Positions 1-64,000 of a stretch of 64,000 bases of DNA are shown here, in pieces. Position 1 is the first letter of the stretch, and each line of letters starts with the position of its first letter. Under the pieces are notes generated by a model that was not told where the DNA came from, made no database searches, and saw only the letters and a program-made list of their open reading frames with translations. Source of the stretch: Acidobacteriota bacterium (GTDB lineage: Bacteria; Acidobacteriota; Thermoanaerobaculia; Multivoradales; Multivoraceae); assembly GCA_029263415.1 (NCBI GenBank), contig JAJCXN010000046.1, positions 1 through 64,000 on the forward strand, read 5' to 3'. A program made the position numbers and the translations under genes.

Positions 1-142
1 TAGCGCTCCAAGGAAGAAGGGAGGCAGCAAGAACAACTGACCAATGGTTTGGGAATCGAAAGGAAGACTTCAACTAACCAGCTGCGGAAACCGGCCAAAG
101 TAATTGTCGCCAAACCGGACAAAGTAATTGACGCGGGACACT
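1..142. mobile_element. Probable insertion-sequence end with terminal direct repeats
   Basis: Two 19-bp direct repeats that differ at one base (88-106 and 112-130; core CAAAGTAATTG) lie just inside a possible terminus near ACGCGGGACA at 131-140. Repeated short motifs near the tip are typical of IS21-family ends. One + frame entering from the left edge ends in a short basic tail with a stop near 40, which could be the end of a transposase or helper protein. The rest of the element would lie left of the window. The family assignment is tentative; a phage regulatory repeat is the alternative. Confidence 0.4.
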
Positions 143-185
143 AATCTTCATTCCGTCTCCTGACCCCCCCTGTTAAGGAGGCATT

Positions 186-216
186 GGCCCCTATGGCGTG
201 TCCGCGCCGAGGGGCC
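186..216 (+). terminator. Stem-loop followed by T-rich tract
   Basis: GGCCCCT (186-192) pairs perfectly with AGGGGCC (210-216), and a T-rich stretch (GTTTCGTTTCT) follows on the + strand. This fits a weak intrinsic terminator for rightward transcription leaving the putative insertion element. It also lies just beyond the stop of the leftward HTH gene at 232, but there is no T tract on that strand. Confidence 0.4.
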
Positions 217-231
217 GTTTCGTTTCTATGG

Positions 232-702
232 TTATGAGTCTGGCAAGGCTCTCTGTTTGGCCATTTGTTCGCGATAGACAGCGATCTCTTCCGGACCTGT
301 TTGAGCGATGAGGTCGGCGAACTCTTTGACCGCCGACTCACGTACCACCTCTAGGCTCTCCACCGTGTGTGCCTCAAGGCCGAACTGGCGAAGGATTTCT
401 GCGAGCACGGCAAAGGCGTCCTCGGGTGGTGCCCCGGCTTCGAGTGCGGTCACAACTGACATCGCAATCTGTTGGCCCGGCGATCGGCGCTCTGTCTGAA
501 AGTCATCGGTCGGCAGCTGGTCCGCCTTACGGCCAGTCCACTTGTACAAGGTCGACTTGGACAATCCCATACGCGAGGCGTTGCGCTTGATCCCTCCGGC
601 TTCGAGAGTTGTGCGCTCGGCAGCTGCAAGAGTGCGGGTGTCCAAACGCGGACCGATTTTGGACTTCCCTACTAGGCTTGGCGGTGTAACCCTTTCGCTC
701 AT
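232..702 (-). CDS. Phage-type HTH regulator (CII-like position)
   Basis: 156-aa soluble protein with a helix-turn-helix-like segment around residues 35-56 (GGIKRNASRMGLSKSTLYKW), preceded by a basic N-terminus and followed by an acidic helical region (residues 80-145) that may oligomerise. It starts 2 nt after the stop of the Cro-like gene 704-952, so the two are co-transcribed leftwards. A second small HTH gene directly after cro is the position of cII-type activators in lambdoid phages. The function as activator or early regulator is inferred from position and the HTH only. Downstream early genes would lie towards or beyond the left edge, where an insertion element may have interrupted them. 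Confidence 0.65.
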   Translation of the reverse strand: MSERVTPPSLVGKSKIGPRLDTRTLAAAERTTLEAGGIKRNASRMGLSKSTLYKWTGRKADQLPTDDFQTERRSPGQQIAMSVVTALEAGAPPEDAFAVLAEILRQFGLEAHTVESLEVVRESAVKEFADLIAQTGPEEIAVYREQMAKQRALPDS

Positions 703-703
703 G

Positions 704-952
704 TCAGGCCACCTCCAAGAACGAAGGGTCCATCCAAGCTGCTGCAGGAATTCGTCCTTTGGTCGCTCTCTGGACTTCTGTGGCCCATCTCAGGCTTGGT
801 GTGAGAGACCCGGTCTCAGCTCTCGACACGTAGCCTGCGTCGCAACCAATCTGCTCTGCCAGCTGGACTTGGGTCAGTTGGCGCTCGGCCCGCCAAGCCA
901 CCAGCAGCTTCCCTGGCGAAGAGGTGTTGCGTCCGACTGTTTTCTTGTTCAT
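704..952 (-). CDS. Cro/CI-family HTH protein, Cro-like
   Basis: 82-aa protein with a classic XRE/Cro helix-turn-helix at about residues 24-50 (LTQVQLAEQIGCDAGYVSRAE) and almost nothing outside the DNA-binding domain, the size of a phage Cro or a YdaS-type repressor. It is divergent from the larger HTH gene 1051-1578, giving the two-repressor arrangement of a phage immunity switch. A good sigma-70-type promoter (959-987) lies immediately upstream with its predicted start at the ATG, so the transcript is probably leaderless. No Shine-Dalgarno sequence precedes the ATG, which agrees with that. Confidence 0.75.
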   Translation of the reverse strand: MNKKTVGRNTSSPGKLLVAWRAERQLTQVQLAEQIGCDAGYVSRAETGSLTPSLRWATEVQRATKGRIPAAAWMDPSFLEVA

Positions 953-1061
953 TTCGACAGTGTACGCATATCTCTTGTTGAAGTCAACATATGATTTCCC
1001 TCTTGAGAGAAGCTAACGCTGAAGCCGCTTCTGTCATGCTTCATGTCGAAATGAACAAGAA
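942..1061. repeat. 18-bp perfect inverted repeat across the immunity region
   Basis: TGTCGAAATGAACAAGAA occurs on the minus strand at 959-942 and on the plus strand at 1044-1061. Each copy contains an ATG that opens a HTH gene reading MNKK. The arms are 84 bp apart. A perfect 18-bp match including untranslated bases is unlikely by chance. It may be a duplicated start box or an operator covering both starts. Confidence 0.75.
959..987 (-). promoter_or_regulatory. Sigma-70-type promoter for the Cro-like gene, predicted leaderless
   Basis: On the minus strand, -35 TTGACT (982-987) is separated by exactly 17 bp from -10 TACACT (959-964). The ATG of gene 704-952 begins at 952, seven bases past the -10 box, so the predicted start point is the A of the start codon. 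This parallels the leaderless cI mRNA made from lambda PRM. The promoter lies between the two divergent HTH genes, so an operator probably overlaps it. Confidence 0.7.
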
Positions 1062-1578
1062 GAATCCGACTGCAGAAGAAGTTGGGGCGGCGCTTGCCGA
1101 ACTCGTCCGCAAATCACCCCTTTCCAGGGAAGAAATTGCGAGCAAGACGGGAGTCTCCTCGGCCAATCAGAGCCGGTACTACTCAGCTCGTACTGATCCA
1201 CGCCTCAGCACAGTTCTCAAGATTCTTGAAGTGGTTGAGGGCGATCTTGAAGATCTTCATGTCGAGATCTCTGGAACTCCGAGCGATTCGTCCTTCAGTC
1301 AGACGGTGGCTTGGATACGTGAGCAAGCTGAGGCACAGCAATCGCAGCTTGAGCGCCGCAATAAGCAGCTTCTTGAGGATTGCGAGGATCTAAGTAATAC
1401 TGCTAGCCAGTTTGTTGATGCGCTGCTCACCGAAACGGGTGTCCTGGAGCAGAAGGAACGAAGCGCCGTCGCTGCCAGGGCTGTCGCCCGCGTGAAGGCA
1501 ATTCAATCTGTAGAAAAGGTAGAAGCAGAAGACTCCGGGGGGCTTCGTGGGCTCATCGCAAAATTCACTCGGCGATAG
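1051..1578 (+). CDS. CI-like XRE-family repressor
   Basis: 175 aa from the ATG at 1051. A helix-turn-helix occupies about residues 22-55 (SREEIASKTGVSSANQSRYY, then a recognition helix), followed by a long glutamine/glutamate-rich region predicted to form a coiled coil (residues 90-150). No LexA/CI-type Ser-Lys autoprotease motif is visible, so induction would differ from lambda. An upstream ATG at 991 gives 195 aa. I prefer 1051 because the bases around it match exactly the start of the divergent Cro-like gene, and 991 also lacks a ribosome-binding site. It is the first gene of a rightward block of accessory genes, the place of cI in lambda. Confidence 0.65.
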   Translation: MNKKNPTAEEVGAALAELVRKSPLSREEIASKTGVSSANQSRYYSARTDPRLSTVLKILEVVEGDLEDLHVEISGTPSDSSFSQTVAWIREQAEAQQSQLERRNKQLLEDCEDLSNTASQFVDALLTETGVLEQKERSAVAARAVARVKAIQSVEKVEAEDSGGLRGLIAKFTRR

Positions 1579-2599
1579 CTGGCTTGAATCCGAAGAAGTT
1601 CGGCCACACGTTCGCGACCAGCTGCCGGAGCGCGCGGTCGCCAAGCTTCTTCAGCGCGATCCCGCGCGCGGAGCGCTGCTTGCTCTTCGCCTGAGAGGGG
1701 ATGGCCACGACACCGGCGTACCCTTCTACGACGCAGTCGAACCGGCCGAGGCGAAGGAATGGGTGATCACCGGAAAGCGCCCACTACGTGACCCGTCTGG
1801 TGTCTTGCAGTTTCGGAAGCACGACTGGAGCTTTCTCCACGATCCCACCGAGGTGCGACGGCGCGTGCGCAACAATAAGTCCCTGACGCTGGCAGAGCGT
1901 TTTGACGCAGACATTGAACGCGCGTTCAAGGAGCTTTCAAGAGCGATTACCTCAGGCGCTTTCTACATCGGGATCGCTACTTCTGTTGCTGCAATGTTCT
2001 TCGCTTTTGGGCAGTGGAAAGACACCCCCGACGCCGCACTCCTTGTGGTTGCTTTCACGCTGTCGGCAGCAATCATGCGATCCTCGGGAGAAAAGAGAAT
2101 TGCGGCACTGTTCGCGGTTTGTGGAGGCGCCTACGCAGAAAGCCTGCTCGCCCGCGCCGGAGCAAATGTGCCACCCATAGGGATTGCTGCCGTTGCCCCT
2201 GCGCTCCTGTGGTCTTCACTTCTTCACAACCGGTTCGCATTGAAAGGTCGTGTGGCACGCGCGGCGGTATGTCTCGGTGTCCTGGCTAGCGCCGGATCAT
2301 TTCTAGCCAACCTTGTTGGGGTGAACAATCTGTTGTGGGTGGCACTCCTGGCGCTGGCGATGGTCTGGATGACACAACGCGCCTTCAAAACTGGCGTGTG
2401 GAAGTTGGCTCCACTTCGGATCTGTTTGATCGCTCTAGCCCCGGCTACCGTCTTCTTGGTGATCGACGCTTCAGTCGGTTTGGCCTATGGGGACATTGCA
2501 GCCACAACGGTTAATATGTGGCTAGCTGTTGCTCCAGTTGGTTGCGCTGGCTATGCGTTGGCGGAGCGGCACGGGACAACAGACCGCGAAAGGGCATAG
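1547..2599 (+). CDS. Polytopic membrane protein of unknown function
   Basis: 350 aa from a GTG start preceded by a G-rich ribosome-binding site; it overlaps the 3' end of the CI-like gene by 32 nt, so the two are probably co-transcribed. Residues 1-130 are soluble and charged, with basic patches, and residues 134-345 contain about seven hydrophobic segments. A soluble sensor-like N-terminus fused to a membrane domain, directly downstream of a phage repressor, would fit a superinfection-exclusion or membrane-acting abortive protein, but no family is recognised and the function is unknown. Confidence 0.6.
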   Translation: MGSSQNSLGDSWLESEEVRPHVRDQLPERAVAKLLQRDPARGALLALRLRGDGHDTGVPFYDAVEPAEAKEWVITGKRPLRDPSGVLQFRKHDWSFLHDPTEVRRRVRNNKSLTLAERFDADIERAFKELSRAITSGAFYIGIATSVAAMFFAFGQWKDTPDAALLVVAFTLSAAIMRSSGEKRIAALFAVCGGAYAESLLARAGANVPPIGIAAVAPALLWSSLLHNRFALKGRVARAAVCLGVLASAGSFLANLVGVNNLLWVALLALAMVWMTQRAFKTGVWKLAPLRICLIALAPATVFLVIDASVGLAYGDIAATTVNMWLAVAPVGCAGYALAERHGTTDRERA

Positions 2600-2603
2600 A
2601 CCA

Positions 2604-3002
2604 ATGGACGTCACCGATCAAGAAGCCACCGATCCCAGGTTCTACCTCAACTGGGTGAGCGACATCATTGAGTACAAGTTGCGGAGCTCCGACCTGATGA
2701 TGGACGCCGCTGGGAGAGCAATGCTGGAGCAGATCTGGAAACGAAAAACACAAGCAATTGCGAAGCTCCCGCACGTGTTCGACTCCGATCATCCAGTCAT
2801 GTTCTCCAAAGTGAGTTACTACGCAGAACTCATGGTTACGAACGCCAAAGGAACCGGGGCTAGCGTGATCAACTCAGATCAAGTGCTACTTGCGAGCCGA
2901 CAATTCGCCGCCGCCGGACTCACGCTTAAGACCTGGGGCACCGCATTGTGCCCCCCTCCCAAAGACGTAGAAGCGGCAGCAGTCAACAGCCAAGCAACTT
3001 GA
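2604..3002 (+). CDS. Hypothetical soluble protein
   Basis: 132 aa from the ATG at 2604, five bases past the stop of the membrane protein 1547-2599; an in-frame upstream start at 2529 would overlap that gene heavily and is less likely. The protein is mostly helical, without signal peptide or membrane segment, and I recognise no family. Tight spacing suggests it works with, or is regulated alongside, the membrane protein before it. It is convergent with the small exported protein at 3020-3247. Confidence 0.5.
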   Translation: MDVTDQEATDPRFYLNWVSDIIEYKLRSSDLMMDAAGRAMLEQIWKRKTQAIAKLPHVFDSDHPVMFSKVSYYAELMVTNAKGTGASVINSDQVLLASRQFAAAGLTLKTWGTALCPPPKDVEAAAVNSQAT

Positions 3003-3019
3003 GACCCCGCTAGGACAAA

Positions 3020-3247
3020 CTAGCGCACGACTCGTACACCATTGACCCGCGCGCACTTGACAAGCGAGCGCGGCCCCATCATTCGGTAAACCGCCTGGCG
3101 CACCTCGCTCTCTGCAAGCCGACTCGTATCCCACTCCACCTCGATCTTGATGCGCTGCGCCGGCTTCTCCGCTTCGACAGCCTTCGCGATTCCAAGAAAC
3201 GGGATCGCGGCAGCGAAACCAAACAGTGATCGTCTATTCAGGCTCAT
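3020..3247 (-). CDS. Small exported protein with Tat-like signal
   Basis: 75 aa from the ATG at 3247, preceded by GGAG at suitable spacing; the longer in-frame reading up to 3460 has no protein-like features. Residues 5-28 form a signal peptide with a twin-arginine-like start (NRRSLFGFAAA) and an AxA-type cleavage region. The mature part is only about 47 residues, basic towards its end, with two cysteine-free beta-like stretches. It is the only leftward gene in this stretch, lying between rightward accessory genes. Function unknown. Confidence 0.5.
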   Translation of the reverse strand: MSLNRRSLFGFAAAIPFLGIAKAVEAEKPAQRIKIEVEWDTSRLAESEVRQAVYRMMGPRSLVKCARVNGVRVVR

Positions 3248-3524
3248 AGAAAACTCCGTTCGCCAAGGCCATGCTAGGCCCTTGTTCTTCGGATTCCCCT
3301 TAGCGGGAAACATCGAGAGGAACCATGATGTGCGGGCCAGTACATTCGAATGATCGGAAAGCCCGACTGTAGCGAGGAATCGGGTACCCCATCCAAAGAA
3401 ATGCCGGATCGCATTTGGCCGTAGCTGCCCGCTACCATCGGACTTGCGGTGCTTCAGCAATTGCCAATTACAGCATGTCTTAGAATCCCTAGGTTTCTCA
3501 CAACCTACCTAGGGGGATTGCACG

Positions 3525-4064
3525 ATGCCAAGGTCGACAACCGGAACACTCGTACTGCTGCTCGGAGCGCTCTCGGCTGCCGGTGCGTTCGCCGCGAACA
3601 AAGTAACGGTGACCAGGGCGGACGCCTTTGCGACTACCAAGCTCACAACCGTGGCCGTGGTGACCGCCGAGTGCCATGAGGTCGTCGACTGCAGCAGGAT
3701 TCAACAGAAGGTGATCGCTGGGTTCGGCAAGAAGCATGGCTTCACCTTCGTCCCCGACTACAAAGTTCGCAAAGCGCTAATCGACCTGGGATACACCGAG
3801 TACGACCGCAGCCTCCGAGCGGAGCTGGCTCAGAGCCTTGGCGTTGACGGCTTCTTCGAACTCGTGGTGCCCCATGCAGAGCGGGCGGACGGGTTCGGTG
3901 GAAGAGAGGGCTCGCAGGTCAAGCTGGAGATGACTGTTCTTGGAGCGAACGGTGAGCTGCTCGCACATGGCGTCGGTACGGGCCGACCGCAGAACGTGGT
4001 GACCGGGCCGGAGCGAGTCGCCGGCAACATCGCTGAGCAGATCGGGCGCTTGCTCTTCCAATGA
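3525..4064 (+). CDS. Exported CsgG/LpoB-like domain protein
   Basis: 179 aa with a clear N-terminal signal peptide (hydrophobic residues 8-22, AFAA cleavage region). The mature domain has the pattern of the CsgG/LpoB periplasmic fold: a strand (TTVAVV), a helix (RIQQKVIAGF), then VPDYKVRKALIDLGY, a leucine-rich helix (LAQSLGVDGFFELVV) and two further strands (LEMTVLGANGELLAHGVG). The assignment rests on this pattern, not on a search. A GGGGGA ribosome-binding site precedes the ATG. A periplasmic protein of this kind in an accessory block could alter the envelope of the lysogen. Confidence 0.5.
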   Translation: MPRSTTGTLVLLLGALSAAGAFAANKVTVTRADAFATTKLTTVAVVTAECHEVVDCSRIQQKVIAGFGKKHGFTFVPDYKVRKALIDLGYTEYDRSLRAELAQSLGVDGFFELVVPHAERADGFGGREGSQVKLEMTVLGANGELLAHGVGTGRPQNVVTGPERVAGNIAEQIGRLLFQ

Positions 4065-4089
4065 AACTTACGCCCTTGGGGGATCACGA

Positions 4090-5049
4090 ATGTTCTTAAA
4101 GAAGACTCTCACCTACTACAGAGCAAACTGGGACTGGGAAGACGAGAGCGACCAGCCAACGCTCCAAGAGGTCTTGCAGAAGATCCGAAAGAAGCAGCCC
4201 GCAGTGAAAGACCGTGTTTACAGGCACGGTGATAGCAAACGACTCATGCTCCAGAGACTGGAGAATCGGGGGCAGCTAACAAGAGGCCACTTAGTACTAG
4301 TTGAGCCCGACTCGTTGGCTACCATCGTCAAGAAGGCCGAGGTGGCGACAGGCGAGGAATCCGACATCGGAGAGCAGGCAGCAAGCGAGGGAAGCGACTA
4401 CCTCAACGGCAACCTCTTCTTCGTGTGCTTCCACGATCACCTTTTCCTCTCAGAAGACCAGAAGGTCAAAGCGCCCAGGATCTGGGATGCAATCTTCCAA
4501 GCCACCGAGACTGTCTGGCCAGAACTCGACTGGTTCCGTTGTTCGATTGAACCGGTAGCAAACCAAGATGTACTCAAGACCATCGCGAAGGAAAAGGTCG
4601 CAAGGCTCGAGTTCAACGACGTTGTCACCCCAAAGGCGCAACAGGAGATTGCTCATGCAAGCGCATCCACCTTTGAGAGCATCAAAGCTCGAGTAACAGA
4701 GTGGTTCTACAACGATCCCGAGACGGCACAGTTGGCCGACCTCGCACGAGCAACGGTCAAGCTCTCAATCAACTTTGACGGCCGGATGCCGAAGAAGTTC
4801 CGGAAACGAATCGAGGACGCTGAGCTGGCCGCTGCAGGCATTGCTTACGACGAGGACGACGAGGTCACAATCGTCACTAGGGAGGGTTCGAGCTTCTCAC
4901 GCGGCGAAGCACGGTATCGAAGGATCGTGCAGGTCCAAAGACGTCCTGGAAATACCGTAGACTGCGGTGCGACCTGGATAGAACTCACCGACTTCTACAA
5001 AGAGCTCGTGAAGAATGGCTCCATCAGACTCGAAAAGGACACTGAGTAA
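4090..5049 (+). CDS. RexA-like cytosolic protein (candidate exclusion sensor)
   Basis: 319-aa soluble protein. N-terminal half: a strand beginning LTYYRANW, a helix (LQEVLQKI), then a segment near residues 100-150 (YLNGNLFFVCFHDHLFLSED) and an IEPV segment near 155. The order of these elements recalls lambda RexA (a YRS start, FLFVEGD in the middle, QIEPL afterwards), but only at the level of architecture by eye. The gene overlaps the next one, a 4-TM membrane protein, by 35 nt, reproducing the rexA-rexB layout, and both lie in the rightward block downstream of a CI-like repressor. Homology is unproven; an unrelated sensor-effector pair is the alternative. Confidence 0.5.
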   Translation: MFLKKTLTYYRANWDWEDESDQPTLQEVLQKIRKKQPAVKDRVYRHGDSKRLMLQRLENRGQLTRGHLVLVEPDSLATIVKKAEVATGEESDIGEQAASEGSDYLNGNLFFVCFHDHLFLSEDQKVKAPRIWDAIFQATETVWPELDWFRCSIEPVANQDVLKTIAKEKVARLEFNDVVTPKAQQEIAHASASTFESIKARVTEWFYNDPETAQLADLARATVKLSINFDGRMPKKFRKRIEDAELAAAGIAYDEDDEVTIVTREGSSFSRGEARYRRIVQVQRRPGNTVDCGATWIELTDFYKELVKNGSIRLEKDTE

Positions 5050-5548
5050 GACCAAGACCATCGCTCTACCGATCTCATTGGTCGTGGCTGCGTTGGTCTC
5101 ATGGTTCGCTCAACCCCTTGTCCACGACAATGGCGATGCACAACAGTTGCTCGGCACGCTGTTTTCGATTCTCGCAGCCTTCTCACTGGCTATCGCGACT
5201 TTCCTCGTCGACCCTTCCATGTTTCCGAGCAGGCTCTCGGTGGTGGCCGCGGAAGCAAAAAAGACTTTGCGGAAGCGTTTGCAACGACACCAGCAGCTGT
5301 TCCTCGCATACCTAGCGACGCTGACGCTGATTCTCGCGGCCACTCTGCTGAAGTCTCAGTCAGAGACAGTGGTGCTTCTACTTGAGCACGCCTACCTCTT
5401 TGTGGGCACTGTTGCCCTGTTCTTCTCGTTCCTGCTGCCGGCTGCGCTGCAGAAAATCCAAGAAGAACGACTGGATAGCTGGATCGACGCTCGACACGAC
5501 GAAGAGAAACGGAAGATGCTGGACGCCGTCGGCGAGCCCAACAAGTAG
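5015..5548 (+). CDS. RexB-like four-TM membrane protein
   Basis: 177 aa with four hydrophobic segments at about residues 16-35, 45-65, 95-112 and 120-147, a charged loop between TM2 and TM3 and a charged C-terminal tail. The start lies inside the preceding gene (35-nt overlap), implying translational coupling. Four TM segments and small size match lambda RexB, an ion-channel-like effector of superinfection exclusion (144 aa). Sequence similarity cannot be judged here; the call rests on topology, order and location. A holin-like or SLATT-type pore effector would look similar. Confidence 0.5.
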   Translation: MAPSDSKRTLSKTKTIALPISLVVAALVSWFAQPLVHDNGDAQQLLGTLFSILAAFSLAIATFLVDPSMFPSRLSVVAAEAKKTLRKRLQRHQQLFLAYLATLTLILAATLLKSQSETVVLLLEHAYLFVGTVALFFSFLLPAALQKIQEERLDSWIDARHDEEKRKMLDAVGEPNK

Positions 5549-5557
5549 GCCCGTCGA

Positions 5558-5749
5558 CTAGTTAGCCGGCACCGAGGCGCTGAGCCAGCGCCCAAGCTGC
5601 TCGACCTTCCCTAGCGCGCCTGCGAGCTCGTTGGCCTGGTCCTGCTTCCCTGCCTTCTCGAGATCGAACATGCGCGTCTTGAGGCACCGTCGGATGAGGT
5701 CGAGTTCTTCATCCGTGAAGGGTGCCGGTCGCTTTGGTTCAGTGCTCAT
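5558..5749 (-). CDS. 63-aa helical protein, copy 1 (paralogous to 7673-7864)
   Basis: 63-aa protein: a short proline-rich start (PKRPAPFTDEE), then two amphipathic helices (LDLIRRCLKTRMFDLEKAG and ANELAGALGKVEQLGRWL). A second copy of roughly 80% identity lies at 7673-7864 in the same orientation; the pair brackets the two TIR genes. This copy is divergent from TIR gene 1 (88 bp between starts) and converges with the RexB-like gene. The helical-hairpin form would suit a protein-protein partner, for example an inhibitor or adaptor of the TIR proteins, but that is inference. Confidence 0.6.
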   Translation of the reverse strand: MSTEPKRPAPFTDEELDLIRRCLKTRMFDLEKAGKQDQANELAGALGKVEQLGRWLSASVPAN

Positions 5750-5837
5750 GCCGGCAAGCTAGCACTACGGCAACGTCCGCCTCAAGGTGATAGAACATTG
5801 CTGCTCAGGAAACAGATAACAATCAGGTGAACGCCGC

Positions 5838-6752
5838 ATGCCCAGTGACGATCGATTTCCCGTCTTCATAAGTTGGTCCGGCAAGCGAGCTCAGACGGTG
5901 GCCAGGGCGCTCAAGGACACAATCGCAACTGCCCTGCAAGCAACTAGCCCCTTCTTTTCAAGCGACATTGAAGCGGGGCGAGCCTGGGGGCCTGCCATTC
6001 AGGAGGCGCTGACGCAGGCCGACTACGGGATCGTGGTGGTCACTCCTGAGAACCAGGGCGAGACTTGGCTCAATTTCGAAGCCGGCGCTATTTCGAAGAT
6101 GCCGGAATCAAGGGTGAGCACACTACTGGTCGGGCTTTCAAAGACTGACTTAAGACCGCCGCTGAGCCTCTTCCAGGCCTCGGAGGGGTCGAGACGCGAC
6201 GACATCGAGAAGATCTTCCGTCAGATCAACGCAAGGGTAAGCGAGCGTGGTGGCGCGTCACTTGAGGAGGCTCCACTTCAGAAGCAGTTCGACGCGTTCC
6301 TGCCATCGGTTGTGATGACCATCGAGAAAGCCGCTGCAAGCGAGCAGGACGTACCGGAGCGTTCTAGAGACGATATGACAGTTGAAGTCCTCTCCAACAC
6401 TCGACTGATGCTCAAGCAAATCCAACGAATCTCCAGCCATGTTCGCTCCAACGACACGCCGACGGACCATGGTGCAAGCAAGCGTCCCCTTTCTCAAGCA
6501 GAAGTTGAGAAAGTCTACCAGGCGCGCTTCCTAGTCGAGAGCGCGCTCAAAGACGATGCGGGGCTGCAGGAGTTTGTCTTGGAGATGCCTGTTCTGCCCC
6601 CGAGTGAGATTATTCGTCTGCATAATGTTGCCCTTGCCCTAGCCGCTTCCTTAGATGAGGGCTCTCCCGAGCTTGAACGGCACGCCCAGCTGATTCGTTT
6701 TCTAAGGGGTATGATCGGACCAAAAGAGTCAACAGTGCTGGACTTCCGGTAG
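5838..6752 (+). CDS. TIR-domain protein 1 (putative NAD-consuming effector)
   Basis: 304 aa. Residues 7-140 form a TIR domain: a first strand with VFISWSG (boxed FIS-S motif), SSDIEAGRAW, the strand YGIVVVTP, then WLNFEAGA, giving the W-x-x-x-E signature with W77 and E81; in NADase TIR domains the equivalent glutamate is catalytic. Residues 165-300 are a separate helical region differing from that of TIR gene 2. AGGTGA lies before the ATG. Bacterial TIR proteins usually degrade NAD or make cADPR-type signals in phage defence (for example Thoeris ThsB). No ThsA-like partner is seen, so the mechanism is open. Confidence 0.7.
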   Translation: MPSDDRFPVFISWSGKRAQTVARALKDTIATALQATSPFFSSDIEAGRAWGPAIQEALTQADYGIVVVTPENQGETWLNFEAGAISKMPESRVSTLLVGLSKTDLRPPLSLFQASEGSRRDDIEKIFRQINARVSERGGASLEEAPLQKQFDAFLPSVVMTIEKAAASEQDVPERSRDDMTVEVLSNTRLMLKQIQRISSHVRSNDTPTDHGASKRPLSQAEVEKVYQARFLVESALKDDAGLQEFVLEMPVLPPSEIIRLHNVALALAASLDEGSPELERHAQLIRFLRGMIGPKESTVLDFR

Positions 6753-6812
6753 CTAATTGGGGCACCTGGATCTCCGTACGACACTCCCCTGACCACAACA
6801 GGCTACCCACTG

Positions 6813-7676
6813 ATGACTGACGACAACAGACTGCCGGTGTTCATTAGTTGGTCTGGGCCACAGGCCAAGGTGGTCGCTGAAGAACTGAAGCTCACCCTCC
6901 AGACCGCTATCCACAATACGAGACCTTTCTTCTCCGCTGACATTGAAGCCGGCCAGCGATGGAGTGAGGCGATCCGGCGAGCTTTGGAAGACGCCGACTA
7001 CGGCATCATCGTGGCCACACCGGCTAACCGACTGAAGCCATGGCTCCACTTCGAGGCGGGAGCGATATCGAAGTTGCAAGACTCACGAGCGAGCGTGCTG
7101 CTAGTTGGGATGAGTGCAACCGACCTAGAGCCGCCGCTGAGCCAGTTTCAGGCGACAGAGGCGAGCGATGAATCTGGTCTACGTAAACTGTTCGGGCAGA
7201 TCAACGACCGCACTGCCGCTCGAGGCCACAGACCGCTCGACTACCCGGCGCTGACCAAGATGCTCGACAGGTTCCTACCGGATCTGTCCGAAGTGATCGC
7301 GGAATCGGTACCTGACGCTAGCGAGGCGGCCGTCGCAGCACCCCGCGGCCGAGACAATGATGAGAAGATCGACGAACTGCTCAGTATCGTCCGAAGGCTG
7401 GAGCGCCCGGTCGTGCTAGGGCCGATTAGCGGCGGGATTCAACTATCCCCGGTTGGCGAGTGGGCCAAGCGGACGGCCATTGAAGCCGTTGCGAGTAACG
7501 AAGGGTTCCTGTCTCTGCAGCGCTTCATACACACCACCCCAGAGGACCACGACTGGGGGTCACTCAGGTCCGCACTCAACAGGGAGGCCCGCCGCCCGAA
7601 TCAATCGCCGGAGCGGTCAGACAGGGCACGGATGCTAGTTGACAGTATCGACCAAATCGAGTCAGGACGGCCCTAG
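6813..7676 (+). CDS. TIR-domain protein 2 (paralogue of protein 1)
   Basis: 287 aa. The N-terminal 130 residues parallel TIR protein 1 nearly position for position: VFISWSG at 9-15, SADIEAGQRW, YGIIVATP and WLHFEAGA with the same W77/E81 pair. The C-terminal part (about 150-287) is unrelated in sequence, so the two proteins probably share the catalytic activity but differ in sensing or partner binding. The gene begins 60 bp after TIR gene 1, same strand, likely one transcript. Its stop overlaps the stop of the convergent 63-aa gene by 4 nt. Confidence 0.7.
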   Translation: MTDDNRLPVFISWSGPQAKVVAEELKLTLQTAIHNTRPFFSADIEAGQRWSEAIRRALEDADYGIIVATPANRLKPWLHFEAGAISKLQDSRASVLLVGMSATDLEPPLSQFQATEASDESGLRKLFGQINDRTAARGHRPLDYPALTKMLDRFLPDLSEVIAESVPDASEAAVAAPRGRDNDEKIDELLSIVRRLERPVVLGPISGGIQLSPVGEWAKRTAIEAVASNEGFLSLQRFIHTTPEDHDWGSLRSALNREARRPNQSPERSDRARMLVDSIDQIESGRP

Positions 7677-7864
7677 TTCACCAGCACCGACTCGCTCAGC
7701 CATCGCTTGAGCCGCTCGACTTTGCCTAGCGCGCCGGCGAGTTCGTTGGCCTGCTCCAGCTTCCCGGCCTTCTCGAGGTCGAACATGCAGGTTTTCAGGC
7801 ACCGCCGAATGAGGTCGAATTCCCCGTCCGTGAAAGGGGCGGGCGGTCTTGGTGGCTCACTCAT
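7673..7864 (-). CDS. 63-aa helical protein, copy 2 (paralogous to 5558-5749)
   Basis: 63 aa from the ATG at 7864 (a longer reading to 7894 is not matched by the paralogue). It has the same proline-rich start and two-helix body as copy 1 (MFDLEKAG and ANELAGALGKVE identical). DNA similarity to 5558-5749 is also high, so these are direct repeats about 2.1 kb apart flanking the TIR pair. The gene converges tail to tail with TIR gene 2. A duplication of a small gene plus TIR unit, or a recombination boundary for cassette exchange, are both possible. Confidence 0.6.
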   Translation of the reverse strand: MSEPPRPPAPFTDGEFDLIRRCLKTCMFDLEKAGKLEQANELAGALGKVERLKRWLSESVLVN

Positions 7865-7923
7865 GGGCGCAAGGTCGCACCGCGCCGGACGCATCTCCAG
7901 GTCCTTCAGCTAGGAGGTCCAAT

Positions 7924-7971
7924 ATGGATGGCCTGAAGAGATATGTGGAATATGTATTACACTTTCGGTAA
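7924..7971 (+). CDS. Tiny 15-codon ORF with a strong ribosome-binding site
   Basis: AGGAGGT lies 5-6 nt before an ATG opening 15 codons (MDGLKRYVEYVLHFR) and a TAA. It is followed at once by the perfect palindrome GGTCTAGACC (7972-7981). It may be a leader peptide, a remnant of a truncated gene at a junction between the accessory block and the late operon, or chance. No function assigned. Confidence 0.25.
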   Translation: MDGLKRYVEYVLHFR

Positions 7972-8083
7972 GGTCTAGACCGAGCCAAGCCTCAAGTGCG
8001 ACCCCCGAAGAAGATGATCGTTATGGGCAGCGACAGTTTCTTGCTGCAATGTGGACCCCGCAGGGGACCAGTGTCAATCCGAT

Positions 8084-8227
8084 CTAAGCTCCGATCTTAA
8101 CGAGGATTGGAAATCCTCGAAGGCCATAGGCCGAAGCTAGGATCTTCGTCCCGTCGGGTAATACCTTTGATCCGCGAAAGATCAGTCGGTAGCCCGGCGG
8201 GACCTTTATCTTCTTGTGATTACTCAA
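8084..8227 (-). CDS. 47-aa basic protein at the end of the late operon
   Basis: This gene is too short for routine ORF calling. A TTG start at 8227 is preceded by GGAGGTGAGA at ideal spacing; 47 codons end in TAG. The protein is basic, with two glycine-rich beta-like segments (VPPGYRLIFRG and ILASAYGLRGFPILVK). A terminal A-x-YG-x-(R/K)-x-(F/W)P pattern is one I associate with very small conserved proteins, but I cannot name a family. The nearby ATG of the same ribosome-binding site is dead after three codons. A strong hairpin (8252-8281) stands just upstream. It is the last likely gene of the leftward block. Confidence 0.5.
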   Translation of the reverse strand: MSNHKKIKVPPGYRLIFRGSKVLPDGTKILASAYGLRGFPILVKIGA

Positions 8228-8251
8228 GCATTCTCACCTCCTTTCCGACGG

Positions 8252-8281
8252 CTGCTTGCCGCCGCCGCTTTCGGCAAGCAG
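8252..8281 (-). promoter_or_regulatory. 10-bp perfect hairpin ahead of the 47-aa gene
   Basis: On the minus strand CTGCTTGCCG and CGGCAAGCAG form a perfect 10-bp stem around a 10-nt loop, ending 24 nt before the TTG start of gene 8084-8227. There is no U tract, so a terminator is unlikely. An mRNA-stabilising or translation-controlling hairpin is more likely. Confidence 0.5.
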
Positions 8282-8366
8282 TTCTGCCGAACAGAATGAG
8301 GTGTGCCTTATGAGGCTTGAGAAACCGAAAACAAAGGCTCGAAAATAGCCACCCTGCGGGGACCGC

Positions 8367-8555
8367 CTATGAAGGTACTACACGCAGGACTATGCCGCAA
8401 AGTGGAATTTGGTGGTTACAGCAGTATCTGAGCCTCCGCCACTCACAATCCGTGCTAATTGGGGTCCGGATCGCCTTCGCGACGTTAGCGAACCCAACAG
8501 AAACCGCTACACAGACCGACGCAACCAGCAAACGCCAAGCTAAAAGTTGTCGCAC
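8367..8555 (-). CDS. Possible small secreted protein
   Basis: 62 aa from a GTG start at 8555 (GAGGG lies about 10 nt upstream). The N-terminus reads as a signal peptide: basic start, hydrophobic residues 9-22, VAKA cleavage site. The mature part is cysteine-rich (four Cys) and basic. The frame extends upstream over gene 8576-8917 without a good start, so the longer version is rejected. It sits just after the last tail-region gene. Coding status is uncertain. Confidence 0.35.
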   Translation of the reverse strand: MRQLLAWRLLVASVCVAVSVGFANVAKAIRTPISTDCEWRRLRYCCNHQIPLCGIVLRVVPS

Positions 8556-8575
8556 ATCATCGTTTCCCTCTGCAG

Positions 8576-8917
8576 TCAGCCGCCCGCCGACCTCAATGCA
8601 GACTGTAGGAAGCCAATGATCTCGATCACAGCGTAGAGGCCGACTATCCCAGCCGCCGGGTTCATGAGATTCCCGAGCCACTTCTTGAGAGCGGTCTTCT
8701 TCTCCTTGGCTGCCTCATCGCGCTCGGCTTGATGCGCCAAGAAATCCGTCAGCTGCTGCGGCACCGTGGACAAGATCTTCAGCTCCGCTCCGAATCCCCT
8801 CGTCGTCTCCTCGAGCCGCACCTGCCGATCGTTGATGACCGCTAGGAGCCGCCCATGCGCATTCACCTCTACCCACAACTTCTCATTCGATCCGTTCGCC
8901 ACTTCACCATCCCTCAT
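8576..8917 (-). CDS. Late phage protein with coiled coil and C-terminal TM segment
   Basis: 113 aa: a charged beta/helical N-terminal half, a helix rich in E, K and A (residues 63-85), then a hydrophobic stretch (GIVGLYAVIEIIGFLQSAL, about 91-109). The start shares one base with the stop of 8917-10227 (TGATG), so it is coupled to the tail genes. A single-TM protein at the end of a tail module could be a tail-tip or holin-like accessory protein; the family is not recognised. Confidence 0.55.
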   Translation of the reverse strand: MRDGEVANGSNEKLWVEVNAHGRLLAVINDRQVRLEETTRGFGAELKILSTVPQQLTDFLAHQAERDEAAKEKKTALKKWLGNLMNPAAGIVGLYAVIEIIGFLQSALRSAGG

Positions 8918-10227
8918 CAGTCAATTCCCACTTCAATCATCTCTAGCTCTCTAGCGAACGCCACCTTCGCGACGCCTACATCATCGCGATACCAATGCGC
9001 CATGCTCGCCGGCTTCAAGCTGGTCATGCGGCCATAGATCGCTTCGTTGAAGTACGTCGTCGGATCGGTCTCATCAGGGATCAACACGAACTCCCGGCCG
9101 GTCCCCTTCACACGATCGAAAAACATCCGGAATTCGTGCACTTCTTCTCGAGTCATGAACGGCAGGGCGAACCGATTGAGGTCTCGGCTGATGCCTTCGG
9201 TGATGAACGGCTGGCCGCTCTCTGATGTCTCGACGGTGGCTGAACTCTCCGTTCCGTAGGACGTGCCCTGTAGAGCAAACCCCTTCCACAGATCGAGAGC
9301 CTCGCCGGCCACAGCGGTAGCAACGTCGATGTACTCCGGCCCCTGGTTGTCGATCCACAAGCGCAGGCGTTGCGTTGTGATGACGGAGTCGAACACGTGG
9401 TACCAGTTGGCCGAGAACTTGAGCACATCGGCTTCGGATTCAAGGCCCGAAGGGAAGATGTCAATCCAGCCCGAATCGTGGTCCACGTTGGAGGCTACGT
9501 AGACGTGCATTGCTCCGACCACGGCTGCTGCTCCAGAGGTCTCGTCTGAACGAATCGTGATCTCCAGATTGCCGACTGCGTGGCCAAACCACGGCGCGGT
9601 GGCAAGGTCTACGCTGACCACCTCGCCGCCCTGAGCCACGGTGTTGGTGACCGAGAGACCGGTGATTGTCTCAGCCGGGAAGCTCGTCGACGACTTGAGT
9701 TCAACCTCGAAATTGTGTGTGGCTCCGTCGGATGAGGCGACCAAGATCCGGACCTCGCCGCTTTCGAACTGCGCAATGAGGTCCCCGGTAGACACAGGAA
9801 AGGTCGCCTTGCAGCTCATCTGCCCCGCTCCCGAGTAGACCAACCAATCGCCTTCGTCAGCGTCGGGGTCATCGTCGATATCTCCAACCACGCCCGTGCA
9901 GTTGATCAGCGCGACGCTGGTGGGCGCATAGTCCTCGACGATCACACCCACGTCCGAAGCGATCACTCGAGCACGAGCCGGCAACACATCTGAGAGATTC
10001 CCAGCGTTCAGCCCGATCATGGCCACTCCATCGACCGGTCGCGATTGTCCGAAATCGATGTCCCAATACGTGCGAGCGTTCGTGTTGCTCAGGATGCGCG
10101 AGTTCTCATTCAGCACTCGAGTGCCAATGTTCGAAGCCGGCATTCGAGCAGGTTCGTACGCCGGACCGGGCCCGGTGATCACCGTGTCTGGATGTGAGAT
10201 CCAATCGAGTTTTGGGTAGATTTTCAT
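8917..10227 (-). CDS. Siphophage minor tail protein (distal tail region)
   Basis: 436 aa. An N-terminal discoidin-like beta region (residues 35-120, with YWDIDFGQSRPVDGVAMIGL) is typical of sugar-binding tail-tip proteins. A beta-rich middle follows, and a C-terminal part (about 345-430) reads like a tail-attachment domain. It follows the LamG-bearing tail protein with a 4-nt ATGA overlap and is the last large gene of the tail module. Likely structural, at the tip or baseplate, perhaps contacting the host surface. The precise role is inferred from gene order. Confidence 0.55.
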   Translation of the reverse strand: MKIYPKLDWISHPDTVITGPGPAYEPARMPASNIGTRVLNENSRILSNTNARTYWDIDFGQSRPVDGVAMIGLNAGNLSDVLPARARVIASDVGVIVEDYAPTSVALINCTGVVGDIDDDPDADEGDWLVYSGAGQMSCKATFPVSTGDLIAQFESGEVRILVASSDGATHNFEVELKSSTSFPAETITGLSVTNTVAQGGEVVSVDLATAPWFGHAVGNLEITIRSDETSGAAAVVGAMHVYVASNVDHDSGWIDIFPSGLESEADVLKFSANWYHVFDSVITTQRLRLWIDNQGPEYIDVATAVAGEALDLWKGFALQGTSYGTESSATVETSESGQPFITEGISRDLNRFALPFMTREEVHEFRMFFDRVKGTGREFVLIPDETDPTTYFNEAIYGRMTSLKPASMAHWYRDDVGVAKVAFARELEMIEVGID

Positions 10228-13200
10228 GGGGCAACTCCTAGCAATCGAACGAGGTGTCTACCTCTTCGCGGGTCGTATCTGAGCGTGACCACGAGGAAGT
10301 TCTTACCTCCTAGAGGCTGGAGAAAGGCTGTCTCGCCGTTAGCAAGATCGGCGTTGAATCGAAGCTGCTGACCCGCGGTGCCCCACCGGCCCTGCAGGTC
10401 GCGAACCTCGTAGTACTCCAGCGTCCGACCGTACGTAGAAGCCATCACCTCTAGCGCTCGGATCGCGTCAGCCTGGTGCTGGAGTGCGGTCTCGACGACA
10501 GGGCCAGGCTCACCGGTCAAGTCGGGATCATCCACGCTTGGTATCGGCTGCGACGCTTTGTCGTACGGCCGAATCATCTCCGATACACCAAGCGCATCCT
10601 CGCGGGTGATCTCCACCAGCTCGTTGAGGCCGTAGGGATCGGTCCTTACGCGGAATGCGACCGTCTCTCTGGAGGTCGGCGTCGGGCTCTGAAGCTGGCG
10701 GACGCCCTGCCCTTTGTCAGCCCACGTATGGCGAGAGACCTCATCTGTCGCAGCGTCGCCGGTGATGTTCGTCAGGCGCGGGAGCCGCTCTGGAAGACTC
10801 GACCACGTCCCCGCCGGGCCCCCAGCAACACGGTTCTCTGCGTCAAGCCCTTCTAGCTCAAGCAAGGGCCAAACACCGCCCACACCGAACTCATCTCCCG
10901 CCGGCAAGAGGTGACGGTAGGTAATGGCATCCGGCAGCAGGCGCCTCCAGAACGAGACGTTGGCGATCTTGCCCACGAGTCCGTCACCAATCACGAGATC
11001 TTCGTAGCTCCCAGTGTGAGAAACGATCGCTGGGGTGTTGTCGGTGGTAGCAACGGTCTCCCCGTCGATGTAGATGGGACTCGACGTTGGCGAGGCGGGA
11101 TCTTTGCCCACACCGATGTTCAGCCAAGTGCCCAGTGCGATCGGAGCGACCGTGTAGATGTCTGGACCCAGGAAGGCAGTGCCTGAACCCCGGTCGATAT
11201 CCGCCTTCCACTCAAGCAGACCATCCGACCTAAGGCTCAGCCGGTAGTTGTTTTCCTTCTCAATCAGACGCACTGTGCTCGACGGCAACTGGTCGACGTA
11301 CAGAGAGAGGGCCAGCCCCCACACTTCGCCACCGACCTCCGCTTCCAGGCGTATCGACGGATCATCCGGAATCGTGACCTTGTTGGCCCCGTCGAACTCG
11401 GGCACGAGTCGGATGTCCGGAAGCCAGAACTGGCCGAACTGCCACTCCCCCGCCGGGTTGAACTTGTGCCAACCGAGCGGCTTGACGAGCTTGTCAACCG
11501 CGGCCCGCTGCGTCTGACTGCGCAACACTTCGCCTACCTGGGCGCTGCCCGCGAGAGCCTCGAACTCCCGCTGACTAGTGACGTCGATGTCCGAGAGCGA
11601 CAGGTCCTCGTTGTCGCGCAGTGCCAGCCACGTCGAGATCTCGGTCGCTGTTTTGGGCTCATACCCGTCGACCCGAATCGGTACCGATACAGAATGGAAA
11701 CTGTTGGGGCCTAGGTCGTAGCAGAGGTCGCCCGGCTTCTCGTTGCAGGGCCACAGACCCATGAGGTCTGGGTCCGAGAGGAAGGGTTTGGTGGTGTACG
11801 CCATTGCTGCAATTTCGTCGGCGTTGAGAGCCCTGTTGACCCATCCAAAACGCTGACCGCCCGCGTTCTGAGGGGCCGAGCCTGCTAGCAGGCGCAGATC
11901 AGACACACAGGCAGGGCTCGAGATTGCCAAGCCGGTGATGTCCAATGTGGGCCCTGGCACTCCGTCGACGTACGTCTTTAGGAGCGCTTCGGCTTCGTCC
12001 CAAACGCCTGCAGCCGTGAGCCACTGGCCGTCCACTACATCAGAGGGCGCGTCAAAGAATTGTCCAACGGCGATGGTGTCTGATTCAACAACAAAATGTA
12101 GTTGACCGTTGGTCCATTGCCGCAAGTAGAACCTCCCCGACCCCAGCGAGCCAGTGCGGTCGAGGAAATAGTGTATGAGGCCGTCCGTGGAGTAGCGCGC
12201 ACGGCCGAAAACCGTGAATGAGCCCGTGGTCTGCATACTGGCTTGATAGGGGATCGTCGCCGCCTCGCCGAGCGCGTGCCCCAGCGGGAACCACCCCTCC
12301 GTTTCGACGCGGATCGCCTTGGACGCCGGCCGCTCGAGCCGCACAAGACAGCCGTCGAGGGCGTTGTTCGTCAGCTCATACTGAGCCTTTGACCACTTGC
12401 TACCCGTCACAGTGCCGTCAATGCCGTGGGGGCCAATGTCGATGATGGTCCCGCCGGACTTCTCTTCGATCTTGTACCCGGCCACTAGGTCGGCGTCGGT
12501 GGCCTTTAGATCACCGCCGATCTTGGCGTGCTTGTTGCGCAGTCCGTAGGCCTTCGAGAACATCGCGAACCGTGTGATGGACGCCCCGATCGAACCGCCG
12601 GTACCGGTGTCGTTCTGTCCGACGCCAATCTGGCCAGGGTTGAGGTTGCCCGCATCGTTCGGCAGGGCCTTTGATCCGTATGGCCGCTTGTTCACCATGA
12701 GCCGCATCGATCGCGCGTATCGCAGCGCCACCAGAATGCGGTAGCGACCGCCGACGGCGATGATCCCAACGGGCGAGGTGAGGGTTTTCGATCCGCCGAG
12801 GCTAGTGGTCATCGTGAGGGAGATGCTGCCGTCGGTCGCAAGAACCCAGTCCCACAGAACCGTCCCATTGGCCGCATGCAGTAGCTTTCCGTCCGACGAC
12901 AGGTCGTTCACCTCGAGATCGATCAGAACGCTCCGCGTATCGCCAACACCAAAATCCAAAGCACTGTCAGCCGGGATGAGGAGACCACCGCCTGACGTGT
13001 CCACAGGCTCTGTCCCGGTCAACTGTCTGCCACCCTCGAAAACACGAACTTCACGGTGCGCATCCGAGCTCACACGGTAGAGGTCGATGGTCGGGTCAGC
13101 CAAATCGGGTGCAAAGAGCGGGCAGTTGCCAACCGGAAGAAGTTTCTCGGTTCCGTAGAGACTCGCATCGACGGCTTCGCCGGTGTCGATCCACGAGGGC

Positions 13201-14309
13201 GACCCGACGATCTGACCGCTCCCAGGTCCGAGTGGCTCAACGGCCTCATCGAAGACAAACTCGTCATCTGTGCCAAGGACGTCGGTCCCGTCCTGGATCG
13301 GGTAGCTTCCGATGAGATGCTGCTCTCCGCCGGACAACCCGTTCAGCATCCGTGCACGGATGTCTGACAGCTCCAGCGCACTCGACCAGACCCTTACCCT
13401 TGAGACGGCTCCGTCGAACGCGTAGTCGCCCGTCCCGTCGAAATCTCCAACTAGCCACGGTCCGGCAACGGCGGCAGCGTGATCTCGGGAGATCGTGCCC
13501 TCAGCCACGAGTTCACCGTCCACAACGATGGAAACCTCCTGGGACCGATACCGGAGCGCGAGGTGGCGCCACACTCCGTCTGCCAGCGGGTAGTCATTCC
13601 AGAACGTTCCAGCGAACCACACGCCGCGATAGTCCGACGAGAGATTGCCAGCGTAGTAGCAGGACATCGACGCCTGCGGAGAGGTGTCATTGAAGAAGAA
13701 CAGTCCGTTACGGGTGCTGCCAGACGAGGGAAGCCCGCGGGCCATCACCCAACACTCAACTGTCCATTCGGGCCAGGGCGCGGGGTTCGTCTCGAGCGGC
13801 ATGCCGAGGCGGTCAGTCGTGACTGCGTCGTTGAGCCTGAGGGCGCGCGCATGAGCGCCGAACCGCTTGGTCTGAACGGGCCGATCGAGCACCACTGATT
13901 TGCCCTTCAAGGGGAGAATCAACTTGCGATCGCCATGTCCAAGCTGGCCAGTGACTCCCACGTACTCCGCACCCGCGATCGCAGAACTCAACGACTGCCC
14001 CACTTCATGCTGGCCGACGATCGCCTTGCGGCCGAGCCAACGATAGCGGCGCCAATCATCGTCCAGTTTTCGGTCGGCGTTCTGAAAGCTGAGATTGCCA
14101 ATCTCCGGAGAGCTCCCACCACCCAACCGCCCGCCTGTCCATAGCGTTTGCGTGATGGTGGGTCCACTGACCAGTCGTGGATCGAATGAGACGTTTGGTG
14201 GATCGTCGTCCGGAGCAGTTTTCAGGCCATGGGTCGACATGTAGAGCGGCACTTCGGCACCGATCGCGGGGTCGTACGGGTGAAGAATCGCGAACCACCG
14301 AGCGCTCAC
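10224..14309 (-). CDS. Large LamG-repeat tail protein (putative receptor-binding/hub)
   Basis: 1361 aa. The N-terminus (1-130) resembles a tail-hub attachment region. At least four concanavalin/LamG-type beta-sandwich units follow, at about residues 140-330, 430-600, 690-840 and 1000-1165, each with the usual W-T-V-E or F-T-V-F opening and a V-D-G-(E/V) turn. The C-terminal 180 residues lack LamG features. LamG domains bind carbohydrate or protein, so adsorption to host polysaccharide is likely. The gene overlaps the tape measure by 4 nt (ATGA), placing it at the distal tail. It is the second largest protein here and the best candidate host-range determinant. Confidence 0.65.
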   Translation of the reverse strand: MSARWFAILHPYDPAIGAEVPLYMSTHGLKTAPDDDPPNVSFDPRLVSGPTITQTLWTGGRLGGGSSPEIGNLSFQNADRKLDDDWRRYRWLGRKAIVGQHEVGQSLSSAIAGAEYVGVTGQLGHGDRKLILPLKGKSVVLDRPVQTKRFGAHARALRLNDAVTTDRLGMPLETNPAPWPEWTVECWVMARGLPSSGSTRNGLFFFNDTSPQASMSCYYAGNLSSDYRGVWFAGTFWNDYPLADGVWRHLALRYRSQEVSIVVDGELVAEGTISRDHAAAVAGPWLVGDFDGTGDYAFDGAVSRVRVWSSALELSDIRARMLNGLSGGEQHLIGSYPIQDGTDVLGTDDEFVFDEAVEPLGPGSGQIVGSPSWIDTGEAVDASLYGTEKLLPVGNCPLFAPDLADPTIDLYRVSSDAHREVRVFEGGRQLTGTEPVDTSGGGLLIPADSALDFGVGDTRSVLIDLEVNDLSSDGKLLHAANGTVLWDWVLATDGSISLTMTTSLGGSKTLTSPVGIIAVGGRYRILVALRYARSMRLMVNKRPYGSKALPNDAGNLNPGQIGVGQNDTGTGGSIGASITRFAMFSKAYGLRNKHAKIGGDLKATDADLVAGYKIEEKSGGTIIDIGPHGIDGTVTGSKWSKAQYELTNNALDGCLVRLERPASKAIRVETEGWFPLGHALGEAATIPYQASMQTTGSFTVFGRARYSTDGLIHYFLDRTGSLGSGRFYLRQWTNGQLHFVVESDTIAVGQFFDAPSDVVDGQWLTAAGVWDEAEALLKTYVDGVPGPTLDITGLAISSPACVSDLRLLAGSAPQNAGGQRFGWVNRALNADEIAAMAYTTKPFLSDPDLMGLWPCNEKPGDLCYDLGPNSFHSVSVPIRVDGYEPKTATEISTWLALRDNEDLSLSDIDVTSQREFEALAGSAQVGEVLRSQTQRAAVDKLVKPLGWHKFNPAGEWQFGQFWLPDIRLVPEFDGANKVTIPDDPSIRLEAEVGGEVWGLALSLYVDQLPSSTVRLIEKENNYRLSLRSDGLLEWKADIDRGSGTAFLGPDIYTVAPIALGTWLNIGVGKDPASPTSSPIYIDGETVATTDNTPAIVSHTGSYEDLVIGDGLVGKIANVSFWRRLLPDAITYRHLLPAGDEFGVGGVWPLLELEGLDAENRVAGGPAGTWSSLPERLPRLTNITGDAATDEVSRHTWADKGQGVRQLQSPTPTSRETVAFRVRTDPYGLNELVEITREDALGVSEMIRPYDKASQPIPSVDDPDLTGEPGPVVETALQHQADAIRALEVMASTYGRTLEYYEVRDLQGRWGTAGQQLRFNADLANGETAFLQPLGGKNFLVVTLRYDPRRGRHLVRLLGVAP

Positions 14310-17300
14310 GATGCACGCTCCAAGGTGAGGTCGGAAAAGTGATCAATGAGGTCGTCGCGGAGGCCTCGAATCTCGTTCCGAGTAGCCCGAAGCTCGGCAA
14401 GATTGTCGTTCCCCACGCGCTCGTAGCTGGCTTGAAGAGCCGACACGCCAGCGTCGAAAGCGCTCGAACCAAGCGGGCCTGAACCGGTTGGGGGAACGCC
14501 ATTGACGAAGACCTGCCCGCCTGCAACGCCGGCATCGATCTCAAGGTTCTCGGCGAGATCTAGCAGCGCAAGGATCTGTTGCTCCAACGGACCCAAGGCG
14601 CTGTTGCCTATGTAGTCGCGGCCAGCGTTACGATATGCGGCGGCGATGCCGGGCAGTTCCTCAAGTGCCGACACATCTCCAGCGCTGATGCGAGCGGCGA
14701 TGTCCTGGAAGGCATCGCGAGCGGCATCGAACTGGTCGCGGCCACTCAGCCCGCCATTGGGATCGGTAAGGATGTCGTCGCGTAGTTGGCGAATCGGCTC
14801 GAGCAAACGCTCGCGGAACGCGTCGACGGCAAGATCGAGGGACTCTTGCCATTCGTCTAGCGCAACGAAGTACGGGCGCTCATCAAAGAGTTCTTGGAAC
14901 CGAGCTCGGAGTTCGTTGAGACTCCCAAAGCCTGCTGATGCCGCGCGCTCAAGTTCGCGGCGGTAATCCCGCGCAAGGTCAGCTATGGATGGGCCACTGG
15001 GCCCACCGCCACCACCACCACCTCCTCCGTCGTTCGCTAGCGGAGGTGCGACTACCGGTGGACCGTTCGCGATCACCTGGTCAACCAGATCTGAAATCCG
15101 ATCGTACGCCTCCTGGGTGAGGTGCCCAGCGATCAAGGCAATCTTCAGCTGCTCTCGCTTGGCCTCGAGCTCTGCCTTGGTGAACTCCCACTGCAGCGCC
15201 GCAGCAGCCTCCGAGTCACCGAGGTAGCCGTAGAGCTGGACGAGAAAGCTATTCATGAAGTCATTCGCAGCAGCATAGGCGCCGCTGGCAGCCGGGCCGG
15301 CCGCGATCACCTGGTCAACTAGACCCGAGATGCGATCAAACGCCTCTTGTGTGAGGTGGCCATCTGCCAGAGCAATCCTCAGTTGCTCTCGCTTCGCCTC
15401 GAGCTCGGCCTTGCTCAACTCCCACTGCAGTTCCGCGGCAGCTTCTGTGTCCCCCAGGTAGCCATAGATCTGGAGCAGAAAACCGTTCGTGAAGTCCTGC
15501 ACCCACGCGTTGGCGTGACGCCAAGCTTCCTCGCCCGCTGTCTGCAAAAGGTCTTCCATAACGTCCGCGGCGACCGCACCCGCGGCACCGAGGTCGCGAA
15601 GGCGCTCTCGCATGCGGTCAGCTTCCTCGCCGGCCGCGATTCGCTGTTGCTCGTAGGGGCCAAGACTGTGGGTCCAGACGATCCAGTCCTTGACGAAGTC
15701 CCCCCACGAATCGTCGCGCACTCGCTCGAGTTCGGCGTCTCGAGCGGCGACCAGGTCGTCGATCGACTGTTTGAGGCGAAGGCCCCGCTCGATCTCCGCG
15801 TTGTAGGAGTCCGCGATCTGCTCGAGCTGGGAACTGACCGGTCCCAAGTCCTCGCCCAACCGTGAAACAGCCTCACGCCACTCAGCAATCTCTTCACGGA
15901 TGTTGCGGCCGCCGCCGCGGCGAGCACCTCCACGGCCATCAATCGCAGCGTCAACCTCCTCGTCTGAGATGGCATCGGGAAGGCTCTCCAGAGCGCCGCG
16001 GAGCGCATCAATCTTGGCTTGCACTTCCTCCGCAGTGGCCCCCGAGATTCCGCCGAAAGTCGTAACCGCACCCGCGAGCCGGAGCAGATCCTCACTTGCG
16101 AGCGACGTGACCTCGCCGAACTGCACGCCCGCATCAGCGAACATGCTCTTCAGCTCGTCAGTGCCCACAGCCTCGACTAGTTGCTCGACGAGAGCGGCGA
16201 GTTCTTCCTCGTAGGCCTCGTATTGACGGGCGCGCTCAGCGTTGAACTCCTCTTGCTGGCGCTTGATCTTCTCCTCGAAGCTCTCTTCAGTGCCAAGGAT
16301 CGAGTCACGCATGTTCTGCCACTCGGCAGCCGCGAACATATTGAACTCGCCCATGTCGACGCCCAAGGCGACCAGCCGCTCGCGCATTTGATCCAGACCA
16401 CTGCCGGTATCTCTCGCGGCGATGGTCGTCTGACCCAGGTTGTAGTCGATGATCGCCTGAGTCATCTGCACGTCCTGCACCCACTCGTCGGCGGTGCGGC
16501 GCAGATTCGAGGTCATCGCCTGGAGTACTTCAGGGGCAACCCCCGAGATCTCGCTCTCATTGAAGGCGGTTACCAGCGCAAAATAGACAGCATCCTGAAT
16601 GCTCGCGGCCTGGTACTCAGCGCCGTTGACCATGACGGTGATCAGGTCGTCGCGGATCGTGAGGCCGATCTCTGGGGAGCTCAGCACCTTGCCGCCGGCT
16701 GCACGCACAGCGTTGCCGAACGTCTCGCTGATGGTCGCGGTCAGAGCGGAGATCGTCTGCTCGAGACCGGGGGTGTCAGCTGAGACCTCGGAGAAAAACT
16801 CATCCGTTCCCAGGCCCGCAAGGCGGGCGGTCGCCTCGTCCGCACCCTTTTTGATGAAGGCGCCAATCGCAGCACCATAGAACCCCCACACCCCTCCGAA
16901 CGCACCGCCGATCTGTTGGCCCTCTTGGCTGTACGTCCCTGAGAGCTCACCTCCGTACTTGCCTTGGCCACCGCCCGCAAAGGTGTCGTTGATGTAGTAC
17001 CCACCAACTGCCGACACCACATCCCCGTAGCCACCTCCCCCGCTACCCTGGCTGAAGAAATCACTGAATCCGCCGGTGCCTCCGCCCTCTTTGTAGTCGG
17101 CATACCCTTGAGCGACGCCTGAGATCACACCAGCCAAGAGTTGGACCTCTTCGCTTGCGGCCGCCAGCATGTTGTCGATGAGGCCCGACAGACTCCGCAC
17201 CACGCCACCCCACGCGCTCTCCCAATGGTCCGCACTCCGGTCGACCGCATCCTCGAGTTCTCGCTCGGTGATGTCGCCGATTTCCTGTGCACCCTTGGTG

Positions 17301-18715
17301 TAGTGCTTGAGCATCTCCCGCTTCGAGGACTTGGCGGCCTTCGACATCTCGTCTTCGAAGTTGGCGGCGATGTTCTCGACCAGCTGCTTGTACCGATCCT
17401 CACCGAGCTCGTCACTAATGGCATCGCGACGCGGCCCGATCAGTTCGAAGAAGGCATCCTCAGTCGGGGTGACCTCGAGCCCGCGGTTGGCGAGGTCTTG
17501 GAGTTCGGCAATGCGGACGGCGAGGCGATCGATCGCGGCACCTTGAGCCGTCAGACGCTGGACCTCATTGGCGAGAGCGGCGACGGTTGTAGTCGCACCC
17601 GAAGCGTTCTTCTTGAGATCGTCGGCACCATCGGCCTGGTCGGTGAAAATGTCGACAAGCTTCCTTGAGCGCCACGACTCGAGTTCCCCTCGCCAGTCCT
17701 GCATCTTCTCCTTAGCGGTCTCGGCCAGATCGGACGACTCCTCGATACCCTCGGCGAGCTTTTTGAAGCTTGGAACCACTCGACCAAGAACACCGAGCAC
17801 CGAGGCGGTCCCGCTAGTAACGGACGCATAGATACCGGTCGTGATCTCGCCGAAACGGAGGGCGGCGCCGCCCATGATGCCGAAGCCCTCGGAGAATCCA
17901 GCCTGGATCTTGTCCTGGTGCTTCAGCAGGAACGTCAGCGCCTCGCTCACCTCGGTGAGGACGCCCTTGACGACGTCGTCGAAGCCAGCCTCGTAGATGC
18001 CCGAGACCATCTGCGCGTACTGGTCCTTGATCGTTGAGGTCAGACCAACGACGGTCTTCGACTGCAGCTCCATGCCGCCGGAAAAGTTCGTTTCGCCCAG
18101 GCTCGTCAGGTACTCGACGATCTCATCCGAATTGCGCCCGACCTCGGTCTTCATTCCCTTGAAAGTGAATGTGACCTTGTCCTTCTCCTGACTGGCCAAG
18201 ATGCCGAACGACTTGAGGGCATCCATCTCGCCCACGGTGGCCGAAGACACTGCCGAGGCGTAGTCTTCGAGCGATCGACCGTTCGCGGCGGCGGTATCGC
18301 CAAAGGCTTGCAGGCGCTGCTCGGTGGCCTCGATGCCGACGTTCTGCAGGCGGATGTACGCGTTGGTAACGCCCTCGAGCTGGAAGGGGGTGGAAGCGGA
18401 AAAGTCGGCGAGTTGTTTGAAGCGAGCGTTGGCCTTCGCCTGGCTCCCTTCGACCGTCTCGAGGCGAGCCTTCAAGACTTCGGTAGCGGTACCGTACTCA
18501 AGGAGTTCCGAGACGATCCCAGAAACGGCGCGCTTCGCGATCAACGCCCCGCCGATCACACCAGCGGCGCCAAGACCCGCCATGCCGGCCTTGACCAGGT
18601 CCACGCCCTGGGCGGCCTTCCCCGCAGCACCGCCGAGCTCGCCGATGTCGCGCTTGGCGCGTTTCGACCCTGATGTCTTGATCAGGATCGAGATTGTGTA
18701 TCGGCGGGTGGCCAT
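14306..18715 (-). CDS. Tail tape measure protein
   Basis: 1469 aa, the largest protein in the window. The N-terminal 250 residues match the tape-measure pattern: KRAKRDIGELGGAAG, a hydrophobic helix (AGMAGLGAAGVIGGALI) and FKQLADFSASTPFQLEG, common in siphophage tape measures. The remainder is long helical/coiled-coil sequence with glycine-rich breaks (a GGG-rich patch at residues 540-580 and a poly-G patch near 1230). A 78-residue segment is duplicated in tandem (about 1068-1215). It follows the G/GT chaperone genes and precedes the tail-tip genes. If the usual length rule of about 1.5 angstrom per residue holds, the tail would be roughly 200 nm long. Confidence 0.9.
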   Translation of the reverse strand: MATRRYTISILIKTSGSKRAKRDIGELGGAAGKAAQGVDLVKAGMAGLGAAGVIGGALIAKRAVSGIVSELLEYGTATEVLKARLETVEGSQAKANARFKQLADFSASTPFQLEGVTNAYIRLQNVGIEATEQRLQAFGDTAAANGRSLEDYASAVSSATVGEMDALKSFGILASQEKDKVTFTFKGMKTEVGRNSDEIVEYLTSLGETNFSGGMELQSKTVVGLTSTIKDQYAQMVSGIYEAGFDDVVKGVLTEVSEALTFLLKHQDKIQAGFSEGFGIMGGAALRFGEITTGIYASVTSGTASVLGVLGRVVPSFKKLAEGIEESSDLAETAKEKMQDWRGELESWRSRKLVDIFTDQADGADDLKKNASGATTTVAALANEVQRLTAQGAAIDRLAVRIAELQDLANRGLEVTPTEDAFFELIGPRRDAISDELGEDRYKQLVENIAANFEDEMSKAAKSSKREMLKHYTKGAQEIGDITERELEDAVDRSADHWESAWGGVVRSLSGLIDNMLAAASEEVQLLAGVISGVAQGYADYKEGGGTGGFSDFFSQGSGGGGYGDVVSAVGGYYINDTFAGGGQGKYGGELSGTYSQEGQQIGGAFGGVWGFYGAAIGAFIKKGADEATARLAGLGTDEFFSEVSADTPGLEQTISALTATISETFGNAVRAAGGKVLSSPEIGLTIRDDLITVMVNGAEYQAASIQDAVYFALVTAFNESEISGVAPEVLQAMTSNLRRTADEWVQDVQMTQAIIDYNLGQTTIAARDTGSGLDQMRERLVALGVDMGEFNMFAAAEWQNMRDSILGTEESFEEKIKRQQEEFNAERARQYEAYEEELAALVEQLVEAVGTDELKSMFADAGVQFGEVTSLASEDLLRLAGAVTTFGGISGATAEEVQAKIDALRGALESLPDAISDEEVDAAIDGRGGARRGGGRNIREEIAEWREAVSRLGEDLGPVSSQLEQIADSYNAEIERGLRLKQSIDDLVAARDAELERVRDDSWGDFVKDWIVWTHSLGPYEQQRIAAGEEADRMRERLRDLGAAGAVAADVMEDLLQTAGEEAWRHANAWVQDFTNGFLLQIYGYLGDTEAAAELQWELSKAELEAKREQLRIALADGHLTQEAFDRISGLVDQVIAAGPAASGAYAAANDFMNSFLVQLYGYLGDSEAAAALQWEFTKAELEAKREQLKIALIAGHLTQEAYDRISDLVDQVIANGPPVVAPPLANDGGGGGGGGGPSGPSIADLARDYRRELERAASAGFGSLNELRARFQELFDERPYFVALDEWQESLDLAVDAFRERLLEPIRQLRDDILTDPNGGLSGRDQFDAARDAFQDIAARISAGDVSALEELPGIAAAYRNAGRDYIGNSALGPLEQQILALLDLAENLEIDAGVAGGQVFVNGVPPTGSGPLGSSAFDAGVSALQASYERVGNDNLAELRATRNEIRGLRDDLIDHFSDLTLERAS
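15060..15510 (-). repeat. Tandem 78-residue duplication within the tape measure
   Basis: Two copies of a 234-bp unit lie back to back (for example GATCACCTGG at 15071 and 15305). At the protein level they share YGYLGD(T/S)EAAA, KAELEAKREQL, GHLTQEA(F/Y)DRIS and LVDQVIA. Duplication of whole repeat units in tape measures changes tail length in known siphophages. Confidence 0.85.
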
Positions 18716-18722
18716 GGTCTCG

Positions 18723-19094
18723 TTACTTGGTCTTTCTTGACTCGGCTCTGATGGTCAACCGCTCGGCATCGATTGCCGAGATCAAGTCCTCATAGAGGGT
18801 GCGCTCGTCGGGGTCGTGGATCTGTTGGCGATCGAGAACTGCCTGGACCTCTCGGTAAAGGGTGCGACCCTCCGAATCACGCCCCAACTTCGAGTGCCAC
18901 ATGTAGGCGAACATCGCCTGAGCGGTCTGGGGCGGTGGTGGGTCTAGATCCAGGAGGCCTGCGTCGATCTCATCGCGGGTGAGATGTGGCTGCTCCCTTC
19001 TCTTCTCCTCTGCCTGCTCGTCCAGTTCTTCGCGAACCGAGTCCCGCTCTAACTTGCTGGCGCGGGCGAATCTGAACCGGACGAGCTCTCGGAG
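18723..19094 (-). CDS. Tail assembly chaperone T extension (made by -1 frameshift)
   Basis: This open frame has no good start of its own until a late ATG at 18914. It is continuous from the slippery site at 19094-19100 to the stop at 18723, adding about 124 residues to the G protein after a -1 shift. The extension is charged and helical (RASKLERDSVREELDEQAEE, then a proline-rich patch PPPP, then KLGRDSEGRTLYREVQ). This reproduces lambda G/GT: the fusion recruits the tape measure during tail assembly. It is immediately upstream of the tape measure gene, as expected. Confidence 0.8.
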   Translation of the reverse strand, partial: LRELVRFRFARASKLERDSVREELDEQAEEKRREQPHLTRDEIDAGLLDLDPPPPQTAQAMFAYMWHSKLGRDSEGRTLYREVQAVLDRQQIHDPDERTLYEDLISAIDAERLTIRAESRKTK

Positions 19095-19678
19095 TTTTTT
19101 GCCACGGTCGCTCGCTCAAGTGCACGATGCATCTCCGTAATCTGAAGCTGTTGCAGCACGTGCTTGCTAAGGACGCTCCCGACTGTGCGACCGGCACCGT
19201 GAGTTCCGCTCGGGATCTTCGTGGCGTCGGTGAAGAGATTCCGCTTCTCCTCATCCGTGCACTTGACCTCTTCACCGTCCTCGTAGGTGTGGCCTTCCCA
19301 GCTCTGGACAAGTAGACACAGGCTCTGAAGCTCAAGCTCGGCCTCCTTCTCCGCGGCCTCGGCCTTTTGGTCGGTGCTGTAGCCCTCGAACTCGGCGATG
19401 ACCAGCGCGTTGATGTCAGGCACCTCGGGCGGTCCTGATGACTCGTCACTACCGGGACCCATGGTCAGCGCGTCGAGTTTGAGCTTCTGCTGCACCGACT
19501 GCATGATGCGCATCGACAGGATGCTTCCCGAAGCCGTCTGGACGAAGCGTTGATACTGCGGCGAGTTGAGCGGAAGACAATTGAGCACCAGCCCCACACC
19601 GAACGGGTCCTCGACTCGGACGAGACCGGTCGAGACACCCAATCGGGCCTGGAGCTTGGTTAGGCGGTTTTGATCCAT
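19049..19678 (-). CDS. Tail assembly chaperone G
   Basis: 209 aa between the tail tube genes and the tape measure, the universal place of the G chaperone in siphophages. It is largely helical and acidic, with a Glu/Ala-rich helix (AEAAEKEAELELQSLCLL, about 105-122) and a serine-rich tail. The frameshift site near its 3' end makes a longer G-T fusion in a fraction of translation events. The two products usually work in a fixed ratio, wrapping the tape measure before tail tube polymerisation. Confidence 0.75.
   Translation of the reverse strand: MDQNRLTKLQARLGVSTGLVRVEDPFGVGLVLNCLPLNSPQYQRFVQTASGSILSMRIMQSVQQKLKLDALTMGPGSDESSGPPEVPDINALVIAEFEGYSTDQKAEAAEKEAELELQSLCLLVQSWEGHTYEDGEEVKCTDEEKRNLFTDATKIPSGTHGAGRTVGSVLSKHVLQQLQITEMHRALERATVAKNSESSSGSDSPAPAS
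19094..19100 (-). promoter_or_regulatory. -1 programmed ribosomal frameshift site A_AAA_AAC
   Basis: In gene 19049-19678 the codons GCA AAA AAC give the canonical X_XXY_YYZ heptamer A AAA AAC in the correct phase for a -1 slip. The new frame is open down to 18723. It lies 15 codons before the G stop. Heptamers of this type act in phage tail chaperone genes. Confidence 0.85.
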
Positions 19679-19684
19679 GTCGCC

Positions 19685-20098
19685 CTACGGAGTCCAGGTC
19701 AGTGCGCCGCTCACCGTGAAGGTAAGTGACTTCTTGTGGACCTCGCCCACGCCCGACGCGGTCAAGCCGATCGCCGGAACGATGACCGAGAACGAGGCGG
19801 TGGGGTTGGAAGCGCTTTCAGCGGCGTTGCTCGCACGAACCTTGGCCGTCACCTTGGTTCCCTTGTTGGCGCGGAGATACGGATGGAGACCCGTGCTCAT
19901 GTCCTTGTTGAACACAGCACCGACGCTGCACTGATTCGTTTCGAGACCAGGCTCGAAGGTCGAAACCCCCGCGTCACCGAATGTGGTGGAGTTGGGGTTG
20001 TTGAGATCTGAGTTCAAGTCGCTCGACTCGATCTCGTCAGAATAGGGGGTCCCGTCCAGCTCAAAGTAGCCGTTCAGAATTACCAGTTTGTCTGCCAT
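19685..20098 (-). CDS. Tail tube-like protein 2
   Basis: 137 aa from the ATG at 20098 (MADKLVILNG); AGGAG nearby supports this start over the longer reading to 20143. The pattern is the simple tail-tube/Ig-like fold: a start strand, a TPYSDEIESSDLNSDL segment paralleling TPYANRVEVDPTLQT in the preceding gene, FEPGL paralleling FEAGL, then alternating strands ending LTFTVSGALTWT. The two neighbours thus look like diverged tandem paralogues. One probably forms the tube and the other decorates or terminates it. Confidence 0.6.
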   Translation of the reverse strand: MADKLVILNGYFELDGTPYSDEIESSDLNSDLNNPNSTTFGDAGVSTFEPGLETNQCSVGAVFNKDMSTGLHPYLRANKGTKVTAKVRASNAAESASNPTASFSVIVPAIGLTASGVGEVHKKSLTFTVSGALTWTP

Positions 20099-20109
20099 TT
20101 TTCGTACTC

Positions 20110-20832
20110 CTAGACGATGGCTGCGGCGAGGGTGAGTCCCCAATCGCCACCGCCGGTTACGGTGTAGTCATTGCGCCAGCGCGTATCGGTGATTGGCCCC
20201 GGAACGCGCTGAATCTCAAAGGTCGGTGCGGCGGCTGCTGCAACCTGAGCAAAGGTCGCTCGAGCGATCGGTGATGGGAAGCCAGCTTCATCGCTCTGGA
20301 CCACCACATCGAGAGTGCCCGCCGTACCGCCGTGCACGGCCTGGACAAGCAGCAGCTCCTCACCTTCAGCGATGGCAGGAAGCACAATCTCTGAACTCTG
20401 GCCGCTTGCATTGAGGGCGGCGTTGCGATCAATCAGGTTGCCCCAACCGCTTCGGCGCTTTGCCATCCCTTCGACCTTGAAGCCCCATAGATCACCGAGT
20501 TTGATGACCTGGCCAAACTTGCTCTTGGTGGCGTCGATGACAAGAGCCAGCGCGCCGGGTGCTGCCGGGCGCCCGTCGGCAATGATCAATGGAGCGGCCG
20601 TCAGAGTGCGCAAGAACGAGTGCGGGTCTGCTGTGGCCGCCTCGAAGAATCCATCAGCGGAGTACTTCCAATCCAACAGGCCGGCTTCGAACTGATGGGC
20701 CTCGTCGTCAAGGGTCGTGCTGTCGGGTGTCTGCAGAGTCGGGTCCACTTCCACACGGTTCGCGTACGGAGTCAGATCCAGACCACCCAGAACCACGGTT
20801 AGGTTCTTCTTGTGGATGCGTTTATCGGCCAC
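20110..20832 (-). CDS. Tail tube-like protein 1 (major tail protein candidate)
   Basis: 240 aa. N-terminal half: strand LTVVLGGLDLTPYANRVEVD, then TTLDDEAHQFEAGLLDW, as in siphophage tail tube proteins with a beta-sandwich core. C-terminal half: a second beta-rich region (LVQAVHGGTAGTLDVVVQ) that reads like an Ig-type decoration. It begins MADK like its neighbour. Order relative to the neck genes (upstream) and chaperones (downstream) fits a major tail protein; which of the two neighbours is the main tube subunit cannot be decided here. Confidence 0.6.
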   Translation of the reverse strand: MADKRIHKKNLTVVLGGLDLTPYANRVEVDPTLQTPDSTTLDDEAHQFEAGLLDWKYSADGFFEAATADPHSFLRTLTAAPLIIADGRPAAPGALALVIDATKSKFGQVIKLGDLWGFKVEGMAKRRSGWGNLIDRNAALNASGQSSEIVLPAIAEGEELLLVQAVHGGTAGTLDVVVQSDEAGFPSPIARATFAQVAAAAAPTFEIQRVPGPITDTRWRNDYTVTGGGDWGLTLAAAIV

Positions 20833-21031
20833 GCTCGCCTCCCTTCGGCTTGGTGCGTGCCGGACGCTGAGGCTTCATCGCACCGGTACCTTCGGCGAAC
20901 CCGTCATCTACGAGCTGCTGCGCCCGCTTGATGTCGACACAAGAACCCTCGTTCTTCGTGCCGGGAACGAGCACGGTGACGGACGCGTCCTTCTTGAAGC
21001 GCCCCCATTTCTTAAGCATCTTCAGTTTCAT
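20822..21031 (-). CDS. Small basic phage protein in the neck-tail junction
   Basis: 69 aa, strongly basic, with a beta-like centre (ASVTVLVPGTKNEGSCVDI) and a helix (KRAQQLVDDGFAEG), ending in a lysine/arginine/proline-rich tail. It overlaps the upstream gene by 4 nt (ATGA) and the downstream one by 11 nt, so it is part of the coupled operon. Its size and pattern resemble the small protein at 23181-23375, which also has a VTVAT-like strand, a helix and a basic tail. Role unknown. Confidence 0.5.
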   Translation of the reverse strand: MKLKMLKKWGRFKKDASVTVLVPGTKNEGSCVDIKRAQQLVDDGFAEGTGAMKPQRPARTKPKGGERGR

Positions 21032-21441
21032 GCGGCCTCCTGGAAGCGCAGATAGGGAACTTTGAGTTCACGAACCGCGTGGGTTCCGAGCTCAGTCATC
21101 TCACCGACATCACCGGCCAAGAACGTCACTCCGGGCTCGTCCGCCGCAATGAAGATCGCCTCAAGATCTTCGATCCGCTCAGCCATCACGTACTGCCCAC
21201 CGTCGACGTCGACGGCGACCAAGAACGAGATATGACCGCGGTAGCACCTGGAACCGTCGAGGGTTGAGTTCTCACGGTCCCACTCCTCCGCCTCAAGTTC
21301 CCACTCAACGATCGATGCGGGGCTGTTGCGATCTCCGGACGCCGCCGGAAGCTTGACTTCGCGGTTGCCAGCGAAGATTGGGCATGCCGACCAGCCCTGC
21401 AGAAGGGTGGTAGTGACCACGAGTAGTTCGGTCATCTTCAT
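21028..21441 (-). CDS. Putative tail terminator protein
   Basis: 137 aa, alpha/beta. It starts with MKMTELLVVTTTLLQGW and contains RGHISFLVAVDVDGG and VPYLRFQEA. Position between the HK97 gp10-like protein and the tail tube genes is that of the tail terminator in HK97-type phages, which caps the tube and joins it to the head. Both flanking genes overlap by 4 nt. The assignment is by gene order and size. Confidence 0.5.
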   Translation of the reverse strand: MKMTELLVVTTTLLQGWSACPIFAGNREVKLPAASGDRNSPASIVEWELEAEEWDRENSTLDGSRCYRGHISFLVAVDVDGGQYVMAERIEDLEAIFIAADEPGVTFLAGDVGEMTELGTHAVRELKVPYLRFQEAA

Positions 21442-21818
21442 GACTTGAAGTACTTCCCAACTTCCTGTTTCTCGACACGTGCGAGCTCGCGACGGAAGTT
21501 GCGGCGAGCGCGCTGGACCACGTTCTTTGGAGTCTGCTCAGACCCGACGATTCGACCGCTCCGTACCGCTTCTCGGCGACCCGGAAGGACGATGGCGGGC
21601 ACGATGCTGGTACTCCCAACTATCCAGCCGTCCGCGGCTTTCTGCCGCTCGAGGGATGCACGTAGCCCACCTGTCAGCTTCGGCGAGTCCTTCTTCAGGC
21701 GCGGCAGGAAAACACGAGACGCACGATCAGTCACTACGTTCTGAGCTGCATCCGTTACCTTGTCGCCAAACGCTGTGACCGCTGGAGCGAAGGCAGCTAG
21801 CGAAGTTGCCTTGCTCAT
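21438..21818 (-). CDS. HK97 gp10-like head-tail joining protein
   Basis: 126 aa. A long N-terminal helix is followed by SPKLTGGLRASLERQ and VGSTSIVPAIV, then a basic helix near the end (RARRNFRRELARVEK). The motif of tolerance to (S/T)-G-x-L-(R/K)-x-S followed by a strand pair is typical of the gp10/HK97 putative tail-component family. It overlaps neighbours by 4 nt on both sides. Confidence 0.6.
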   Translation of the reverse strand: MSKATSLAAFAPAVTAFGDKVTDAAQNVVTDRASRVFLPRLKKDSPKLTGGLRASLERQKAADGWIVGSTSIVPAIVLPGRREAVRSGRIVGSEQTPKNVVQRARRNFRRELARVEKQEVGKYFKS

Positions 21819-22393
21819 GCCGCCTCCCCGAGATGTACTGTCGCCGCCAAACGCCGACTACCGGGTGCAAGGTCAAAGACTTGAGCGACGCGCTCATCCT
21901 CGTAGCCAGATTCACGGTAGGTGTCGCCAGCCCGGGGGCTAAAGAGCTGGTCATCAGCAGCGGCTAGGTGCACAACCGCTCGATCGACAACGCTGTCGCC
22001 TCGGCGGTCGGTGGTGGACACATCACGCTGCCGGTAGAACGTAGCAACGATCTCGGTGGGAACTGTCACTCCAGCGCCTGCGCCGGAGGCCTTGGTCGCG
22101 AGCGGCGCGATCGGAAGGACAACGGTGCCACCACTCACATCGGCGGCTTCCGTGGTTAAGTACGCCTGTGGGTCCCCATCGATCGCAACCGGGAACCCAG
22201 CGGCGAGGCTGCCACCGAGACCAGGCGCGGAAATGCTGATCTGAACGTCGTTCAGCGCGACTGGAGCAGCAAGCACAAGACTCGGGGCCCCGGCCATTGC
22301 GGTGAGGTTGTTTAGGCGCGCGAGAGTGGCCTTGCCACCTCCCCCAAAGCGACGGATCAACCGACTGATGCGTTTGGCCTGATACCTGGTCAT
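21815..22393 (-). CDS. Neck/minor structural protein, beta-rich
   Basis: 192 aa: a basic N-terminal stretch (YQAKRISRLIRRFGGG), then alternating strands with alanine/glycine/threonine turns. It lies between the connector 22390-23184 and the gp10-like protein, with 4-nt overlaps on each side. In HK97-like operons this slot holds a head-tail stopper or adaptor, often near 110 aa; the extra length here looks like an inserted beta-domain (about 50-140). No exact family recognised. Confidence 0.5.
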   Translation of the reverse strand: MTRYQAKRISRLIRRFGGGGKATLARLNNLTAMAGAPSLVLAAPVALNDVQISISAPGLGGSLAAGFPVAIDGDPQAYLTTEAADVSGGTVVLPIAPLATKASGAGAGVTVPTEIVATFYRQRDVSTTDRRGDSVVDRAVVHLAAADDQLFSPRAGDTYRESGYEDERVAQVFDLAPGSRRLAATVHLGEAA

Positions 22394-23184
22394 CGCCGGT
22401 ACCCAGCTACAACTTCACGCGCGATCATCGGAACCGCAGATTCAGCGACTCGCGCATACTGCTCGGAGAAGGCACCAGACCGGAAAGACATCAAGCCTTC
22501 GGGCCGATCCTCATCCCACTCACGAACAGTCAAGTACGCAGCAGCGCGGAGAACGTCCGGCAGCTCTTCGACCTCATAGCCCTTCCAACGCAGGGCTCCG
22601 TTGCCAGCGACCTCTTCGCCAGGCGTGCTGGGCCACGTGGGTTCAGTAGACGCGGAGCTGGTTCCTGCGACGGTACAGAGGAAGAGCAGCGGCGACACGG
22701 AGGGGTCCAGAGGACGCAGCCAGTCACCAACCGCGTAGGCGGTCGATGCCCCCCATGCCCCCTTTGACTGATCCGGAACCACGAATCCGGCCCTACCCAT
22801 GCTCACACTAATCAGCGGCACACCGGCCGCGTCGTACTCATCCCCAGTCGGCCAACCGGCACTGCGAAACAACCGTCCCTCCGAGGGGTCAGCACATGTC
22901 CAGTCGGTCACGACTTCGCCGCGGATCGCCACAGTGATGCTTGTTGGGTCCACAGGGAACCGGGGCAGATAGAGCGTCTTGTTGTGAATGTCATCGCCAA
23001 CCGAGTGGACCTCGTAGCCCTGCAAGGCAGCAGGGCGACCGAGGATCTGATCCAAGCCACTTGCAGCAAGCACAGCAAGAGCACCGAGCTCCTCCGAGGT
23101 GGAGTCGGTGTCTTTCAGCCTGGACTCAATCTCTGCGACTGAAATCCAACTGGTAGCGGTGGCCTTCTGTGTAACCCGGATCAC
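22390..23184 (-). CDS. Head-tail connector protein with inserted carbohydrate-binding-like module
   Basis: 264 aa. The outer parts (about 15-130 and 205-264) look like gp6-type connectors: two helices at the start (SVAEIESRLKD, LAVLAASGLDQIL), YLPRFPVDPTSITVAI, and the closing ALR-AAYLTVREW helix. Between them lies a segment (about 138-205) with WGASTAYAVGDWLRP, LFLCTVAGTS, EPTWPSTPGE and GALRWK. That aromatic pattern resembles chitin/carbohydrate-binding modules often added to phage structural proteins. The inserted module would face outwards at the neck. The gene is coupled to its neighbours by ATGA overlaps. Confidence 0.6.
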   Translation of the reverse strand: MIRVTQKATATSWISVAEIESRLKDTDSTSEELGALAVLAASGLDQILGRPAALQGYEVHSVGDDIHNKTLYLPRFPVDPTSITVAIRGEVVTDWTCADPSEGRLFRSAGWPTGDEYDAAGVPLISVSMGRAGFVVPDQSKGAWGASTAYAVGDWLRPLDPSVSPLLFLCTVAGTSSASTEPTWPSTPGEEVAGNGALRWKGYEVEELPDVLRAAAYLTVREWDEDRPEGLMSFRSGAFSEQYARVAESAVPMIAREVVAGYRR

Positions 23185-23375
23185 TTGCGCGGACTACTCC
23201 TCTTCGAAGGCTTTGCAGCAACCTTCTTCTTCTTGGTGGGCCTGGGCTGCTCGAACTCGACCGCGTCACCACTCGCTACCAACGCCTTACCGAGCTTGGT
23301 CGCAACAGTGATCACATCGCCGGGACCGGCTGCCACTTCGGCGGTGGCGAAGGTTTGAATCAACTTCACTTGCAT
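23181..23375 (-). CDS. Small basic phage protein
   Basis: 64 aa from the ATG at 23375; the longer reading (to 23441) runs through a strong hairpin and is rejected. One beta-helix motif (GPGDVITVATKLGKALVASGDAVEFE) resembles small head-completion proteins. The tail is rich in lysine, proline and serine (KKKKVAAKP). It overlaps the connector start by 4 nt. Such genes commonly sit between the capsid and connector genes of HK97-like phages. Confidence 0.55.
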   Translation of the reverse strand: MQVKLIQTFATAEVAAGPGDVITVATKLGKALVASGDAVEFEQPRPTKKKKVAAKPSKRSSPRK

Positions 23376-23410
23376 AACTTTTGATGTCCTTTCTTGACTT
23401 AGAACGGAGC

Positions 23411-23446
23411 GGAGGTTGGCGACCGTGTGTCGAGTCACCAACCTCC
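23411..23446 (-). terminator. Inter-gene hairpin after the capsid/decoration genes
   Basis: GGAGGTTGG and CCAACCTCC form a perfect 9-bp stem, extendable by further pairs, in the 100-bp gap between genes 23478-23906 and 23181-23375. There is no strong U tract, so partial termination or mRNA processing is more likely than a full stop. Either would raise head proteins relative to tail proteins. Confidence 0.45.
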
Positions 23447-23477
23447 CTTTGGAGTCACCGGCCGCACCGCAGCGGCG

Positions 23478-23906
23478 CTAGGCCGCGCCGTCCTCTGCGG
23501 ACACCACCACCTTGGTGGTGCCTTCGGTCTGTGCATCGGCTGGGGGCTGCTGACGCAGGCCGTAGCGGTGCGACGTGGCACCGACGAGAGTGGTCGCTGA
23601 AGGCCGTCGAGCGACGAATCGGTGGTGCTTCCTGCCGGACGGAAACTTGTGGACGCACAAGCGGACGAGCGTTTCGCCCGCCGCTGCATCTACAGAGCTG
23701 CCTTCAAGATCAGTCATGTCCGACCCGTCGGGCTGGTCGCCTGTCTGACACTTGAGTCCGCCGGCAGCGGCCGTACCGAAGAGAGCGACGCACTCGGCGC
23801 CCTGGGCACCGTCGATGGCGATGACGTTGCCGTTGACATCGGAGGTGCCCGAAGCCGCGGCGGCGATCGCGTCATGGACCGCCGTCATGTTGCTGAGAAT
23901 CTGCAT
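23478..23906 (-). CDS. Putative head decoration or minor head protein
   Basis: 142 aa directly downstream of the major capsid gene. The pattern (NMTAVHDAIAAAASGTSDVN, then a strand-rich core with VALFGTAAAGGLKCQ and MTDLEGSS, then LVRLCVHKF and a basic stretch) resembles short beta-rich structural proteins often encoded after HK97-type capsids. It is not secreted and has no membrane segment. The decoration role is inferred from position. Confidence 0.5.
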   Translation of the reverse strand: MQILSNMTAVHDAIAAAASGTSDVNGNVIAIDGAQGAECVALFGTAAAGGLKCQTGDQPDGSDMTDLEGSSVDAAAGETLVRLCVHKFPSGRKHHRFVARRPSATTLVGATSHRYGLRQQPPADAQTEGTTKVVVSAEDGAA

Positions 23907-23951
23907 TTCATTTTTCCTCAGTGTGTTTGGAAGAGAAGGTCAGACGAGCGA

Positions 23952-25337
23952 CTACGAAGCCGCGTACTTGAGGCGAACGAAGGCCTCCTCGAGCATCGGC
24001 ATGGCGTCGGTCGCGCCGCGCACGACGACGTCAACCACGTTGTTGTGGATGTCGATGTCGCGGAGGATCTCCATGTCGAGATCGTCGGCCTGCCAGAAGT
24101 AGGAGAAGTCCGCGAACATGCCGAAGTAGGCATCGACCGCAACGGTGTTCGGGAAGAACTCGTGCAGATCGACTGGCCGCCCAGCGAAGCGGTCGGGCTC
24201 CCCAGCGCGCGTGGACTCACGCCAGCGCGGCTGACCGGTGGTGTCCGCATCAACCGCCAACGCCTCGTGAGCGGAAGGGGCAAGCAAGTACTCACCCGAA
24301 CCCCAGTAGCGGAGGGCCAGGTACTTCGCCTTCGTGATGCCCTCCCACGTTGGAAGCGTGGTCGTTCCTGCGACCACATCTCGGGCGGAGGTGATGCCGT
24401 TCTCGGAGGCGGTGAACAGGCCAAGTGGCTTACCGTTGCCATCGCCGGTGATGCGGGCCTGCTCAATTCCCTCGGCGATATCGATCTTGACCTCGCCGAT
24501 GATCTCGTTCTCGATGTTGAGGAAGCCGCGGCGCAGAAGCACCCGACCGATCTGCACCGCGGACGACCAATGCTGCGGAGTGAGCACTCTGCGGTCATAG
24601 CCCAAGGCTTCATCCTTGGTTGGCCTAGTGGTCTCACTGCCCCACTTGAAGGTAGAGGCCTTCGCAGCCCGCCGCGTTTTGCCTAGCGACTCGGCGCCGC
24701 GAACGAGCTTCTTGGTGATCCGTGCGCTCAATGGAAGCGCGGCGTCGCGCGCTTTCAAGATTCCGGCGATGAGGCTCATCGGCGGAGTGAGGACTCCGGC
24801 GCGCGTGTCGTCTGCGGAAAGAAAGTTGTCGGCCGCTTGTCGAGGAACGTCAAGCAAGGCTTGCTGGTCAGCAGTGATCTCCGCGCCAGCCATGGCTGAG
24901 TAGAACGCGCTCGCGTACTCCGGCGTTGCGGTGATCGCGGTTTGGGGGGCCCAGTGCACGGTACCGGCGTCAGAGCCTCGCATGTTGCGCAGCTCGTCGA
25001 TGGTTCCGGTCTCGCGGCCATCGAAGAGGCTCTGCATGTTCTCGCGCCCCTTCTCCACCAACTGGTCTACCGAGTTGGTGCGACTGGTCGGCTCCATCGC
25101 ATCTGGATCGGGACGCGTCGCGTCCAGGGCGTCGGAGTTCGGCGCCGCCTGCTCGAGGGTCAGGTCACTGAGTTGCTTCAGCTCCTGTGCGCGATTGACG
25201 AGCGCCGTTCGCTGGGACGCCTCCTCGCCAGTCAGTTCGCGATCCGCGTCCAACGCCGTCCTGGTGATCTGCCGAGCGGCTTCGAGCGCCTCGTGACGCT
25301 GCTCCAAATACCCGGTTGATTCTGCTCTCTTCGACAT
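23952..25337 (-). CDS. Major capsid protein, HK97 fold
   Basis: 461 aa. The N-terminal 110 residues are a helical, charged scaffold-like delta domain (LEQRHEALEAARQITRTALD) expected to be removed by the S49 protease encoded just upstream. The rest has HK97-capsid features: FKWGSETTRPTKDEA, LLRRGFLNIENEI, DGNGKPLGLFTASE and a C-terminal strand with DIDIHNNVVDVVVRGATDAM. GGGAGG stands 9 nt before the ATG. A 230-nt untranslated leader with strong secondary structure precedes it, consistent with separate control of this abundantly made protein. Confidence 0.9.
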   Translation of the reverse strand: MSKRAESTGYLEQRHEALEAARQITRTALDADRELTGEEASQRTALVNRAQELKQLSDLTLEQAAPNSDALDATRPDPDAMEPTSRTNSVDQLVEKGRENMQSLFDGRETGTIDELRNMRGSDAGTVHWAPQTAITATPEYASAFYSAMAGAEITADQQALLDVPRQAADNFLSADDTRAGVLTPPMSLIAGILKARDAALPLSARITKKLVRGAESLGKTRRAAKASTFKWGSETTRPTKDEALGYDRRVLTPQHWSSAVQIGRVLLRRGFLNIENEIIGEVKIDIAEGIEQARITGDGNGKPLGLFTASENGITSARDVVAGTTTLPTWEGITKAKYLALRYWGSGEYLLAPSAHEALAVDADTTGQPRWRESTRAGEPDRFAGRPVDLHEFFPNTVAVDAYFGMFADFSYFWQADDLDMEILRDIDIHNNVVDVVVRGATDAMPMLEEAFVRLKYAAS

Positions 25338-25569
25338 GTGTTTGCTGCCTCCCTGTGCCGGGGACAGCTAACAGATACACAAAGCGCCGCCCGCCGGCAG
25401 ATGAACGTGTGTCATTCATTTGCCTGGCGAGGGCGGCGCCGGATCATCGTCGAAACTGGCGGGCTCTCACCCCGCAACGCTTTGATCGGATGACTACTCG
25501 GGTCCCACCCCTACGCGGGGCTCTCAGCGCTGCGTGATATCAAGTCAATCGCAGCCTAACCAACAGCGG
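25338..25569 (-). promoter_or_regulatory. Structured untranslated leader upstream of the major capsid gene
   Basis: A 232-nt gap interrupts an otherwise overlapping operon. On the minus strand it holds small hairpins (CCCC-GCGTA-GGGG; GCGGG-GTGAGA-GCCCGC) and then a long one at 25384-25439: outer stem GCGCCGCCC/GGGCGGCGC, inner stem GGCA-ATGAA/TTCAT-TGCC around a 9-nt loop, followed by TTTGTGT. It could be a terminator-plus-promoter arrangement, an RNase site or a regulatory RNA. No known riboswitch consensus is recognised. Confidence 0.5.
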
Positions 25570-26478
25570 TCAGGAATGCAACTCGATCTCGGTCTCCATG
25601 TGGAGCCGCTGAGTCTGGCTGAGACCCTCGACACCGGCGGGCTCTTCCTTCGGCGAGTGTTTGCTGCGGATCATCTCGAGCGTCTCGTCCATCGATCTGA
25701 CCGTGTCGAGGATGCCGAGTTCCTGGGCCCGCTCGACGCTGAACATACGGCCATCAGTGAGCTCCTTCACCTGAGCCTCGGTCAAACCGCGGCCTTGCTG
25801 CAGCGCTCCAACGAAGAACCCGCTGTGCCGCTCCACGATCTCAGTGACATAGGAGATATCTGACTCGGTGACCTCCCGGCCTGGAAGCCCGACCGCCTTG
25901 TAGGCGCCAGTGGTGATCGCGTGAAGCCGCACACCGTCCTTCTCAAACTTTTTCGACGTGTCATAGAGGTAGGCGATCGTGCCTACACTGCCGAGCTCGG
26001 CGGGCGCGTTGGCCGAAATCTCGGTTGCATGGGCGATCGCGAAGAGGGCCGCAGAGGCTGCCTGGTCGCTCACCTGGGCGTACACGGGCTTCACTGCGGC
26101 AGCGGCCTTCACATCCTCCGAGAACTCGTAGGTGCCGACGGCGGTGCCTCCTGGTGAGTCGACGTGAAGCAAGATCGCGTTGACTTCCTCATCACGAGAC
26201 GCGGAGCGCAACTGGCGTCGCGCCTTGACCGTGGAGCACCCACCGTACTTGGACGAACCCTTCTGCATCGCGCCGAGGATCGGGACTACAGCAATCCCGC
26301 CGTCGAGTAGCTGGTAGCTGCCAACGCCACTGCGATCGCCATCCCCGCCTTGCTGCGGCTTGAAGGTGCCGTTCTGAACCTGGGCTAGAGCCGTCTCGAG
26401 AAACGTCGGTTCGATGGCCCAGGCTCCCATGTGGGACCTGAAGCATTCGGGCGTGTCTGGGATGTCATGCGGCTGCAT
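25570..26478 (-). CDS. Prohead protease, S49 (SppA/ClpP-like) family
   Basis: 302 aa. Core motifs of the S49/ClpP fold: IAVVPILGAM strand, AILLHVDSPGG oxyanion loop, SDQAASAALFAIA with the nucleophile serine of the ASA motif, then AELGSVGTIAYL. A helical tail (residues 225-300) may bind the scaffold. It lies between portal and capsid, the standard order, and would cleave the capsid delta domain during head maturation. It begins 14 nt inside the portal gene. Confidence 0.85.
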   Translation of the reverse strand: MQPHDIPDTPECFRSHMGAWAIEPTFLETALAQVQNGTFKPQQGGDGDRSGVGSYQLLDGGIAVVPILGAMQKGSSKYGGCSTVKARRQLRSASRDEEVNAILLHVDSPGGTAVGTYEFSEDVKAAAAVKPVYAQVSDQAASAALFAIAHATEISANAPAELGSVGTIAYLYDTSKKFEKDGVRLHAITTGAYKAVGLPGREVTESDISYVTEIVERHSGFFVGALQQGRGLTEAQVKELTDGRMFSVERAQELGILDTVRSMDETLEMIRSKHSPKEEPAGVEGLSQTQRLHMETEIELHS

Positions 26479-28081
26479 CGTGGCTCTCCTGGTCTGGCTC
26501 TGGAAACAGTTGGAAGGTTGCGAATCCGGCGGGGCGACTGGACCACGTCGCTAGGCACTCTTCGAGCGCGGCAGCCGGCTCTGGTGAGTGCAACGCGTCG
26601 AGGAGGACTCGGCGCGAGTAACTCACCCACGAAGTCGAAATGGCAGCGGCGCTATCTAGCCCCGCGCCGAACTCGATCCCAAGCTCCTCACCTAGGCCGA
26701 TCAACGAGTCGAATGTAGTCGTCATGAACTCGCGTTGGCCCGCAAGGAAGCGCTCGAACTCTCGTTCACAGGCATCTACGCCTTGGGGCAGCGACTTCTG
26801 AATCGTGCTCTGGAGGCCGCTTTTCTCACGTCTGGAGCTACGCACCAACTGGTCGACCACGAGGGCCTCGTAGCCTTGGCGAGCACTCTGAGAAAGCGGA
26901 GCCCGGTTCAGCTCCGCTTGAATCTCGTCGCCGCCTTCCATCGGCGGTAGATCTTCCTTTCCGCGGATCTCGTTGGGGGTCATGAACACACGCCCGGCGA
27001 CCTCGTAGAACTTGGCTCTGGTTTCCATCGAGCCGCGCACGAGCGCATCTACGTTGTGCTTGATGAAGTAGCGATGCCGTTCCTCCGGAGCGATCAACTT
27101 TCGCGTGAGTTCCTGTTCGTACTGCACCAACGGAAGCATCTGGGAGTATCGAACAAACGCGGCGCCGAGCTCCTCAATGTTGTTGAAGGTCGCCTTATCC
27201 AGATGCTGCAGAAGATGCGGTGGCGCACCGATGAACCGCGCCACCTCGACGACCTGGAAGCCGCGGAGTTCGAAGAACTGGGCTTCCTCTGAAGTGAATC
27301 CCAACGCTTGCCACTCAAGGCCCCAATCGAAGACCGCAACACGATGCTGGTTCTCACCGCCGTGGGCCTTCTCCCACATCTCGCGAATATTCTTCGTAGC
27401 GACCGCTCTGTCCTTGAAAGTGCTGGCCGTCTTCAGAATCCCACTCGGCCGCGCACCATTCTTGAAGAGCAGCGCACCGTGCTTCTCTGCTGCCAGCGCC
27501 ATCCCGATCGCTTGGCGCGCGACATCGACCAAGCCGATCCCCTGCAGGCCATTGATGGGCATGTTGGGCACATGGATCACGTCGCGAGGGCGATACTCCC
27601 GCGGCTTGCCACCGCCATTGGAACTGCTGATCTCATAGTAGAGGTCACCGTTGCGGCGCCGTTTGAGCTGAACACGATCCGGGTGCACCGGCCACAACGC
27701 ATCCGCAGCGCCGTTCCGTCGGGTGATGACCTGATAGCCGTTGCCGAAGACAATCTTCCGAGCGTGGAACTGCTCGCGTTGAACTACTGACGTCTGCTCG
27801 GGCGACGGAGAGAGCGAGAGCAGTTCGGCGAGTTCATGATCGCGGGCCACCTCCGAGCCGCCGCCCTTCCTGCGCCGATAGACCTTCAGCGGAAGCTGCG
27901 CCGCGGTACCTGCCATCAGACGCACGCCAGCAAACACCGCCGAGCAGGTCAGAGCGTTGCTGTCGTTGACGTCGACGCCCGCATGGGTATCGGGCATGGT
28001 CAACCACGCGGCGCCGGGGCTGGATGGGTGGCCGAGGTTCTCGGTTCTCGGAGCGGACTGCATTAGCTGGCGAAGGATCAC
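26465..28081 (-). CDS. Portal protein, HK97 family
   Basis: 538 aa from a GTG at 28081, which overlaps the stop of the small membrane gene (GTGA) and begins VILRQLMQ. The longer in-frame reading to 28198 lies inside that gene and is rejected. Portal motifs: SAVFAGVRLMAGTAAQLPLKVY, FGNGYQVITR, WPVHPDRVQ, IGLVDVARQAIGMALAAEKH, then RFIGAPPHLLQHLDKATFNN and FMTPNEIRGKEDLPP. This is the dodecameric channel through which DNA is packaged. The 150-residue C-terminal part is helical and may carry the scaffold contact. Confidence 0.9.
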   Translation of the reverse strand: MILRQLMQSAPRTENLGHPSSPGAAWLTMPDTHAGVDVNDSNALTCSAVFAGVRLMAGTAAQLPLKVYRRRKGGGSEVARDHELAELLSLSPSPEQTSVVQREQFHARKIVFGNGYQVITRRNGAADALWPVHPDRVQLKRRRNGDLYYEISSSNGGGKPREYRPRDVIHVPNMPINGLQGIGLVDVARQAIGMALAAEKHGALLFKNGARPSGILKTASTFKDRAVATKNIREMWEKAHGGENQHRVAVFDWGLEWQALGFTSEEAQFFELRGFQVVEVARFIGAPPHLLQHLDKATFNNIEELGAAFVRYSQMLPLVQYEQELTRKLIAPEERHRYFIKHNVDALVRGSMETRAKFYEVAGRVFMTPNEIRGKEDLPPMEGGDEIQAELNRAPLSQSARQGYEALVVDQLVRSSRREKSGLQSTIQKSLPQGVDACEREFERFLAGQREFMTTTFDSLIGLGEELGIEFGAGLDSAAAISTSWVSYSRRVLLDALHSPEPAAALEECLATWSSRPAGFATFQLFPEPDQESHDAAA

Positions 28082-28308
28082 GGGCGTCTCCAAGTGGCTT
28101 GAACGACAACAGGAAAACTGAGTGCTGCGCCGGCACCGGCAACCCACCGATAGCCGAGCTCGCCGGCAACTGCGAAGACCGCAAGACCGATGAGACACTG
28201 GACGGCATCTGCGCGGCCGTCACCCTCGAACCACAGCGCGGTTCTGGCAGCGACGAAAATGAAGGGCCAAACCAAGGCCATAATCACTCGGCTCACTCGC
28301 GCTCTCAT
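28078..28308 (-). CDS. Small two-TM membrane protein between terminase and portal
   Basis: 76 aa with two hydrophobic segments (about 9-25 and 38-66) joined by a short polar loop. It overlaps TerL by 4 nt (ATGA) and the portal by 4 nt (GTGA), which supports it as coding. A membrane protein between terL and portal is not part of the usual head module, so it may be an accessory exclusion or holin-like protein. Family not recognised. Confidence 0.55.
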   Translation of the reverse strand: MRARVSRVIMALVWPFIFVAARTALWFEGDGRADAVQCLIGLAVFAVAGELGYRWVAGAGAALSFPVVVQATWRRP

Positions 28309-30020
28309 ATGACGATCCCCTCGCCCGCGCTGTAGGGGTCCTCGTCTACCTCTTCAGCCTTGTGGATGCCTGCGATCGCCTGCAGCATGGCCACCATCCC
28401 ATCAATGCGTTCGAAGCTGCGCTCCTTGTCGGGGCGGCGGTAGCCATCCGGAGATTTGCGGAAGACCAGGTTCGACGACATCCAGCGAAGCACTCGATCG
28501 CCGCCATGACTGAGCTGGGTCGACAGCATGAGCCGCTCGAACTCCTCAACGGGCTCGGCGTAGTTCTCGTAGCTCTGCCGGAATTCCACCATTGGCACGC
28601 CATCACCGTCGAGCTGAGTAGCCATCTGGGTTGCCAACCGTGGGTCGTAGGCCAGCCACTTGAAGTCGTAGGTCTCCGAAAGCGCGACGATATCTTTTCG
28701 GATCGTGTCGAAGTCGGTGGTGTTGCCGCTGGTCACCTCAATCAAGCCGCGATCGCGCCACTGCGCATAGGGGACCTTGTCCCTACGGCTACGCACGACG
28801 ATGTTGTCTTCAGGAATCCAGTGCTTGCCGAGGATGTAGACCTCGCCCGACTCGCGCGGGAACGCCATCACTAGCGAACTGCAGTCCTGCGTGTGCGCAA
28901 GATCGAGGCCTGCGTAACACGGCAACGACTCAAGATCCGTTGGGAGCTTGCCGCCACACCGCTTCCACAGCTTCGAGCTGATCCCGCGTCTTACCGAGTT
29001 CACCCACTCGTTGCAATGCAACCGCCTGAACGATTCTTCCTTGTCGGGATTGGACTTTGCCTTCTCGCACTCATCGCGCAAGAACTCGATCTTCGGGCTG
29101 ATTCCAATGTTCGGGTTGGCCTTGATCCAGTTGGCCTCGTCTGTCCAATCGTCATCGGTATCCGAATCGTCTTCGGTCTCGCCCTTGTCGAGTTCGAAGA
29201 TCAGATTGAACGACGTCATGATGTCGAGTTCGCCGAGGAGGATCTTGGTCGCGAGCTCGTACTCCTGGTAGCAAACGCTTTCGGGCGAGTACTCGCCGGC
29301 AGTGCTCGTCTTCATGACTGAAGACTGACGGCGCGCCGCGGTGCCACCCTCGATGACATCGAGCAGCTTGCGGTTCTTCATCCGATGGAGCTCGTCGACG
29401 CCTGCGGTCGCAGTGTTCGCACCGTCCTCGAGGCTCGCGTCCGACGCGATCGCGGTCAGGCGTGAACCCTCGTCGACATAGATCGTGTTGCGGCCAGTGT
29501 GAAGTATGCGCCGGAGATCCGGGCTCGACTTCACCATCTTCTCAACGGTCTCGAACACGTGGCGCGTCTGCTCTTTCTTGGCAGCACAGACGTACCCCTC
29601 AGCGCCAGCTTCACCGTCGAAGAAGGTGAGCAAGATCAGCAAGGGGCCGATCATGTGGCTCTTGCCATTCTTCTTCCCAACAAGCAGCAACGCGGTTCTG
29701 ATCACACGGAGGCCATTGGCTACCCACTTCCAACCCACCACGTTGGCAACGAAGAACTGTTGCCAAGGGGCGAGGATGAAGGGCTGCCCGCGCGGATGCT
29801 CGGGTGAGGGACCCCACTCACCCTTCCAGTGCCTGAACAACCGATAGAAGTGGATGGCCGCGTCCACCTCTGCGTAGTCGAGGTAGATACCGAGTTCAGC
29901 GCTACGCCGCTTCCAGTCTTGAAACCGTTCGCAGGCATGTCGGACCTTCTCGCACACGACGATCTTTCCCGTGGTTGCATCCCGAGCCCAGCGCTCCCAA
30001 TCTGTGAGCTTGGCCGCCAC
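28305..30020 (-). CDS. terL: Terminase large subunit (TerL)
   Basis: 571 aa. N-terminal ATPase: FILAPWQQFFVANVVGW adenine-binding region, LLVGKKNGKSHMIGPLLIL as Walker A-like loop, and ATAGVDELHRM as Walker B with the catalytic acid. C-terminal nuclease: CYAGLDLAHTQDCSSLVMAF supplies the first metal-binding aspartate, with further acids near DFDTIRKDI and WLAYDP. It belongs with P27-type small subunits (Terminase_1 group). It cuts and translocates phage DNA into proheads through the portal. It shares one base of overlap with TerS. Confidence 0.95.
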   Translation of the reverse strand: MAAKLTDWERWARDATTGKIVVCEKVRHACERFQDWKRRSAELGIYLDYAEVDAAIHFYRLFRHWKGEWGPSPEHPRGQPFILAPWQQFFVANVVGWKWVANGLRVIRTALLLVGKKNGKSHMIGPLLILLTFFDGEAGAEGYVCAAKKEQTRHVFETVEKMVKSSPDLRRILHTGRNTIYVDEGSRLTAIASDASLEDGANTATAGVDELHRMKNRKLLDVIEGGTAARRQSSVMKTSTAGEYSPESVCYQEYELATKILLGELDIMTSFNLIFELDKGETEDDSDTDDDWTDEANWIKANPNIGISPKIEFLRDECEKAKSNPDKEESFRRLHCNEWVNSVRRGISSKLWKRCGGKLPTDLESLPCYAGLDLAHTQDCSSLVMAFPRESGEVYILGKHWIPEDNIVVRSRRDKVPYAQWRDRGLIEVTSGNTTDFDTIRKDIVALSETYDFKWLAYDPRLATQMATQLDGDGVPMVEFRQSYENYAEPVEEFERLMLSTQLSHGGDRVLRWMSSNLVFRKSPDGYRRPDKERSFERIDGMVAMLQAIAGIHKAEEVDEDPYSAGEGIVI

Positions 30021-30556
30021 TACCCGATCCCCATCGCGAGGCCCTTCTTCTTCTTGAACTTCTCAAACTCGCTGTCAGAGGCGCCGGCCTTTGCCACTTC
30101 GTTGGGGTCGACGTCTACACGGGTTCGTGCCGACGGCGTCAGGCCGAACTCGACAGCAAACTTGAGCGCATCAAGCCGCGCGTTGCGACTGATCTCAAGC
30201 CAGGGGTTCTTCTTGAGGGTGTTGAATGTCATCACCACTTTGTCCTCGGTCTCGAGCACCTTCTCCGCTTCGACATAGAGACCGTAGTTCTGACAGAACC
30301 CCTCGAACGCAAACCGATCGACCTTGCTGAGCAAGCCCAGCTGGTAGAGCTCCTTGGCGTAGTACTTCCAACACTGCTTAGCGATGGTCGACAAGTACGC
30401 GGGGGCCGTCGGCACTCGTGAAGCGGCTCTCGGCTTGGGTTCCTTCTTGCTGAGAGCCCGCTTTCCAGGGTTGCCCGCCAGCTTCTTGAGCGCAGTCGGC
30501 TTCGGCTTTCGACCGCGAGCCACGTCAAGCCACCCGACCCGCGATATTCGACCCAA
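30020..30556 (-). CDS. terS: Terminase small subunit, P27 family (TerS)
   Basis: 178 aa. The signature RGRKPKPTALKKLAGNPGKR near the N-terminus is characteristic of the P27 small terminase family. A helical core (LGLLSKVDRFAFEGFCQNYG, AEKVLETED) and a lysine-rich tail follow. It recognises the packaging site and recruits TerL, which follows immediately. P27 partners usually go with an HNH protein nearby, and there is one at 31116-31484. Confidence 0.9.
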   Translation of the reverse strand: MGRISRVGWLDVARGRKPKPTALKKLAGNPGKRALSKKEPKPRAASRVPTAPAYLSTIAKQCWKYYAKELYQLGLLSKVDRFAFEGFCQNYGLYVEAEKVLETEDKVVMTFNTLKKNPWLEISRNARLDALKFAVEFGLTPSARTRVDVDPNEVAKAGASDSEFEKFKKKKGLAMGIG

Positions 30557-30634
30557 AATCGAAACCGCGTCGAATTTCGCGGCGGTGTGTCTCGCGCTCC
30601 CTCGGAGTCCCGAGCCCCATCAGCTCCAGGTATT

Positions 30635-31123
30635 TCATGCCCCCCTCCCCCTCGCCTGCCGCGAACCAGTTTCCGGGCGACCGATCACGAACCAGACCTC
30701 GGCACCACTCTCCCCGTAGCCAGAGACCAACTGAACCGAACCGGGAGGCAACGCGGCTCGAGCCGCTTCAAGATCCGGCTCGCCTGGCAACCGTTCGTCG
30801 AAGACGAGGTTGATGAACCAGTCGCCTCTACCCTTCACGCCCTGCAGCATCTTCGGGTCGGCTTCGCCACCGCGAATCCTCACTGTCTGCGCCTTGGGAA
30901 TTAGCACGAAGAACCGAACCAGCGTACTCAGTCGATCGAGCTCCGATTGCATGAGGCCGTTGGCCTCTTCGACGGTGTCGACATGCCCAAGCATGGCGTT
31001 CCCTTCGGCACCGCGGCGATTGTCGACCCGCTCGACATCGAACCCGCCTGATGTGCTCCGCCGCGCAAAGAAGCGATGGCCCCCGAACTCCTCATCAAGA
31101 GACAGTGGCTTGAATTCAGGCAT
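30635..31123 (-). CDS. Hypothetical phage protein
   Basis: 162 aa from the ATG at 31123 (MPEFKPL), with GGAGG 10 nt upstream; an earlier in-frame ATG at 31150 lacks a ribosome-binding site. Alpha/beta composition with a helix (TVEEANGLMQSELDRLSTL), strands (RFFVLIPKAQTVRI and WFINLVFD) and a closing EVWFVIGRPE. Lies between the HNH gene and TerS. Not recognised. Confidence 0.55.
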   Translation of the reverse strand: MPEFKPLSLDEEFGGHRFFARRSTSGGFDVERVDNRRGAEGNAMLGHVDTVEEANGLMQSELDRLSTLVRFFVLIPKAQTVRIRGGEADPKMLQGVKGRGDWFINLVFDERLPGEPDLEAARAALPPGSVQLVSGYGESGAEVWFVIGRPETGSRQARGRGA

Positions 31124-31484
31124 GCGCTCTACGCCTCCTACCGAAGCCACCGTCTTCCATCACGCTCTTGTGGCGATGGCAGGCCACGCAGATACCTCGA
31201 CAGTTGTCGGGGTCAAGCCTTAGAGGGTCGGCGAGGCCCTTGAAAGGAACCTTGTGATCTACCTCCCGCGAGGGGTCGCCTTCGCACTTGGCTTTGCTCT
31301 GACAGGTCCGGTCACGGCGCAGAATGAAGGCGCGAAACGCTACCCAGTCCGAGCCGTAACCGCGGGCGTGACGCGAACCGATCCGCGCTCGCTTCCGTGC
31401 ACTACACGGACCACATCGCTTGCCGCGCACAATGTCTCCGCACCGTTGGCAAAGTCTGGAGGTTCTAACTGGCACGTCGAACAC
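31116..31484 (-). CDS. HNH endonuclease
   Basis: 122 aa. An N-terminal zinc-ribbon-like C-x2-C pair (CQRCGD and CGPC), then the HNH core: AFILRRDRTCQSKAKC, VDHKVPF (first H), LDPDNCRGICVACHRHKS with C-x2-C-H and the final H. HNH proteins next to terS and terL occur in many HK97-type phages and are needed for DNA packaging at cohesive ends. It overlaps the upstream zinc-finger gene by 20 nt. Confidence 0.85.
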   Translation of the reverse strand: MFDVPVRTSRLCQRCGDIVRGKRCGPCSARKRARIGSRHARGYGSDWVAFRAFILRRDRTCQSKAKCEGDPSREVDHKVPFKGLADPLRLDPDNCRGICVACHRHKSVMEDGGFGRRRRAHA

Positions 31485-31782
31485 CCTTCATCTCGCGGGC
31501 GATGAGTTCCTCGAGCGCGTACTCAACGATGCTCTGCCGCGTACCCTTGAAACCAAGGCCGTGGAGATCCTCCACCAGGTCAGCCACCGTCTGTCCGACC
31601 TCGAACCTTGGTGGGCGGCGACGACCGAGCCCTGCAGGCAGGGCCTTACGCCTGCTCTCTGACCAGTACAACTCCCGACAGCACCCAGCAGGGTCGAGCT
31701 TGCAGAATCGTTGGTTCTTGCGCCTGCTCTCGAACCGCCTATGGCAGCGATCGCACTCCCTGACGGTGGCCATCTTGCTCAA
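31465..31782 (-). CDS. Zinc-finger protein with ribbon-helix-helix-like tail
   Basis: 105 aa. N-terminal residues 10-36 contain CDRC...FC...GCC, a small zinc knuckle rich in arginine. The C-terminal part (about 65-100) reads VADLVEDLHGLGFKGTRQS then IVEYALEELI, a pattern resembling ribbon-helix-helix DNA-binding domains. The two halves together suggest a DNA-binding regulator or packaging accessory. Overlaps the GH108 muramidase stop by 4 nt (ATGA). Confidence 0.55.
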   Translation of the reverse strand: MSKMATVRECDRCHRRFESRRKNQRFCKLDPAGCCRELYWSESRRKALPAGLGRRRPPRFEVGQTVADLVEDLHGLGFKGTRQSIVEYALEELIAREMKGVRRAS

Positions 31783-32270
31783 GAGTAGGCCCTCCGAAGC
31801 CAGCCTTTGAGGAACGGCCGCATTGAGGGCTTGCCTGCGACAAGAGTGCGATAGAACCCCGCAGCCTCAGAGCGGAGCGCCGGCAGCAAGGGGAACGCCG
31901 CGGCAACTGCGGCTCTCGTCTTCGGCCCCACGACCCCGTCCTCTTTCAGACTGGCACCATGTGCCATGCACGCACGCTGGATCAACTTGCCAGCCTGCTC
32001 GGCCCCCATGTTCACGGTTAGATCCAAAGCCTTCGTGGCGACCGCCTGCGACCCCAGCAAGTGGTATCGGTGCGGCTTCCAGTAGTGCTCGAAGTACAAC
32101 TCTTCAGCGGCGTCTTTGGTGAGGTCGCGGACATCGCGAGAGTCATCGATCGATCGCAGGAACCGTGACGAGATACCCCAGTTGGTGGCACCTCCAGGAT
32201 CACTAGGGTGATCGACGAACCCCCCCTCATGGGCGAGCACCGTTTCGATGGCGACCGAGAACCTAGCCAT
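31779..32270 (-). CDS. Endolysin: GH108 muramidase with peptidoglycan-binding domain
   Basis: 163 aa. The start carries the GH108 signature HEGGFVDHPSDPGGATNWGI, with catalytic E15. The C-terminal part (from DGVVGPKTRAAV) has the helical pattern of the peptidoglycan-binding domain that accompanies this family. No signal peptide, so it needs a holin, and a holin-like gene lies immediately upstream. It hydrolyses the glycan strands of the cell wall at the end of infection. Confidence 0.85.
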   Translation of the reverse strand: MARFSVAIETVLAHEGGFVDHPSDPGGATNWGISSRFLRSIDDSRDVRDLTKDAAEELYFEHYWKPHRYHLLGSQAVATKALDLTVNMGAEQAGKLIQRACMAHGASLKEDGVVGPKTRAAVAAAFPLLPALRSEAAGFYRTLVAGKPSMRPFLKGWLRRAYS

Positions 32271-32688
32271 CGGACGCTTCCGCGGCGTCCATGTGGGCCA
32301 ACAGACGGGCGATGTCGGCTTGCGCCTGGTCGGTTTTCAGCTCAACCCGCAGCGTCGCCTGGAATTGCTCCCTGCGAGCCGACCGGGCCTCTCGCACTGC
32401 AATGACGATTGCCCAGCCTACGGCTGCCATGATGAACATTACGCCCTTGGGGATTCCCGCGACTAGCGACTCGAGATCGATACCTGACAGGTTAATGCCC
32501 AGCGCGTCCACCAGACCAGCCACGCCACTAGTCCCGGCGAGCGTTGCCAGTATCGCCCCTGGTGCCCGTGACATTGCCCGTGAGCTGTCGACGACAACGC
32601 GGCGCACGGTGGCCTCCGGTACCCCTTCACGCTTAAGTACCCTCTCGCTCGGCCACACGACTCCCTCCGGCATTGGTGGGTAAGTCAT
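32263..32688 (-). CDS. Putative holin
   Basis: 141 aa with two hydrophobic stretches (about 44-62 and 80-98) and a highly charged C-terminal tail (REARSARREQ). This is the usual topology of a class II type holin or related pore protein. The gene overlaps the endolysin gene that follows by 8 nt and the lipase gene before it by 4 nt (ATGA), forming a lysis cassette. The long N-terminal cytoplasmic region (40 aa) is unusual for a holin. Confidence 0.6.
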   Translation of the reverse strand: MTYPPMPEGVVWPSERVLKREGVPEATVRRVVVDSSRAMSRAPGAILATLAGTSGVAGLVDALGINLSGIDLESLVAGIPKGVMFIMAAVGWAIVIAVREARSARREQFQATLRVELKTDQAQADIARLLAHMDAAEASDG

Positions 32689-33482
32689 GGCAGACGCCTT
32701 TCTATGCCCACTAGAAAGCCGCGATCACCATTCCGCCAGGCGCCTTGACGACTCGAGGCGAGGTCCTCTTTGGCAACAGCGCTTGTAAGACCGTCGAGGG
32801 GCAAGACCTCGGTGGTATCCATCGGCAATCCAGTATTGGCAGCAAAGGTGAGCAGCCACCGAAATGCTGCCTGATAGGGATCTCCGCCGACGATCGCCGA
32901 TCGGCCCCCCTGATCTCCATGCCGTCCAGGGAACCAGCGCTCCAACGCACCCTCAAGCCGGTACACAGGGAAAGTCCGGCGAGACTCGTGGGCAGCCATC
33001 GCATGGACGGTCTCGCGCACATTGCCGGGGGCCCGGCGAGGCATACCGTCATTGCCAACTCCCGGAATCCAACGCTGTGGCACGGCATCGAACAACCCCA
33101 TCAACCTGACGGGCTTGCCCAACCGGTCCAACTCAGCGGCGAGCAGCATCGCCTCGCCGGCGCCGCGGGAGAAACCGAAGATGTCGACGTGTTCGGGCTC
33201 GACGATCTCCACTTGGGCGAGCAGGTCACGAACGCGGTCCTTCATTCCAAGACCAAAAGCGCCGCCCATCACCTTGCCGAGCAGCCCTAACCGGGTACCG
33301 ATCCCCCGTGCGATTGCGGCATGACCACCGCCGCGAACGTAGCGCCGCGCTAGCTCGACAATGGCACCATCATCAGACCGCGAAAGGCCCCTGGAGTCCT
33401 CCCAGGTGCCCATACAGAAGAGTCCTAGCGAGCGTCCTAGCGAGCGATCGTTCTTCACAACGGCCAGTTCCAAAGCGCCCAC
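32685..33482 (-). CDS. Tle1-like (DUF2235) alpha/beta-hydrolase, putative phospholipase
   Basis: 265 aa. DUF2235/Tle1 motifs: GTWEDSRG near the start (family DGTWN), HVDIFGFSRGAGEAMLLA with the nucleophile serine in GFSRG, MGLFDAVP, AHESRRTFPVYRL, and RWFPGRHGDQGG with the likely catalytic histidine. Members are known as type VI secretion phospholipase effectors. Here it lies directly upstream of a holin and a muramidase, so a role in disrupting a membrane during lysis is plausible but inferred. The GTG start is weak; an ATG at 33413 would remove the first strand. Confidence 0.75.
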   Translation of the reverse strand: MGALELAVVKNDRSLGRSLGLFCMGTWEDSRGLSRSDDGAIVELARRYVRGGGHAAIARGIGTRLGLLGKVMGGAFGLGMKDRVRDLLAQVEIVEPEHVDIFGFSRGAGEAMLLAAELDRLGKPVRLMGLFDAVPQRWIPGVGNDGMPRRAPGNVRETVHAMAAHESRRTFPVYRLEGALERWFPGRHGDQGGRSAIVGGDPYQAAFRWLLTFAANTGLPMDTTEVLPLDGLTSAVAKEDLASSRQGAWRNGDRGFLVGIERRLP

Positions 33483-33553
33483 TGCGCCAAGACCAGCGCT
33501 GCCAGGGCGACCACCTGCCCGCGTGTTAGGCGCGGATTGCTGCGGTCAACCAA
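33455..33553 (-). CDS. Possible 32-aa single-TM peptide
   Basis: TTG start adjacent to the stop of the lipoprotein gene (33554-33556) and 32 codons to a TGA that overlaps the lipase gene by 28 nt. The peptide has a short polar N-terminus (VDRSNPRLTRGQ) and one hydrophobic helix (VVALAALVLAQWALWNW). It is suitably placed for a small lysis or membrane protein. Low confidence, as no ribosome-binding site is clear. Confidence 0.3.
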   Translation of the reverse strand: MVDRSNPRLTRGQVVALAALVLAQWALWNWPL

Positions 33554-33955
33554 CTAGCCGAACCCGATCGAGGTGACGCGGACTGCGTATTCCTTGGTGC
33601 CCACCGCCACACCATCGGAATCGAAGATCCGTTGTGTCAGCTGGAAGTTGCCTGTCCCCGGTAGCGTCAGAATCACCAACCCACGGACACCGGTCTCCGC
33701 AAATCCGTTCGCCACCCTGACGCCGCCCTGAGTTAGCTCGAAGGACACAGCGCCGATGAACTCGCGCGGCGAACTCTGGTCCTCGCATTGGAGAGCGTCT
33801 GATCCGTCAATCTGGGCCACATTGCCCTCGACGCGAAACTGGATAGCAGGCAGGTCGGGCTGTACGACTGTTGTACTGGTGCTTCTGTCGCAGCCCACGA
33901 GGCCAATACCCGACACGAGAAGAACGAGCATCACGAGGGTTGATTGAGCTTTCAT
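33554..33955 (-). CDS. Small phage-encoded lipoprotein
   Basis: 133 aa from the ATG at 33955 (MKAQSTLVML); the longer reading to 34075 overlaps the previous gene and is rejected. Signal peptide with lipobox LVGC at about residue 20, then a serine/threonine linker and a beta-rich mature domain. It starts 3 bp after the preceding lipoprotein gene. GGAGGGA precedes the ATG. Being next to the lysis cassette it could be a spanin-like or surface-exclusion lipoprotein; no family is recognised. Confidence 0.6.
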   Translation of the reverse strand: MKAQSTLVMLVLLVSGIGLVGCDRSTSTTVVQPDLPAIQFRVEGNVAQIDGSDALQCEDQSSPREFIGAVSFELTQGGVRVANGFAETGVRGLVILTLPGTGNFQLTQRIFDSDGVAVGTKEYAVRVTSIGFG

Positions 33956-33957
33956 GG

Positions 33958-34383
33958 CTAGATGTCCCTCCCTTTGAGCTGGTCTTTCGATGAGGGCACG
34001 AAGACGGCGCCGGCTGCAAAGTCCGGCGGTGGGCCCAGAAAGGAAATCTCTTTCCGAAACGCCTTGGAGCCCCACTCCTTACATTGAGCGTAGTGGCCAG
34101 GTCGTGCGCAGAACACCATGCGCAACGTCACATCGCCGCCGACCGCAACCGGCAGCAGGCAGCCTGCGATGAACGAACTGGAACCGGACAGCTCGCCTGC
34201 GACGTCAGCACATTCGCCGGCGGAAAGGCCTCGGAACGCCACAACATCCTCTGCCTGCTTGGCGGAGAGCATCTTGACCGGCGCATTTGGGCCGGTCGGC
34301 ACGCGGAGCATCTGGCCCAAACCGGAACAACCGGAGAGCACAATCACCGCAAGCAACGCGGCAACGAACGGAACAAGCTTCAT
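33958..34383 (-). CDS. Phage-encoded lipoprotein, first gene of the late operon
   Basis: 141 aa. Signal peptide with lipobox VLSGC (Cys at about 19). The mature domain has four further cysteines, suggesting disulfides in the periplasm. The ATG is preceded by GGAGGTGATC, a full-length Shine-Dalgarno match, implying high expression. It is the first gene of the leftward block, 130 bp from the tRNA-Phe gene. Unknown function; a lysogenic-conversion or lysis-timing lipoprotein is possible. Confidence 0.6.
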   Translation of the reverse strand: MKLVPFVAALLAVIVLSGCSGLGQMLRVPTGPNAPVKMLSAKQAEDVVAFRGLSAGECADVAGELSGSSSFIAGCLLPVAVGGDVTLRMVFCARPGHYAQCKEWGSKAFRKEISFLGPPPDFAAGAVFVPSSKDQLKGRDI

Positions 34384-34521
34384 AGGGGATCACCTCCGTG
34401 GGATCTCGCCTTCGACGTCATGTCGAAAGGACCTACGAGCTCTAGAAATCGGGATGTCCCTTTTCTGTCCCTTTCGAAAAAGTGACTCGGGGGCCGAATC
34501 GTCGCAAACCGTTGATTCTGT

Positions 34522-34597
34522 TGGTGCCCAGACGCGGATTTGAACCACGGACACCCTGATTTTCAGTCAGGTGCTCTACCAGCTGAGCTATCTGGGC
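34522..34597 (-). tRNA. tRNA-Phe (GAA)
   Basis: On the minus strand the acceptor stem GCCCAGA pairs with TCTGGGC, the anticodon loop is CTGAAAA (GAA), the T loop is GTTCAAATC and the CCA end is encoded. Its 3' end faces the prophage, the usual orientation for integration into the 3' part of a tRNA gene. Confidence 0.97.
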
Positions 34598-34759
34598 ACT
34601 GCTCGGTTGTTGGCCGAAAGAGCTTTCTAACAGGGGGCGCAGAGCAGCGTCAAGGACTTGAGCAAAGGTTCCGTCAAAGGTTCCGACAAAGGTCCAGGCG
34701 ACATTCTTGATGGAGCGTTTGGCCTCTTCCCACAACCACCCCCCACTCGACCGGCTAGC

Positions 34760-35557
34760 ATGCCCGGTATGAGCCGATTCTCGCCCCCCATCGCAGACCC
34801 GTTGGCATCGCTGATGCTCCTCTTTCTACTCGGACTGCTCGCAGTTCCAGCGAGCGCCTGGACGCCAACCAGTCAGGTTCTGCTGGCCGAGATGGCGGTC
34901 CGCCTGGCGCCGTCTGACTTCAGAAGTCAGCTGGACAAGAACGAAAAGAGGTTTCGCGAGGGGGTGCTTGCACCGTTTAGAACTGCTGAGGCGAGCTTCC
35001 ACGAGCGCAACCGGGATCGAGGCCAGCTTCACGAAGCGTTGGCCCAGGAGGTCAAGCGCGCGATCGCGATGATCGTTGATCACCAGCCGTTCGACGAGAT
35101 CGCCTACCAGGCGGGGGTGGTGGTGCACTTTGCCAATGATCTCAATAACCCGCTCAACTGCGCGCAAGACGATGCGAGCGAAGGCCAGTACTACGCGGAC
35201 TACTTGAAGTATCTCGAGTCCACCGAATCCCGGCTGCGCTACTTGTTCTATGGGCTTTCGCCGACGCTCGAAGGCGGCAGCGTGATGGGGTTTATTGAGG
35301 AGCGGCTCGAGCGGTGCCGTGAGACCTATGCCCTGATTGGCAACGAGTATCGACGGATCGGCAAGCTTCCGGGCACTCAGTACTTCGACGACCGGTCGAC
35401 CGCGTTCGGCATCGCGGGCGTGGCGCATTCGCGTGCCGTCACTGACGGCGCACTCTTACTCCGGTACATCTGGATCACTTCAGGCGGCAGTGACTGGCGC
35501 CAGCCTCCGTCTGAGTCTGAGGGGCGCTACTTCGAGGTTTCCACCAAGTCGCCTTAG
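34760..35557 (+). CDS. Exported P1-nuclease/phospholipase C-like helical protein
   Basis: 265 aa from the ATG at 34760 (an upstream in-frame start at 34658 overlaps repeated DNA and gives no sensible N-terminus). Signal peptide to about residue 33 (ending PASA-W). The mature protein starts W-T-P and includes AGVVVHFANDLNNPL, resembling the H-x3-D-x3-PL zinc site of the P1 nuclease/phospholipase C fold. Other zinc ligands cannot be assigned by eye, so the enzyme may be degenerate. It is periplasmic or secreted. Lies between tRNA-Phe and purH without obvious functional linkage. Confidence 0.5.
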   Translation: MPGMSRFSPPIADPLASLMLLFLLGLLAVPASAWTPTSQVLLAEMAVRLAPSDFRSQLDKNEKRFREGVLAPFRTAEASFHERNRDRGQLHEALAQEVKRAIAMIVDHQPFDEIAYQAGVVVHFANDLNNPLNCAQDDASEGQYYADYLKYLESTESRLRYLFYGLSPTLEGGSVMGFIEERLERCRETYALIGNEYRRIGKLPGTQYFDDRSTAFGIAGVAHSRAVTDGALLLRYIWITSGGSDWRQPPSESEGRYFEVSTKSP

Positions 35558-35611
35558 CAAACGACTTCTTGGCCGCGCGGGAGGCCTGCGCGGGGCCGTG
35601 CGCGAGAGCGG

Positions 35612-35671
35612 GCGACTGGCCGTGCGACCGGCCGTGCGACCGGCTGTGCGACCGGCTGTGCGACCGACTGT
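35612..35671 (+). repeat. 12-bp minisatellite, five copies
   Basis: Five tandem units of consensus GCGACCGGCTGT lie upstream of purH, differing at one or two bases each. No coding role is evident; the open frame through it has no protein character. Confidence 0.9.
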
Positions 35672-35753
35672 GCCGAAAGCTTCGATAAGCTGCGCCGTCC
35701 AGCGCTCCGGGTCGCAGCAGGGGGCGCTCTTTACCTCCCAGGGGACAGTCATC

Positions 35754-37307
35754 ATGCTTCAAGCACAGCGCGCACTCCTATCGGTCAGCAACAAAGAAGG
35801 CATCGCCGAACTCGGCAAAGCGCTCGAGGCCCTGGGAATCGAGATTCTTTCGACCGGTGGCACCATGAAGCACCTCGAGGAGGCTGGCGTCGCGGTAAAG
35901 AAGGTGTCGCAGATCACCGGTTCGCCGGAGATTCTGGACGGCCGGGTCAAGACGCTGCACCCCACCATTCACGGCGGCATCCTCGCAGATCGAAGTCGTT
36001 CCTCTCACCTGGCTGAGCTGCACGAACACGGCATCCGCCCGATCGACTTGGTGGTGGTCAACCTCTACCCGTTCGAGGAGACCGTTGCTACAGAAGGCGC
36101 TACCGCCAACGAGATCATCGAGAACATCGACATCGGTGGGCCTTGCATGTTGCGGGCTGCTGCTAAAAACCACGCCGGCGTGGTGGTGGTGGTTGATCCT
36201 GCCGACTATCCGCAGGTCATCGCCTCGCTCCAAGAGACCGACGGCATCGTGCCCGACAGCATGCGCCGACGCTTGGCTCTGAAAGCGTTTCGTCACACCC
36301 AGGCGTACGACACCGCGATCGCTAACTGGCTGGAACGCGAAACCAGCGGTGGTCACACCGAGGACTTTCCGCAGCGCTTGCGGGTCGATCTGGTGCGCGA
36401 ACTGGAGCCACGCTACGGCGAGAACCCACACCAAGGATCGGCCATCTATCGCACCATTGGTGAGAGCGGCATCTTTGGCGGATTTGAGCAGTTGCAGGGC
36501 AAGGAGCTGTCTTGGAACAACATGCTCGACGCCGACGCCGCTCGCAAACTGGTGAGCCTCTTTGAAGCGCCAACGGTGGTCATCAGCAAGCACAACAACC
36601 CGTGTGGCGTTGGTACCGCCTCCAACATCGTCGAGGCCTACGAACGCGCATTAGCGTGCGACCCAGTGAGCGCCTTCGGCTCGGTGATCGCGGTCAACCG
36701 CGACGTCGACGAGGATCTAGCAACGGCGATGAAAGCTCTCTTCGTCGAAGTGATCGTTGCCCCCAAGTTTGGCGACGGTGCGCGCTCGCGCTATTCAGCG
36801 AAGCGCAACTTGAGGCTGATTGAGTCACCGCTTTATGCACCCCAACCAAGCGAGTTCGACTTGCGCGGCATCTCTGGGGGTTTCTTGGCCCAGAACGTTG
36901 ACTGTGAAGGCCACGACTACGACGATTGGAAATGCGTCACCGACGCGAAACCAAGCGAAGATCAACGGCGTGCGCTGGAACTCAACTGGACGGTCTGTCG
37001 TCACGTCAAGTCGAACGCAATTGTGGTCGGCAACAAGCATCAGACGGTTGGCGTAGGCGCAGGGCAAATGAGCCGGGTCGATTCCTGCAGACTAGCGCTC
37101 GAGAAAGCGGTCCTCCCCCTTCAAGGCACGGTCGCCGCTTCTGATGCCTTCTTTCCCTTCCGCGACGGCGTCGACACACTGGCCGAGGGCGGAGTCACCG
37201 CGATCGTTCAACCTGGTGGCAGCAAACGCGACGACGAGGTGATCGCTGCCGCGAATGATCACGGTATCGCCATGCTGATGACCGGCCGCCGACACTTCAA
37301 GCACTAG
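35754..37307 (+). CDS. purH: Bifunctional AICAR transformylase/IMP cyclohydrolase
   Basis: 517 aa from the ATG at 35754, preceded by AGGGGA; the frame is open further upstream only through the minisatellite. N-terminal IMP cyclohydrolase domain (1-200: RALLSVSNKEGIAELGKAL, ILSTGGT, RVKTLHPTIHGGIL) and C-terminal transformylase (VVISKHNNPCGVG with the K-H motif, LRYGENPHQ-type segment, DAFFPFRDG). It catalyses the last two steps of purine synthesis, AICAR to FAICAR to IMP. Length is typical. No other pur genes are near. Confidence 0.97.
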   Translation: MLQAQRALLSVSNKEGIAELGKALEALGIEILSTGGTMKHLEEAGVAVKKVSQITGSPEILDGRVKTLHPTIHGGILADRSRSSHLAELHEHGIRPIDLVVVNLYPFEETVATEGATANEIIENIDIGGPCMLRAAAKNHAGVVVVVDPADYPQVIASLQETDGIVPDSMRRRLALKAFRHTQAYDTAIANWLERETSGGHTEDFPQRLRVDLVRELEPRYGENPHQGSAIYRTIGESGIFGGFEQLQGKELSWNNMLDADAARKLVSLFEAPTVVISKHNNPCGVGTASNIVEAYERALACDPVSAFGSVIAVNRDVDEDLATAMKALFVEVIVAPKFGDGARSRYSAKRNLRLIESPLYAPQPSEFDLRGISGGFLAQNVDCEGHDYDDWKCVTDAKPSEDQRRALELNWTVCRHVKSNAIVVGNKHQTVGVGAGQMSRVDSCRLALEKAVLPLQGTVAASDAFFPFRDGVDTLAEGGVTAIVQPGGSKRDDEVIAAANDHGIAMLMTGRRHFKH

Positions 37308-37406
37308 CCACCACTTCAAGACTGAGAGCCACGGAATCAACCCCAACGCCGACGGCGTTGTCATCACCGGCCGTACCTCTAGCGCAACGTCACTCTGCAA
37401 GGAATC

Positions 37407-38087
37407 ATGCTCGCCATATCCAAGATACAGCCAAGCCTGATCAAGTTCGCGGTCGCCGCGTTCTTGCTTGCCGCTCTGGCACCAGCAACACGAGCGGCCG
37501 ACGAACTCTCGTGGTCGAGCATCGATAAGCTCCGCACCACCCTCGAGGCACGCTCGCCGGTGGCAGCAGAGTTCACCCAGAGCCTGGTGCCAGCAGGCTT
37601 CTCGCCCGAAGACGGAGACGTCGAGTCCGGCAGGCTGTCGATGAACTTACAAGGAGCAAAGAGCGGTCCCGCCTGCTTGCGCTGGGACTACCTTGGCGAC
37701 TTCGCCAAGAGCTTCCTGCTCTGTGACGATCAGGGCTACTACTGGAACCCCGGCGAAACCGTAGGCCAGATCTTCTCGCTCGATGGCAAAGAGGAGGCTC
37801 CGGGTCTCGACTTCTTTTTGCAAAGTTCACAGCAACTGCGTCAGCGCTACGAAGCGAAGGCCTTGCTTGCCGACGGATTGATCACCATCCAGCTGGTGCC
37901 TCATACGCCCACCGAGGACGTGGTGTCTTTGAAATTGGTGCTGGTGCAAAAGACCGGACTACTGAGTTCAATGAGCTACGACGATATCGACGGCAATCGC
38001 ACCACGTTCGAGCTCGGCGAGTTTGTCGGCCGGACCCAGCCGGGCCAGTTCGCGCCACCTGCAGACGTCAGCTGGGAAAGCCAGTGA
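37407..38087 (+). CDS. lolA: LolA-like outer-membrane lipoprotein carrier
   Basis: 226 aa: signal peptide to about residue 30 (ATRAA), then a LolA-type fold beginning LRTTLEARSPVAAEFTQSL, with strands SGRLSMNL, PACLRWDYLG and LLCDDQGYYWNP, and a closing FVG-R-T region. LolA carries lipoproteins through the periplasm to LolB or the outer membrane. N- and C-terminal halves fit the family length. It is followed by another exported protein. Confidence 0.75.
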   Translation: MLAISKIQPSLIKFAVAAFLLAALAPATRAADELSWSSIDKLRTTLEARSPVAAEFTQSLVPAGFSPEDGDVESGRLSMNLQGAKSGPACLRWDYLGDFAKSFLLCDDQGYYWNPGETVGQIFSLDGKEEAPGLDFFLQSSQQLRQRYEAKALLADGLITIQLVPHTPTEDVVSLKLVLVQKTGLLSSMSYDDIDGNRTTFELGEFVGRTQPGQFAPPADVSWESQ

Positions 38088-38193
38088 CTGGGATCTAGGC
38101 AAAGCACCGATGAGGTACTCTGTCTTCAGTTCGAACGACCGCACACACTGTGTCGTCGCATCGCACTTAACCATCAAGGAGTTGTCTGCTGCA

Positions 38194-38913
38194 ATGCCGA
38201 CCACAGCGCATGAGTCCACTGTCATGTTCGACCAACCGCAGTTGAGTCCCGTGCGACGCAGCGCATTGACCCTTTGCATGGCCGTCGCGCTCTTGGCACT
38301 GCTGCAGTTAGCAGCCCCAGCACCGGCCGACGCGCAGCTGTTCAAGCGCGACAAGCCCTACGCAGACGGCACCCCCATCTTGATCCAGGGTGTGGTCAGC
38401 GACCTCGGCGGCAACCCCATTCCTGATCTGTTGGTCTCGCTAACCGCACGACGCTACTCGCGTGTGCTTGACAATCTGGAGCGCGAGGTCAGCGTCAGCA
38501 CTCGTTCAAACGAGCGCGGCGAATACGCTCTTGAGTGGGTCTGGTATCGGTACTACAACGACTTCGAACTGACTGCCAGCGTCGAGGTCCCCACCGGGAC
38601 AGATCAGCCCCGCAACGAAGTGGTTGCCAGCACCCAGCTCAACAATCGCATTGCTCAAGGGTCGCCGGTAATCGCACCTTTGACAATCACCGAAGGTGAG
38701 TTCTTGGCCACGTTCAAGGAGTTCATCAACAGCATCAACAGTGACGATGAGCAACGTGTCTACGACACCCTCGGTCGACCAGACAAAGTCGACGCTTTGG
38801 ATTTGCCAAACAGCTCAGAAGAAGCGTGGTGGTACTTCGCGCACGGCCAGGTCTACCGCTTCATCAGCGGCCGACTCGACCAGGTTGAGACCTTCGACCC
38901 CATCCGGCCCTAA
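38194..38913 (+). CDS. Exported protein with Ig-like and BamE/OmlA-like domains
   Basis: 239 aa from the ATG at 38194 (AAGGAG upstream); the frame is open earlier but overlaps lolA. Signal peptide to about residue 45 (ending ADA-Q). Then a carboxypeptidase-regulatory-like beta-domain (ILIQGVVSDLGGNPIPDLLVSLT), a helical link, and a C-terminal part VYDTLGRPDKVDAL...WWYFAHGQVYRF reminiscent of SmpA/OmlA (BamE) domains. Possibly an envelope assembly or maintenance factor; downstream of lolA. Ends at a bidirectional terminator. Confidence 0.55.
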   Translation: MPTTAHESTVMFDQPQLSPVRRSALTLCMAVALLALLQLAAPAPADAQLFKRDKPYADGTPILIQGVVSDLGGNPIPDLLVSLTARRYSRVLDNLEREVSVSTRSNERGEYALEWVWYRYYNDFELTASVEVPTGTDQPRNEVVASTQLNNRIAQGSPVIAPLTITEGEFLATFKEFINSINSDDEQRVYDTLGRPDKVDALDLPNSSEEAWWYFAHGQVYRFISGRLDQVETFDPIRP

Positions 38914-38920
38914 GCCAGGC

Positions 38921-38972
38921 AGCCTGTGGTGGAACTCTCGTGCGGCTGAGCGCGGGAGTTTCACCACAGGCT
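38921..38972. terminator. Bidirectional terminator between convergent genes
   Basis: A 20-bp stem, 18 of 20 paired (AGCCTGTGGTGGAACTCTCG against its near-perfect complement at 38953-38972), with a 12-nt loop, lies between the + gene ending at 38913 and the - gene ending at 38974. Both mismatches are of the kind that allow G-U pairing on one strand. Confidence 0.7.
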
Positions 38973-38973
38973 G

Positions 38974-40128
38974 TTAGGGGCTCTTGCGCCTCGCAGCCCC
39001 ACCCAGCGATAGCCGCTGCACCGGAGCCCTGAGCTGAGATCCTGCGCAGCGCTGGACCCAGGCAGTGCTGCCATCGAGCCCTGCGGCATCTGACAAGGGC
39101 ACCGCACCCTCAAGAAACACCGCGCCGAACGAGCGCGCCTGCGAGTCGAGCCAGCTGGTCGATTGGCTCATTGCCACCACCCGCTCACTGCGATTGGCCC
39201 ACACTTGGCCGTGCGCACTTGCGAGCTCGCGAGGACCGTGAAAATCCTGCAACAGGCTCGCCTCTTCGAAGAAGAAGATACGACGGGAGAACAGATCGGC
39301 GCCGGCAAGGCCCAAGCAACCCTCAACTTGCTCCTCAAAGGTCAGCAACACGCCATTGGGCCACGGCTCGGGTTCGCCCTTAATGTGGGGTTGAGCGGTG
39401 TGCAAGGACCTGCTGATCGGGGTGATGGTCTCCTGCCGTTGCGAGGGCCAGCTGGCTGCAAGCTGCGCGGGGTCAATCTCGAGCGGCTGCCAGCGCCCTA
39501 GATCGAGCTTTGACCATGCCTTCACTGGCGCAAGGTCAGCCACCGACGTCAGGAGTAGCAGCCCAGACAATACATCGGCACTAAAGGTCTGAGTGGTCAA
39601 CCAGCTCTGGTCGGTGACCCAAACGGGCTCGCCAATCGATCCTTGGTCGCTGGAGCTTGCGGGCGCTTGCAACCAAAGGGCCGCCATCAACCCTCCCCCG
39701 CCGTGACTGCTACGACCTTCGAGCACCACGCGATTGCGGGCCTCGAGCAGCGGCGCCACCTTCAGTCGGCGCACAGCTTGTCCGAGACGATATTCGGACG
39801 AATGCACCAAGACGCCGTTCCAATACACCAGAACCGAGGGATCACCGATGACCAACAATGTCGCACCGCTGGCGCCCATCACCCGCTGTTCTTCAGTCAG
39901 GGCAAAGTCCTTGATCGCCCAGAAGCTGGCCGGAGCGCTCAAAGCAGCACCTTGATCAGCGCCATCAAGCCAGATCCGTTGCGCTTCAGCCATTGCGGCA
40001 GGACGACCCGCACGTTCGGTGCACCGGTCCACCACAAGGCCTAGAACGAAGATCACAGCAACCCCACTCAATAACGCCACTCTTGACCATCCGGAGGAGG
40101 GCGTTGCGTGAGGTACGTGCTGGATCAT
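38974..40128 (-). CDS. Membrane-anchored protein of unknown function
   Basis: 384 aa from the ATG at 40128 (MIQHVPH); a TTG at 40164 preceded by GAGGT is an alternative. One TM helix near residues 18-36 (VALLSGVAVIFVLGLVV), then a large periplasmic part, beta-rich, with FWAIKDFALTEEQRVMGAS, LLVIGDPSVLVYWNGVLV and NRVVLEGRSSHGGGG, reminiscent of galactose-binding-like domains. The C-terminus is basic. Function unknown. Divergent from kdsB. Confidence 0.6.
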   Translation of the reverse strand: MIQHVPHATPSSGWSRVALLSGVAVIFVLGLVVDRCTERAGRPAAMAEAQRIWLDGADQGAALSAPASFWAIKDFALTEEQRVMGASGATLLVIGDPSVLVYWNGVLVHSSEYRLGQAVRRLKVAPLLEARNRVVLEGRSSHGGGGLMAALWLQAPASSSDQGSIGEPVWVTDQSWLTTQTFSADVLSGLLLLTSVADLAPVKAWSKLDLGRWQPLEIDPAQLAASWPSQRQETITPISRSLHTAQPHIKGEPEPWPNGVLLTFEEQVEGCLGLAGADLFSRRIFFFEEASLLQDFHGPRELASAHGQVWANRSERVVAMSQSTSWLDSQARSFGAVFLEGAVPLSDAAGLDGSTAWVQRCAGSQLRAPVQRLSLGGAARRKSP

Positions 40129-40240
40129 CGGTCTAAAGCCTGCTAGTTCGTGGTCGAGCGCCAAACTACCTCAGGTTGCCCCCTCGCGCTGAATCAGCCT
40201 GCAAGTTTGACCCCACCATTGGCCTGAAGTAGCCTTAGCT

Positions 40241-41107
40241 GTGCACCCCTCAGAAAAACCCGTTGGCGCCCCTGCGCCGTTCGAGTCCGCCTCCTCTGCG
40301 GCCTGTACACCCACCGACGCCACTCGTGCGAAGACCCAAGTGGTGTGCGCGATCCCGGCCCGGTTCGGCTCTCAACGCCTGCCTGGCAAGGCACTTCGCC
40401 TGATCGCCGGAAAACCGATGATTCAACATGTGGCCGAGCGCGTCGCAAGCGCCACCCACGTGGATCGTACGGTTGTGTTGACCGACGACGAACGCATCGT
40501 CGACGCCGTTAAGTCGTTTGGTTGCGAGGTGGAGATGACTCCAACCGACTGTGCCAGCGGCACAGATCGCATCGCCTGGGCCGCGAAGCAATGGCAGCTG
40601 GCAACCAACGCCAACGGTGAGCCGCAGGAACTGGCGGTTATCAACGTGCAGGGTGATGAGCCGATGATCGATCCAGCGCTCATCGGCCGTGTCGCGCGAC
40701 ACCTGCTTGAGCACCCGGATGATGAGATGGTCACGGTCTCGACACCATTCACTCAATCAATGATCAAGGACGGCCAAGCCGCTGACCCCAGCAACGTCAA
40801 GGTCGTCACTGATCTTGAAGGCCGAGCTCTCTACTTTTCTCGCTCGCTGATCCCAAACGATCGACATCAATCCGGTCTTGCGCCCCACCTGCACGTTGGC
40901 CTCTACGGCTACCGACTGGACCTTTTAGCGCGGCTCGCGTCGCTTGAACCGTCGCCACTGGAACAGATCGAATCGCTTGAGCAGCTCCGCGCACTGGAGA
41001 ACGGCATCAGCATTCGCGTGTTAAACACAGATCAGGCAGCATTCGGAGTCGACACCGAAGACGATCTTGAACGTGCCGAGGCGATATTTGGCGCAAGCCA
41101 CCGGTAA
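40241..41107 (+). CDS. kdsB: 3-deoxy-manno-octulosonate cytidylyltransferase
   Basis: 288 aa from a GTG start, with an extra 30-residue N-terminus. Motifs of KdsB: CAIPARFGSQRLPGKAL nucleotide-binding loop, TDDERI, CASGTDRIAWAA, INVQGDEPMIDP (metal and CTP site), YFSRSLIPNDR and HVGLYGYR. It activates Kdo as CMP-Kdo for lipid A glycosylation. kdsA and kdsD follow, so these genes form a Kdo cluster interrupted by pyrG, whose product makes the CTP that KdsB uses. Confidence 0.95.
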   Translation: MHPSEKPVGAPAPFESASSAACTPTDATRAKTQVVCAIPARFGSQRLPGKALRLIAGKPMIQHVAERVASATHVDRTVVLTDDERIVDAVKSFGCEVEMTPTDCASGTDRIAWAAKQWQLATNANGEPQELAVINVQGDEPMIDPALIGRVARHLLEHPDDEMVTVSTPFTQSMIKDGQAADPSNVKVVTDLEGRALYFSRSLIPNDRHQSGLAPHLHVGLYGYRLDLLARLASLEPSPLEQIESLEQLRALENGISIRVLNTDQAAFGVDTEDDLERAEAIFGASHR

Positions 41108-41238
41108 CTCGTAGGCCGACCGACTCCCCACCGTGCCCCAGCCACTGATACCCAGCCACTGAGCCCAGCTACAGAACGCCGCAGAGACCCAGCCACATAA
41201 CGCTCCAGATCAGAATCAGCATCGCATCGTAGTCTTAG

Positions 41239-42957
<1,719 letters not shown>

Positions 42958-42966
42958 TCTCAACTC

Positions 42967-43803
42967 ATGAGTAACCCAGTGATCCCATCGTTCGATCTCG
43001 CTCCGGGCATCCCATTCGGAGCTGCCGACGCCTTTCCCGTGGTCACCGGACCCTGTGTCATTGAAGGAGAGGACTGGCTCGTGGAGCACGCTTTGTCGCT
43101 CAAGGCGATGGGCGAGCGGCTTGGCATCCCTTTGATCTTCAAGTCGTCGTTCGACAAGGCCAACCGAAGCTCACTGACCAGCTTCCGCGGACCCGGCCTT
43201 ACCGACGGTTTGAAGGCACTCGCCACAGTGAAGGCTGAGACCGGCATGCCGCTGCTCACCGACGTGCACAGTCCCGGCCAGTGCGAGAAGGTCGCCGAGG
43301 TGGTCGACGTGCTGCAAGTGCCTGCCTTCTTGTGCCGGCAGACGGACCTAGTGGTCGCAGCTGCTGAAACGGGCAAGCCAGTGCTGATCAAGAAGGGCCA
43401 GTTCATGGCACCGCAAGACATGACGCGAATCGTTGACAAGGCGCGTTCGGCTGGCAACGACAAGGTCGGCGTCACCGAGCGCGGGGCGAGCTTCGGGTAC
43501 CACAACCTAGTGGTCGATATGCGCGGGTTCGACATTCTGCGCGACGCCGGGATTGCCGTTCTTTATGACGTCACCCATTCGCTGCAACTGCCTGGAGCCG
43601 GTGTCAAAGAGAGCGGTGGTGATCGACGATTCGCGCGTTCACTGACCTTAGCGGCAATCGCCGCCGGCGCAGCAGGCCTCTACCTCGAGGTTCACCCAGA
43701 CCCCGACCAAGCCCGCTGCGACAGCGCCACTCAACTGCCCACAGCGATGGCAGAAGACGTTCTAATCGCTGCTCTTAAGGTGCGTGCGGCGGTCTCCGCT
43801 TAA
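42967..43803 (+). CDS. kdsA: 3-deoxy-8-phosphooctulonate synthase
   Basis: 278 aa. KdsA motifs: VVTGPCVIEGEDW, FKSSFDKANRSS, RGPGLTDGLKALA, LTDVHSPGQCEKVAEVVDVLQ, PAFLCRQTDL, KKGQFMAPQDM, GVTERGASFGYHNLVVDMR and HSLQLPG. Condenses phosphoenolpyruvate and arabinose-5-phosphate to Kdo-8-phosphate; kdsD downstream supplies the arabinose-5-phosphate. Length typical. Confidence 0.97.
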   Translation: MSNPVIPSFDLAPGIPFGAADAFPVVTGPCVIEGEDWLVEHALSLKAMGERLGIPLIFKSSFDKANRSSLTSFRGPGLTDGLKALATVKAETGMPLLTDVHSPGQCEKVAEVVDVLQVPAFLCRQTDLVVAAAETGKPVLIKKGQFMAPQDMTRIVDKARSAGNDKVGVTERGASFGYHNLVVDMRGFDILRDAGIAVLYDVTHSLQLPGAGVKESGGDRRFARSLTLAAIAAGAAGLYLEVHPDPDQARCDSATQLPTAMAEDVLIAALKVRAAVSA

Positions 43804-43829
43804 GGGCTCCGAGGAACTCTGCGCCACCA

Positions 43830-43868
43830 CTTCACACCGCCGCTTCACACCGTCGCTTCACACCGTCA
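43830..43868 (+). repeat. 13-bp minisatellite between kdsA and kdsD
   Basis: Three tandem units of CTTCACACCG(C/T)C(G/A), followed by a partial CTTCAG. It lies 26 bp past kdsA, between two genes of one pathway. Confidence 0.85.
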
Positions 43869-43967
43869 CTTCAGTAGCGAATCAACGAGCTTGCCGCTCT
43901 GGCGCGTGATCGCATCCGGGCAAGTCATCCTCGGCCCGACCCTAAATCCATTGGACAAAGACTTTCG

Positions 43968-44981
43968 ATGAGCGACACCAAACCCTCTCAGGCCGAGCGC
44001 GCGGCATGGCGCGCGATCGCGCATCAAGTACTCGACATCGAAGCGCAGGCGATCAACGGTCTCAAAGATCAGATCGATGTGAACTTTGATGAAGCTGTGG
44101 AACGGATGCGCGCCACCACCGGGCGCATCGTCTGCACCGGCATGGGCAAGAGTGGCCACGTCATGAAAAAGGTGGCGGCCACGCTGGCGTCGACCGGAAC
44201 GCCTGCCCTGTTCCTCCATCCGGCTGAGGCCATTCATGGCGACCTAGGCATGATCGTGGCAGGAGACTTAGTACTCGCAGCCTCGTTTTCAGGCCGTTCG
44301 GATGAACTCACTGCCATGTTGCCGCTGCTCGCCGAGCGTGGCATCAAGATGATCGCGATCACTGGCGACGCGAACAGTCCGCTGGCACACCACGCTGACG
44401 TTCATCTGTCAGCAGCGATCGACAAAGAGGCGTGTCCGCTCAACCTCGCACCCACGGCTTCAACCACCGCCACCCTTGCTCTGGGCGACGCGTTAGCAAT
44501 GGCACTGCTGGATGCACGCGGCTTCACCTCGGAAGACTTTGCTCATCTGCACCCTGGCGGCAACCTGGGTCGCAAGTTGAGGCGCATTGAAGCAGTCATG
44601 CACACTGAAGGCGACGTACCGCTGGTGGCTGAGGGCACACTCCTACGCGACGCCGTTTACCGGATGTCATCGGGAGGCTTCGGCATCATCGGTGTCACCG
44701 ACTCAAAGGGTGTGCTGGTCGGCGTGCTCTCAGATGGCGATCTACGACGCCTGCTCGCTGCCCCTGACGCCTCCGCAGACGCTCTGTTCTCGCAACCAAT
44801 TGAGCAGCTCATGGGCACCCAGCCAAAGCACGTGGGGCGCGCGGAGCGAGTACAAGACGCCCTGCGCAAGATGGAGGAGCTGCGCATCACCGGTCTTTTC
44901 GTGTGCGAATCGAACGGCGAAGCCTGCGGCTACGTCGACATTCACGACCTCTGGGGCGGCCGCCGTAGCCTCCGTTCCTAG
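43968..44981 (+). CDS. kdsD: Arabinose-5-phosphate isomerase
   Basis: 337 aa. SIS sugar-isomerase domain (about 45-180: CTGMGKSGHVMKKVAATLASTG, FLHPAEAIHGDLGMI, FSGRSDELTAML, APTASTTATLALGDALAMALL, and FAHLHPGGNLGRKL), then two CBS domains (about 205-330). Converts ribulose-5-phosphate to arabinose-5-phosphate for KdsA. KpsF/GutQ paralogues share this layout, but the neighbouring kdsA and kdsB favour KdsD. No kdsC phosphatase is seen here. Confidence 0.93.
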   Translation: MSDTKPSQAERAAWRAIAHQVLDIEAQAINGLKDQIDVNFDEAVERMRATTGRIVCTGMGKSGHVMKKVAATLASTGTPALFLHPAEAIHGDLGMIVAGDLVLAASFSGRSDELTAMLPLLAERGIKMIAITGDANSPLAHHADVHLSAAIDKEACPLNLAPTASTTATLALGDALAMALLDARGFTSEDFAHLHPGGNLGRKLRRIEAVMHTEGDVPLVAEGTLLRDAVYRMSSGGFGIIGVTDSKGVLVGVLSDGDLRRLLAAPDASADALFSQPIEQLMGTQPKHVGRAERVQDALRKMEELRITGLFVCESNGEACGYVDIHDLWGGRRSLRS

Positions 44982-44998
44982 TCGTGACCGGCTGGCCC

Positions 44999-45102
44999 TT
45001 GAGCGGCTGAGCCTTGGGCGGCTGGTCTTGGACCGCTCTGGCTTGGGCCGCTTTGGCTTGGGCCACTTTGGCTTGGGCCGCTGAGTCTTGGGCCGCTGAG
45101 TC
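44999..45102. repeat. 15-bp minisatellite, seven copies, between kdsD and tatC
   Basis: Seven units of 14-15 bp with consensus TTGGGCCGCTTTGGC lie between the convergent genes kdsD and tatC. Adjacent copies at 45073 and 45088 are identical. Both strands are open in places, giving five-residue peptide repeats, but with no start or ribosome-binding site I do not call a gene. Confidence 0.9.
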
Positions 45103-45164
45103 TTGAACACTCAAAGCCTCAAGGGCACACGCTCAGGCGACCGCAATGCCTCGACAAAAGACCG

Positions 45165-46004
45165 CTAGTCCTCGGAGGCTTCGTCCTTGTCCTGGGCCCG
45201 TTTGCGCGGCCCGGCGAGCGCAGCAGCCCCAACGCCAAGCAGATAGAGCGCCAGGGTGGGCAACGCCACCACCATCAGGTTCCAAGGGTCGGGCGTCGGA
45301 GTGATCAGGGCCGAGATGAAGAAGATGATCAGCACAGCCCAGCGGAAGTGCCGCATCAAGAACCTGGGGGTCACCACTCCGAGCTGCGAGAGCATGAAGA
45401 TCAGGATCGGCAACTCGAACATGATGCCCAGCCCCAATACGATGGGGATCACGAAACTCATGTAGCGCTCGGCGGTGATGTCTGCCTGGAGTTGGTCGCC
45501 ACCGAAGTTGATCAAGAAGTCGAGCGCAAACGGCAGTGCCACGTAGTACGCAAACAGACCGCCGGCGATGAAGAACCCGGAGCCAAAGAAAATGAACGGG
45601 AGTGCGTAGCGACGTTCTTTCTTGTAGAGGCCGGGCGAGACAAAGCGCCAGACCTGCCAGATCAGGAAAGGCGACATCAAGAAGACGGCGGCTAACAGCG
45701 AAACCCTGAGGAACATCATGAACGCGTCGGCCGGGCCCAGATAGGTCAGTGGCCCATCGATGTGTTGAGCGATCGGCCGTTGCACCACTTCGAAGATGTC
45801 TTTGGCAAAACTGAAGCAGACAAGGAAGCCAACTAGCAAGATGCCCACCGACCACACCAAGCGACCGCGTAGCTCGTCAAGGTGATCAAAGAGCGACATG
45901 CGCTCTAGCTCCTCTTCCTCAGCGGCGGTGCCGATCGAACGTTGCTTCGTCAAGATCTTGCTTTGCGAGTTCGAGCGCGAACGACGTCGCGCAGCATCGC
46001 CCAT
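45165..46004 (-). CDS. tatC: Sec-independent protein translocase TatC
   Basis: 279 aa with an added hydrophilic 35-residue N-terminus, then FDHLDELRGRLVWSV (the conserved TatC start), six TM segments and the loops FVSPGLYKKERRY (signal-peptide binding) and ALITPTPDPWN. Forms the core receptor for twin-arginine precursors with the TatA-like protein encoded just upstream. The two run leftwards together, 69 bp apart. Confidence 0.95.
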   Translation of the reverse strand: MGDAARRRSRSNSQSKILTKQRSIGTAAEEEELERMSLFDHLDELRGRLVWSVGILLVGFLVCFSFAKDIFEVVQRPIAQHIDGPLTYLGPADAFMMFLRVSLLAAVFLMSPFLIWQVWRFVSPGLYKKERRYALPFIFFGSGFFIAGGLFAYYVALPFALDFLINFGGDQLQADITAERYMSFVIPIVLGLGIMFELPILIFMLSQLGVVTPRFLMRHFRWAVLIIFFISALITPTPDPWNLMVVALPTLALYLLGVGAAALAGPRKRAQDKDEASED

Positions 46005-46073
46005 GTGCTGTGGCGCAGATGAGTGCCTGCGATTTCCCGTTGATCAGTCACGCTGGAGGCGTACCTGACGTCG

Positions 46074-46499
46074 CTAGGCCTCATCGGGCTCGGCCCGCTT
46101 CGCCTGCTGGCTGGTGAGGTCAGGCGCTGGTTCGACTGCCCGACCTAATTCGGCGACCACTTCTGCCTCGCCGGTCTCTTCTTGCTCGCCGACCATTTCT
46201 AGCTGGGCGGCCGGTTCTGGCTCGGCGCCGGGGCTTTCGATCTCGGGAGTTGCTGCAGGCAGAGCCTTGGGCTCCGCCGACTCGGCCATTTTTGCCTGAT
46301 CACGGTCGCGACGCTGGCGATCGTCCTCGGCGTCCATCTCGAACTGAACGGACCGTTTGAGGTCAGTGGTTGCGCGCCGAAACTCGCCTAAGGCACGCCC
46401 CAGCGTCCTCCCCATTTCGGGAAGCCGGCGCGGGCCAAAGATCACTAGCGCGATACCCAGAATGATCAGGACTTCTGGAAGTCCGAGGGGGCCGAACAT
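46074..46499 (-). CDS. tatA: TatA/TatB-family translocase subunit
   Basis: 141 aa from the ATG at 46499 (MFGPLGLPE). One N-terminal TM helix (LPEVLIILGIALVIFG) with the FGPRRLPEMGRTLGRALGEFR hinge and amphipathic helix of TatA/TatB proteins; a long acidic, proline- and glutamate-rich tail follows. The sequence looks intermediate between TatA and TatB and is the only one beside tatC, so it may serve both roles. A TTG start at 46505 is possible. Confidence 0.75.
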   Translation of the reverse strand: MFGPLGLPEVLIILGIALVIFGPRRLPEMGRTLGRALGEFRRATTDLKRSVQFEMDAEDDRQRRDRDQAKMAESAEPKALPAATPEIESPGAEPEPAAQLEMVGEQEETGEAEVVAELGRAVEPAPDLTSQQAKRAEPDEA

Positions 46500-46748
46500 A
46501 ACCAACGCAGTCTACTTGCCAACCGCGAGGGCTGCTAGAAAAACGACAGCCGGATCGCCAGCGTCGAGCGGACCGCCAAAAGATCTAACGGGACTGCGAA
46601 CTTTCTCCATCTGAACCCGTTACACAAACGGACGTACCGCCGCTAGAGTTCAGCTTCACAGGCTGAACCGTCTTAGGCAACGCTACTCAACTCTCTCGCT
46701 CGGCTCTCTGCCGAAATTTCCGCTGACGCTGCTACAGTTAGAACCCTC

Positions 46749-48368
46749 ATGATGAAACCCTGGCGCCTTCTCGCGATTTTTCTGTTCACCTCGAGCGTGT
46801 TGATCGGCAGTCTGTTCGGCAACAGAGTGCTCGCTCTCACCGACGAACTCAAGAGCAATGTGACCCTGTTCACCGAGCTCATCGAGATCGCCCACGACCG
46901 TTACCCAGAAGAGCGTAGCTACCGCGATCTGGTGTATTCGTCGATCAACGGCATGCTTCGTTCGCTCGATCCGCACACCAGCTTCCTATCGCGCGAGTCC
47001 TACGACTCAATGCGCGAGAAGCAACAGAGTAGCTTCTATGGGTTGGGCATCTACGTGGGCCAGCGTAACGGGCGGCTTACGGTCATCACCCCAATCGCAG
47101 GCACTCCTGGCGCCGAGAAGGGCCTACGCGCAGGCGACGTCATCTTCACCATCGACGGTGAGGCGTCCGATGAGATGACTCTTGACGAGGCCATCGGCAA
47201 GCTCAAGGGGCCGAAGGACACCGAGGTGACCATCGAGATCGTCCGAGGAGGCCTTGATAAGCCGCTTGAGATGACAGTCATCCGCGGCGAGATCCCGCAG
47301 CAAACGGTGCAACACGCCTACATGCTCACCCCCGAGGTCGGGTTTCTCCACATTCGCGACTTTTCCAGGTCCACCGGGAGTGAGACAGCGCGCGCGCTTG
47401 CCGATCTCCGTGAACAGGGTATGAAGGCACTGATCCTCGACCTGCGCTTCAACGGCGGCGGGCTGCTCGACCAAGCCATTGCCGTTTCGGAACAGTTCGT
47501 ACCAAACGGCGGCTTGATCGTTGAGACCAAGGGGCGTATTCCGAGTTCGTTCTCGAGCTTTCGCTCGGAAGGTCGCTTCCAGCCGGTTGATGTACCGCTT
47601 GTGGTGCTGGTCAACGGCGGCTCAGCGTCCGCCTCTGAGATTGTTTCTGGAGCGATCCAGGATCATGACGTTGGCTTGATCGTCGGTGAAGCCACTTGGG
47701 GCAAGGGCCTCGTGCAGACCGTCTACTCCTTGCCTTGGGGTGCCGGCCTAGCGCTCACCACCGCCCGCTACTACACGCCGGCCGGCCGGTTGATCCAACG
47801 CGACTACACCTCGTACTGGGACTACTACACCGGCTACGACGACTCTCCGAGTCTCGAAGACTTGCAGAATCAGAACCCTGACGGCGAAGAGAAGGAAGCC
47901 TTCCTCACCGATCTCGGTCGCGAGGTCTTCGGCGGCGGCGGCATCACTCCTGACTCGCGGGTTGACTCACCTAAGCTGGCACAGTTCTCCCAGAAGATCC
48001 TGTCGCGCAGTGGCTACTTCACCTTTGCCATCGACTATGGCAATCGCCACGCCATCACCAAGGACTGGGAACCCAGCGACGCGGTGATGCAGGAGTTCCA
48101 AACTTGGTTGGTCAAGGAAGACTTCGGCACCACAGAAGAGATCACAGAAGCGTTTACCGACGAGGGTGTGCGTGACTTCGCTTTCTACCGCATCAAGAGC
48201 GACGCCCTGAATGGCAAGTTCGGTTTGGTCGCCGGCCACAGTGCCTTCGCCCCTTACGACCCGCAAATTCAAGAGGCGCTGGCGCTATTGCCCGCGGCTG
48301 AGGAAATGCTCATCAAGCGGCGCAACCACAGCGGAGCGACCCTGGCTGAGAAGGCCGGGAGCCTCTAG
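46749..48368 (+). CDS. S41-family carboxy-terminal processing peptidase
   Basis: 539 aa. N-terminal signal/anchor (WRLLAIFLFTSSVLIGSLF), a PDZ domain around residues 85-180 (GLGIYVGQRNGRLTVITPI, GLRAGDVIFTIDGE), then the protease: LDLRFNGGGLLDQA, NGGSASASEIVSGAIQD with the catalytic serine in 290-298, and GEATWGKGLVQTVY with the lysine of the Ser-Lys dyad. Cuts at C-termini of periplasmic proteins. A long C-terminal region (about 380-539) is extra compared with the shortest family members. Divergent from tatA. Confidence 0.93.
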   Translation: MMKPWRLLAIFLFTSSVLIGSLFGNRVLALTDELKSNVTLFTELIEIAHDRYPEERSYRDLVYSSINGMLRSLDPHTSFLSRESYDSMREKQQSSFYGLGIYVGQRNGRLTVITPIAGTPGAEKGLRAGDVIFTIDGEASDEMTLDEAIGKLKGPKDTEVTIEIVRGGLDKPLEMTVIRGEIPQQTVQHAYMLTPEVGFLHIRDFSRSTGSETARALADLREQGMKALILDLRFNGGGLLDQAIAVSEQFVPNGGLIVETKGRIPSSFSSFRSEGRFQPVDVPLVVLVNGGSASASEIVSGAIQDHDVGLIVGEATWGKGLVQTVYSLPWGAGLALTTARYYTPAGRLIQRDYTSYWDYYTGYDDSPSLEDLQNQNPDGEEKEAFLTDLGREVFGGGGITPDSRVDSPKLAQFSQKILSRSGYFTFAIDYGNRHAITKDWEPSDAVMQEFQTWLVKEDFGTTEEITEAFTDEGVRDFAFYRIKSDALNGKFGLVAGHSAFAPYDPQIQEALALLPAAEEMLIKRRNHSGATLAEKAGSL

Positions 48369-48980
48369 GCTTCTCAGCCAACGGCTAAGCGGTTCGGCAC
48401 GTCTCACCGGAGCCCTGGAGATGTCTCCTCGTTCTCATGCTGTTGTGCGCTCTGCGCACAATCCCGTTGGGTATTTCGCTGCGAAGCTATGCCCAGCGCG
48501 AAATAGTCGGCGACCGGCGGGTTGGCGGAACATCCGGGGTTCTTGGACGCTTCGGCTTCTTCCATCGCTGCCCTCGCCGTAGCGGCTAACGGCTAACGGC
48601 TAATCGAACCGGTGAACGCTCGCGGCCGACCATACTGTTTGCCAACAGTCCAGGCTGTTGCTAGCGGTCCAGCCCATCGACAGCGAGTGGTTCGCCTAAC
48701 GCGAGAGGCGGCTCAGGGTTCGGACGATCGCTCCGCGGCGGCCAAGGCGCCACGCTCAGTATCGTAGCTCGGCGGCTCGCGGCCCAACTATCCGACTGCT
48801 ATGCGACGCTTCGCCGGGGTGCTGATCCGCCTGGTAGAAGCCAACGCGACGAGGCGAGACCTTCACAAGCGCCAAGCAATCTAGGCAAGCGCTTTCGCCT
48901 ACAAAGACTAGGGTCCAGCTGCGATGCTGCCATGCTGCGAGGTCAGCTGAGCGCCCGGAAAGCCGCCGAGCGCGGCCTAC
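48369..48980. other. Non-coding stretch between convergent genes
   Basis: 612 bp without a supported gene. It contains the perfect hairpin TTGTGCGC-TCT-GCGCACAA (48443-48461), a second inverted repeat of TATTTCGC and GCGAAATA near 48472-48509, and a CGGCTAA repeat at about 48583-48602. It follows the S41 protease and ends at the Ig-like gene; terminators for both may be among these, but no U tract is clear. Confidence 0.5.
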
Positions 48981-50258
48981 CTACCTCACCAGCACCCTGA
49001 AGTCCTGCTGGCCAACGACCGTGCTCTCGCCGGTGGTATCGGTCACCACAACCAGTGCCGAATGCACGCCGTCCGAGAGTCCCAGTACGGAGACGTCGAA
49101 GATCCAACCGGGTGCCATGGAGTCGGGGTAGCCCGGATAACGCTGGGTGACAGCCGGGTCTGGGAAGCCGTAGGTGGCATTGCCTGTGATGCTTCCGTCA
49201 ATCAGGAGCGTCACTGTTTCGACGCCTTCACGGTCTAAAGCAAAGCCCGAGAGCTGGGTCACACCGACAGTGAGGATATCGTCGCTGGGGTTCACCGCGC
49301 CGATCGACGGGTTGTCGATGTTGCCGTTGTTGCACAAGAAATTCACGTTGACCGCATCGACGTTGTTGACCTGAGAGTCCTGATCGCCAGAGCGAATGGT
49401 CAGTACATGCGACCCTTCAGCGTAACCAAAGTCCACCAGGGCACCGACATCCAGAACAAAGCGAAAACCCGCGTTCGGAGAGTCCTTCAGCGTCGGATAG
49501 TTCTCTTGAACATCGGGGCGAAACACGCCGTAGCAGTTGGTGAAGCCACCGAAGACGGGTGAGTGAAAGCAATCGCGACGACTGTTGGCGATCACCGTGC
49601 CATCCACCATGAGTTCCACATAGCCAACACCGTGGTCGTTGTTCTCGACTCCAGCGTCGAGCACCCAACCGTCGACAACGCTGTAGATGCGGTTGGTTGC
49701 GCCGGGGTTGTCGCAGGTCCCACCGAGAGTGGCGTGTGCATTCGGGAAGTCGATGATGCCGAAGGGCTTGAGGTTATGCGTGAGGTTGGTGAAGAGAAAG
49801 ACCTTCGGCGAGAGTTCCACGGCCTGACCATCGGTGTCGATCACCCGACCGGTCACGCTGTGCTCGCCATTGAGGAAGCGGGTGGTATCTAGGCGAAAAA
49901 CCCAACCCGGCAGAGCCGTGTTGGGGTAGCCCGGAAAGACCGCCGATACTTCGGGACGCGAGACTTCATATTGAGCGCGCCCCGCGACAAAGCCATCGAC
50001 CAGAACGTCGACCGCGGCAACACCCACATCATCCAGGGCCCAACCCACGAGGGTAGCGATTCCAGACACAGCGTTGCCGCCGGTCACCTGACCATCGAAT
50101 GAACCGAAGGGATCGCCCAGATTCGACACCACGGGCCTAACATCGCCACAAGGGCCAGACGCGGACACACCAACGACTCCCAAGCTTTGCCCGGAGGCAA
50201 CGGGTACTAGCAGCAGAGCCCCAACGAGGGCGGCAAAAATCAAGTGTCTGGTACGCAT
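48981..50258 (-). CDS. Secreted Ig-like repeat protein
   Basis: 425 aa from the ATG at 50258 (GGAAGG upstream). Signal peptide to about residue 24 (SGQ). Three to four units of an Ig-like pattern: GWALDD-GV--VDVLVDG, YEVSRPEV, FPGYPN--LPGWVF, DT-G. The first and last are the clearest (FPGYPNTALPGWVF and YPGYPDSMAPGWIF). Probably a surface or extracellular adhesin-like or binding protein. Followed upstream by an ECF-like sigma factor gene. Confidence 0.7.
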   Translation of the reverse strand: MRTRHLIFAALVGALLLVPVASGQSLGVVGVSASGPCGDVRPVVSNLGDPFGSFDGQVTGGNAVSGIATLVGWALDDVGVAAVDVLVDGFVAGRAQYEVSRPEVSAVFPGYPNTALPGWVFRLDTTRFLNGEHSVTGRVIDTDGQAVELSPKVFLFTNLTHNLKPFGIIDFPNAHATLGGTCDNPGATNRIYSVVDGWVLDAGVENNDHGVGYVELMVDGTVIANSRRDCFHSPVFGGFTNCYGVFRPDVQENYPTLKDSPNAGFRFVLDVGALVDFGYAEGSHVLTIRSGDQDSQVNNVDAVNVNFLCNNGNIDNPSIGAVNPSDDILTVGVTQLSGFALDREGVETVTLLIDGSITGNATYGFPDPAVTQRYPGYPDSMAPGWIFDVSVLGLSDGVHSALVVVTDTTGESTVVGQQDFRVLVR

Positions 50259-50520
50259 CGGAAACCTTCCTTGATGGTGAAGCCGAAAGCCGTGGCTCAA
50301 CCGGTATGCAATGGGTGGTCGGCGTGTCTCTAAAGCCTGAACCGGGTGCGGAAGATCGAACATCAACACCCCACGCGTCAACCTGTGTCTCGATTGAGAA
50401 CAGGTAGAAGTCTGTCGAAACTATCGAAGTCTAGCGATACATCGGCGGGCTCGTCAACCAAGAGAGCGGCCATAAAGCCTTTAGCTAGAAGAATTGGGGC
50501 AATCAGCCGTTGGGTTTTCG

Positions 50521-51342
50521 CTACCTCGAGCACTGGCTAGCTACCGGCCAGCCGCTCTGGCGGAGACTTCGCCGCAGGCGGAACACCACTGAGTTCACAC
50601 TGCTCGGGGTCATTCCCAGATCTGAGGCAAACTCGGTACTCCGTCGCCCAAAAATCAGCGTCTCCTCTAGGATCCAACGGTTGCGTGCAGAATGTCGATT
50701 AGTCGCCGCCGCACACGTGCTGATCGCGCGACGAAACCCAGCAAGTTCAGACCGACAAATCGCTTGCATTTCGACATCCTGCAACGGGTCGGCAGTCTTC
50801 TCCTCTGCGTCATGCCTGAGTGAAACGGTCGCATCTTCGCCACGCTTGCTCGCCCCTCGAAGCCTCATAAGGTCGGCGACACAACTGCTGCAAACCCGGC
50901 CCAAGTAGACAACCAGCTGAGCGTCCGTGCTTGCCGCGCACCGGGTCATATTGCTCGCTCCATTCTTTAGCAACCTCAGATACGCCTCTTGAACAACTTC
51001 GCTGACTTCAAGCGGTCGAATGTAGCTGCGGTTTGCAGCGATGTAGGCCTGCCTAGTGATCACCGGATCGAGCACGTCCGCAAGACGCTCCCAAGCCGCC
51101 TCAAAGCGCAAACGGATCTCGTCACGAGCCGCAATCGAGGAGGTCGCGGGGAGGTCGCGGCGCAGGTGTTCCACGCGAACTACCTCGCGCCACCGGCGCA
51201 CAAGCTTGGTCGAACTTGGAGCACCTCGTGGTGCTGCCTTCACTTGGCGGGACGAGTGCTCTATTCTCGGCATCGCCGGCGAACGAGAGGCACCAGCGGT
51301 CCGGTGCGGTATTGCAGTACTGCAATGATGGGTCGTAGTCAT
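50521..51342 (-). CDS. ECF-like RNA polymerase sigma factor
   Basis: 273 aa, longer than usual because of an 80-residue N-terminal extension. Region 2 is recognised by VSEVVQEAYLRLLKN and the following helices; region 4 by GRRSTEFASDLGMTPSSVNS and VVFRLRRSLRQSG. GGAG lies 9 nt before the ATG. It lies divergent from the sulfatase gene and upstream of the Ig-like protein. No anti-sigma factor is seen adjacent; residues between regions 2 and 4 (150-200) are cysteine-containing. Confidence 0.7.
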   Translation of the reverse strand: MTTTHHCSTAIPHRTAGASRSPAMPRIEHSSRQVKAAPRGAPSSTKLVRRWREVVRVEHLRRDLPATSSIAARDEIRLRFEAAWERLADVLDPVITRQAYIAANRSYIRPLEVSEVVQEAYLRLLKNGASNMTRCAASTDAQLVVYLGRVCSSCVADLMRLRGASKRGEDATVSLRHDAEEKTADPLQDVEMQAICRSELAGFRRAISTCAAATNRHSARNRWILEETLIFGRRSTEFASDLGMTPSSVNSVVFRLRRSLRQSGWPVASQCSR

Positions 51343-51498
51343 GATTCGTCACTCCTCAAGAGAGAATGACGAGGGGTGCCAAACGGCACCGCAGGGAGCT
51401 GTCGCAAGACGCTCGACCCGCACAGGCAACGCGAACATACCACGTAGACTCGCCCGAGTCGCCTGCACAAAGCCCAAACCCTCACCCCTAAGCAATCC

Positions 51499-52986
51499 AT
51501 GGCCCACCCAACACCACACAACTCGCGACGGTCACGGAGCCAGCTGTTGCTCGCGCTAGTGCTGCTCAGCCTTGCTCTAGCGACATTCAGTTGCCGACCC
51601 AAGACCGAGTCTGTCGTTAAAGGCCGCGACCAGCTCAAGGGCGGCGCTCAGGGCTGGAACGTGGTGCTGATCTCGGTCGACACACTGCGCGCAGATCATC
51701 TCAACTCGTTTGGTTACACCACAAGAACTACGTCGCCGAGTATCGACCGTCTGACGACCTCCGGGGTTCGCTTCCTTGAGGCCACTGCGCCGCGCGCCTC
51801 CACCTGGCCATCACTAGCCAGCGTCTTGACAGGCCTCTACCCCAGCGGTCACGGGGTGTACCAGAACCGAGAGGACTTTGATCCTGATACTCCTACACTG
51901 CCTCGGATCCTGAGCGACGAGGGGTACCTGACCGGCGCCTTCTTGTCCAACATGTGCCAGGCCGGGCACAGCGGCTGGCAAACGCGCAACTGCAGTCGCA
52001 ACAGCAGCGACGAGGACCTGCTTCGCAATGCCTCTAGCTGGCTCGATCAAGTGGCGCCGATAGCGGCCGATCCGAGCAAAGTCAGTGAAACGCAAGCGCC
52101 AGTCTTGCTGTGGGCGCACTTTTTTGGTGCCCACGGTCCCTACTTCAACGGTGGTGAGATGGGGGCCCAGCTCGACCCGAACTACCAAGGTGTGGTTGCG
52201 CCAAAGCGAGGCGTACTCAACAGGATCATGACCGAAGGCGTCGATCTTGAGGACCGAGATCTAGAGCATCTCAGCGCACTCTACGACGCCGCCATCATCG
52301 GCACTGATGCTCGTATCGAGCGGCTGCTGGAGACCGTCGGAGATCACCTCGACCTCGATCGCACTGTCGTCGTCTTCCTCGCCGACCATGGCGAGGACCT
52401 GTATGAGCACAACAAGTATCTCTACCACGCGTGTTCGGTGTACCAGAGCGCCCTGCACGTCCCGCTATCGATCTCGGCCCCGGGACTGATCGCAGCAGGC
52501 GGCGCGGTCACTCAACCGGTGGAGTTGACTGACGTCTTACCGACCCTCCTCGACCTGCTCGGTATCGACCGCAGCAACCGTTGTTTGCATGGCGAACCGC
52601 TACTCGCTTACCTGGCCCAGCCGGAGCGTGAAGGCGTTGGCAAGCTCGCGCTCAGCGAATACGGCATTGCACCAATCGGCACCGTGCGTTCTGGGCAATG
52701 GAAGCTGATCGAGAATCCCACCGAACACGCGGAAATCTGCCTCCCTAACACGGGAAGTGACTTCTATCCCATCGGCAAGGTGGAACTCTATGACCTTGCA
52801 GCCGATCCCAACGAGAAGCACAACCTAGCCTCACGCAGACCGGACCAAGTCGAGGCTCTGAGCCAGGCACGGCGCTCCCGGGTCGAAGGGCTGTGCTCCA
52901 CCGGCGTCGCCCTCACTCCAGCGGACCTATCCGAGGAAGATATCGAGGCCATGGAGAAGCTTGGCTATGTGGTGGGCCGCCCCTAA
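51499..52986 (+). CDS. Sulfatase-fold hydrolase, lipoprotein
   Basis: 495 aa. Signal peptide with lipobox (ATFSC, Cys about residue 32). Sulfatase/alkaline phosphatase fold: WNVVLISVDTLRADHL metal site, then STWPSLASVLTGLYP at the active site, LWAHFFGAHGPY, and VVFLADHGEDLYEH near the C-terminal metal site. The active-site residue that is Cys or Ser in true sulfatases (C/S-x-P-x-R) reads Thr-Trp-Pro-Ser-Leu here, so it may be a phosphatase, phosphodiesterase or transferase. Located in the periplasm by its lipid anchor. Confidence 0.8.
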   Translation: MAHPTPHNSRRSRSQLLLALVLLSLALATFSCRPKTESVVKGRDQLKGGAQGWNVVLISVDTLRADHLNSFGYTTRTTSPSIDRLTTSGVRFLEATAPRASTWPSLASVLTGLYPSGHGVYQNREDFDPDTPTLPRILSDEGYLTGAFLSNMCQAGHSGWQTRNCSRNSSDEDLLRNASSWLDQVAPIAADPSKVSETQAPVLLWAHFFGAHGPYFNGGEMGAQLDPNYQGVVAPKRGVLNRIMTEGVDLEDRDLEHLSALYDAAIIGTDARIERLLETVGDHLDLDRTVVVFLADHGEDLYEHNKYLYHACSVYQSALHVPLSISAPGLIAAGGAVTQPVELTDVLPTLLDLLGIDRSNRCLHGEPLLAYLAQPEREGVGKLALSEYGIAPIGTVRSGQWKLIENPTEHAEICLPNTGSDFYPIGKVELYDLAADPNEKHNLASRRPDQVEALSQARRSRVEGLCSTGVALTPADLSEEDIEAMEKLGYVVGRP

Positions 52987-53110
52987 AGAGGAGCGGCTGA
53001 GCCACAAGTGGTGACCTTGCTCTGCTAAGTCAACCGAGGGGCTGATCCTGAGTTCGACGCGCTCTTCGCACTTACGGCAAAGACCGGGGCGCAGTAGAGA
53101 GCGAGGCCCG

Positions 53111-53266
53111 CTAGCGCATCTTTTCTTCGACGAAGTCGACGTGCTTGCGCACCTTCGGGTCGTACTTCTTGAGCACGAGCTTCTCGGTGCTGAGCTTCTT
53201 GTTCTTGGTGGTCGTATAAAAGTAGCCGGTGCCGGCGCTGGATACGAGCTTGATCTTGTCGCGCAT
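53111..53266 (-). CDS. rpmG: 50S ribosomal protein L33
   Basis: 51 aa, not in routine long-ORF lists. [24 protein letters not shown] and [14 protein letters not shown] are the L33 signature. The zinc-binding cysteines of the C+ form are absent, so this is the zinc-free type. AAAGG precedes the ATG. Directly beside a tRNA cluster, as in many genomes. Confidence 0.95.
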
Positions 53267-53454
53267 GATGTTGGGACCTTTCGTGAGTCTCGAATCGCAG
53301 CAGTCATCTTGAAATCTAACGATGAAGTTTCACTTCATCGGCGACTGGAAGCGATGTTCGTCCAGCGTCGAATGCTAAAGACGATTCTCTATGCTTGAGG
53401 CCGGTTTCGTACCAAAGCCTCACTAACGGATACTTGAAGGCTGCTTCGAGAGAG

Positions 53455-53531
53455 TGGCGGGGCCGACGGGACTCGAACCCGCGACCTCCGGCGTGACAGG
53501 CCGGCATTCTAACCAACTGAACTACGACCCC
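53455..53531 (-). tRNA. tRNA-Asp (GTC)
   Basis: Acceptor stem GGGGTCG pairs with CGGCCCC; D arm GTTCAGTTGGTTAGAA; anticodon loop CTGTCAC (GTC); T arm GCGGGTTCGAGTCCCGT; encoded CCA. Confidence 0.97.
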
Positions 53532-53876
53532 GCAGTCGTATCGGACTCTCAACTCGAGCAGTCTCAAGCGACGAAAAGCATCGTGTGCATCCCAACTGCT
53601 GCGCTGACATCAGATCCCCGTTGGGGGACCCTCAAAGCAGCTTTGCTGGGCGACAGCCACTCAAGTCAGGCGACGCGAACGTCTAGGCTAAGCATGAGCG
53701 CGACAGCCAATGTTGGCTCGGCCGCTTTTCGCAGTTGCGGAGCTTAATCGAACCTGTCCAGCACTAGCAATAGTTTTCCGGCGAGTTTGACGAAGTTGGT
53801 GGCAGAAGCTCGCCTGCTGTTCACGTCTGCTCAAGCCTCGGCTCACCGACAACACTCCTAGGGCGTGCGGAAAAGA
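53532..53876. other. Intergenic stretch within the tRNA cluster
   Basis: 345 bp between tRNA-Asp and the decayed tRNA. No convincing coding frame, hairpin terminator or other RNA gene seen. Confidence 0.5.
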
Positions 53877-53958
53877 GGGAGGTGGACGAACTCGCACCTA
53901 CTAGCATCCCTGTGCGGAAGAGCAGGTGCTCTAACCTGCTGAGCCTTGGCTCAGCGCA
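53877..53958 (-). pseudogene. Decayed tRNA between tRNA-Val and tRNA-Asp
   Basis: On the minus strand GGCTCAGCAGGTTAGAGCACC is a recognisable D arm and GTGCGAGTTCGTCCACC a damaged T arm, and the region aligns along its length with the adjacent tRNA-Val. The anticodon arm does not fold (loop too long) and the acceptor ends do not pair. No amino acid can be assigned. Confidence 0.6.
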
Positions 53959-53972
53959 CACCGTTGCATCAA

Positions 53973-54049
53973 TGGTGGGAGGTGAGGGACTCGAACCCAC
54001 GACATCCTGTGTGTAAGACAGGCACTCTAACCAACTGAGCTAACCTCCC
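53973..54049 (-). tRNA. tRNA-Val (TAC)
   Basis: Acceptor GGGAGGT pairs with its complement, D arm GCTCAGTTGGTTAGAG, anticodon loop CTTACAC (TAC), T arm GTGGGTTCGAGTCCCTC, encoded CCA. Confidence 0.97.
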
Positions 54050-54231
54050 ACTGAGGTCAAGTGGCGCGCGATTCTAACCCGAAGTTCCGCTGCACGGGAT
54101 CGCTTTGCAGATCGGCGCTTCGGCAACTGATGACCTCGTGTAACAATCGAACAACTCTTCGACTGCCCAAGCGGTAGTCCTTGTCTCGTGATCCCTTTTA
54201 CCCCCAGAACCACTGTCAACAGGAGTTCCTC

Positions 54232-54825
54232 ATGCACTCAGTTCCAGATCTTGGCTACGCCTTCGACGCGCTCGAGCCGCACCTCGACGCAAAGACGATG
54301 GAGATTCATCACGACAAGCACCACGCTGCGTACGTGACCAACCTCAACAAAGCACTCGAAGGTCACGATGACCTCGCCGCAATGTCGGTCGAAGACCTTC
54401 TCGGCGGGATTGCATCGGTGCCGGACGGCATCCGTGGCGCGGTACGCAATCACGGTGGCGGTCACGCCAATCACTCCTTGTTCTGGGCCAGCCTGAGCCC
54501 CAACGGTGGCGGAGAACCGAGCGGCGCTCTGGCCGACGCAATCACCGCAGCCTTCGGAAGCTTCGACGAGTTCAAGTCGAAGTTTCAGGCTGCCGCAGGC
54601 GGACAGTTTGGTAGCGGCTGGGGCTGGTTAGTCAAAGGCGACGCTGGCCTCGAGATCGTCGCCTTGCCCAACCAAGACTCGCCCTTGATGGACGGCAAGA
54701 CACCTCTGTTTGGCGTCGACGTGTGGGAGCACGCCTACTACTTGAACTACCAGAACCGTCGCCCCGACTACCTCGCAGCGATTTGGAACATCGTTGACTG
54801 GGACGCCGTCGCAGCACGGATGTAG
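54232..54825 (+). CDS. Superoxide dismutase, Fe/Mn family
   Basis: 197 aa from the ATG at 54232, with AGGAG upstream; the open frame to 54181 is rejected. Metal ligands in the usual places: H26 in MEIHHDKHH, the histidine in [13 protein letters not shown], then D and H in [20 protein letters not shown] and the [16 protein letters not shown] end are family hallmarks. Removes superoxide in the cytoplasm. Whether iron or manganese is used cannot be told from this. Followed by a strong terminator. Confidence 0.95.
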
Positions 54826-54875
54826 CTCACAGCGACAGTGAAGGTCACGCTCGACTGCGCGATCCCACAAAGATA

Positions 54876-54914
54876 AGGCCGACGCCCGAGTACTCGGGCC
54901 GTCGGCCTTTTTTT
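54876..54914 (+). terminator. Rho-independent terminator of the superoxide dismutase gene
   Basis: AGGCCGACGCCCGAGTACTCGGGCCGTCGGCC folds into a long GC stem; seven T residues follow at 54908-54914. Confidence 0.95.
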
Positions 54915-55194
54915 GTTCACTGCGCTCTTGATCTGGAACCCATCACGCACTCCCTTGAGCTTCCACCGAAAGGCAACGATTCTTCCTACACTCAAGTGCG
55001 TATATACAGAAACTTGCACTTCAGTGCGCACATACTGGTCATCAATCGCCTCTCTTGTGACCGATTTTCAAGGTTCTCCCAATAAGACTCGTCTATAATT
55101 CGCCTCTACTTTGCCGACGGCTCTCTTTTCAGCCTTACCTCCTATCGGCGCATTCAACACCTGCCCAAATCAACATACCGAGGGACACCAAGCC

Positions 55195-55515
55195 ATGGCC
55201 GCCGAATTCATCACCGAGACCGTTCACAGCGAACGACGCATCACCAAGGTCTTCAAAGCGCTGTCCGATTCAACTCGCCAGCAGATCCTGCATCTTCTGG
55301 AAGAAAAGCATCGCAACGTGGGCGAGATCGTTGGCAAGTTTGACCTGTCGCAGCCAACAATCTCCCGACACCTATCCGTGCTCAAGGAAGCTGACCTGGT
55401 GATCGACCAGCGTCAAGGACAGAACGTCGTCTACCGCCTCAACGACGGAACACTGTCGAGGTCCATGCAGCATTTCTTCGGCCAGTTCGCTGGCTGCCAA
55501 TCGGCTCTGCGCTAG
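55195..55515 (+). CDS. ArsR-family winged-helix regulator
   Basis: 106 aa from the ATG at 55195 (GAGGGA upstream); the earlier reading is not protein-like. The winged-helix core is clear: VFKALSDSTRQQILHLLEE, NVGEIVGKFDLSQPTISRHLSVLKEADLV recognition helix, then the wing DQRQGQNVVYRLN. No cysteine pair in the alpha-3 or alpha-5 metal positions, so the signal is not a classical ArsR metal. A C-terminal cysteine is present (AGCQSALR). Confidence 0.85.
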   Translation: MAAEFITETVHSERRITKVFKALSDSTRQQILHLLEEKHRNVGEIVGKFDLSQPTISRHLSVLKEADLVIDQRQGQNVVYRLNDGTLSRSMQHFFGQFAGCQSALR

Positions 55516-55916
55516 CCCGTCTAGCTCGCTAGGCCCCCAGATCGCCGTTCTGGCCTGTGGGCCTCGCGCGGCACAACCGGCGACGGCAACGCTGACGTAG
55601 CAGGTCATCGAGCGGAACGGTGCGAAAGATCCTCGGGCCACCGCCCGGCCGGCCCGGCTGCTCGCCTCGTGTCAGCCCCCACCTGGAACCCCCACCAGGG
55701 CGCCGATGACCGCAACGTTGGTTTGAGGGCTTCTCCCTCCACCTTGGTCTCGCATATACTGCGCGGCCGACCGGCGGAGGGCGTAGCAGGGTGTGCACTT
55801 TGGCACCTCAGAACCCCGCTCGACGGTTCAAGGATTGCAGATCGAGATCGACCTTTGGCCCGGTGCAGCATGTCTGCGACTAGTCGGCCATCTCAGGGGT
55901 CCCTATCTCGACCCAA
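55516..55916. other. Intergenic stretch before the tRNA(CAT)
   Basis: 401 bp between the ArsR-type gene and the tRNA. Short open frames here have no ribosome-binding sites and no protein character; nothing else recognised. Confidence 0.5.
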
Positions 55917-55993
55917 GGCGGTGTAGCTCAGCTGGTTAGAGCATGCGGCTCATATCCGCAGTGTCAGGGGTTCAAGTCCCTTCACCGCCACCA
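55917..55993 (+). tRNA. tRNA with anticodon CAT (elongator Met or Ile2)
   Basis: Acceptor GGCGGTG pairs with CACCGCC, D arm GCTCAGCTGGTTAGAG, anticodon loop CTCATAT, T arm AGGGGTTCAAGTCCCTT, encoded CCA. The loop allows elongator Met or lysidine-modified Ile2; tilS, whose product acts on Ile2, is the next gene. Confidence 0.95.
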
Positions 55994-56169
55994 TTTCCCT
56001 TCTCGCTCAGACTCAACCCTGTCTCCTAAGTATCGGCGCAGGCAACGCATGAGGTCTTAGAGCCATCAACGCCAAGCGCAGGTGCCCAAAGAACACAGCC
56101 TGGACGCTCGATCGACTGATCGAGCACGTCACCGCTGGCCTTGATGAACTGGACGCGGCGGCGAATCGC

Positions 56170-57684
56170 TTGGTCCTTGCATACTCGGGCGGAGCAGACT
56201 CCACCGCGCTCCTCCTCGCGCTACTAGCGGCCGAGCGAGGTTCGATTGAAGTGATCGTCGCGCACGTCGACCACCAGCTGGCTCCCGGCTCTGCTGATCG
56301 AGCGCTAGAAGCCGAACGCCGCGCACTCAGCCTGATCGAGCAACGAAGGCCGGGCTGCACGGGGGCCGCCGCACGGTTCGTCGCTCTGCGCACCAGCGTT
56401 CAGACAGCGCCACAAGCCCCGCGTTCAATGGCTGAGGATCACGGCATCGAGGCTAACGCGCGCAACCAGCGCTACCAACTCCTAGAGCAATGCCGCGAGC
56501 AACACAACTGCAGCTTGATCCTGACCGCTCATCACGCAAGCGACCAACTCGAAACCATGCTGCTTCGCCTGAGCCAAGGCTCTGGTCTCTTCGGCCTATC
56601 CGCCATCAACAAGCAACGCGGCCGACTCTGGCGACCGCTGCTAAGAACCCGTCAAAACCATGGGCCGACTAGCGGCGACTTGCGCGAGATCCTGGGGCAA
56701 GAGTCAATCACTTGGGTGGAAGACCCGACCAACCAAGACCGGCGACACCTGCGCAATCGCGCCAGGAACGAATTGCTGCCATTGCTGGTGGCGCAGCGTG
56801 AAATCGCCGACGACGCCGCCTTGCATGCGGATCGCCTGGCAGGCAGCGCGTTGCGAGTCAGGCGACTCCTCAAACAGAAGCTCGACGCACGCTTCGGCTT
56901 TCAAACTACGGATCGCGGCGCCTCACTCGATTTCGACCAGTTTCTCCAAGCCGACACCGCTGTGCGCGAGCTAGCCCTCGACGCACTCCACCGATCGGCT
57001 GGCTTGCATTACCCGGCCTCCGCTGCTGCAAAGCGCGAACTCCATCGACAAATTGCGGCCCACACGCAACCATCGCGGAGCCCCAAACGTTCTTCTAGCA
57101 CTGGCCGAGGCTTCGGGTGTTCCTGCGGCGACGGTTGGTGTTGGAGAGTTCGGCGCGCAAGCCATCACGGAAGGTCGAGATCGTTGCTAACGCTGGCGCA
57201 ATCGGAGCCCTCCAAAGAACCAGGAGTCCCTCCTTTCGCGTATACTCTTTCGATTCCGGGGATCACACCGGTCCCCGAACTCAGCTGCAGCCTGGAGGCC
57301 TCACGCGCTCGCGCTGAGTCATGGATGACGCTCCGTTGGCATAACAGGGTCGCGCTCTTCGTACCTAACCTCCAGGCGAACGTGACGGTCCGAAACCGTC
57401 TACCGGGCGACACCGTCTATCCTTTTGGAGCTAGGTCCACGCGAGTAAAACTGAAGAAGCTGCTGATCGACAGGAAGATCCCACAAGAACAGCGAGATGC
57501 ACTGCCGATCGTGTGCGTCGATGACGAAATCGCGTGGATCGCCGGAATCACAACTGCAGAACCCTTCAGAATCCCATCGACGACGGACACGACCGATCAA
57601 TCCCTCGTCACGCTCCGCCTTCAGCCGCTTCCACAACCTTCGCACGCACAGCTCGCAAATCCCTTTCGCTTCAACGCCTCGTAG
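56170..57684 (+). CDS. tilS: tRNA(Ile)-lysidine synthase
   Basis: 504 aa from a TTG that already sits at the PP-loop (VLAYSGGADSTALLLALLAA). The same frame is open upstream to 56053 with plausible protein sequence but no ATG, GTG or TTG; ATC at 56065 behind GAGGT may be the real start. Further motifs: VDHQLAPGS, LTAHHASDQLETMLLRLSQGSG, RPLLRTR, and a C-terminal RLPGDTVYPFGARSTRVKLKKLL domain. It converts the CAT anticodon C34 of tRNA-Ile2 to lysidine with ATP. Bases about 57055-57190 may carry compensating frameshifts. ftsH follows after 9 bp. Confidence 0.85.
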   Translation: MVLAYSGGADSTALLLALLAAERGSIEVIVAHVDHQLAPGSADRALEAERRALSLIEQRRPGCTGAAARFVALRTSVQTAPQAPRSMAEDHGIEANARNQRYQLLEQCREQHNCSLILTAHHASDQLETMLLRLSQGSGLFGLSAINKQRGRLWRPLLRTRQNHGPTSGDLREILGQESITWVEDPTNQDRRHLRNRARNELLPLLVAQREIADDAALHADRLAGSALRVRRLLKQKLDARFGFQTTDRGASLDFDQFLQADTAVRELALDALHRSAGLHYPASAAAKRELHRQIAAHTQPSRSPKRSSSTGRGFGCSCGDGWCWRVRRASHHGRSRSLLTLAQSEPSKEPGVPPFAYTLSIPGITPVPELSCSLEASRARAESWMTLRWHNRVALFVPNLQANVTVRNRLPGDTVYPFGARSTRVKLKKLLIDRKIPQEQRDALPIVCVDDEIAWIAGITTAEPFRIPSTTDTTDQSLVTLRLQPLPQPSHAQLANPFRFNAS

Positions 57685-57693
57685 GACGCTCTC

Positions 57694-59784
57694 TTGAACT
57701 CCACACTGAAAACTCTGCTTCTCTGGGCCACCATCTTTGTGATGGTGATCATCCTTGTCAACCTGTTTCAACAAGGAGCCCGTGACACCGGGGAACTGTC
57801 GTTCAGCGACTTTCTCGAGCAAGTGGACCAGGGCCGCGTAGCCACGATCACGATTTTCGAAGATCGGGTCGAAGGCGAGTACCGTGACGCCACCGAGAGC
57901 GGCGAGCCTCAGACGTTCTTCGCCGAAACGCCGTTCGGCTACGACGGTCTGGTCGACCGGATCGGCGCTGCTGACGGCTCGATTGAGATCAAGGCCAAAC
58001 GCAAGAAGGACAACCCGTTCTTTGCCTTTCTCATTGGCTGGGGCCCGATCTTGCTGATCGTTGGCCTTTGGTTCTTCTTCATGCGCCAGATGCAATCGGG
58101 CGGCAACCGCGCGATGAGCTTCGGCAAGAGTAAGGCCAAGCTGCTCAATGCCACTGGCAAAAAGGTCACATTCAAAGACGTCGCTGGCATCGAAGAGGCC
58201 AAGGAAGAGCTCGAGGAGATCGTCGAGTTTCTCAAAGAGCCCGGCAAGTTCCAGCGCCTTGGCGGCAAGATCCCCAAGGGCGTCCTGCTCATGGGCCCTC
58301 CGGGAACGGGCAAGACCCTGCTCGCGCGAGCTATTGCCGGCGAAGCAAACGTGCCGTTCTTTTCGATCTCAGGTTCGGACTTTGTAGAGATGTTCGTCGG
58401 CGTCGGCGCCAGTCGCGTCCGAGACTTGTTCGAACAGGGCAAAAAAAATGCCCCGTGCATCGTCTTCATTGATGAGATCGACGCCGTTGGTAGGCATCGT
58501 GGCGCTGGCCTAGGCGGCGGCCACGACGAACGGGAACAGACCCTCAATCAACTCTTGGTCGAGATGGACGGCTTCGAGACCAACGAGGGCGTGATCCTGA
58601 TCGCCGCGACCAATCGACCCGACGTGCTCGACCCGGCACTGCTGCGTCCTGGCCGCTTTGACCGCCGGGTGATTGTCGACCGTCCCGATCTTGCAGGCCG
58701 ACTCGGAATCCTCCAGGTGCACTGCCGCAACGTACCGCTCTCTGATGATGTCGACCTTGAGGTGATCGCTCGCGGCACCCCAGGTTTCGCTGGTGCCGAC
58801 CTTGCCAACCTGGTCAACGAGGCCGCGCTGATCGCCGCTCGTCGCAACGAGAAGGCCGTCGACATGGCGTCCTTCGAGTACGCAAAAGACAAGGTGATGA
58901 TGGGCGCAGAGCGCAAGAGCATGGTGCTCACCGAGGAGGAAAAGGAGATCACTGCCTACCACGAGGCTGGCCACGCTGTAGTTGCTGCGTTTGTTGGTAA
59001 CGCCGATCCGGTACACAAGATCACCATCATTCCTCGCGGCCGAGCACTTGGCCTGACCATGCAACTGCCTACCGAAGATCGCCACACCTACAAACGGCGC
59101 TACGTCGAGTCGCAACTCGCCATCTTGATGGGCGGCCGCGTTGCGGAAGAGCTCACTCAAGACGACGTCACCACCGGCGCAGGCAACGACATCGAGCGTG
59201 CCACCGAGATGGCGAGACAGATGGTGTGTGAGTGGGGCATGTCCGAACTCGGACCACTGGCGTTCGGAGAGAAGAGCGAGCCGGTCTTCTTGGGTCGCGA
59301 CATGCAGCAGCAATCCCCCCACAGCGACACCACGGCGCAACAGATCGACAGCGAAATCAACCGCCTGGTCAGCGTCGGCTACCAGCGCGCCACCGATATC
59401 TTGAAGGAGCATCGCGAGGTGTTGGAGAAGGTCGCTCAAGACCTGCTTGAGTTCGAGTCCATTGATGGCAAAGCGGTCTACGACGCAATTGAGGACATCA
59501 CTGGCCAGGACCGGCGCCCAGTGCGCAAGGCAATCCAGTTGCCCAAGCCAGCCAAAGTCGGCCCAACGCCCGTAGCAGCATCGGATGAGCAGAGCCAAGA
59601 GACTGTGGCCGCGGCCGAAACTGTCGCCCCCACCGGTAGCGAGGCTCCAGAGACGGTCGCTGCACCCACGTCGTCCAGTCCCCGCGACCACAAGGACAAG
59701 GAACGCGAGGACGACAAGGCGCCCGAAGTGGCTCCTGCCCAACGGCAGAGCGAGGCAACCGACGCTTCCGTCAGCGAGGGGTAG
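57694..59784 (+). CDS. ftsH: ATP-dependent zinc metalloprotease FtsH
   Basis: 696 aa from a TTG with AGGA upstream. Two TM helices (about 3-24 and 113-131) flank a periplasmic domain. AAA domain: GPPGTGKT at 201-208, [12 protein letters not shown] Walker [21 protein letters not shown] second region of homology. Protease: HEAGH at 423-427 and a later acidic ligand. The last 80 residues are low-complexity and charged. Membrane-bound quality-control protease. The tilS-ftsH order is common in bacteria. Confidence 0.97.
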
Positions 59785-59867
59785 AGGCACCGAGTGTCAC
59801 GCATCATCGGCGCTCTGAAGACAGTTGGCCTTCAAATTGGGAGTCCATGCCGTAAGATCGCGCCGAT

Positions 59868-60692
59868 ATGACGAAGCTATCGCTATTGATCGAGGCACTC
59901 GCTTGGCGCGACGTCATCGACGTGCTCGCGGTGTTCGTACTCACGTACAACGTTCTGCTTCTGATCCGTGGAACCCGAGCGGTCCAGGTCCTGTTCGGGA
60001 TCCTGTTCTTGATCGCGATTTCCCAGGCCGCCAACTTGCTCGGGCTCGACACGCTCGAGTCTCTCCTGGAGCGCTTTTTCGACATCCTGCCGTTTGCGCT
60101 CATCGTTTTGTTCCAGAACCAGATCCGCAAGGCACTAGCGAACTTTGGCAAGAACCCGCTCTATGGGCTCTCCACGTCACACAAGGTGGAATCGAGCCTG
60201 CAGGAAATCGTCCTTGCTGCTAGCACCTTCTCTTCGCGCAAGGTCGGAGCACTGATCGTGCTTGAGCGCATTGAAGGTCTGCGCGACTACATCGAGAACG
60301 GCATCTCGCTCGACGCGGACGTGTCGTTTGATCTCTTGGTCACGATCTTCAACCCGTCCACCTCACTGCACGACGGAGCGGTCATTGTGCAGGGCGATCG
60401 CCTGGCAGCAGCAGCCTGTTTCTTACCCTTAACCTCTAATTCAGAGCTCTCGCTCGCGGCGGGTACTCGGCATCGCGCTGCGCTGGGCATCTCGGAAGAG
60501 ACTGACGCACTTGCTCTGGTGGTCTCTGAGGAGACCGGCAAGATCTCGGTCGCGATCGAAGGCGAGCTGATCGAGGACCTCGACCAAGCCTCACTCAAGG
60601 ACCTGTTGCTCAAGTCCCTGATCGCCGACGAGGAAGAGCTCACTAGCCTGCGCCAACGCCTGCGCCAACGCCTGCGCCGGGTAACCTCATGA
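59868..60692 (+). CDS. cdaA: Diadenylate cyclase CdaA
   Basis: 274 aa. Three N-terminal TM helices (about 15-90), then the DAC domain with both catalytic motifs intact: DGA at 169-171 (LHDGAVIVQGDRL) and RHR at 201-203 (GTRHRAALGISEETDA). It makes cyclic di-AMP from two ATP. The next gene overlaps by 4 nt (ATGA) and is its YbbR-type regulator, followed by glmM: the conserved cdaA-cdaR-glmM operon. Confidence 0.95.
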   Translation: MTKLSLLIEALAWRDVIDVLAVFVLTYNVLLLIRGTRAVQVLFGILFLIAISQAANLLGLDTLESLLERFFDILPFALIVLFQNQIRKALANFGKNPLYGLSTSHKVESSLQEIVLAASTFSSRKVGALIVLERIEGLRDYIENGISLDADVSFDLLVTIFNPSTSLHDGAVIVQGDRLAAAACFLPLTSNSELSLAAGTRHRAALGISEETDALALVVSEETGKISVAIEGELIEDLDQASLKDLLLKSLIADEEELTSLRQRLRQRLRRVTS

Positions 60693-61450
60693 GCGAACCC
60701 TTGGACTCAGGCGCGAAACGCGTCAACGAAGCCGAAAGCCTGTGGCCAACACGCACGGTCGCACTGGTGGTCGCGGTCCTTATTTGGTTGTTCGCCTCCT
60801 ACCTACCCCGGCTCGACGACATCGAAGACACGGTGGTCACGGCTACCTTGAGCTACGCCGCGCCGCCTGAGGGCATGATCGCCGATGCCGAGCGACGAAC
60901 CACTGTCACCATCCGGATCCGCGGGACCGCTGACGCCATCGCGCCCATCGCCAATGACTCGATCAACATCACCGTGCCACTGCCGGAGCCCATCCTGGCG
61001 GGAGTCCAGACCGATGTGCAGCTGAGCGCAGAAGATGCCGCACTTCCTGATGGCGTCGAGATCATGTCGTTTACCCCAAGCACGGTGAGCGTTTTGATCG
61101 ATGAGTTGGTCAGCGAGAGTGTGCTCGTTGTGCCTCACTGGGTTGGCGAGCCCGGGGCGGGCCTTACCCGAGCCGATCTAGACTTTGAGATCTCACCGGA
61201 GCGTGTGACCCTCACCGGCCCCAAGGCGGCAGTCGAAAACTTCACTTCGCTCGCAACTGACCCTATTGACGTCGCCGGTCGTGCAATCAACTTCGAGAAG
61301 AAGGTTGGTTTGCAGTTGTCTGACCCTGCCCTGAGCACCAACCCCACTTCGGTCACCGTGAAAGTCAAACTCGAGCCGGAACCCGAGCTCGTACCGGCAG
61401 AAGAGGACGCCGAGAGTGTCGACAACGGCACAGACTCGCGGCAGCCCTAA
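60689..61450 (+). CDS. cdaR: YbbR-domain regulator of CdaA
   Basis: 253 aa. One TM helix near residues 28-44 (VALVVAVLIWLFASYL), then YbbR repeats in the periplasm (PPEGMIADAERRTTVTIRIRG, ITVPLPEPI, LTRADLDFEISPERVTLTGP, AGRAINFEKKVGLQL). Stimulates or restrains CdaA in organisms where tested. The acidic C-terminal end is typical. ATGA overlap implies translational coupling with cdaA. Confidence 0.85.
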   Translation: MSEPLDSGAKRVNEAESLWPTRTVALVVAVLIWLFASYLPRLDDIEDTVVTATLSYAAPPEGMIADAERRTTVTIRIRGTADAIAPIANDSINITVPLPEPILAGVQTDVQLSAEDAALPDGVEIMSFTPSTVSVLIDELVSESVLVVPHWVGEPGAGLTRADLDFEISPERVTLTGPKAAVENFTSLATDPIDVAGRAINFEKKVGLQLSDPALSTNPTSVTVKVKLEPEPELVPAEEDAESVDNGTDSRQP

Positions 61451-61486
61451 AGGCCTCTTTTGGCCACGTAGATCAGAAACCACTTC

Positions 61487-62869
61487 GTGAACAAACGCTT
61501 CTTCGGAACCGACGGCATTCGGTCAGGCTTTGGCACCGCCCCGCTCGACCAACCGACGGTCACCGCGATTGGCGCGAGCGCTGTCCACTGGGCCGCACAC
61601 GGCGTTGAGCAACGGCCCTTGCGTGTCGTGCTCGCCGGCGACACCCGTGAGTCGACGCCACAGCTCGCCGAGTGGCTGCTCACGGGGTTGACCCAGGCCG
61701 ACCTCAACGTCGAAGTTCTCTGGGCCGGCGTTCTGCCGACTCCAGCGGTTGCCTTTTTGACAACCCACCGCGGTGCAGATCTTGGTATCGCCCTTTCCGC
61801 CAGCCACAACCCGTACCACGACAACGGCATCAAGTTCTTTGATCGCAAGGGTCTCAAGCTCAACGATGAAGCAGAGGTGGCGATCGAGTCAGAGATCGCT
61901 CGGCGCCTCGAGCAGCCTGCGGCGATCAATCCAACCGATCGACTACTGGGGCAACCGTCCAGCTCGATGGCTAAAGAGTATTCGGCCTACCTGGTTGACT
62001 CGCTGGATCACCGATCAGGCCCTGCGCTTAACGGTCTGGCCGTGGTTCTGGACGCAGGCAACGGCGCAGCCAGCGCTTTAGCTAAGCCCATCTTCGAGAG
62101 CGCAGGCGCCACCACACATCTGCTGTTCGCAGCCCCCAATGGACGCAACATCAACGACAACTGTGGCTCCACCGCCCCAGAGCTCACAGCGTCAGAGACG
62201 CAGGAGCGCAGCGCCAACGTCGGCTTCGCCTTCGATGGTGACGCTGACCGAGTGATCGTGATCGACGAACGTGGCGCGGTTCGAGACGGCGACGAAATCT
62301 TGTACCTCTGGGCCAGCTGGCTCAAAGATCAAGCTGCGCTAGAGCCATCAGCCATCGTTGCCACCAGCATGAGTAATCTCGGTCTCGAGCACGCCCTGCG
62401 CGCTCGCGGAGTATCGGTGGAGCGTTGCGACGTAGGCGACAGAGCAGTGGTCAGCATGCTGCGCGAAAAGGGGCTAAGGCTCGGCGGTGAACAATCCGGC
62501 CACATCGTCGATCTAGCCCGCTCCACCACCGGTGATGGCATGCTCACGGCGCTCGCCGTCGCCTCGATCGTGCAAGCGAGTGCCGTTCCGCTGTCCGAGC
62601 TGCTCGCTGGCTTCAAGCCCTACCCTCAACGTCTTGTGAACGTCACGGTGAAGTCCAAACCCGAGTTCGACACAGTTCCCGAGATCGCTGCCGCCGCCCG
62701 AGTGATCCAAGGGGAACTGGGCTCGACGGGCCGACTGGTTCTGCGCTATAGCGGGACCGAACCATTGGCCCGAGTCATGATCGAAGCTGCCGACACCGCA
62801 ACAGTCGACCGCCTTTGCGAACAGCTCGCAGCAGTGCTCCAAGAGCACATTGGAGACTCCAGCAGATAA
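61487..62869 (+). CDS. glmM: Phosphoglucosamine mutase
   Basis: 460 aa from a GTG. Start RFFGTDGIR, catalytic loop GIALSASHNPYHDNGIKFF (S106 is the expected phosphoserine), metal loop AFDGDADRVIVIDE, sugar-binding loop GGEQSGHIV and phosphate-binding RYSGTEPLARVMIE are all intact. Converts glucosamine-6-P to glucosamine-1-P for peptidoglycan and LPS. Conserved partner of cdaA and cdaR. Confidence 0.97.
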   Translation: MNKRFFGTDGIRSGFGTAPLDQPTVTAIGASAVHWAAHGVEQRPLRVVLAGDTRESTPQLAEWLLTGLTQADLNVEVLWAGVLPTPAVAFLTTHRGADLGIALSASHNPYHDNGIKFFDRKGLKLNDEAEVAIESEIARRLEQPAAINPTDRLLGQPSSSMAKEYSAYLVDSLDHRSGPALNGLAVVLDAGNGAASALAKPIFESAGATTHLLFAAPNGRNINDNCGSTAPELTASETQERSANVGFAFDGDADRVIVIDERGAVRDGDEILYLWASWLKDQAALEPSAIVATSMSNLGLEHALRARGVSVERCDVGDRAVVSMLREKGLRLGGEQSGHIVDLARSTTGDGMLTALAVASIVQASAVPLSELLAGFKPYPQRLVNVTVKSKPEFDTVPEIAAAARVIQGELGSTGRLVLRYSGTEPLARVMIEAADTATVDRLCEQLAAVLQEHIGDSSR

Positions 62870-62939
62870 GGGCCTCCAGCACTCCGGGCCTCCAGCAGAT
62901 CGGGGGCCCGTCAAGGCCCTCATGAAGTAGGACGCACCG

Positions 62940-63194
62940 TTGGAAACCAGAACGGCTTACCGAGATAAGCTTGCTCGCATGGAAACTCCCGCACCGGTCC
63001 TCGTTCACAGTGCCGCTCTCAATCTAAAGGGCACCTCGGCTGAATTGATCCGCATTGCCGAAGACGGCTACTACGAACTCAATCTCAGCTTTGGCGAGAA
63101 CCTGCATCGGGTGCTGTTGCCGATCGCAGAGACGGTCATCATCGCGCGCGACGCCGAGATTAGCTTCGCGGCCGACGGCGAAATCGAACGCTAG
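62940..63194 (+). CDS. Small hypothetical protein
   Basis: 84 aa from a TTG (AGGA upstream); an ATG at 62979 is the alternative start. One alpha/beta domain: LVHSAALNLKGTSAELIRIAED, YYELNLSFGENLHRVLLPIA, ETVIIARDAEISF. The family is not recognised. Same strand as glmM, 70 bp downstream, so probably in the same operon. Converges with the sigma-54 regulator gene. Confidence 0.6.
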   Translation: METRTAYRDKLARMETPAPVLVHSAALNLKGTSAELIRIAEDGYYELNLSFGENLHRVLLPIAETVIIARDAEISFAADGEIER

Positions 63195-63218
63195 AGGTTC
63201 GACCGACCCCAACTGGCC

Positions 63219-64000
63219 TTAGCTATCGCCATCCCGATCGCCTGAGTCGCGATACTCCTTGAGCTTACGCTGCAGCGTTCGCAGCCCAATGCCCAACAGC
63301 TTGGCTGTCTCCGCGCGCTTGCCGCCGGTGCGTTCAAGCGTCTCCAGAATCGCCTGCCGTTCAATCTCAGCCATGCTCTTGGTCTCACCGAAGACAGGCT
63401 GCACCGGCACACCGGTTCCTTGGATGCGTGGCTCCGCGTCGCGCATATCCGCAGGCAGCGCCTCGGGCTCGATCAAGCCGCCTTCATGGAAAACCGCGAC
63501 CGACTCGAGCACATTGCGTAGCTCGCGAACATTGCCTGGCCAAGTGTGCGAGGAGAGTGCAGTCAGACTCAAAGAGCTGAGTTCCATGCTCGGTTTGCCT
63601 TCGCGATCGCAGATCTCCGAAAGGAAATGCTCGGCCAGCAACGGCAAGTCGGAGAGGCGCTCGCGCAGCGGCGGGATCGCCAAGGTCACGACCTTCATCC
63701 GGTAGTAGAGATCCTCACGGAAGCTCCCATCATCTACGGCCTTTTCAAGATCACGGTTGGTCGCAGCGACCAACCGGAAGTCGAGATCGATCAACGACTC
63801 GCCGCCCACCCGCATGACCTGGCGCTCTTCGAGAACCCTCAGCAATTTGACCTGTAGTTCGTAGGGCAGCTCACTGATCTCGTCGAGAAACAGAGTTCCG
63901 CCGTTGGCCAATTCGAACTTGCCGATCTTGCGGTTAACGGCGCCGGTGAAGGCACCCTTTTCGTGACCAAAAAGTTCGCTCTCGAGAATGTCCGAGGGGA
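63219..64000 (-). CDS. Sigma-54-dependent response regulator, truncated by the window edge
   Basis: The frame is open to the right edge, so the N-terminal receiver domain and start lie outside. The visible 260 residues include [16 protein letters not shown] (the GAFTGA loop that contacts sigma-54), [13 protein letters not shown] (Walker B), AATNRDLE and [12 protein letters not shown], then a C-terminal Fis-type HTH ([20 protein letters not shown]). Hence an enhancer-binding activator of the NtrC type. Walker A lies beyond the edge. Confidence 0.93.

Follow-up and report, generated by a model that had tools for sequence, protein, structure and literature searches.

A putative lambda-type switch with three operator-like sites and a predicted leaderless cro gene in a prophage integrated in tRNA-Phe

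The locus studied here is best read as the immunity region of a tailed temperate phage that resides as a prophage in a tRNA-Phe gene. We propose, with a probability of roughly two in three, that it carries a lambda-type switch with three operators (A, B and C) and a leaderless cro. The window, that is the whole stretch of DNA analysed, comprises 64,000 nucleotides (contig C46:1-64000), and the elements of the proposed switch are located as follows.

232..702, minus strand: second leftward gene, 156 aa, with GGAGG ahead of its ATG
704..952, minus strand: Cro-like HTH gene, 82 aa (MNKKTV...), identified by Pfam and PHROG; probably the first gene of a leftward early operon
942..959, minus strand: operator-like site A, TGTCGAAATGAACAAGAA, on the cro ATG and the expected transcription start; core 946-959
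959..987, minus strand: predicted cro promoter, -35 TTGACT 987-982, 17-bp spacer, -10 TACACT 964-959
973..990, minus strand: operator-like site B, core 976-989 TGTTGACTTCAACA, overlapping the cro -35 box and abutting the rightward -10
990..995, plus strand: TATGAT, candidate -10 of the right gene, with a poor -35
1044..1061, plus strand: operator-like site C, exact inverted copy of A (TGTCGAAATGAACAAGAA), on ATG 1051; core 1044-1057
1051..1578, plus strand: CI-like HTH gene, encoding 175 aa (195 aa from ATG 991), with a helical tail in the predicted structure

The prophage setting, which appears to be divided between two contigs, was overlooked in the original prediction. At 14-32 kb of the window, PHROG matches identify leftward-running genes for the large terminase, portal, major head, tape measure and endolysin proteins, and a tRNA-Phe gene is found at 34522-34597. 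The 3' part of this gene matches a second contig, C34 (L039, 9017 bp), and defines the right attachment site:

34522..34570, no strand assigned: attR, a 49-bp exact match to C34 (L039:7823-7871, attL), in the 3' part of tRNA-Phe

A 410-aa integrase adjoins the attL copy on C34, a contig in which ARAGORN detected no tRNA. C34 also encodes an O-like replication protein and a nucleotide phosphatase, and both genes run leftward, like cro, once the contig is put in the window orientation. Judging from the att repeat and gene order, the prophage would probably extend from attL on C34 to C34:1, and from C46:1 to attR in the window. If the contigs join in this way, cro is probably the first gene of the early operon. 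A search for overlapping contig ends was negative, as no 25-mer from the first 200 bases of the window occurs in C34. A 21-bp stretch is common to window positions 90-110 and C34 positions 114-134 on the same strand; it is not an end overlap, and in a start-to-start join it would form an inverted repeat around the junction. Beside the integrase lies a 91-aa gene (C34 6177-6452) without a PHROG match, which by its position could encode an excisionase.

To the right of the switch, the frame that follows the right gene (1547-2599) encodes a 350-aa product with hydrophobic stretches and without a PHROG match. The right gene (991-1578) overlaps this frame by 32 bases if the latter starts at GTG 1547, and the two may be co-expressed. 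Beyond further unknown genes lie two neighbouring TIR-domain genes (5838-6752 and 6813-7676), both of which match the PADLOC TIR-TM model. The pair is flanked by small antisense frames (5558-5749, 63 aa; 7673-7894, 73 aa) that are similar by eye, as if a TIR gene plus a small gene had been duplicated inside the prophage.

The assignment of the two genes to divergent phage regulators is borne out, in that both products are HTH-like by Pfam or PHROG. The left protein scores above the Pfam cut-off for HTH_31 (32.3 bits) and HTH_3 (25.4 bits), and its PHROG matches are transcriptional regulators. The right protein also matches PHROG transcriptional regulators (best E 2.8e-6); its HTH_31 score of 25.1 bits is below the cut-off of 27, which weighs against the model. 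The locus thus has the pair of oppositely oriented HTH regulator genes, within a temperate phage, that is expected of a lambda-type switch. The 156-aa product of the second leftward gene has a weak HTH_Tnp_1 or CII-like resemblance (Pfam below cut-off; PHROG E 0.027). No S24 peptidase domain is present among the eight Pfam matches of the right protein at E up to 1, a further point against the model, so we do not classify this protein as a homologue of lambda CI. S24 is missing from many temperate-phage repressors, and its absence would bar the name of lambda CI homologue, not a function like that of CI. Structure models of both regulators are poor (mean pLDDT ∼58), and the helical tail of the right protein comes from such a low-confidence model. 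BLASTP gave no local alignment between the left and right proteins at E up to 100; an origin of the two regulators by gene duplication was rejected on this lack of similarity.

The repeat on which the operator proposal was founded is exact: the arms at 942-959 and 1044-1061 are complementary at 18 of 18 positions and lie 84 nt apart. As had been described, the same 18 bases sit in inverted orientation on ATG 952 and on the possible ATG 1051. The 64-kb window has no other exact inverted repeat of at least 14 bp with starts at most 150 bp apart, and ten Markov simulations averaged 0.0 such repeats at k=14 (for k=12, 8 were observed vs 1.7 simulated). Moreover, a 14-bp inverted repeat within 200 bp arose in only 1 of 2000 dinucleotide shuffles of 800-1300. 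A chance origin of the 18-bp pair is very unlikely.

The original proposal of an operator holds for the arms, which fit operator sites and are strengthened in this role by the related site B over the -35 box; taken alone, the 18-bp pair fits an RNA hairpin as well. In that case the arms would pair in RNA crossing the region, whether from read-through or from a promoter within the opposite gene, a stem of at least 18 bp would bury the start codon, and only RNA from a gene's own promoter (for cro, RNA starting at the AUG) would be translated, the repeat being selected for pairing and not for protein binding. The 134-nt region 935-1068 folds at -49.6 kcal/mol on the plus strand (z -6.7) and at -43.7 kcal/mol on the minus strand (z -4.2), with none of 200 shuffles as stable on either strand and both arms paired in the best structure, and the short transcripts from the predicted promoters are not unusually folded (z -0.2 and 0.5). 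That A and C agree at all 18 bp also fits pairing, and transcripts of the required kind occur elsewhere: the part of PMC4488713 devoted to phage PY54 immunity describes a strong promoter for cI located at the 5' end of cro. However, these z-scores add little to the repeat itself, since any long perfect inverted repeat folds well. In addition, a relaxed scan (TANNNT with at least 4/6 matches to TATAAT, 15-19 bp from any -35; 700-1100 on the plus and 900-1300 on the minus strand) yielded -10 candidates that all lie between the arms or at the cro start, and none inside the opposite gene from which RNA would cross both arms. We consider a repeat acting through RNA pairing alone unlikely. A repeat with a double duty, in which DNA operators on both start codons also form a hairpin in read-through RNA that hides the start codon, is rather improbable as well. 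If true, each regulator would be made only from its own promoter, and cro only from mRNA starting at the AUG, giving a switch insulated on the level of DNA as well as RNA.

Site B, a diverged third copy between the arms, was missed in the earlier reading. Positions 973-989 share 13 of 17 bases with the arm and are oriented like the left arm; when the 84 bp that separate the arms (960-1043) were dinucleotide-shuffled 20000 times, 68 shuffles gave a match at least as good. Its core TGTTGACTTCAACA is a perfect 6-2-6 dyad, and at least one such dyad appeared in 426/20000 shuffles of the same stretch; perfect 6-2-6 palindromes alone are not rare (29 in the window). Site B does not lie on a start codon, and for this reason a DNA site accounts for the shared sequence better than a translation signal does. 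It is worth noting that RNA pairing leaves unexplained this site, with its own palindrome over the -35 box and no start codon. Site B bears likewise on the view that the MNKK codons and the 7 preceding bases are simply an inverted duplicate of a start region with no present operator function. With a start at ATG 1051, 11 of the 18 bases would be coding, and A-rich starts may suit leaderless or SD-poor initiation. On the other hand, 7/18 matched bases lie outside the genes, the third copy is outside any start, and no duplication is evident given the absence of BLASTP alignment between the proteins. A copied start region is an improbable explanation.

The three sites share the consensus TGTYGANNTSAACA, followed in each case by AAGA, and are centred at 952.5, 982.5 and 1050.5, that is 30 and 68 bp apart. 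A set of related operator-like sites over and between divergent promoters is thus present at the sequence level. Three features weigh against the operator model: A and C are imperfect palindromes (4/6 half-site pairs by hand count), their identity over 18 bp extends outside the dyad, beyond the needs of an operator, and the AAGA tail is one-sided. When the 6.9-Mb genome was screened with the 17-mer TGTYGANNTSAACAAGA, the three exact matches were sites A, B and C. Three more matches, on other contigs, carried one mismatch, and a reversed-pattern control gave 1. As this consensus was drawn from A, B and C themselves, the informative part of the screen is only the absence of further exact sites. 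The second prophage contig, C34, contains no site with at most one mismatch to the looser TGTYGANNTSRACA, and no second operator region like lambda OL was found there.

The promoter claimed for cro is present as described, the minus strand reading TTGACT, 17 bp, TACACT, GTCGAA (958-953) and ATG (952-950). ATG 952 is the most upstream ATG, GTG or TTG in the open cro frame, TACACT starts exactly at -12 from it, and none of GGAG, GAGG or AGGA occurs in the 45 bases upstream. TTGACT-17-TACACT is the only promoter-like site at 700-1700 and the best site in the scans. Its count does not exceed chance (1 found vs 0.4, sd 0.5, expected in shuffles of ∼1 kb), and it is its placing, not the quality of the match, that argues for it. 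This expected frequency also leaves room for an ordinary leadered cro, whose -10 would be TATGTT (991-986), which has a 3/6 -35 at 19-bp spacing, or would lie further up, with TTGACT/TACACT a chance match. The rank of the TTGACT-17-TACACT site in the scans, the lack of the three SD-like 4-mers before ATG 952, and a -12 spacing that coincides with the leaderless peak of the host (see below) all speak against a leader, which we find improbable.

This peak, which had gone unnoticed in the original prediction, emerged from 1,225,302 bases of the window's own genome (contigs C46, C51, C9, C23, C48 and C38). From 874 ORFs of at least 150 aa, called mechanically and uncurated, 696 had a usable first ATG, and TANNNT stands at -12 in 27 of them, whereas positions -70 to -21 average 3.44, with a highest count of 9. 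The motif is also raised at -13 (13 ORFs) and -15 (14), and a smaller nested sample has the same -12 peak (10/258). At later in-frame ATGs, TANNNT was found at -12 in 1 of 539 cases and at -13 in 8. No common -35 was detected among the 27 ORFs with TANNNT at -12, a point against the model. SD-like 4-mers precede 211/696 of the host ORFs vs 64 in a control stretch. In the part of PMC3160421 dealing with leaderless bacterial genes, -12 is the position described for such a motif. The claim of a leaderless cro gains support from a suitably placed promoter and from a host signature with the same spacing, and a leaderless cro mRNA, in agreement with this signature in the host's own genes, is the best reading of the sequence. 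A TA-led hexamer at -12 is found for cro and is missing for the right gene at ATG 1051.

ATG 991 opens the rightward frame, which contains in addition TTG 1003, ATG 1036 and ATG 1051 and ends at 1578. ATG 1051 (MNKK...) is a plausible start; the GC3 of 991-1050 (0.45 over 20 codons, vs 0.53 in the rest of the frame) does not settle the choice. The idea that the right gene is leaderless as well did not survive, as CTTCAT, not TANNNT, occupies -12 of ATG 1051, and a leaderless mRNA from this codon was rejected on this ground. The only rightward TANNNT in 930-1060 is TATGAT 990-995, so that the mRNA of the right gene would have a leader of ∼49 nt to ATG 1051; this gene is probably leadered. TTG 1003, located 13 nt downstream of the first base of TATGAT, could also serve as the start, but leaderless initiation at TTG is poor.

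In the lambda-type switch that we favour, the leftward 82-aa protein would act as Cro, its gene heading the early or replication operon, and the rightward HTH protein would act as a CI-type repressor. A (946-959), B (976-989) and C (1044-1057) would be operators for one or both HTH proteins. The 5' end of the cro mRNA is expected at the AUG or within 1-2 bases of it, and a dimer on A would cover together the edge of the -10, the transcription start and the cro start codon. A dimer on B would shut off the cro promoter at its -35 and crowd the rightward -10 TATGAT at 990-995. A dimer on C, ∼49 bp into the repressor transcript, would damp repressor expression, either as a roadblock or through a loop to A or B. 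If the sites bind repressor, a single dimer would thus cover promoter edge, transcription start and start codon, a compact form of silencing.

Searches of viral contigs and phage records with both proteins, of 72 genomes of the order with the right protein and of a phylum sample of 396 genomes with the left protein turned up no close relative of either regulator. The collections searched contained no relative of the regulator pair, which weighs against the operator model. For the right protein, none of 8 stretches in viral contigs was confirmed, phage records gave 0, and one of 158 stretches in genome contigs was confirmed, with a match to residues 96-161 only. At E<=1e-3 it has matches in 10/60 genomes (its own and nine others), at 25-38% identity and mostly in the HTH; 13 loci listed from those genomes (ORFs of at least 55 aa) contain no divergent Cro/CI pair by eye, and the two-site pattern is absent from the genomes of these loci. 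At E<=1e-5, matches were obtained in 3/72 genomes of the order, its own included. For the left protein, 0/8 viral-contig stretches were confirmed, and 17 phage records matched, all below 60% identity and none covering 80%. Three weak other matches (E 0.003-0.03) are present in its own genome, and 3 of 396 genomes of the phylum sample have a match at E<=1e-6, its own included. The other two loci of this sample have no site within 2 mismatches of TGTTGANNTCAACA near the HTH gene, and their neighbours are not phage-like by eye.

Searches with the sites themselves gave a similar picture. The two-site pattern occurs in 12 stretches of viral contigs, 0/12 lying between divergent HTH genes according to ORF lists; most are short repeats inside or beside unrelated frames. 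The exact 18-mer was found in one viral contig, inside an unrelated coding frame. Within the class, 3/148 genomes contain the two-site pattern, namely the window's own and two others. The latter were rejected as immunity regions, being instead 21-bp tandem arrays of palindromic units (L124:5669-5975 and L125:5383-5730), in which the 21-bp unit contains the palindrome TGTTGANNTCAACA or one near it.

Leaderless cI and cro are already known from the telomere phage PY54. For its immB region, the relevant part of PMC4488713 reports, by RACE, a single mRNA starting at the AUG for cI and for cro, the two genes being divergent with a 116-bp gap and a palindromic operator between them. The present locus resembles PY54 in its divergent regulators and in the predicted leaderless start of cro. 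However, in that account PY54 Cro binds one site only, near cI, and both cI and cro are leaderless, whereas the present locus has a leaderless-type promoter for cro alone and three related sites, of which two lie on (likely) start codons.

Comparable features have been described for paaR2/ydaS of CP-933P, a cryptic prophage of E. coli O157:H7. In the portion of PMC8630535 on this locus, the regulators are divergent with 97 bp between their starts, 5' RACE shows paaR2 to be leaderless, in line with protein data, and four equally spaced palindromes and three overlapping operators cover the promoters. The start distance is 98 bp here (952 to 1051, if 1051 is the start), and several related palindromes lie over both promoters, as they do in the CP-933P account. 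The two loci differ in that the CI-side gene is leaderless in CP-933P and the Cro-side gene is predicted to be so here, and in the presence here of three sites, with centres 30 and 68 bp apart, in place of four palindromes and three operators. The differences from PY54 and CP-933P are small.

The third point of comparison is the OR/PRM/PR region of lambda, whose cI mRNA is leaderless as stated in that part of PMC8630535. Both systems would have three operators, divergent cI and cro, and one leaderless mRNA out of two, that of cI in lambda and, by prediction, that of cro here. The lambda operators are ∼23-24 bp apart and lie between, not on, both start codons. In contrast, two of the three sites described here are centred on (likely) start codons, and the S24 domain of lambda CI was not found in the right protein. 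The present layout, tidy and slightly unusual, would add a lambda-like switch, and it belongs to a well-known kind of genetic switch.
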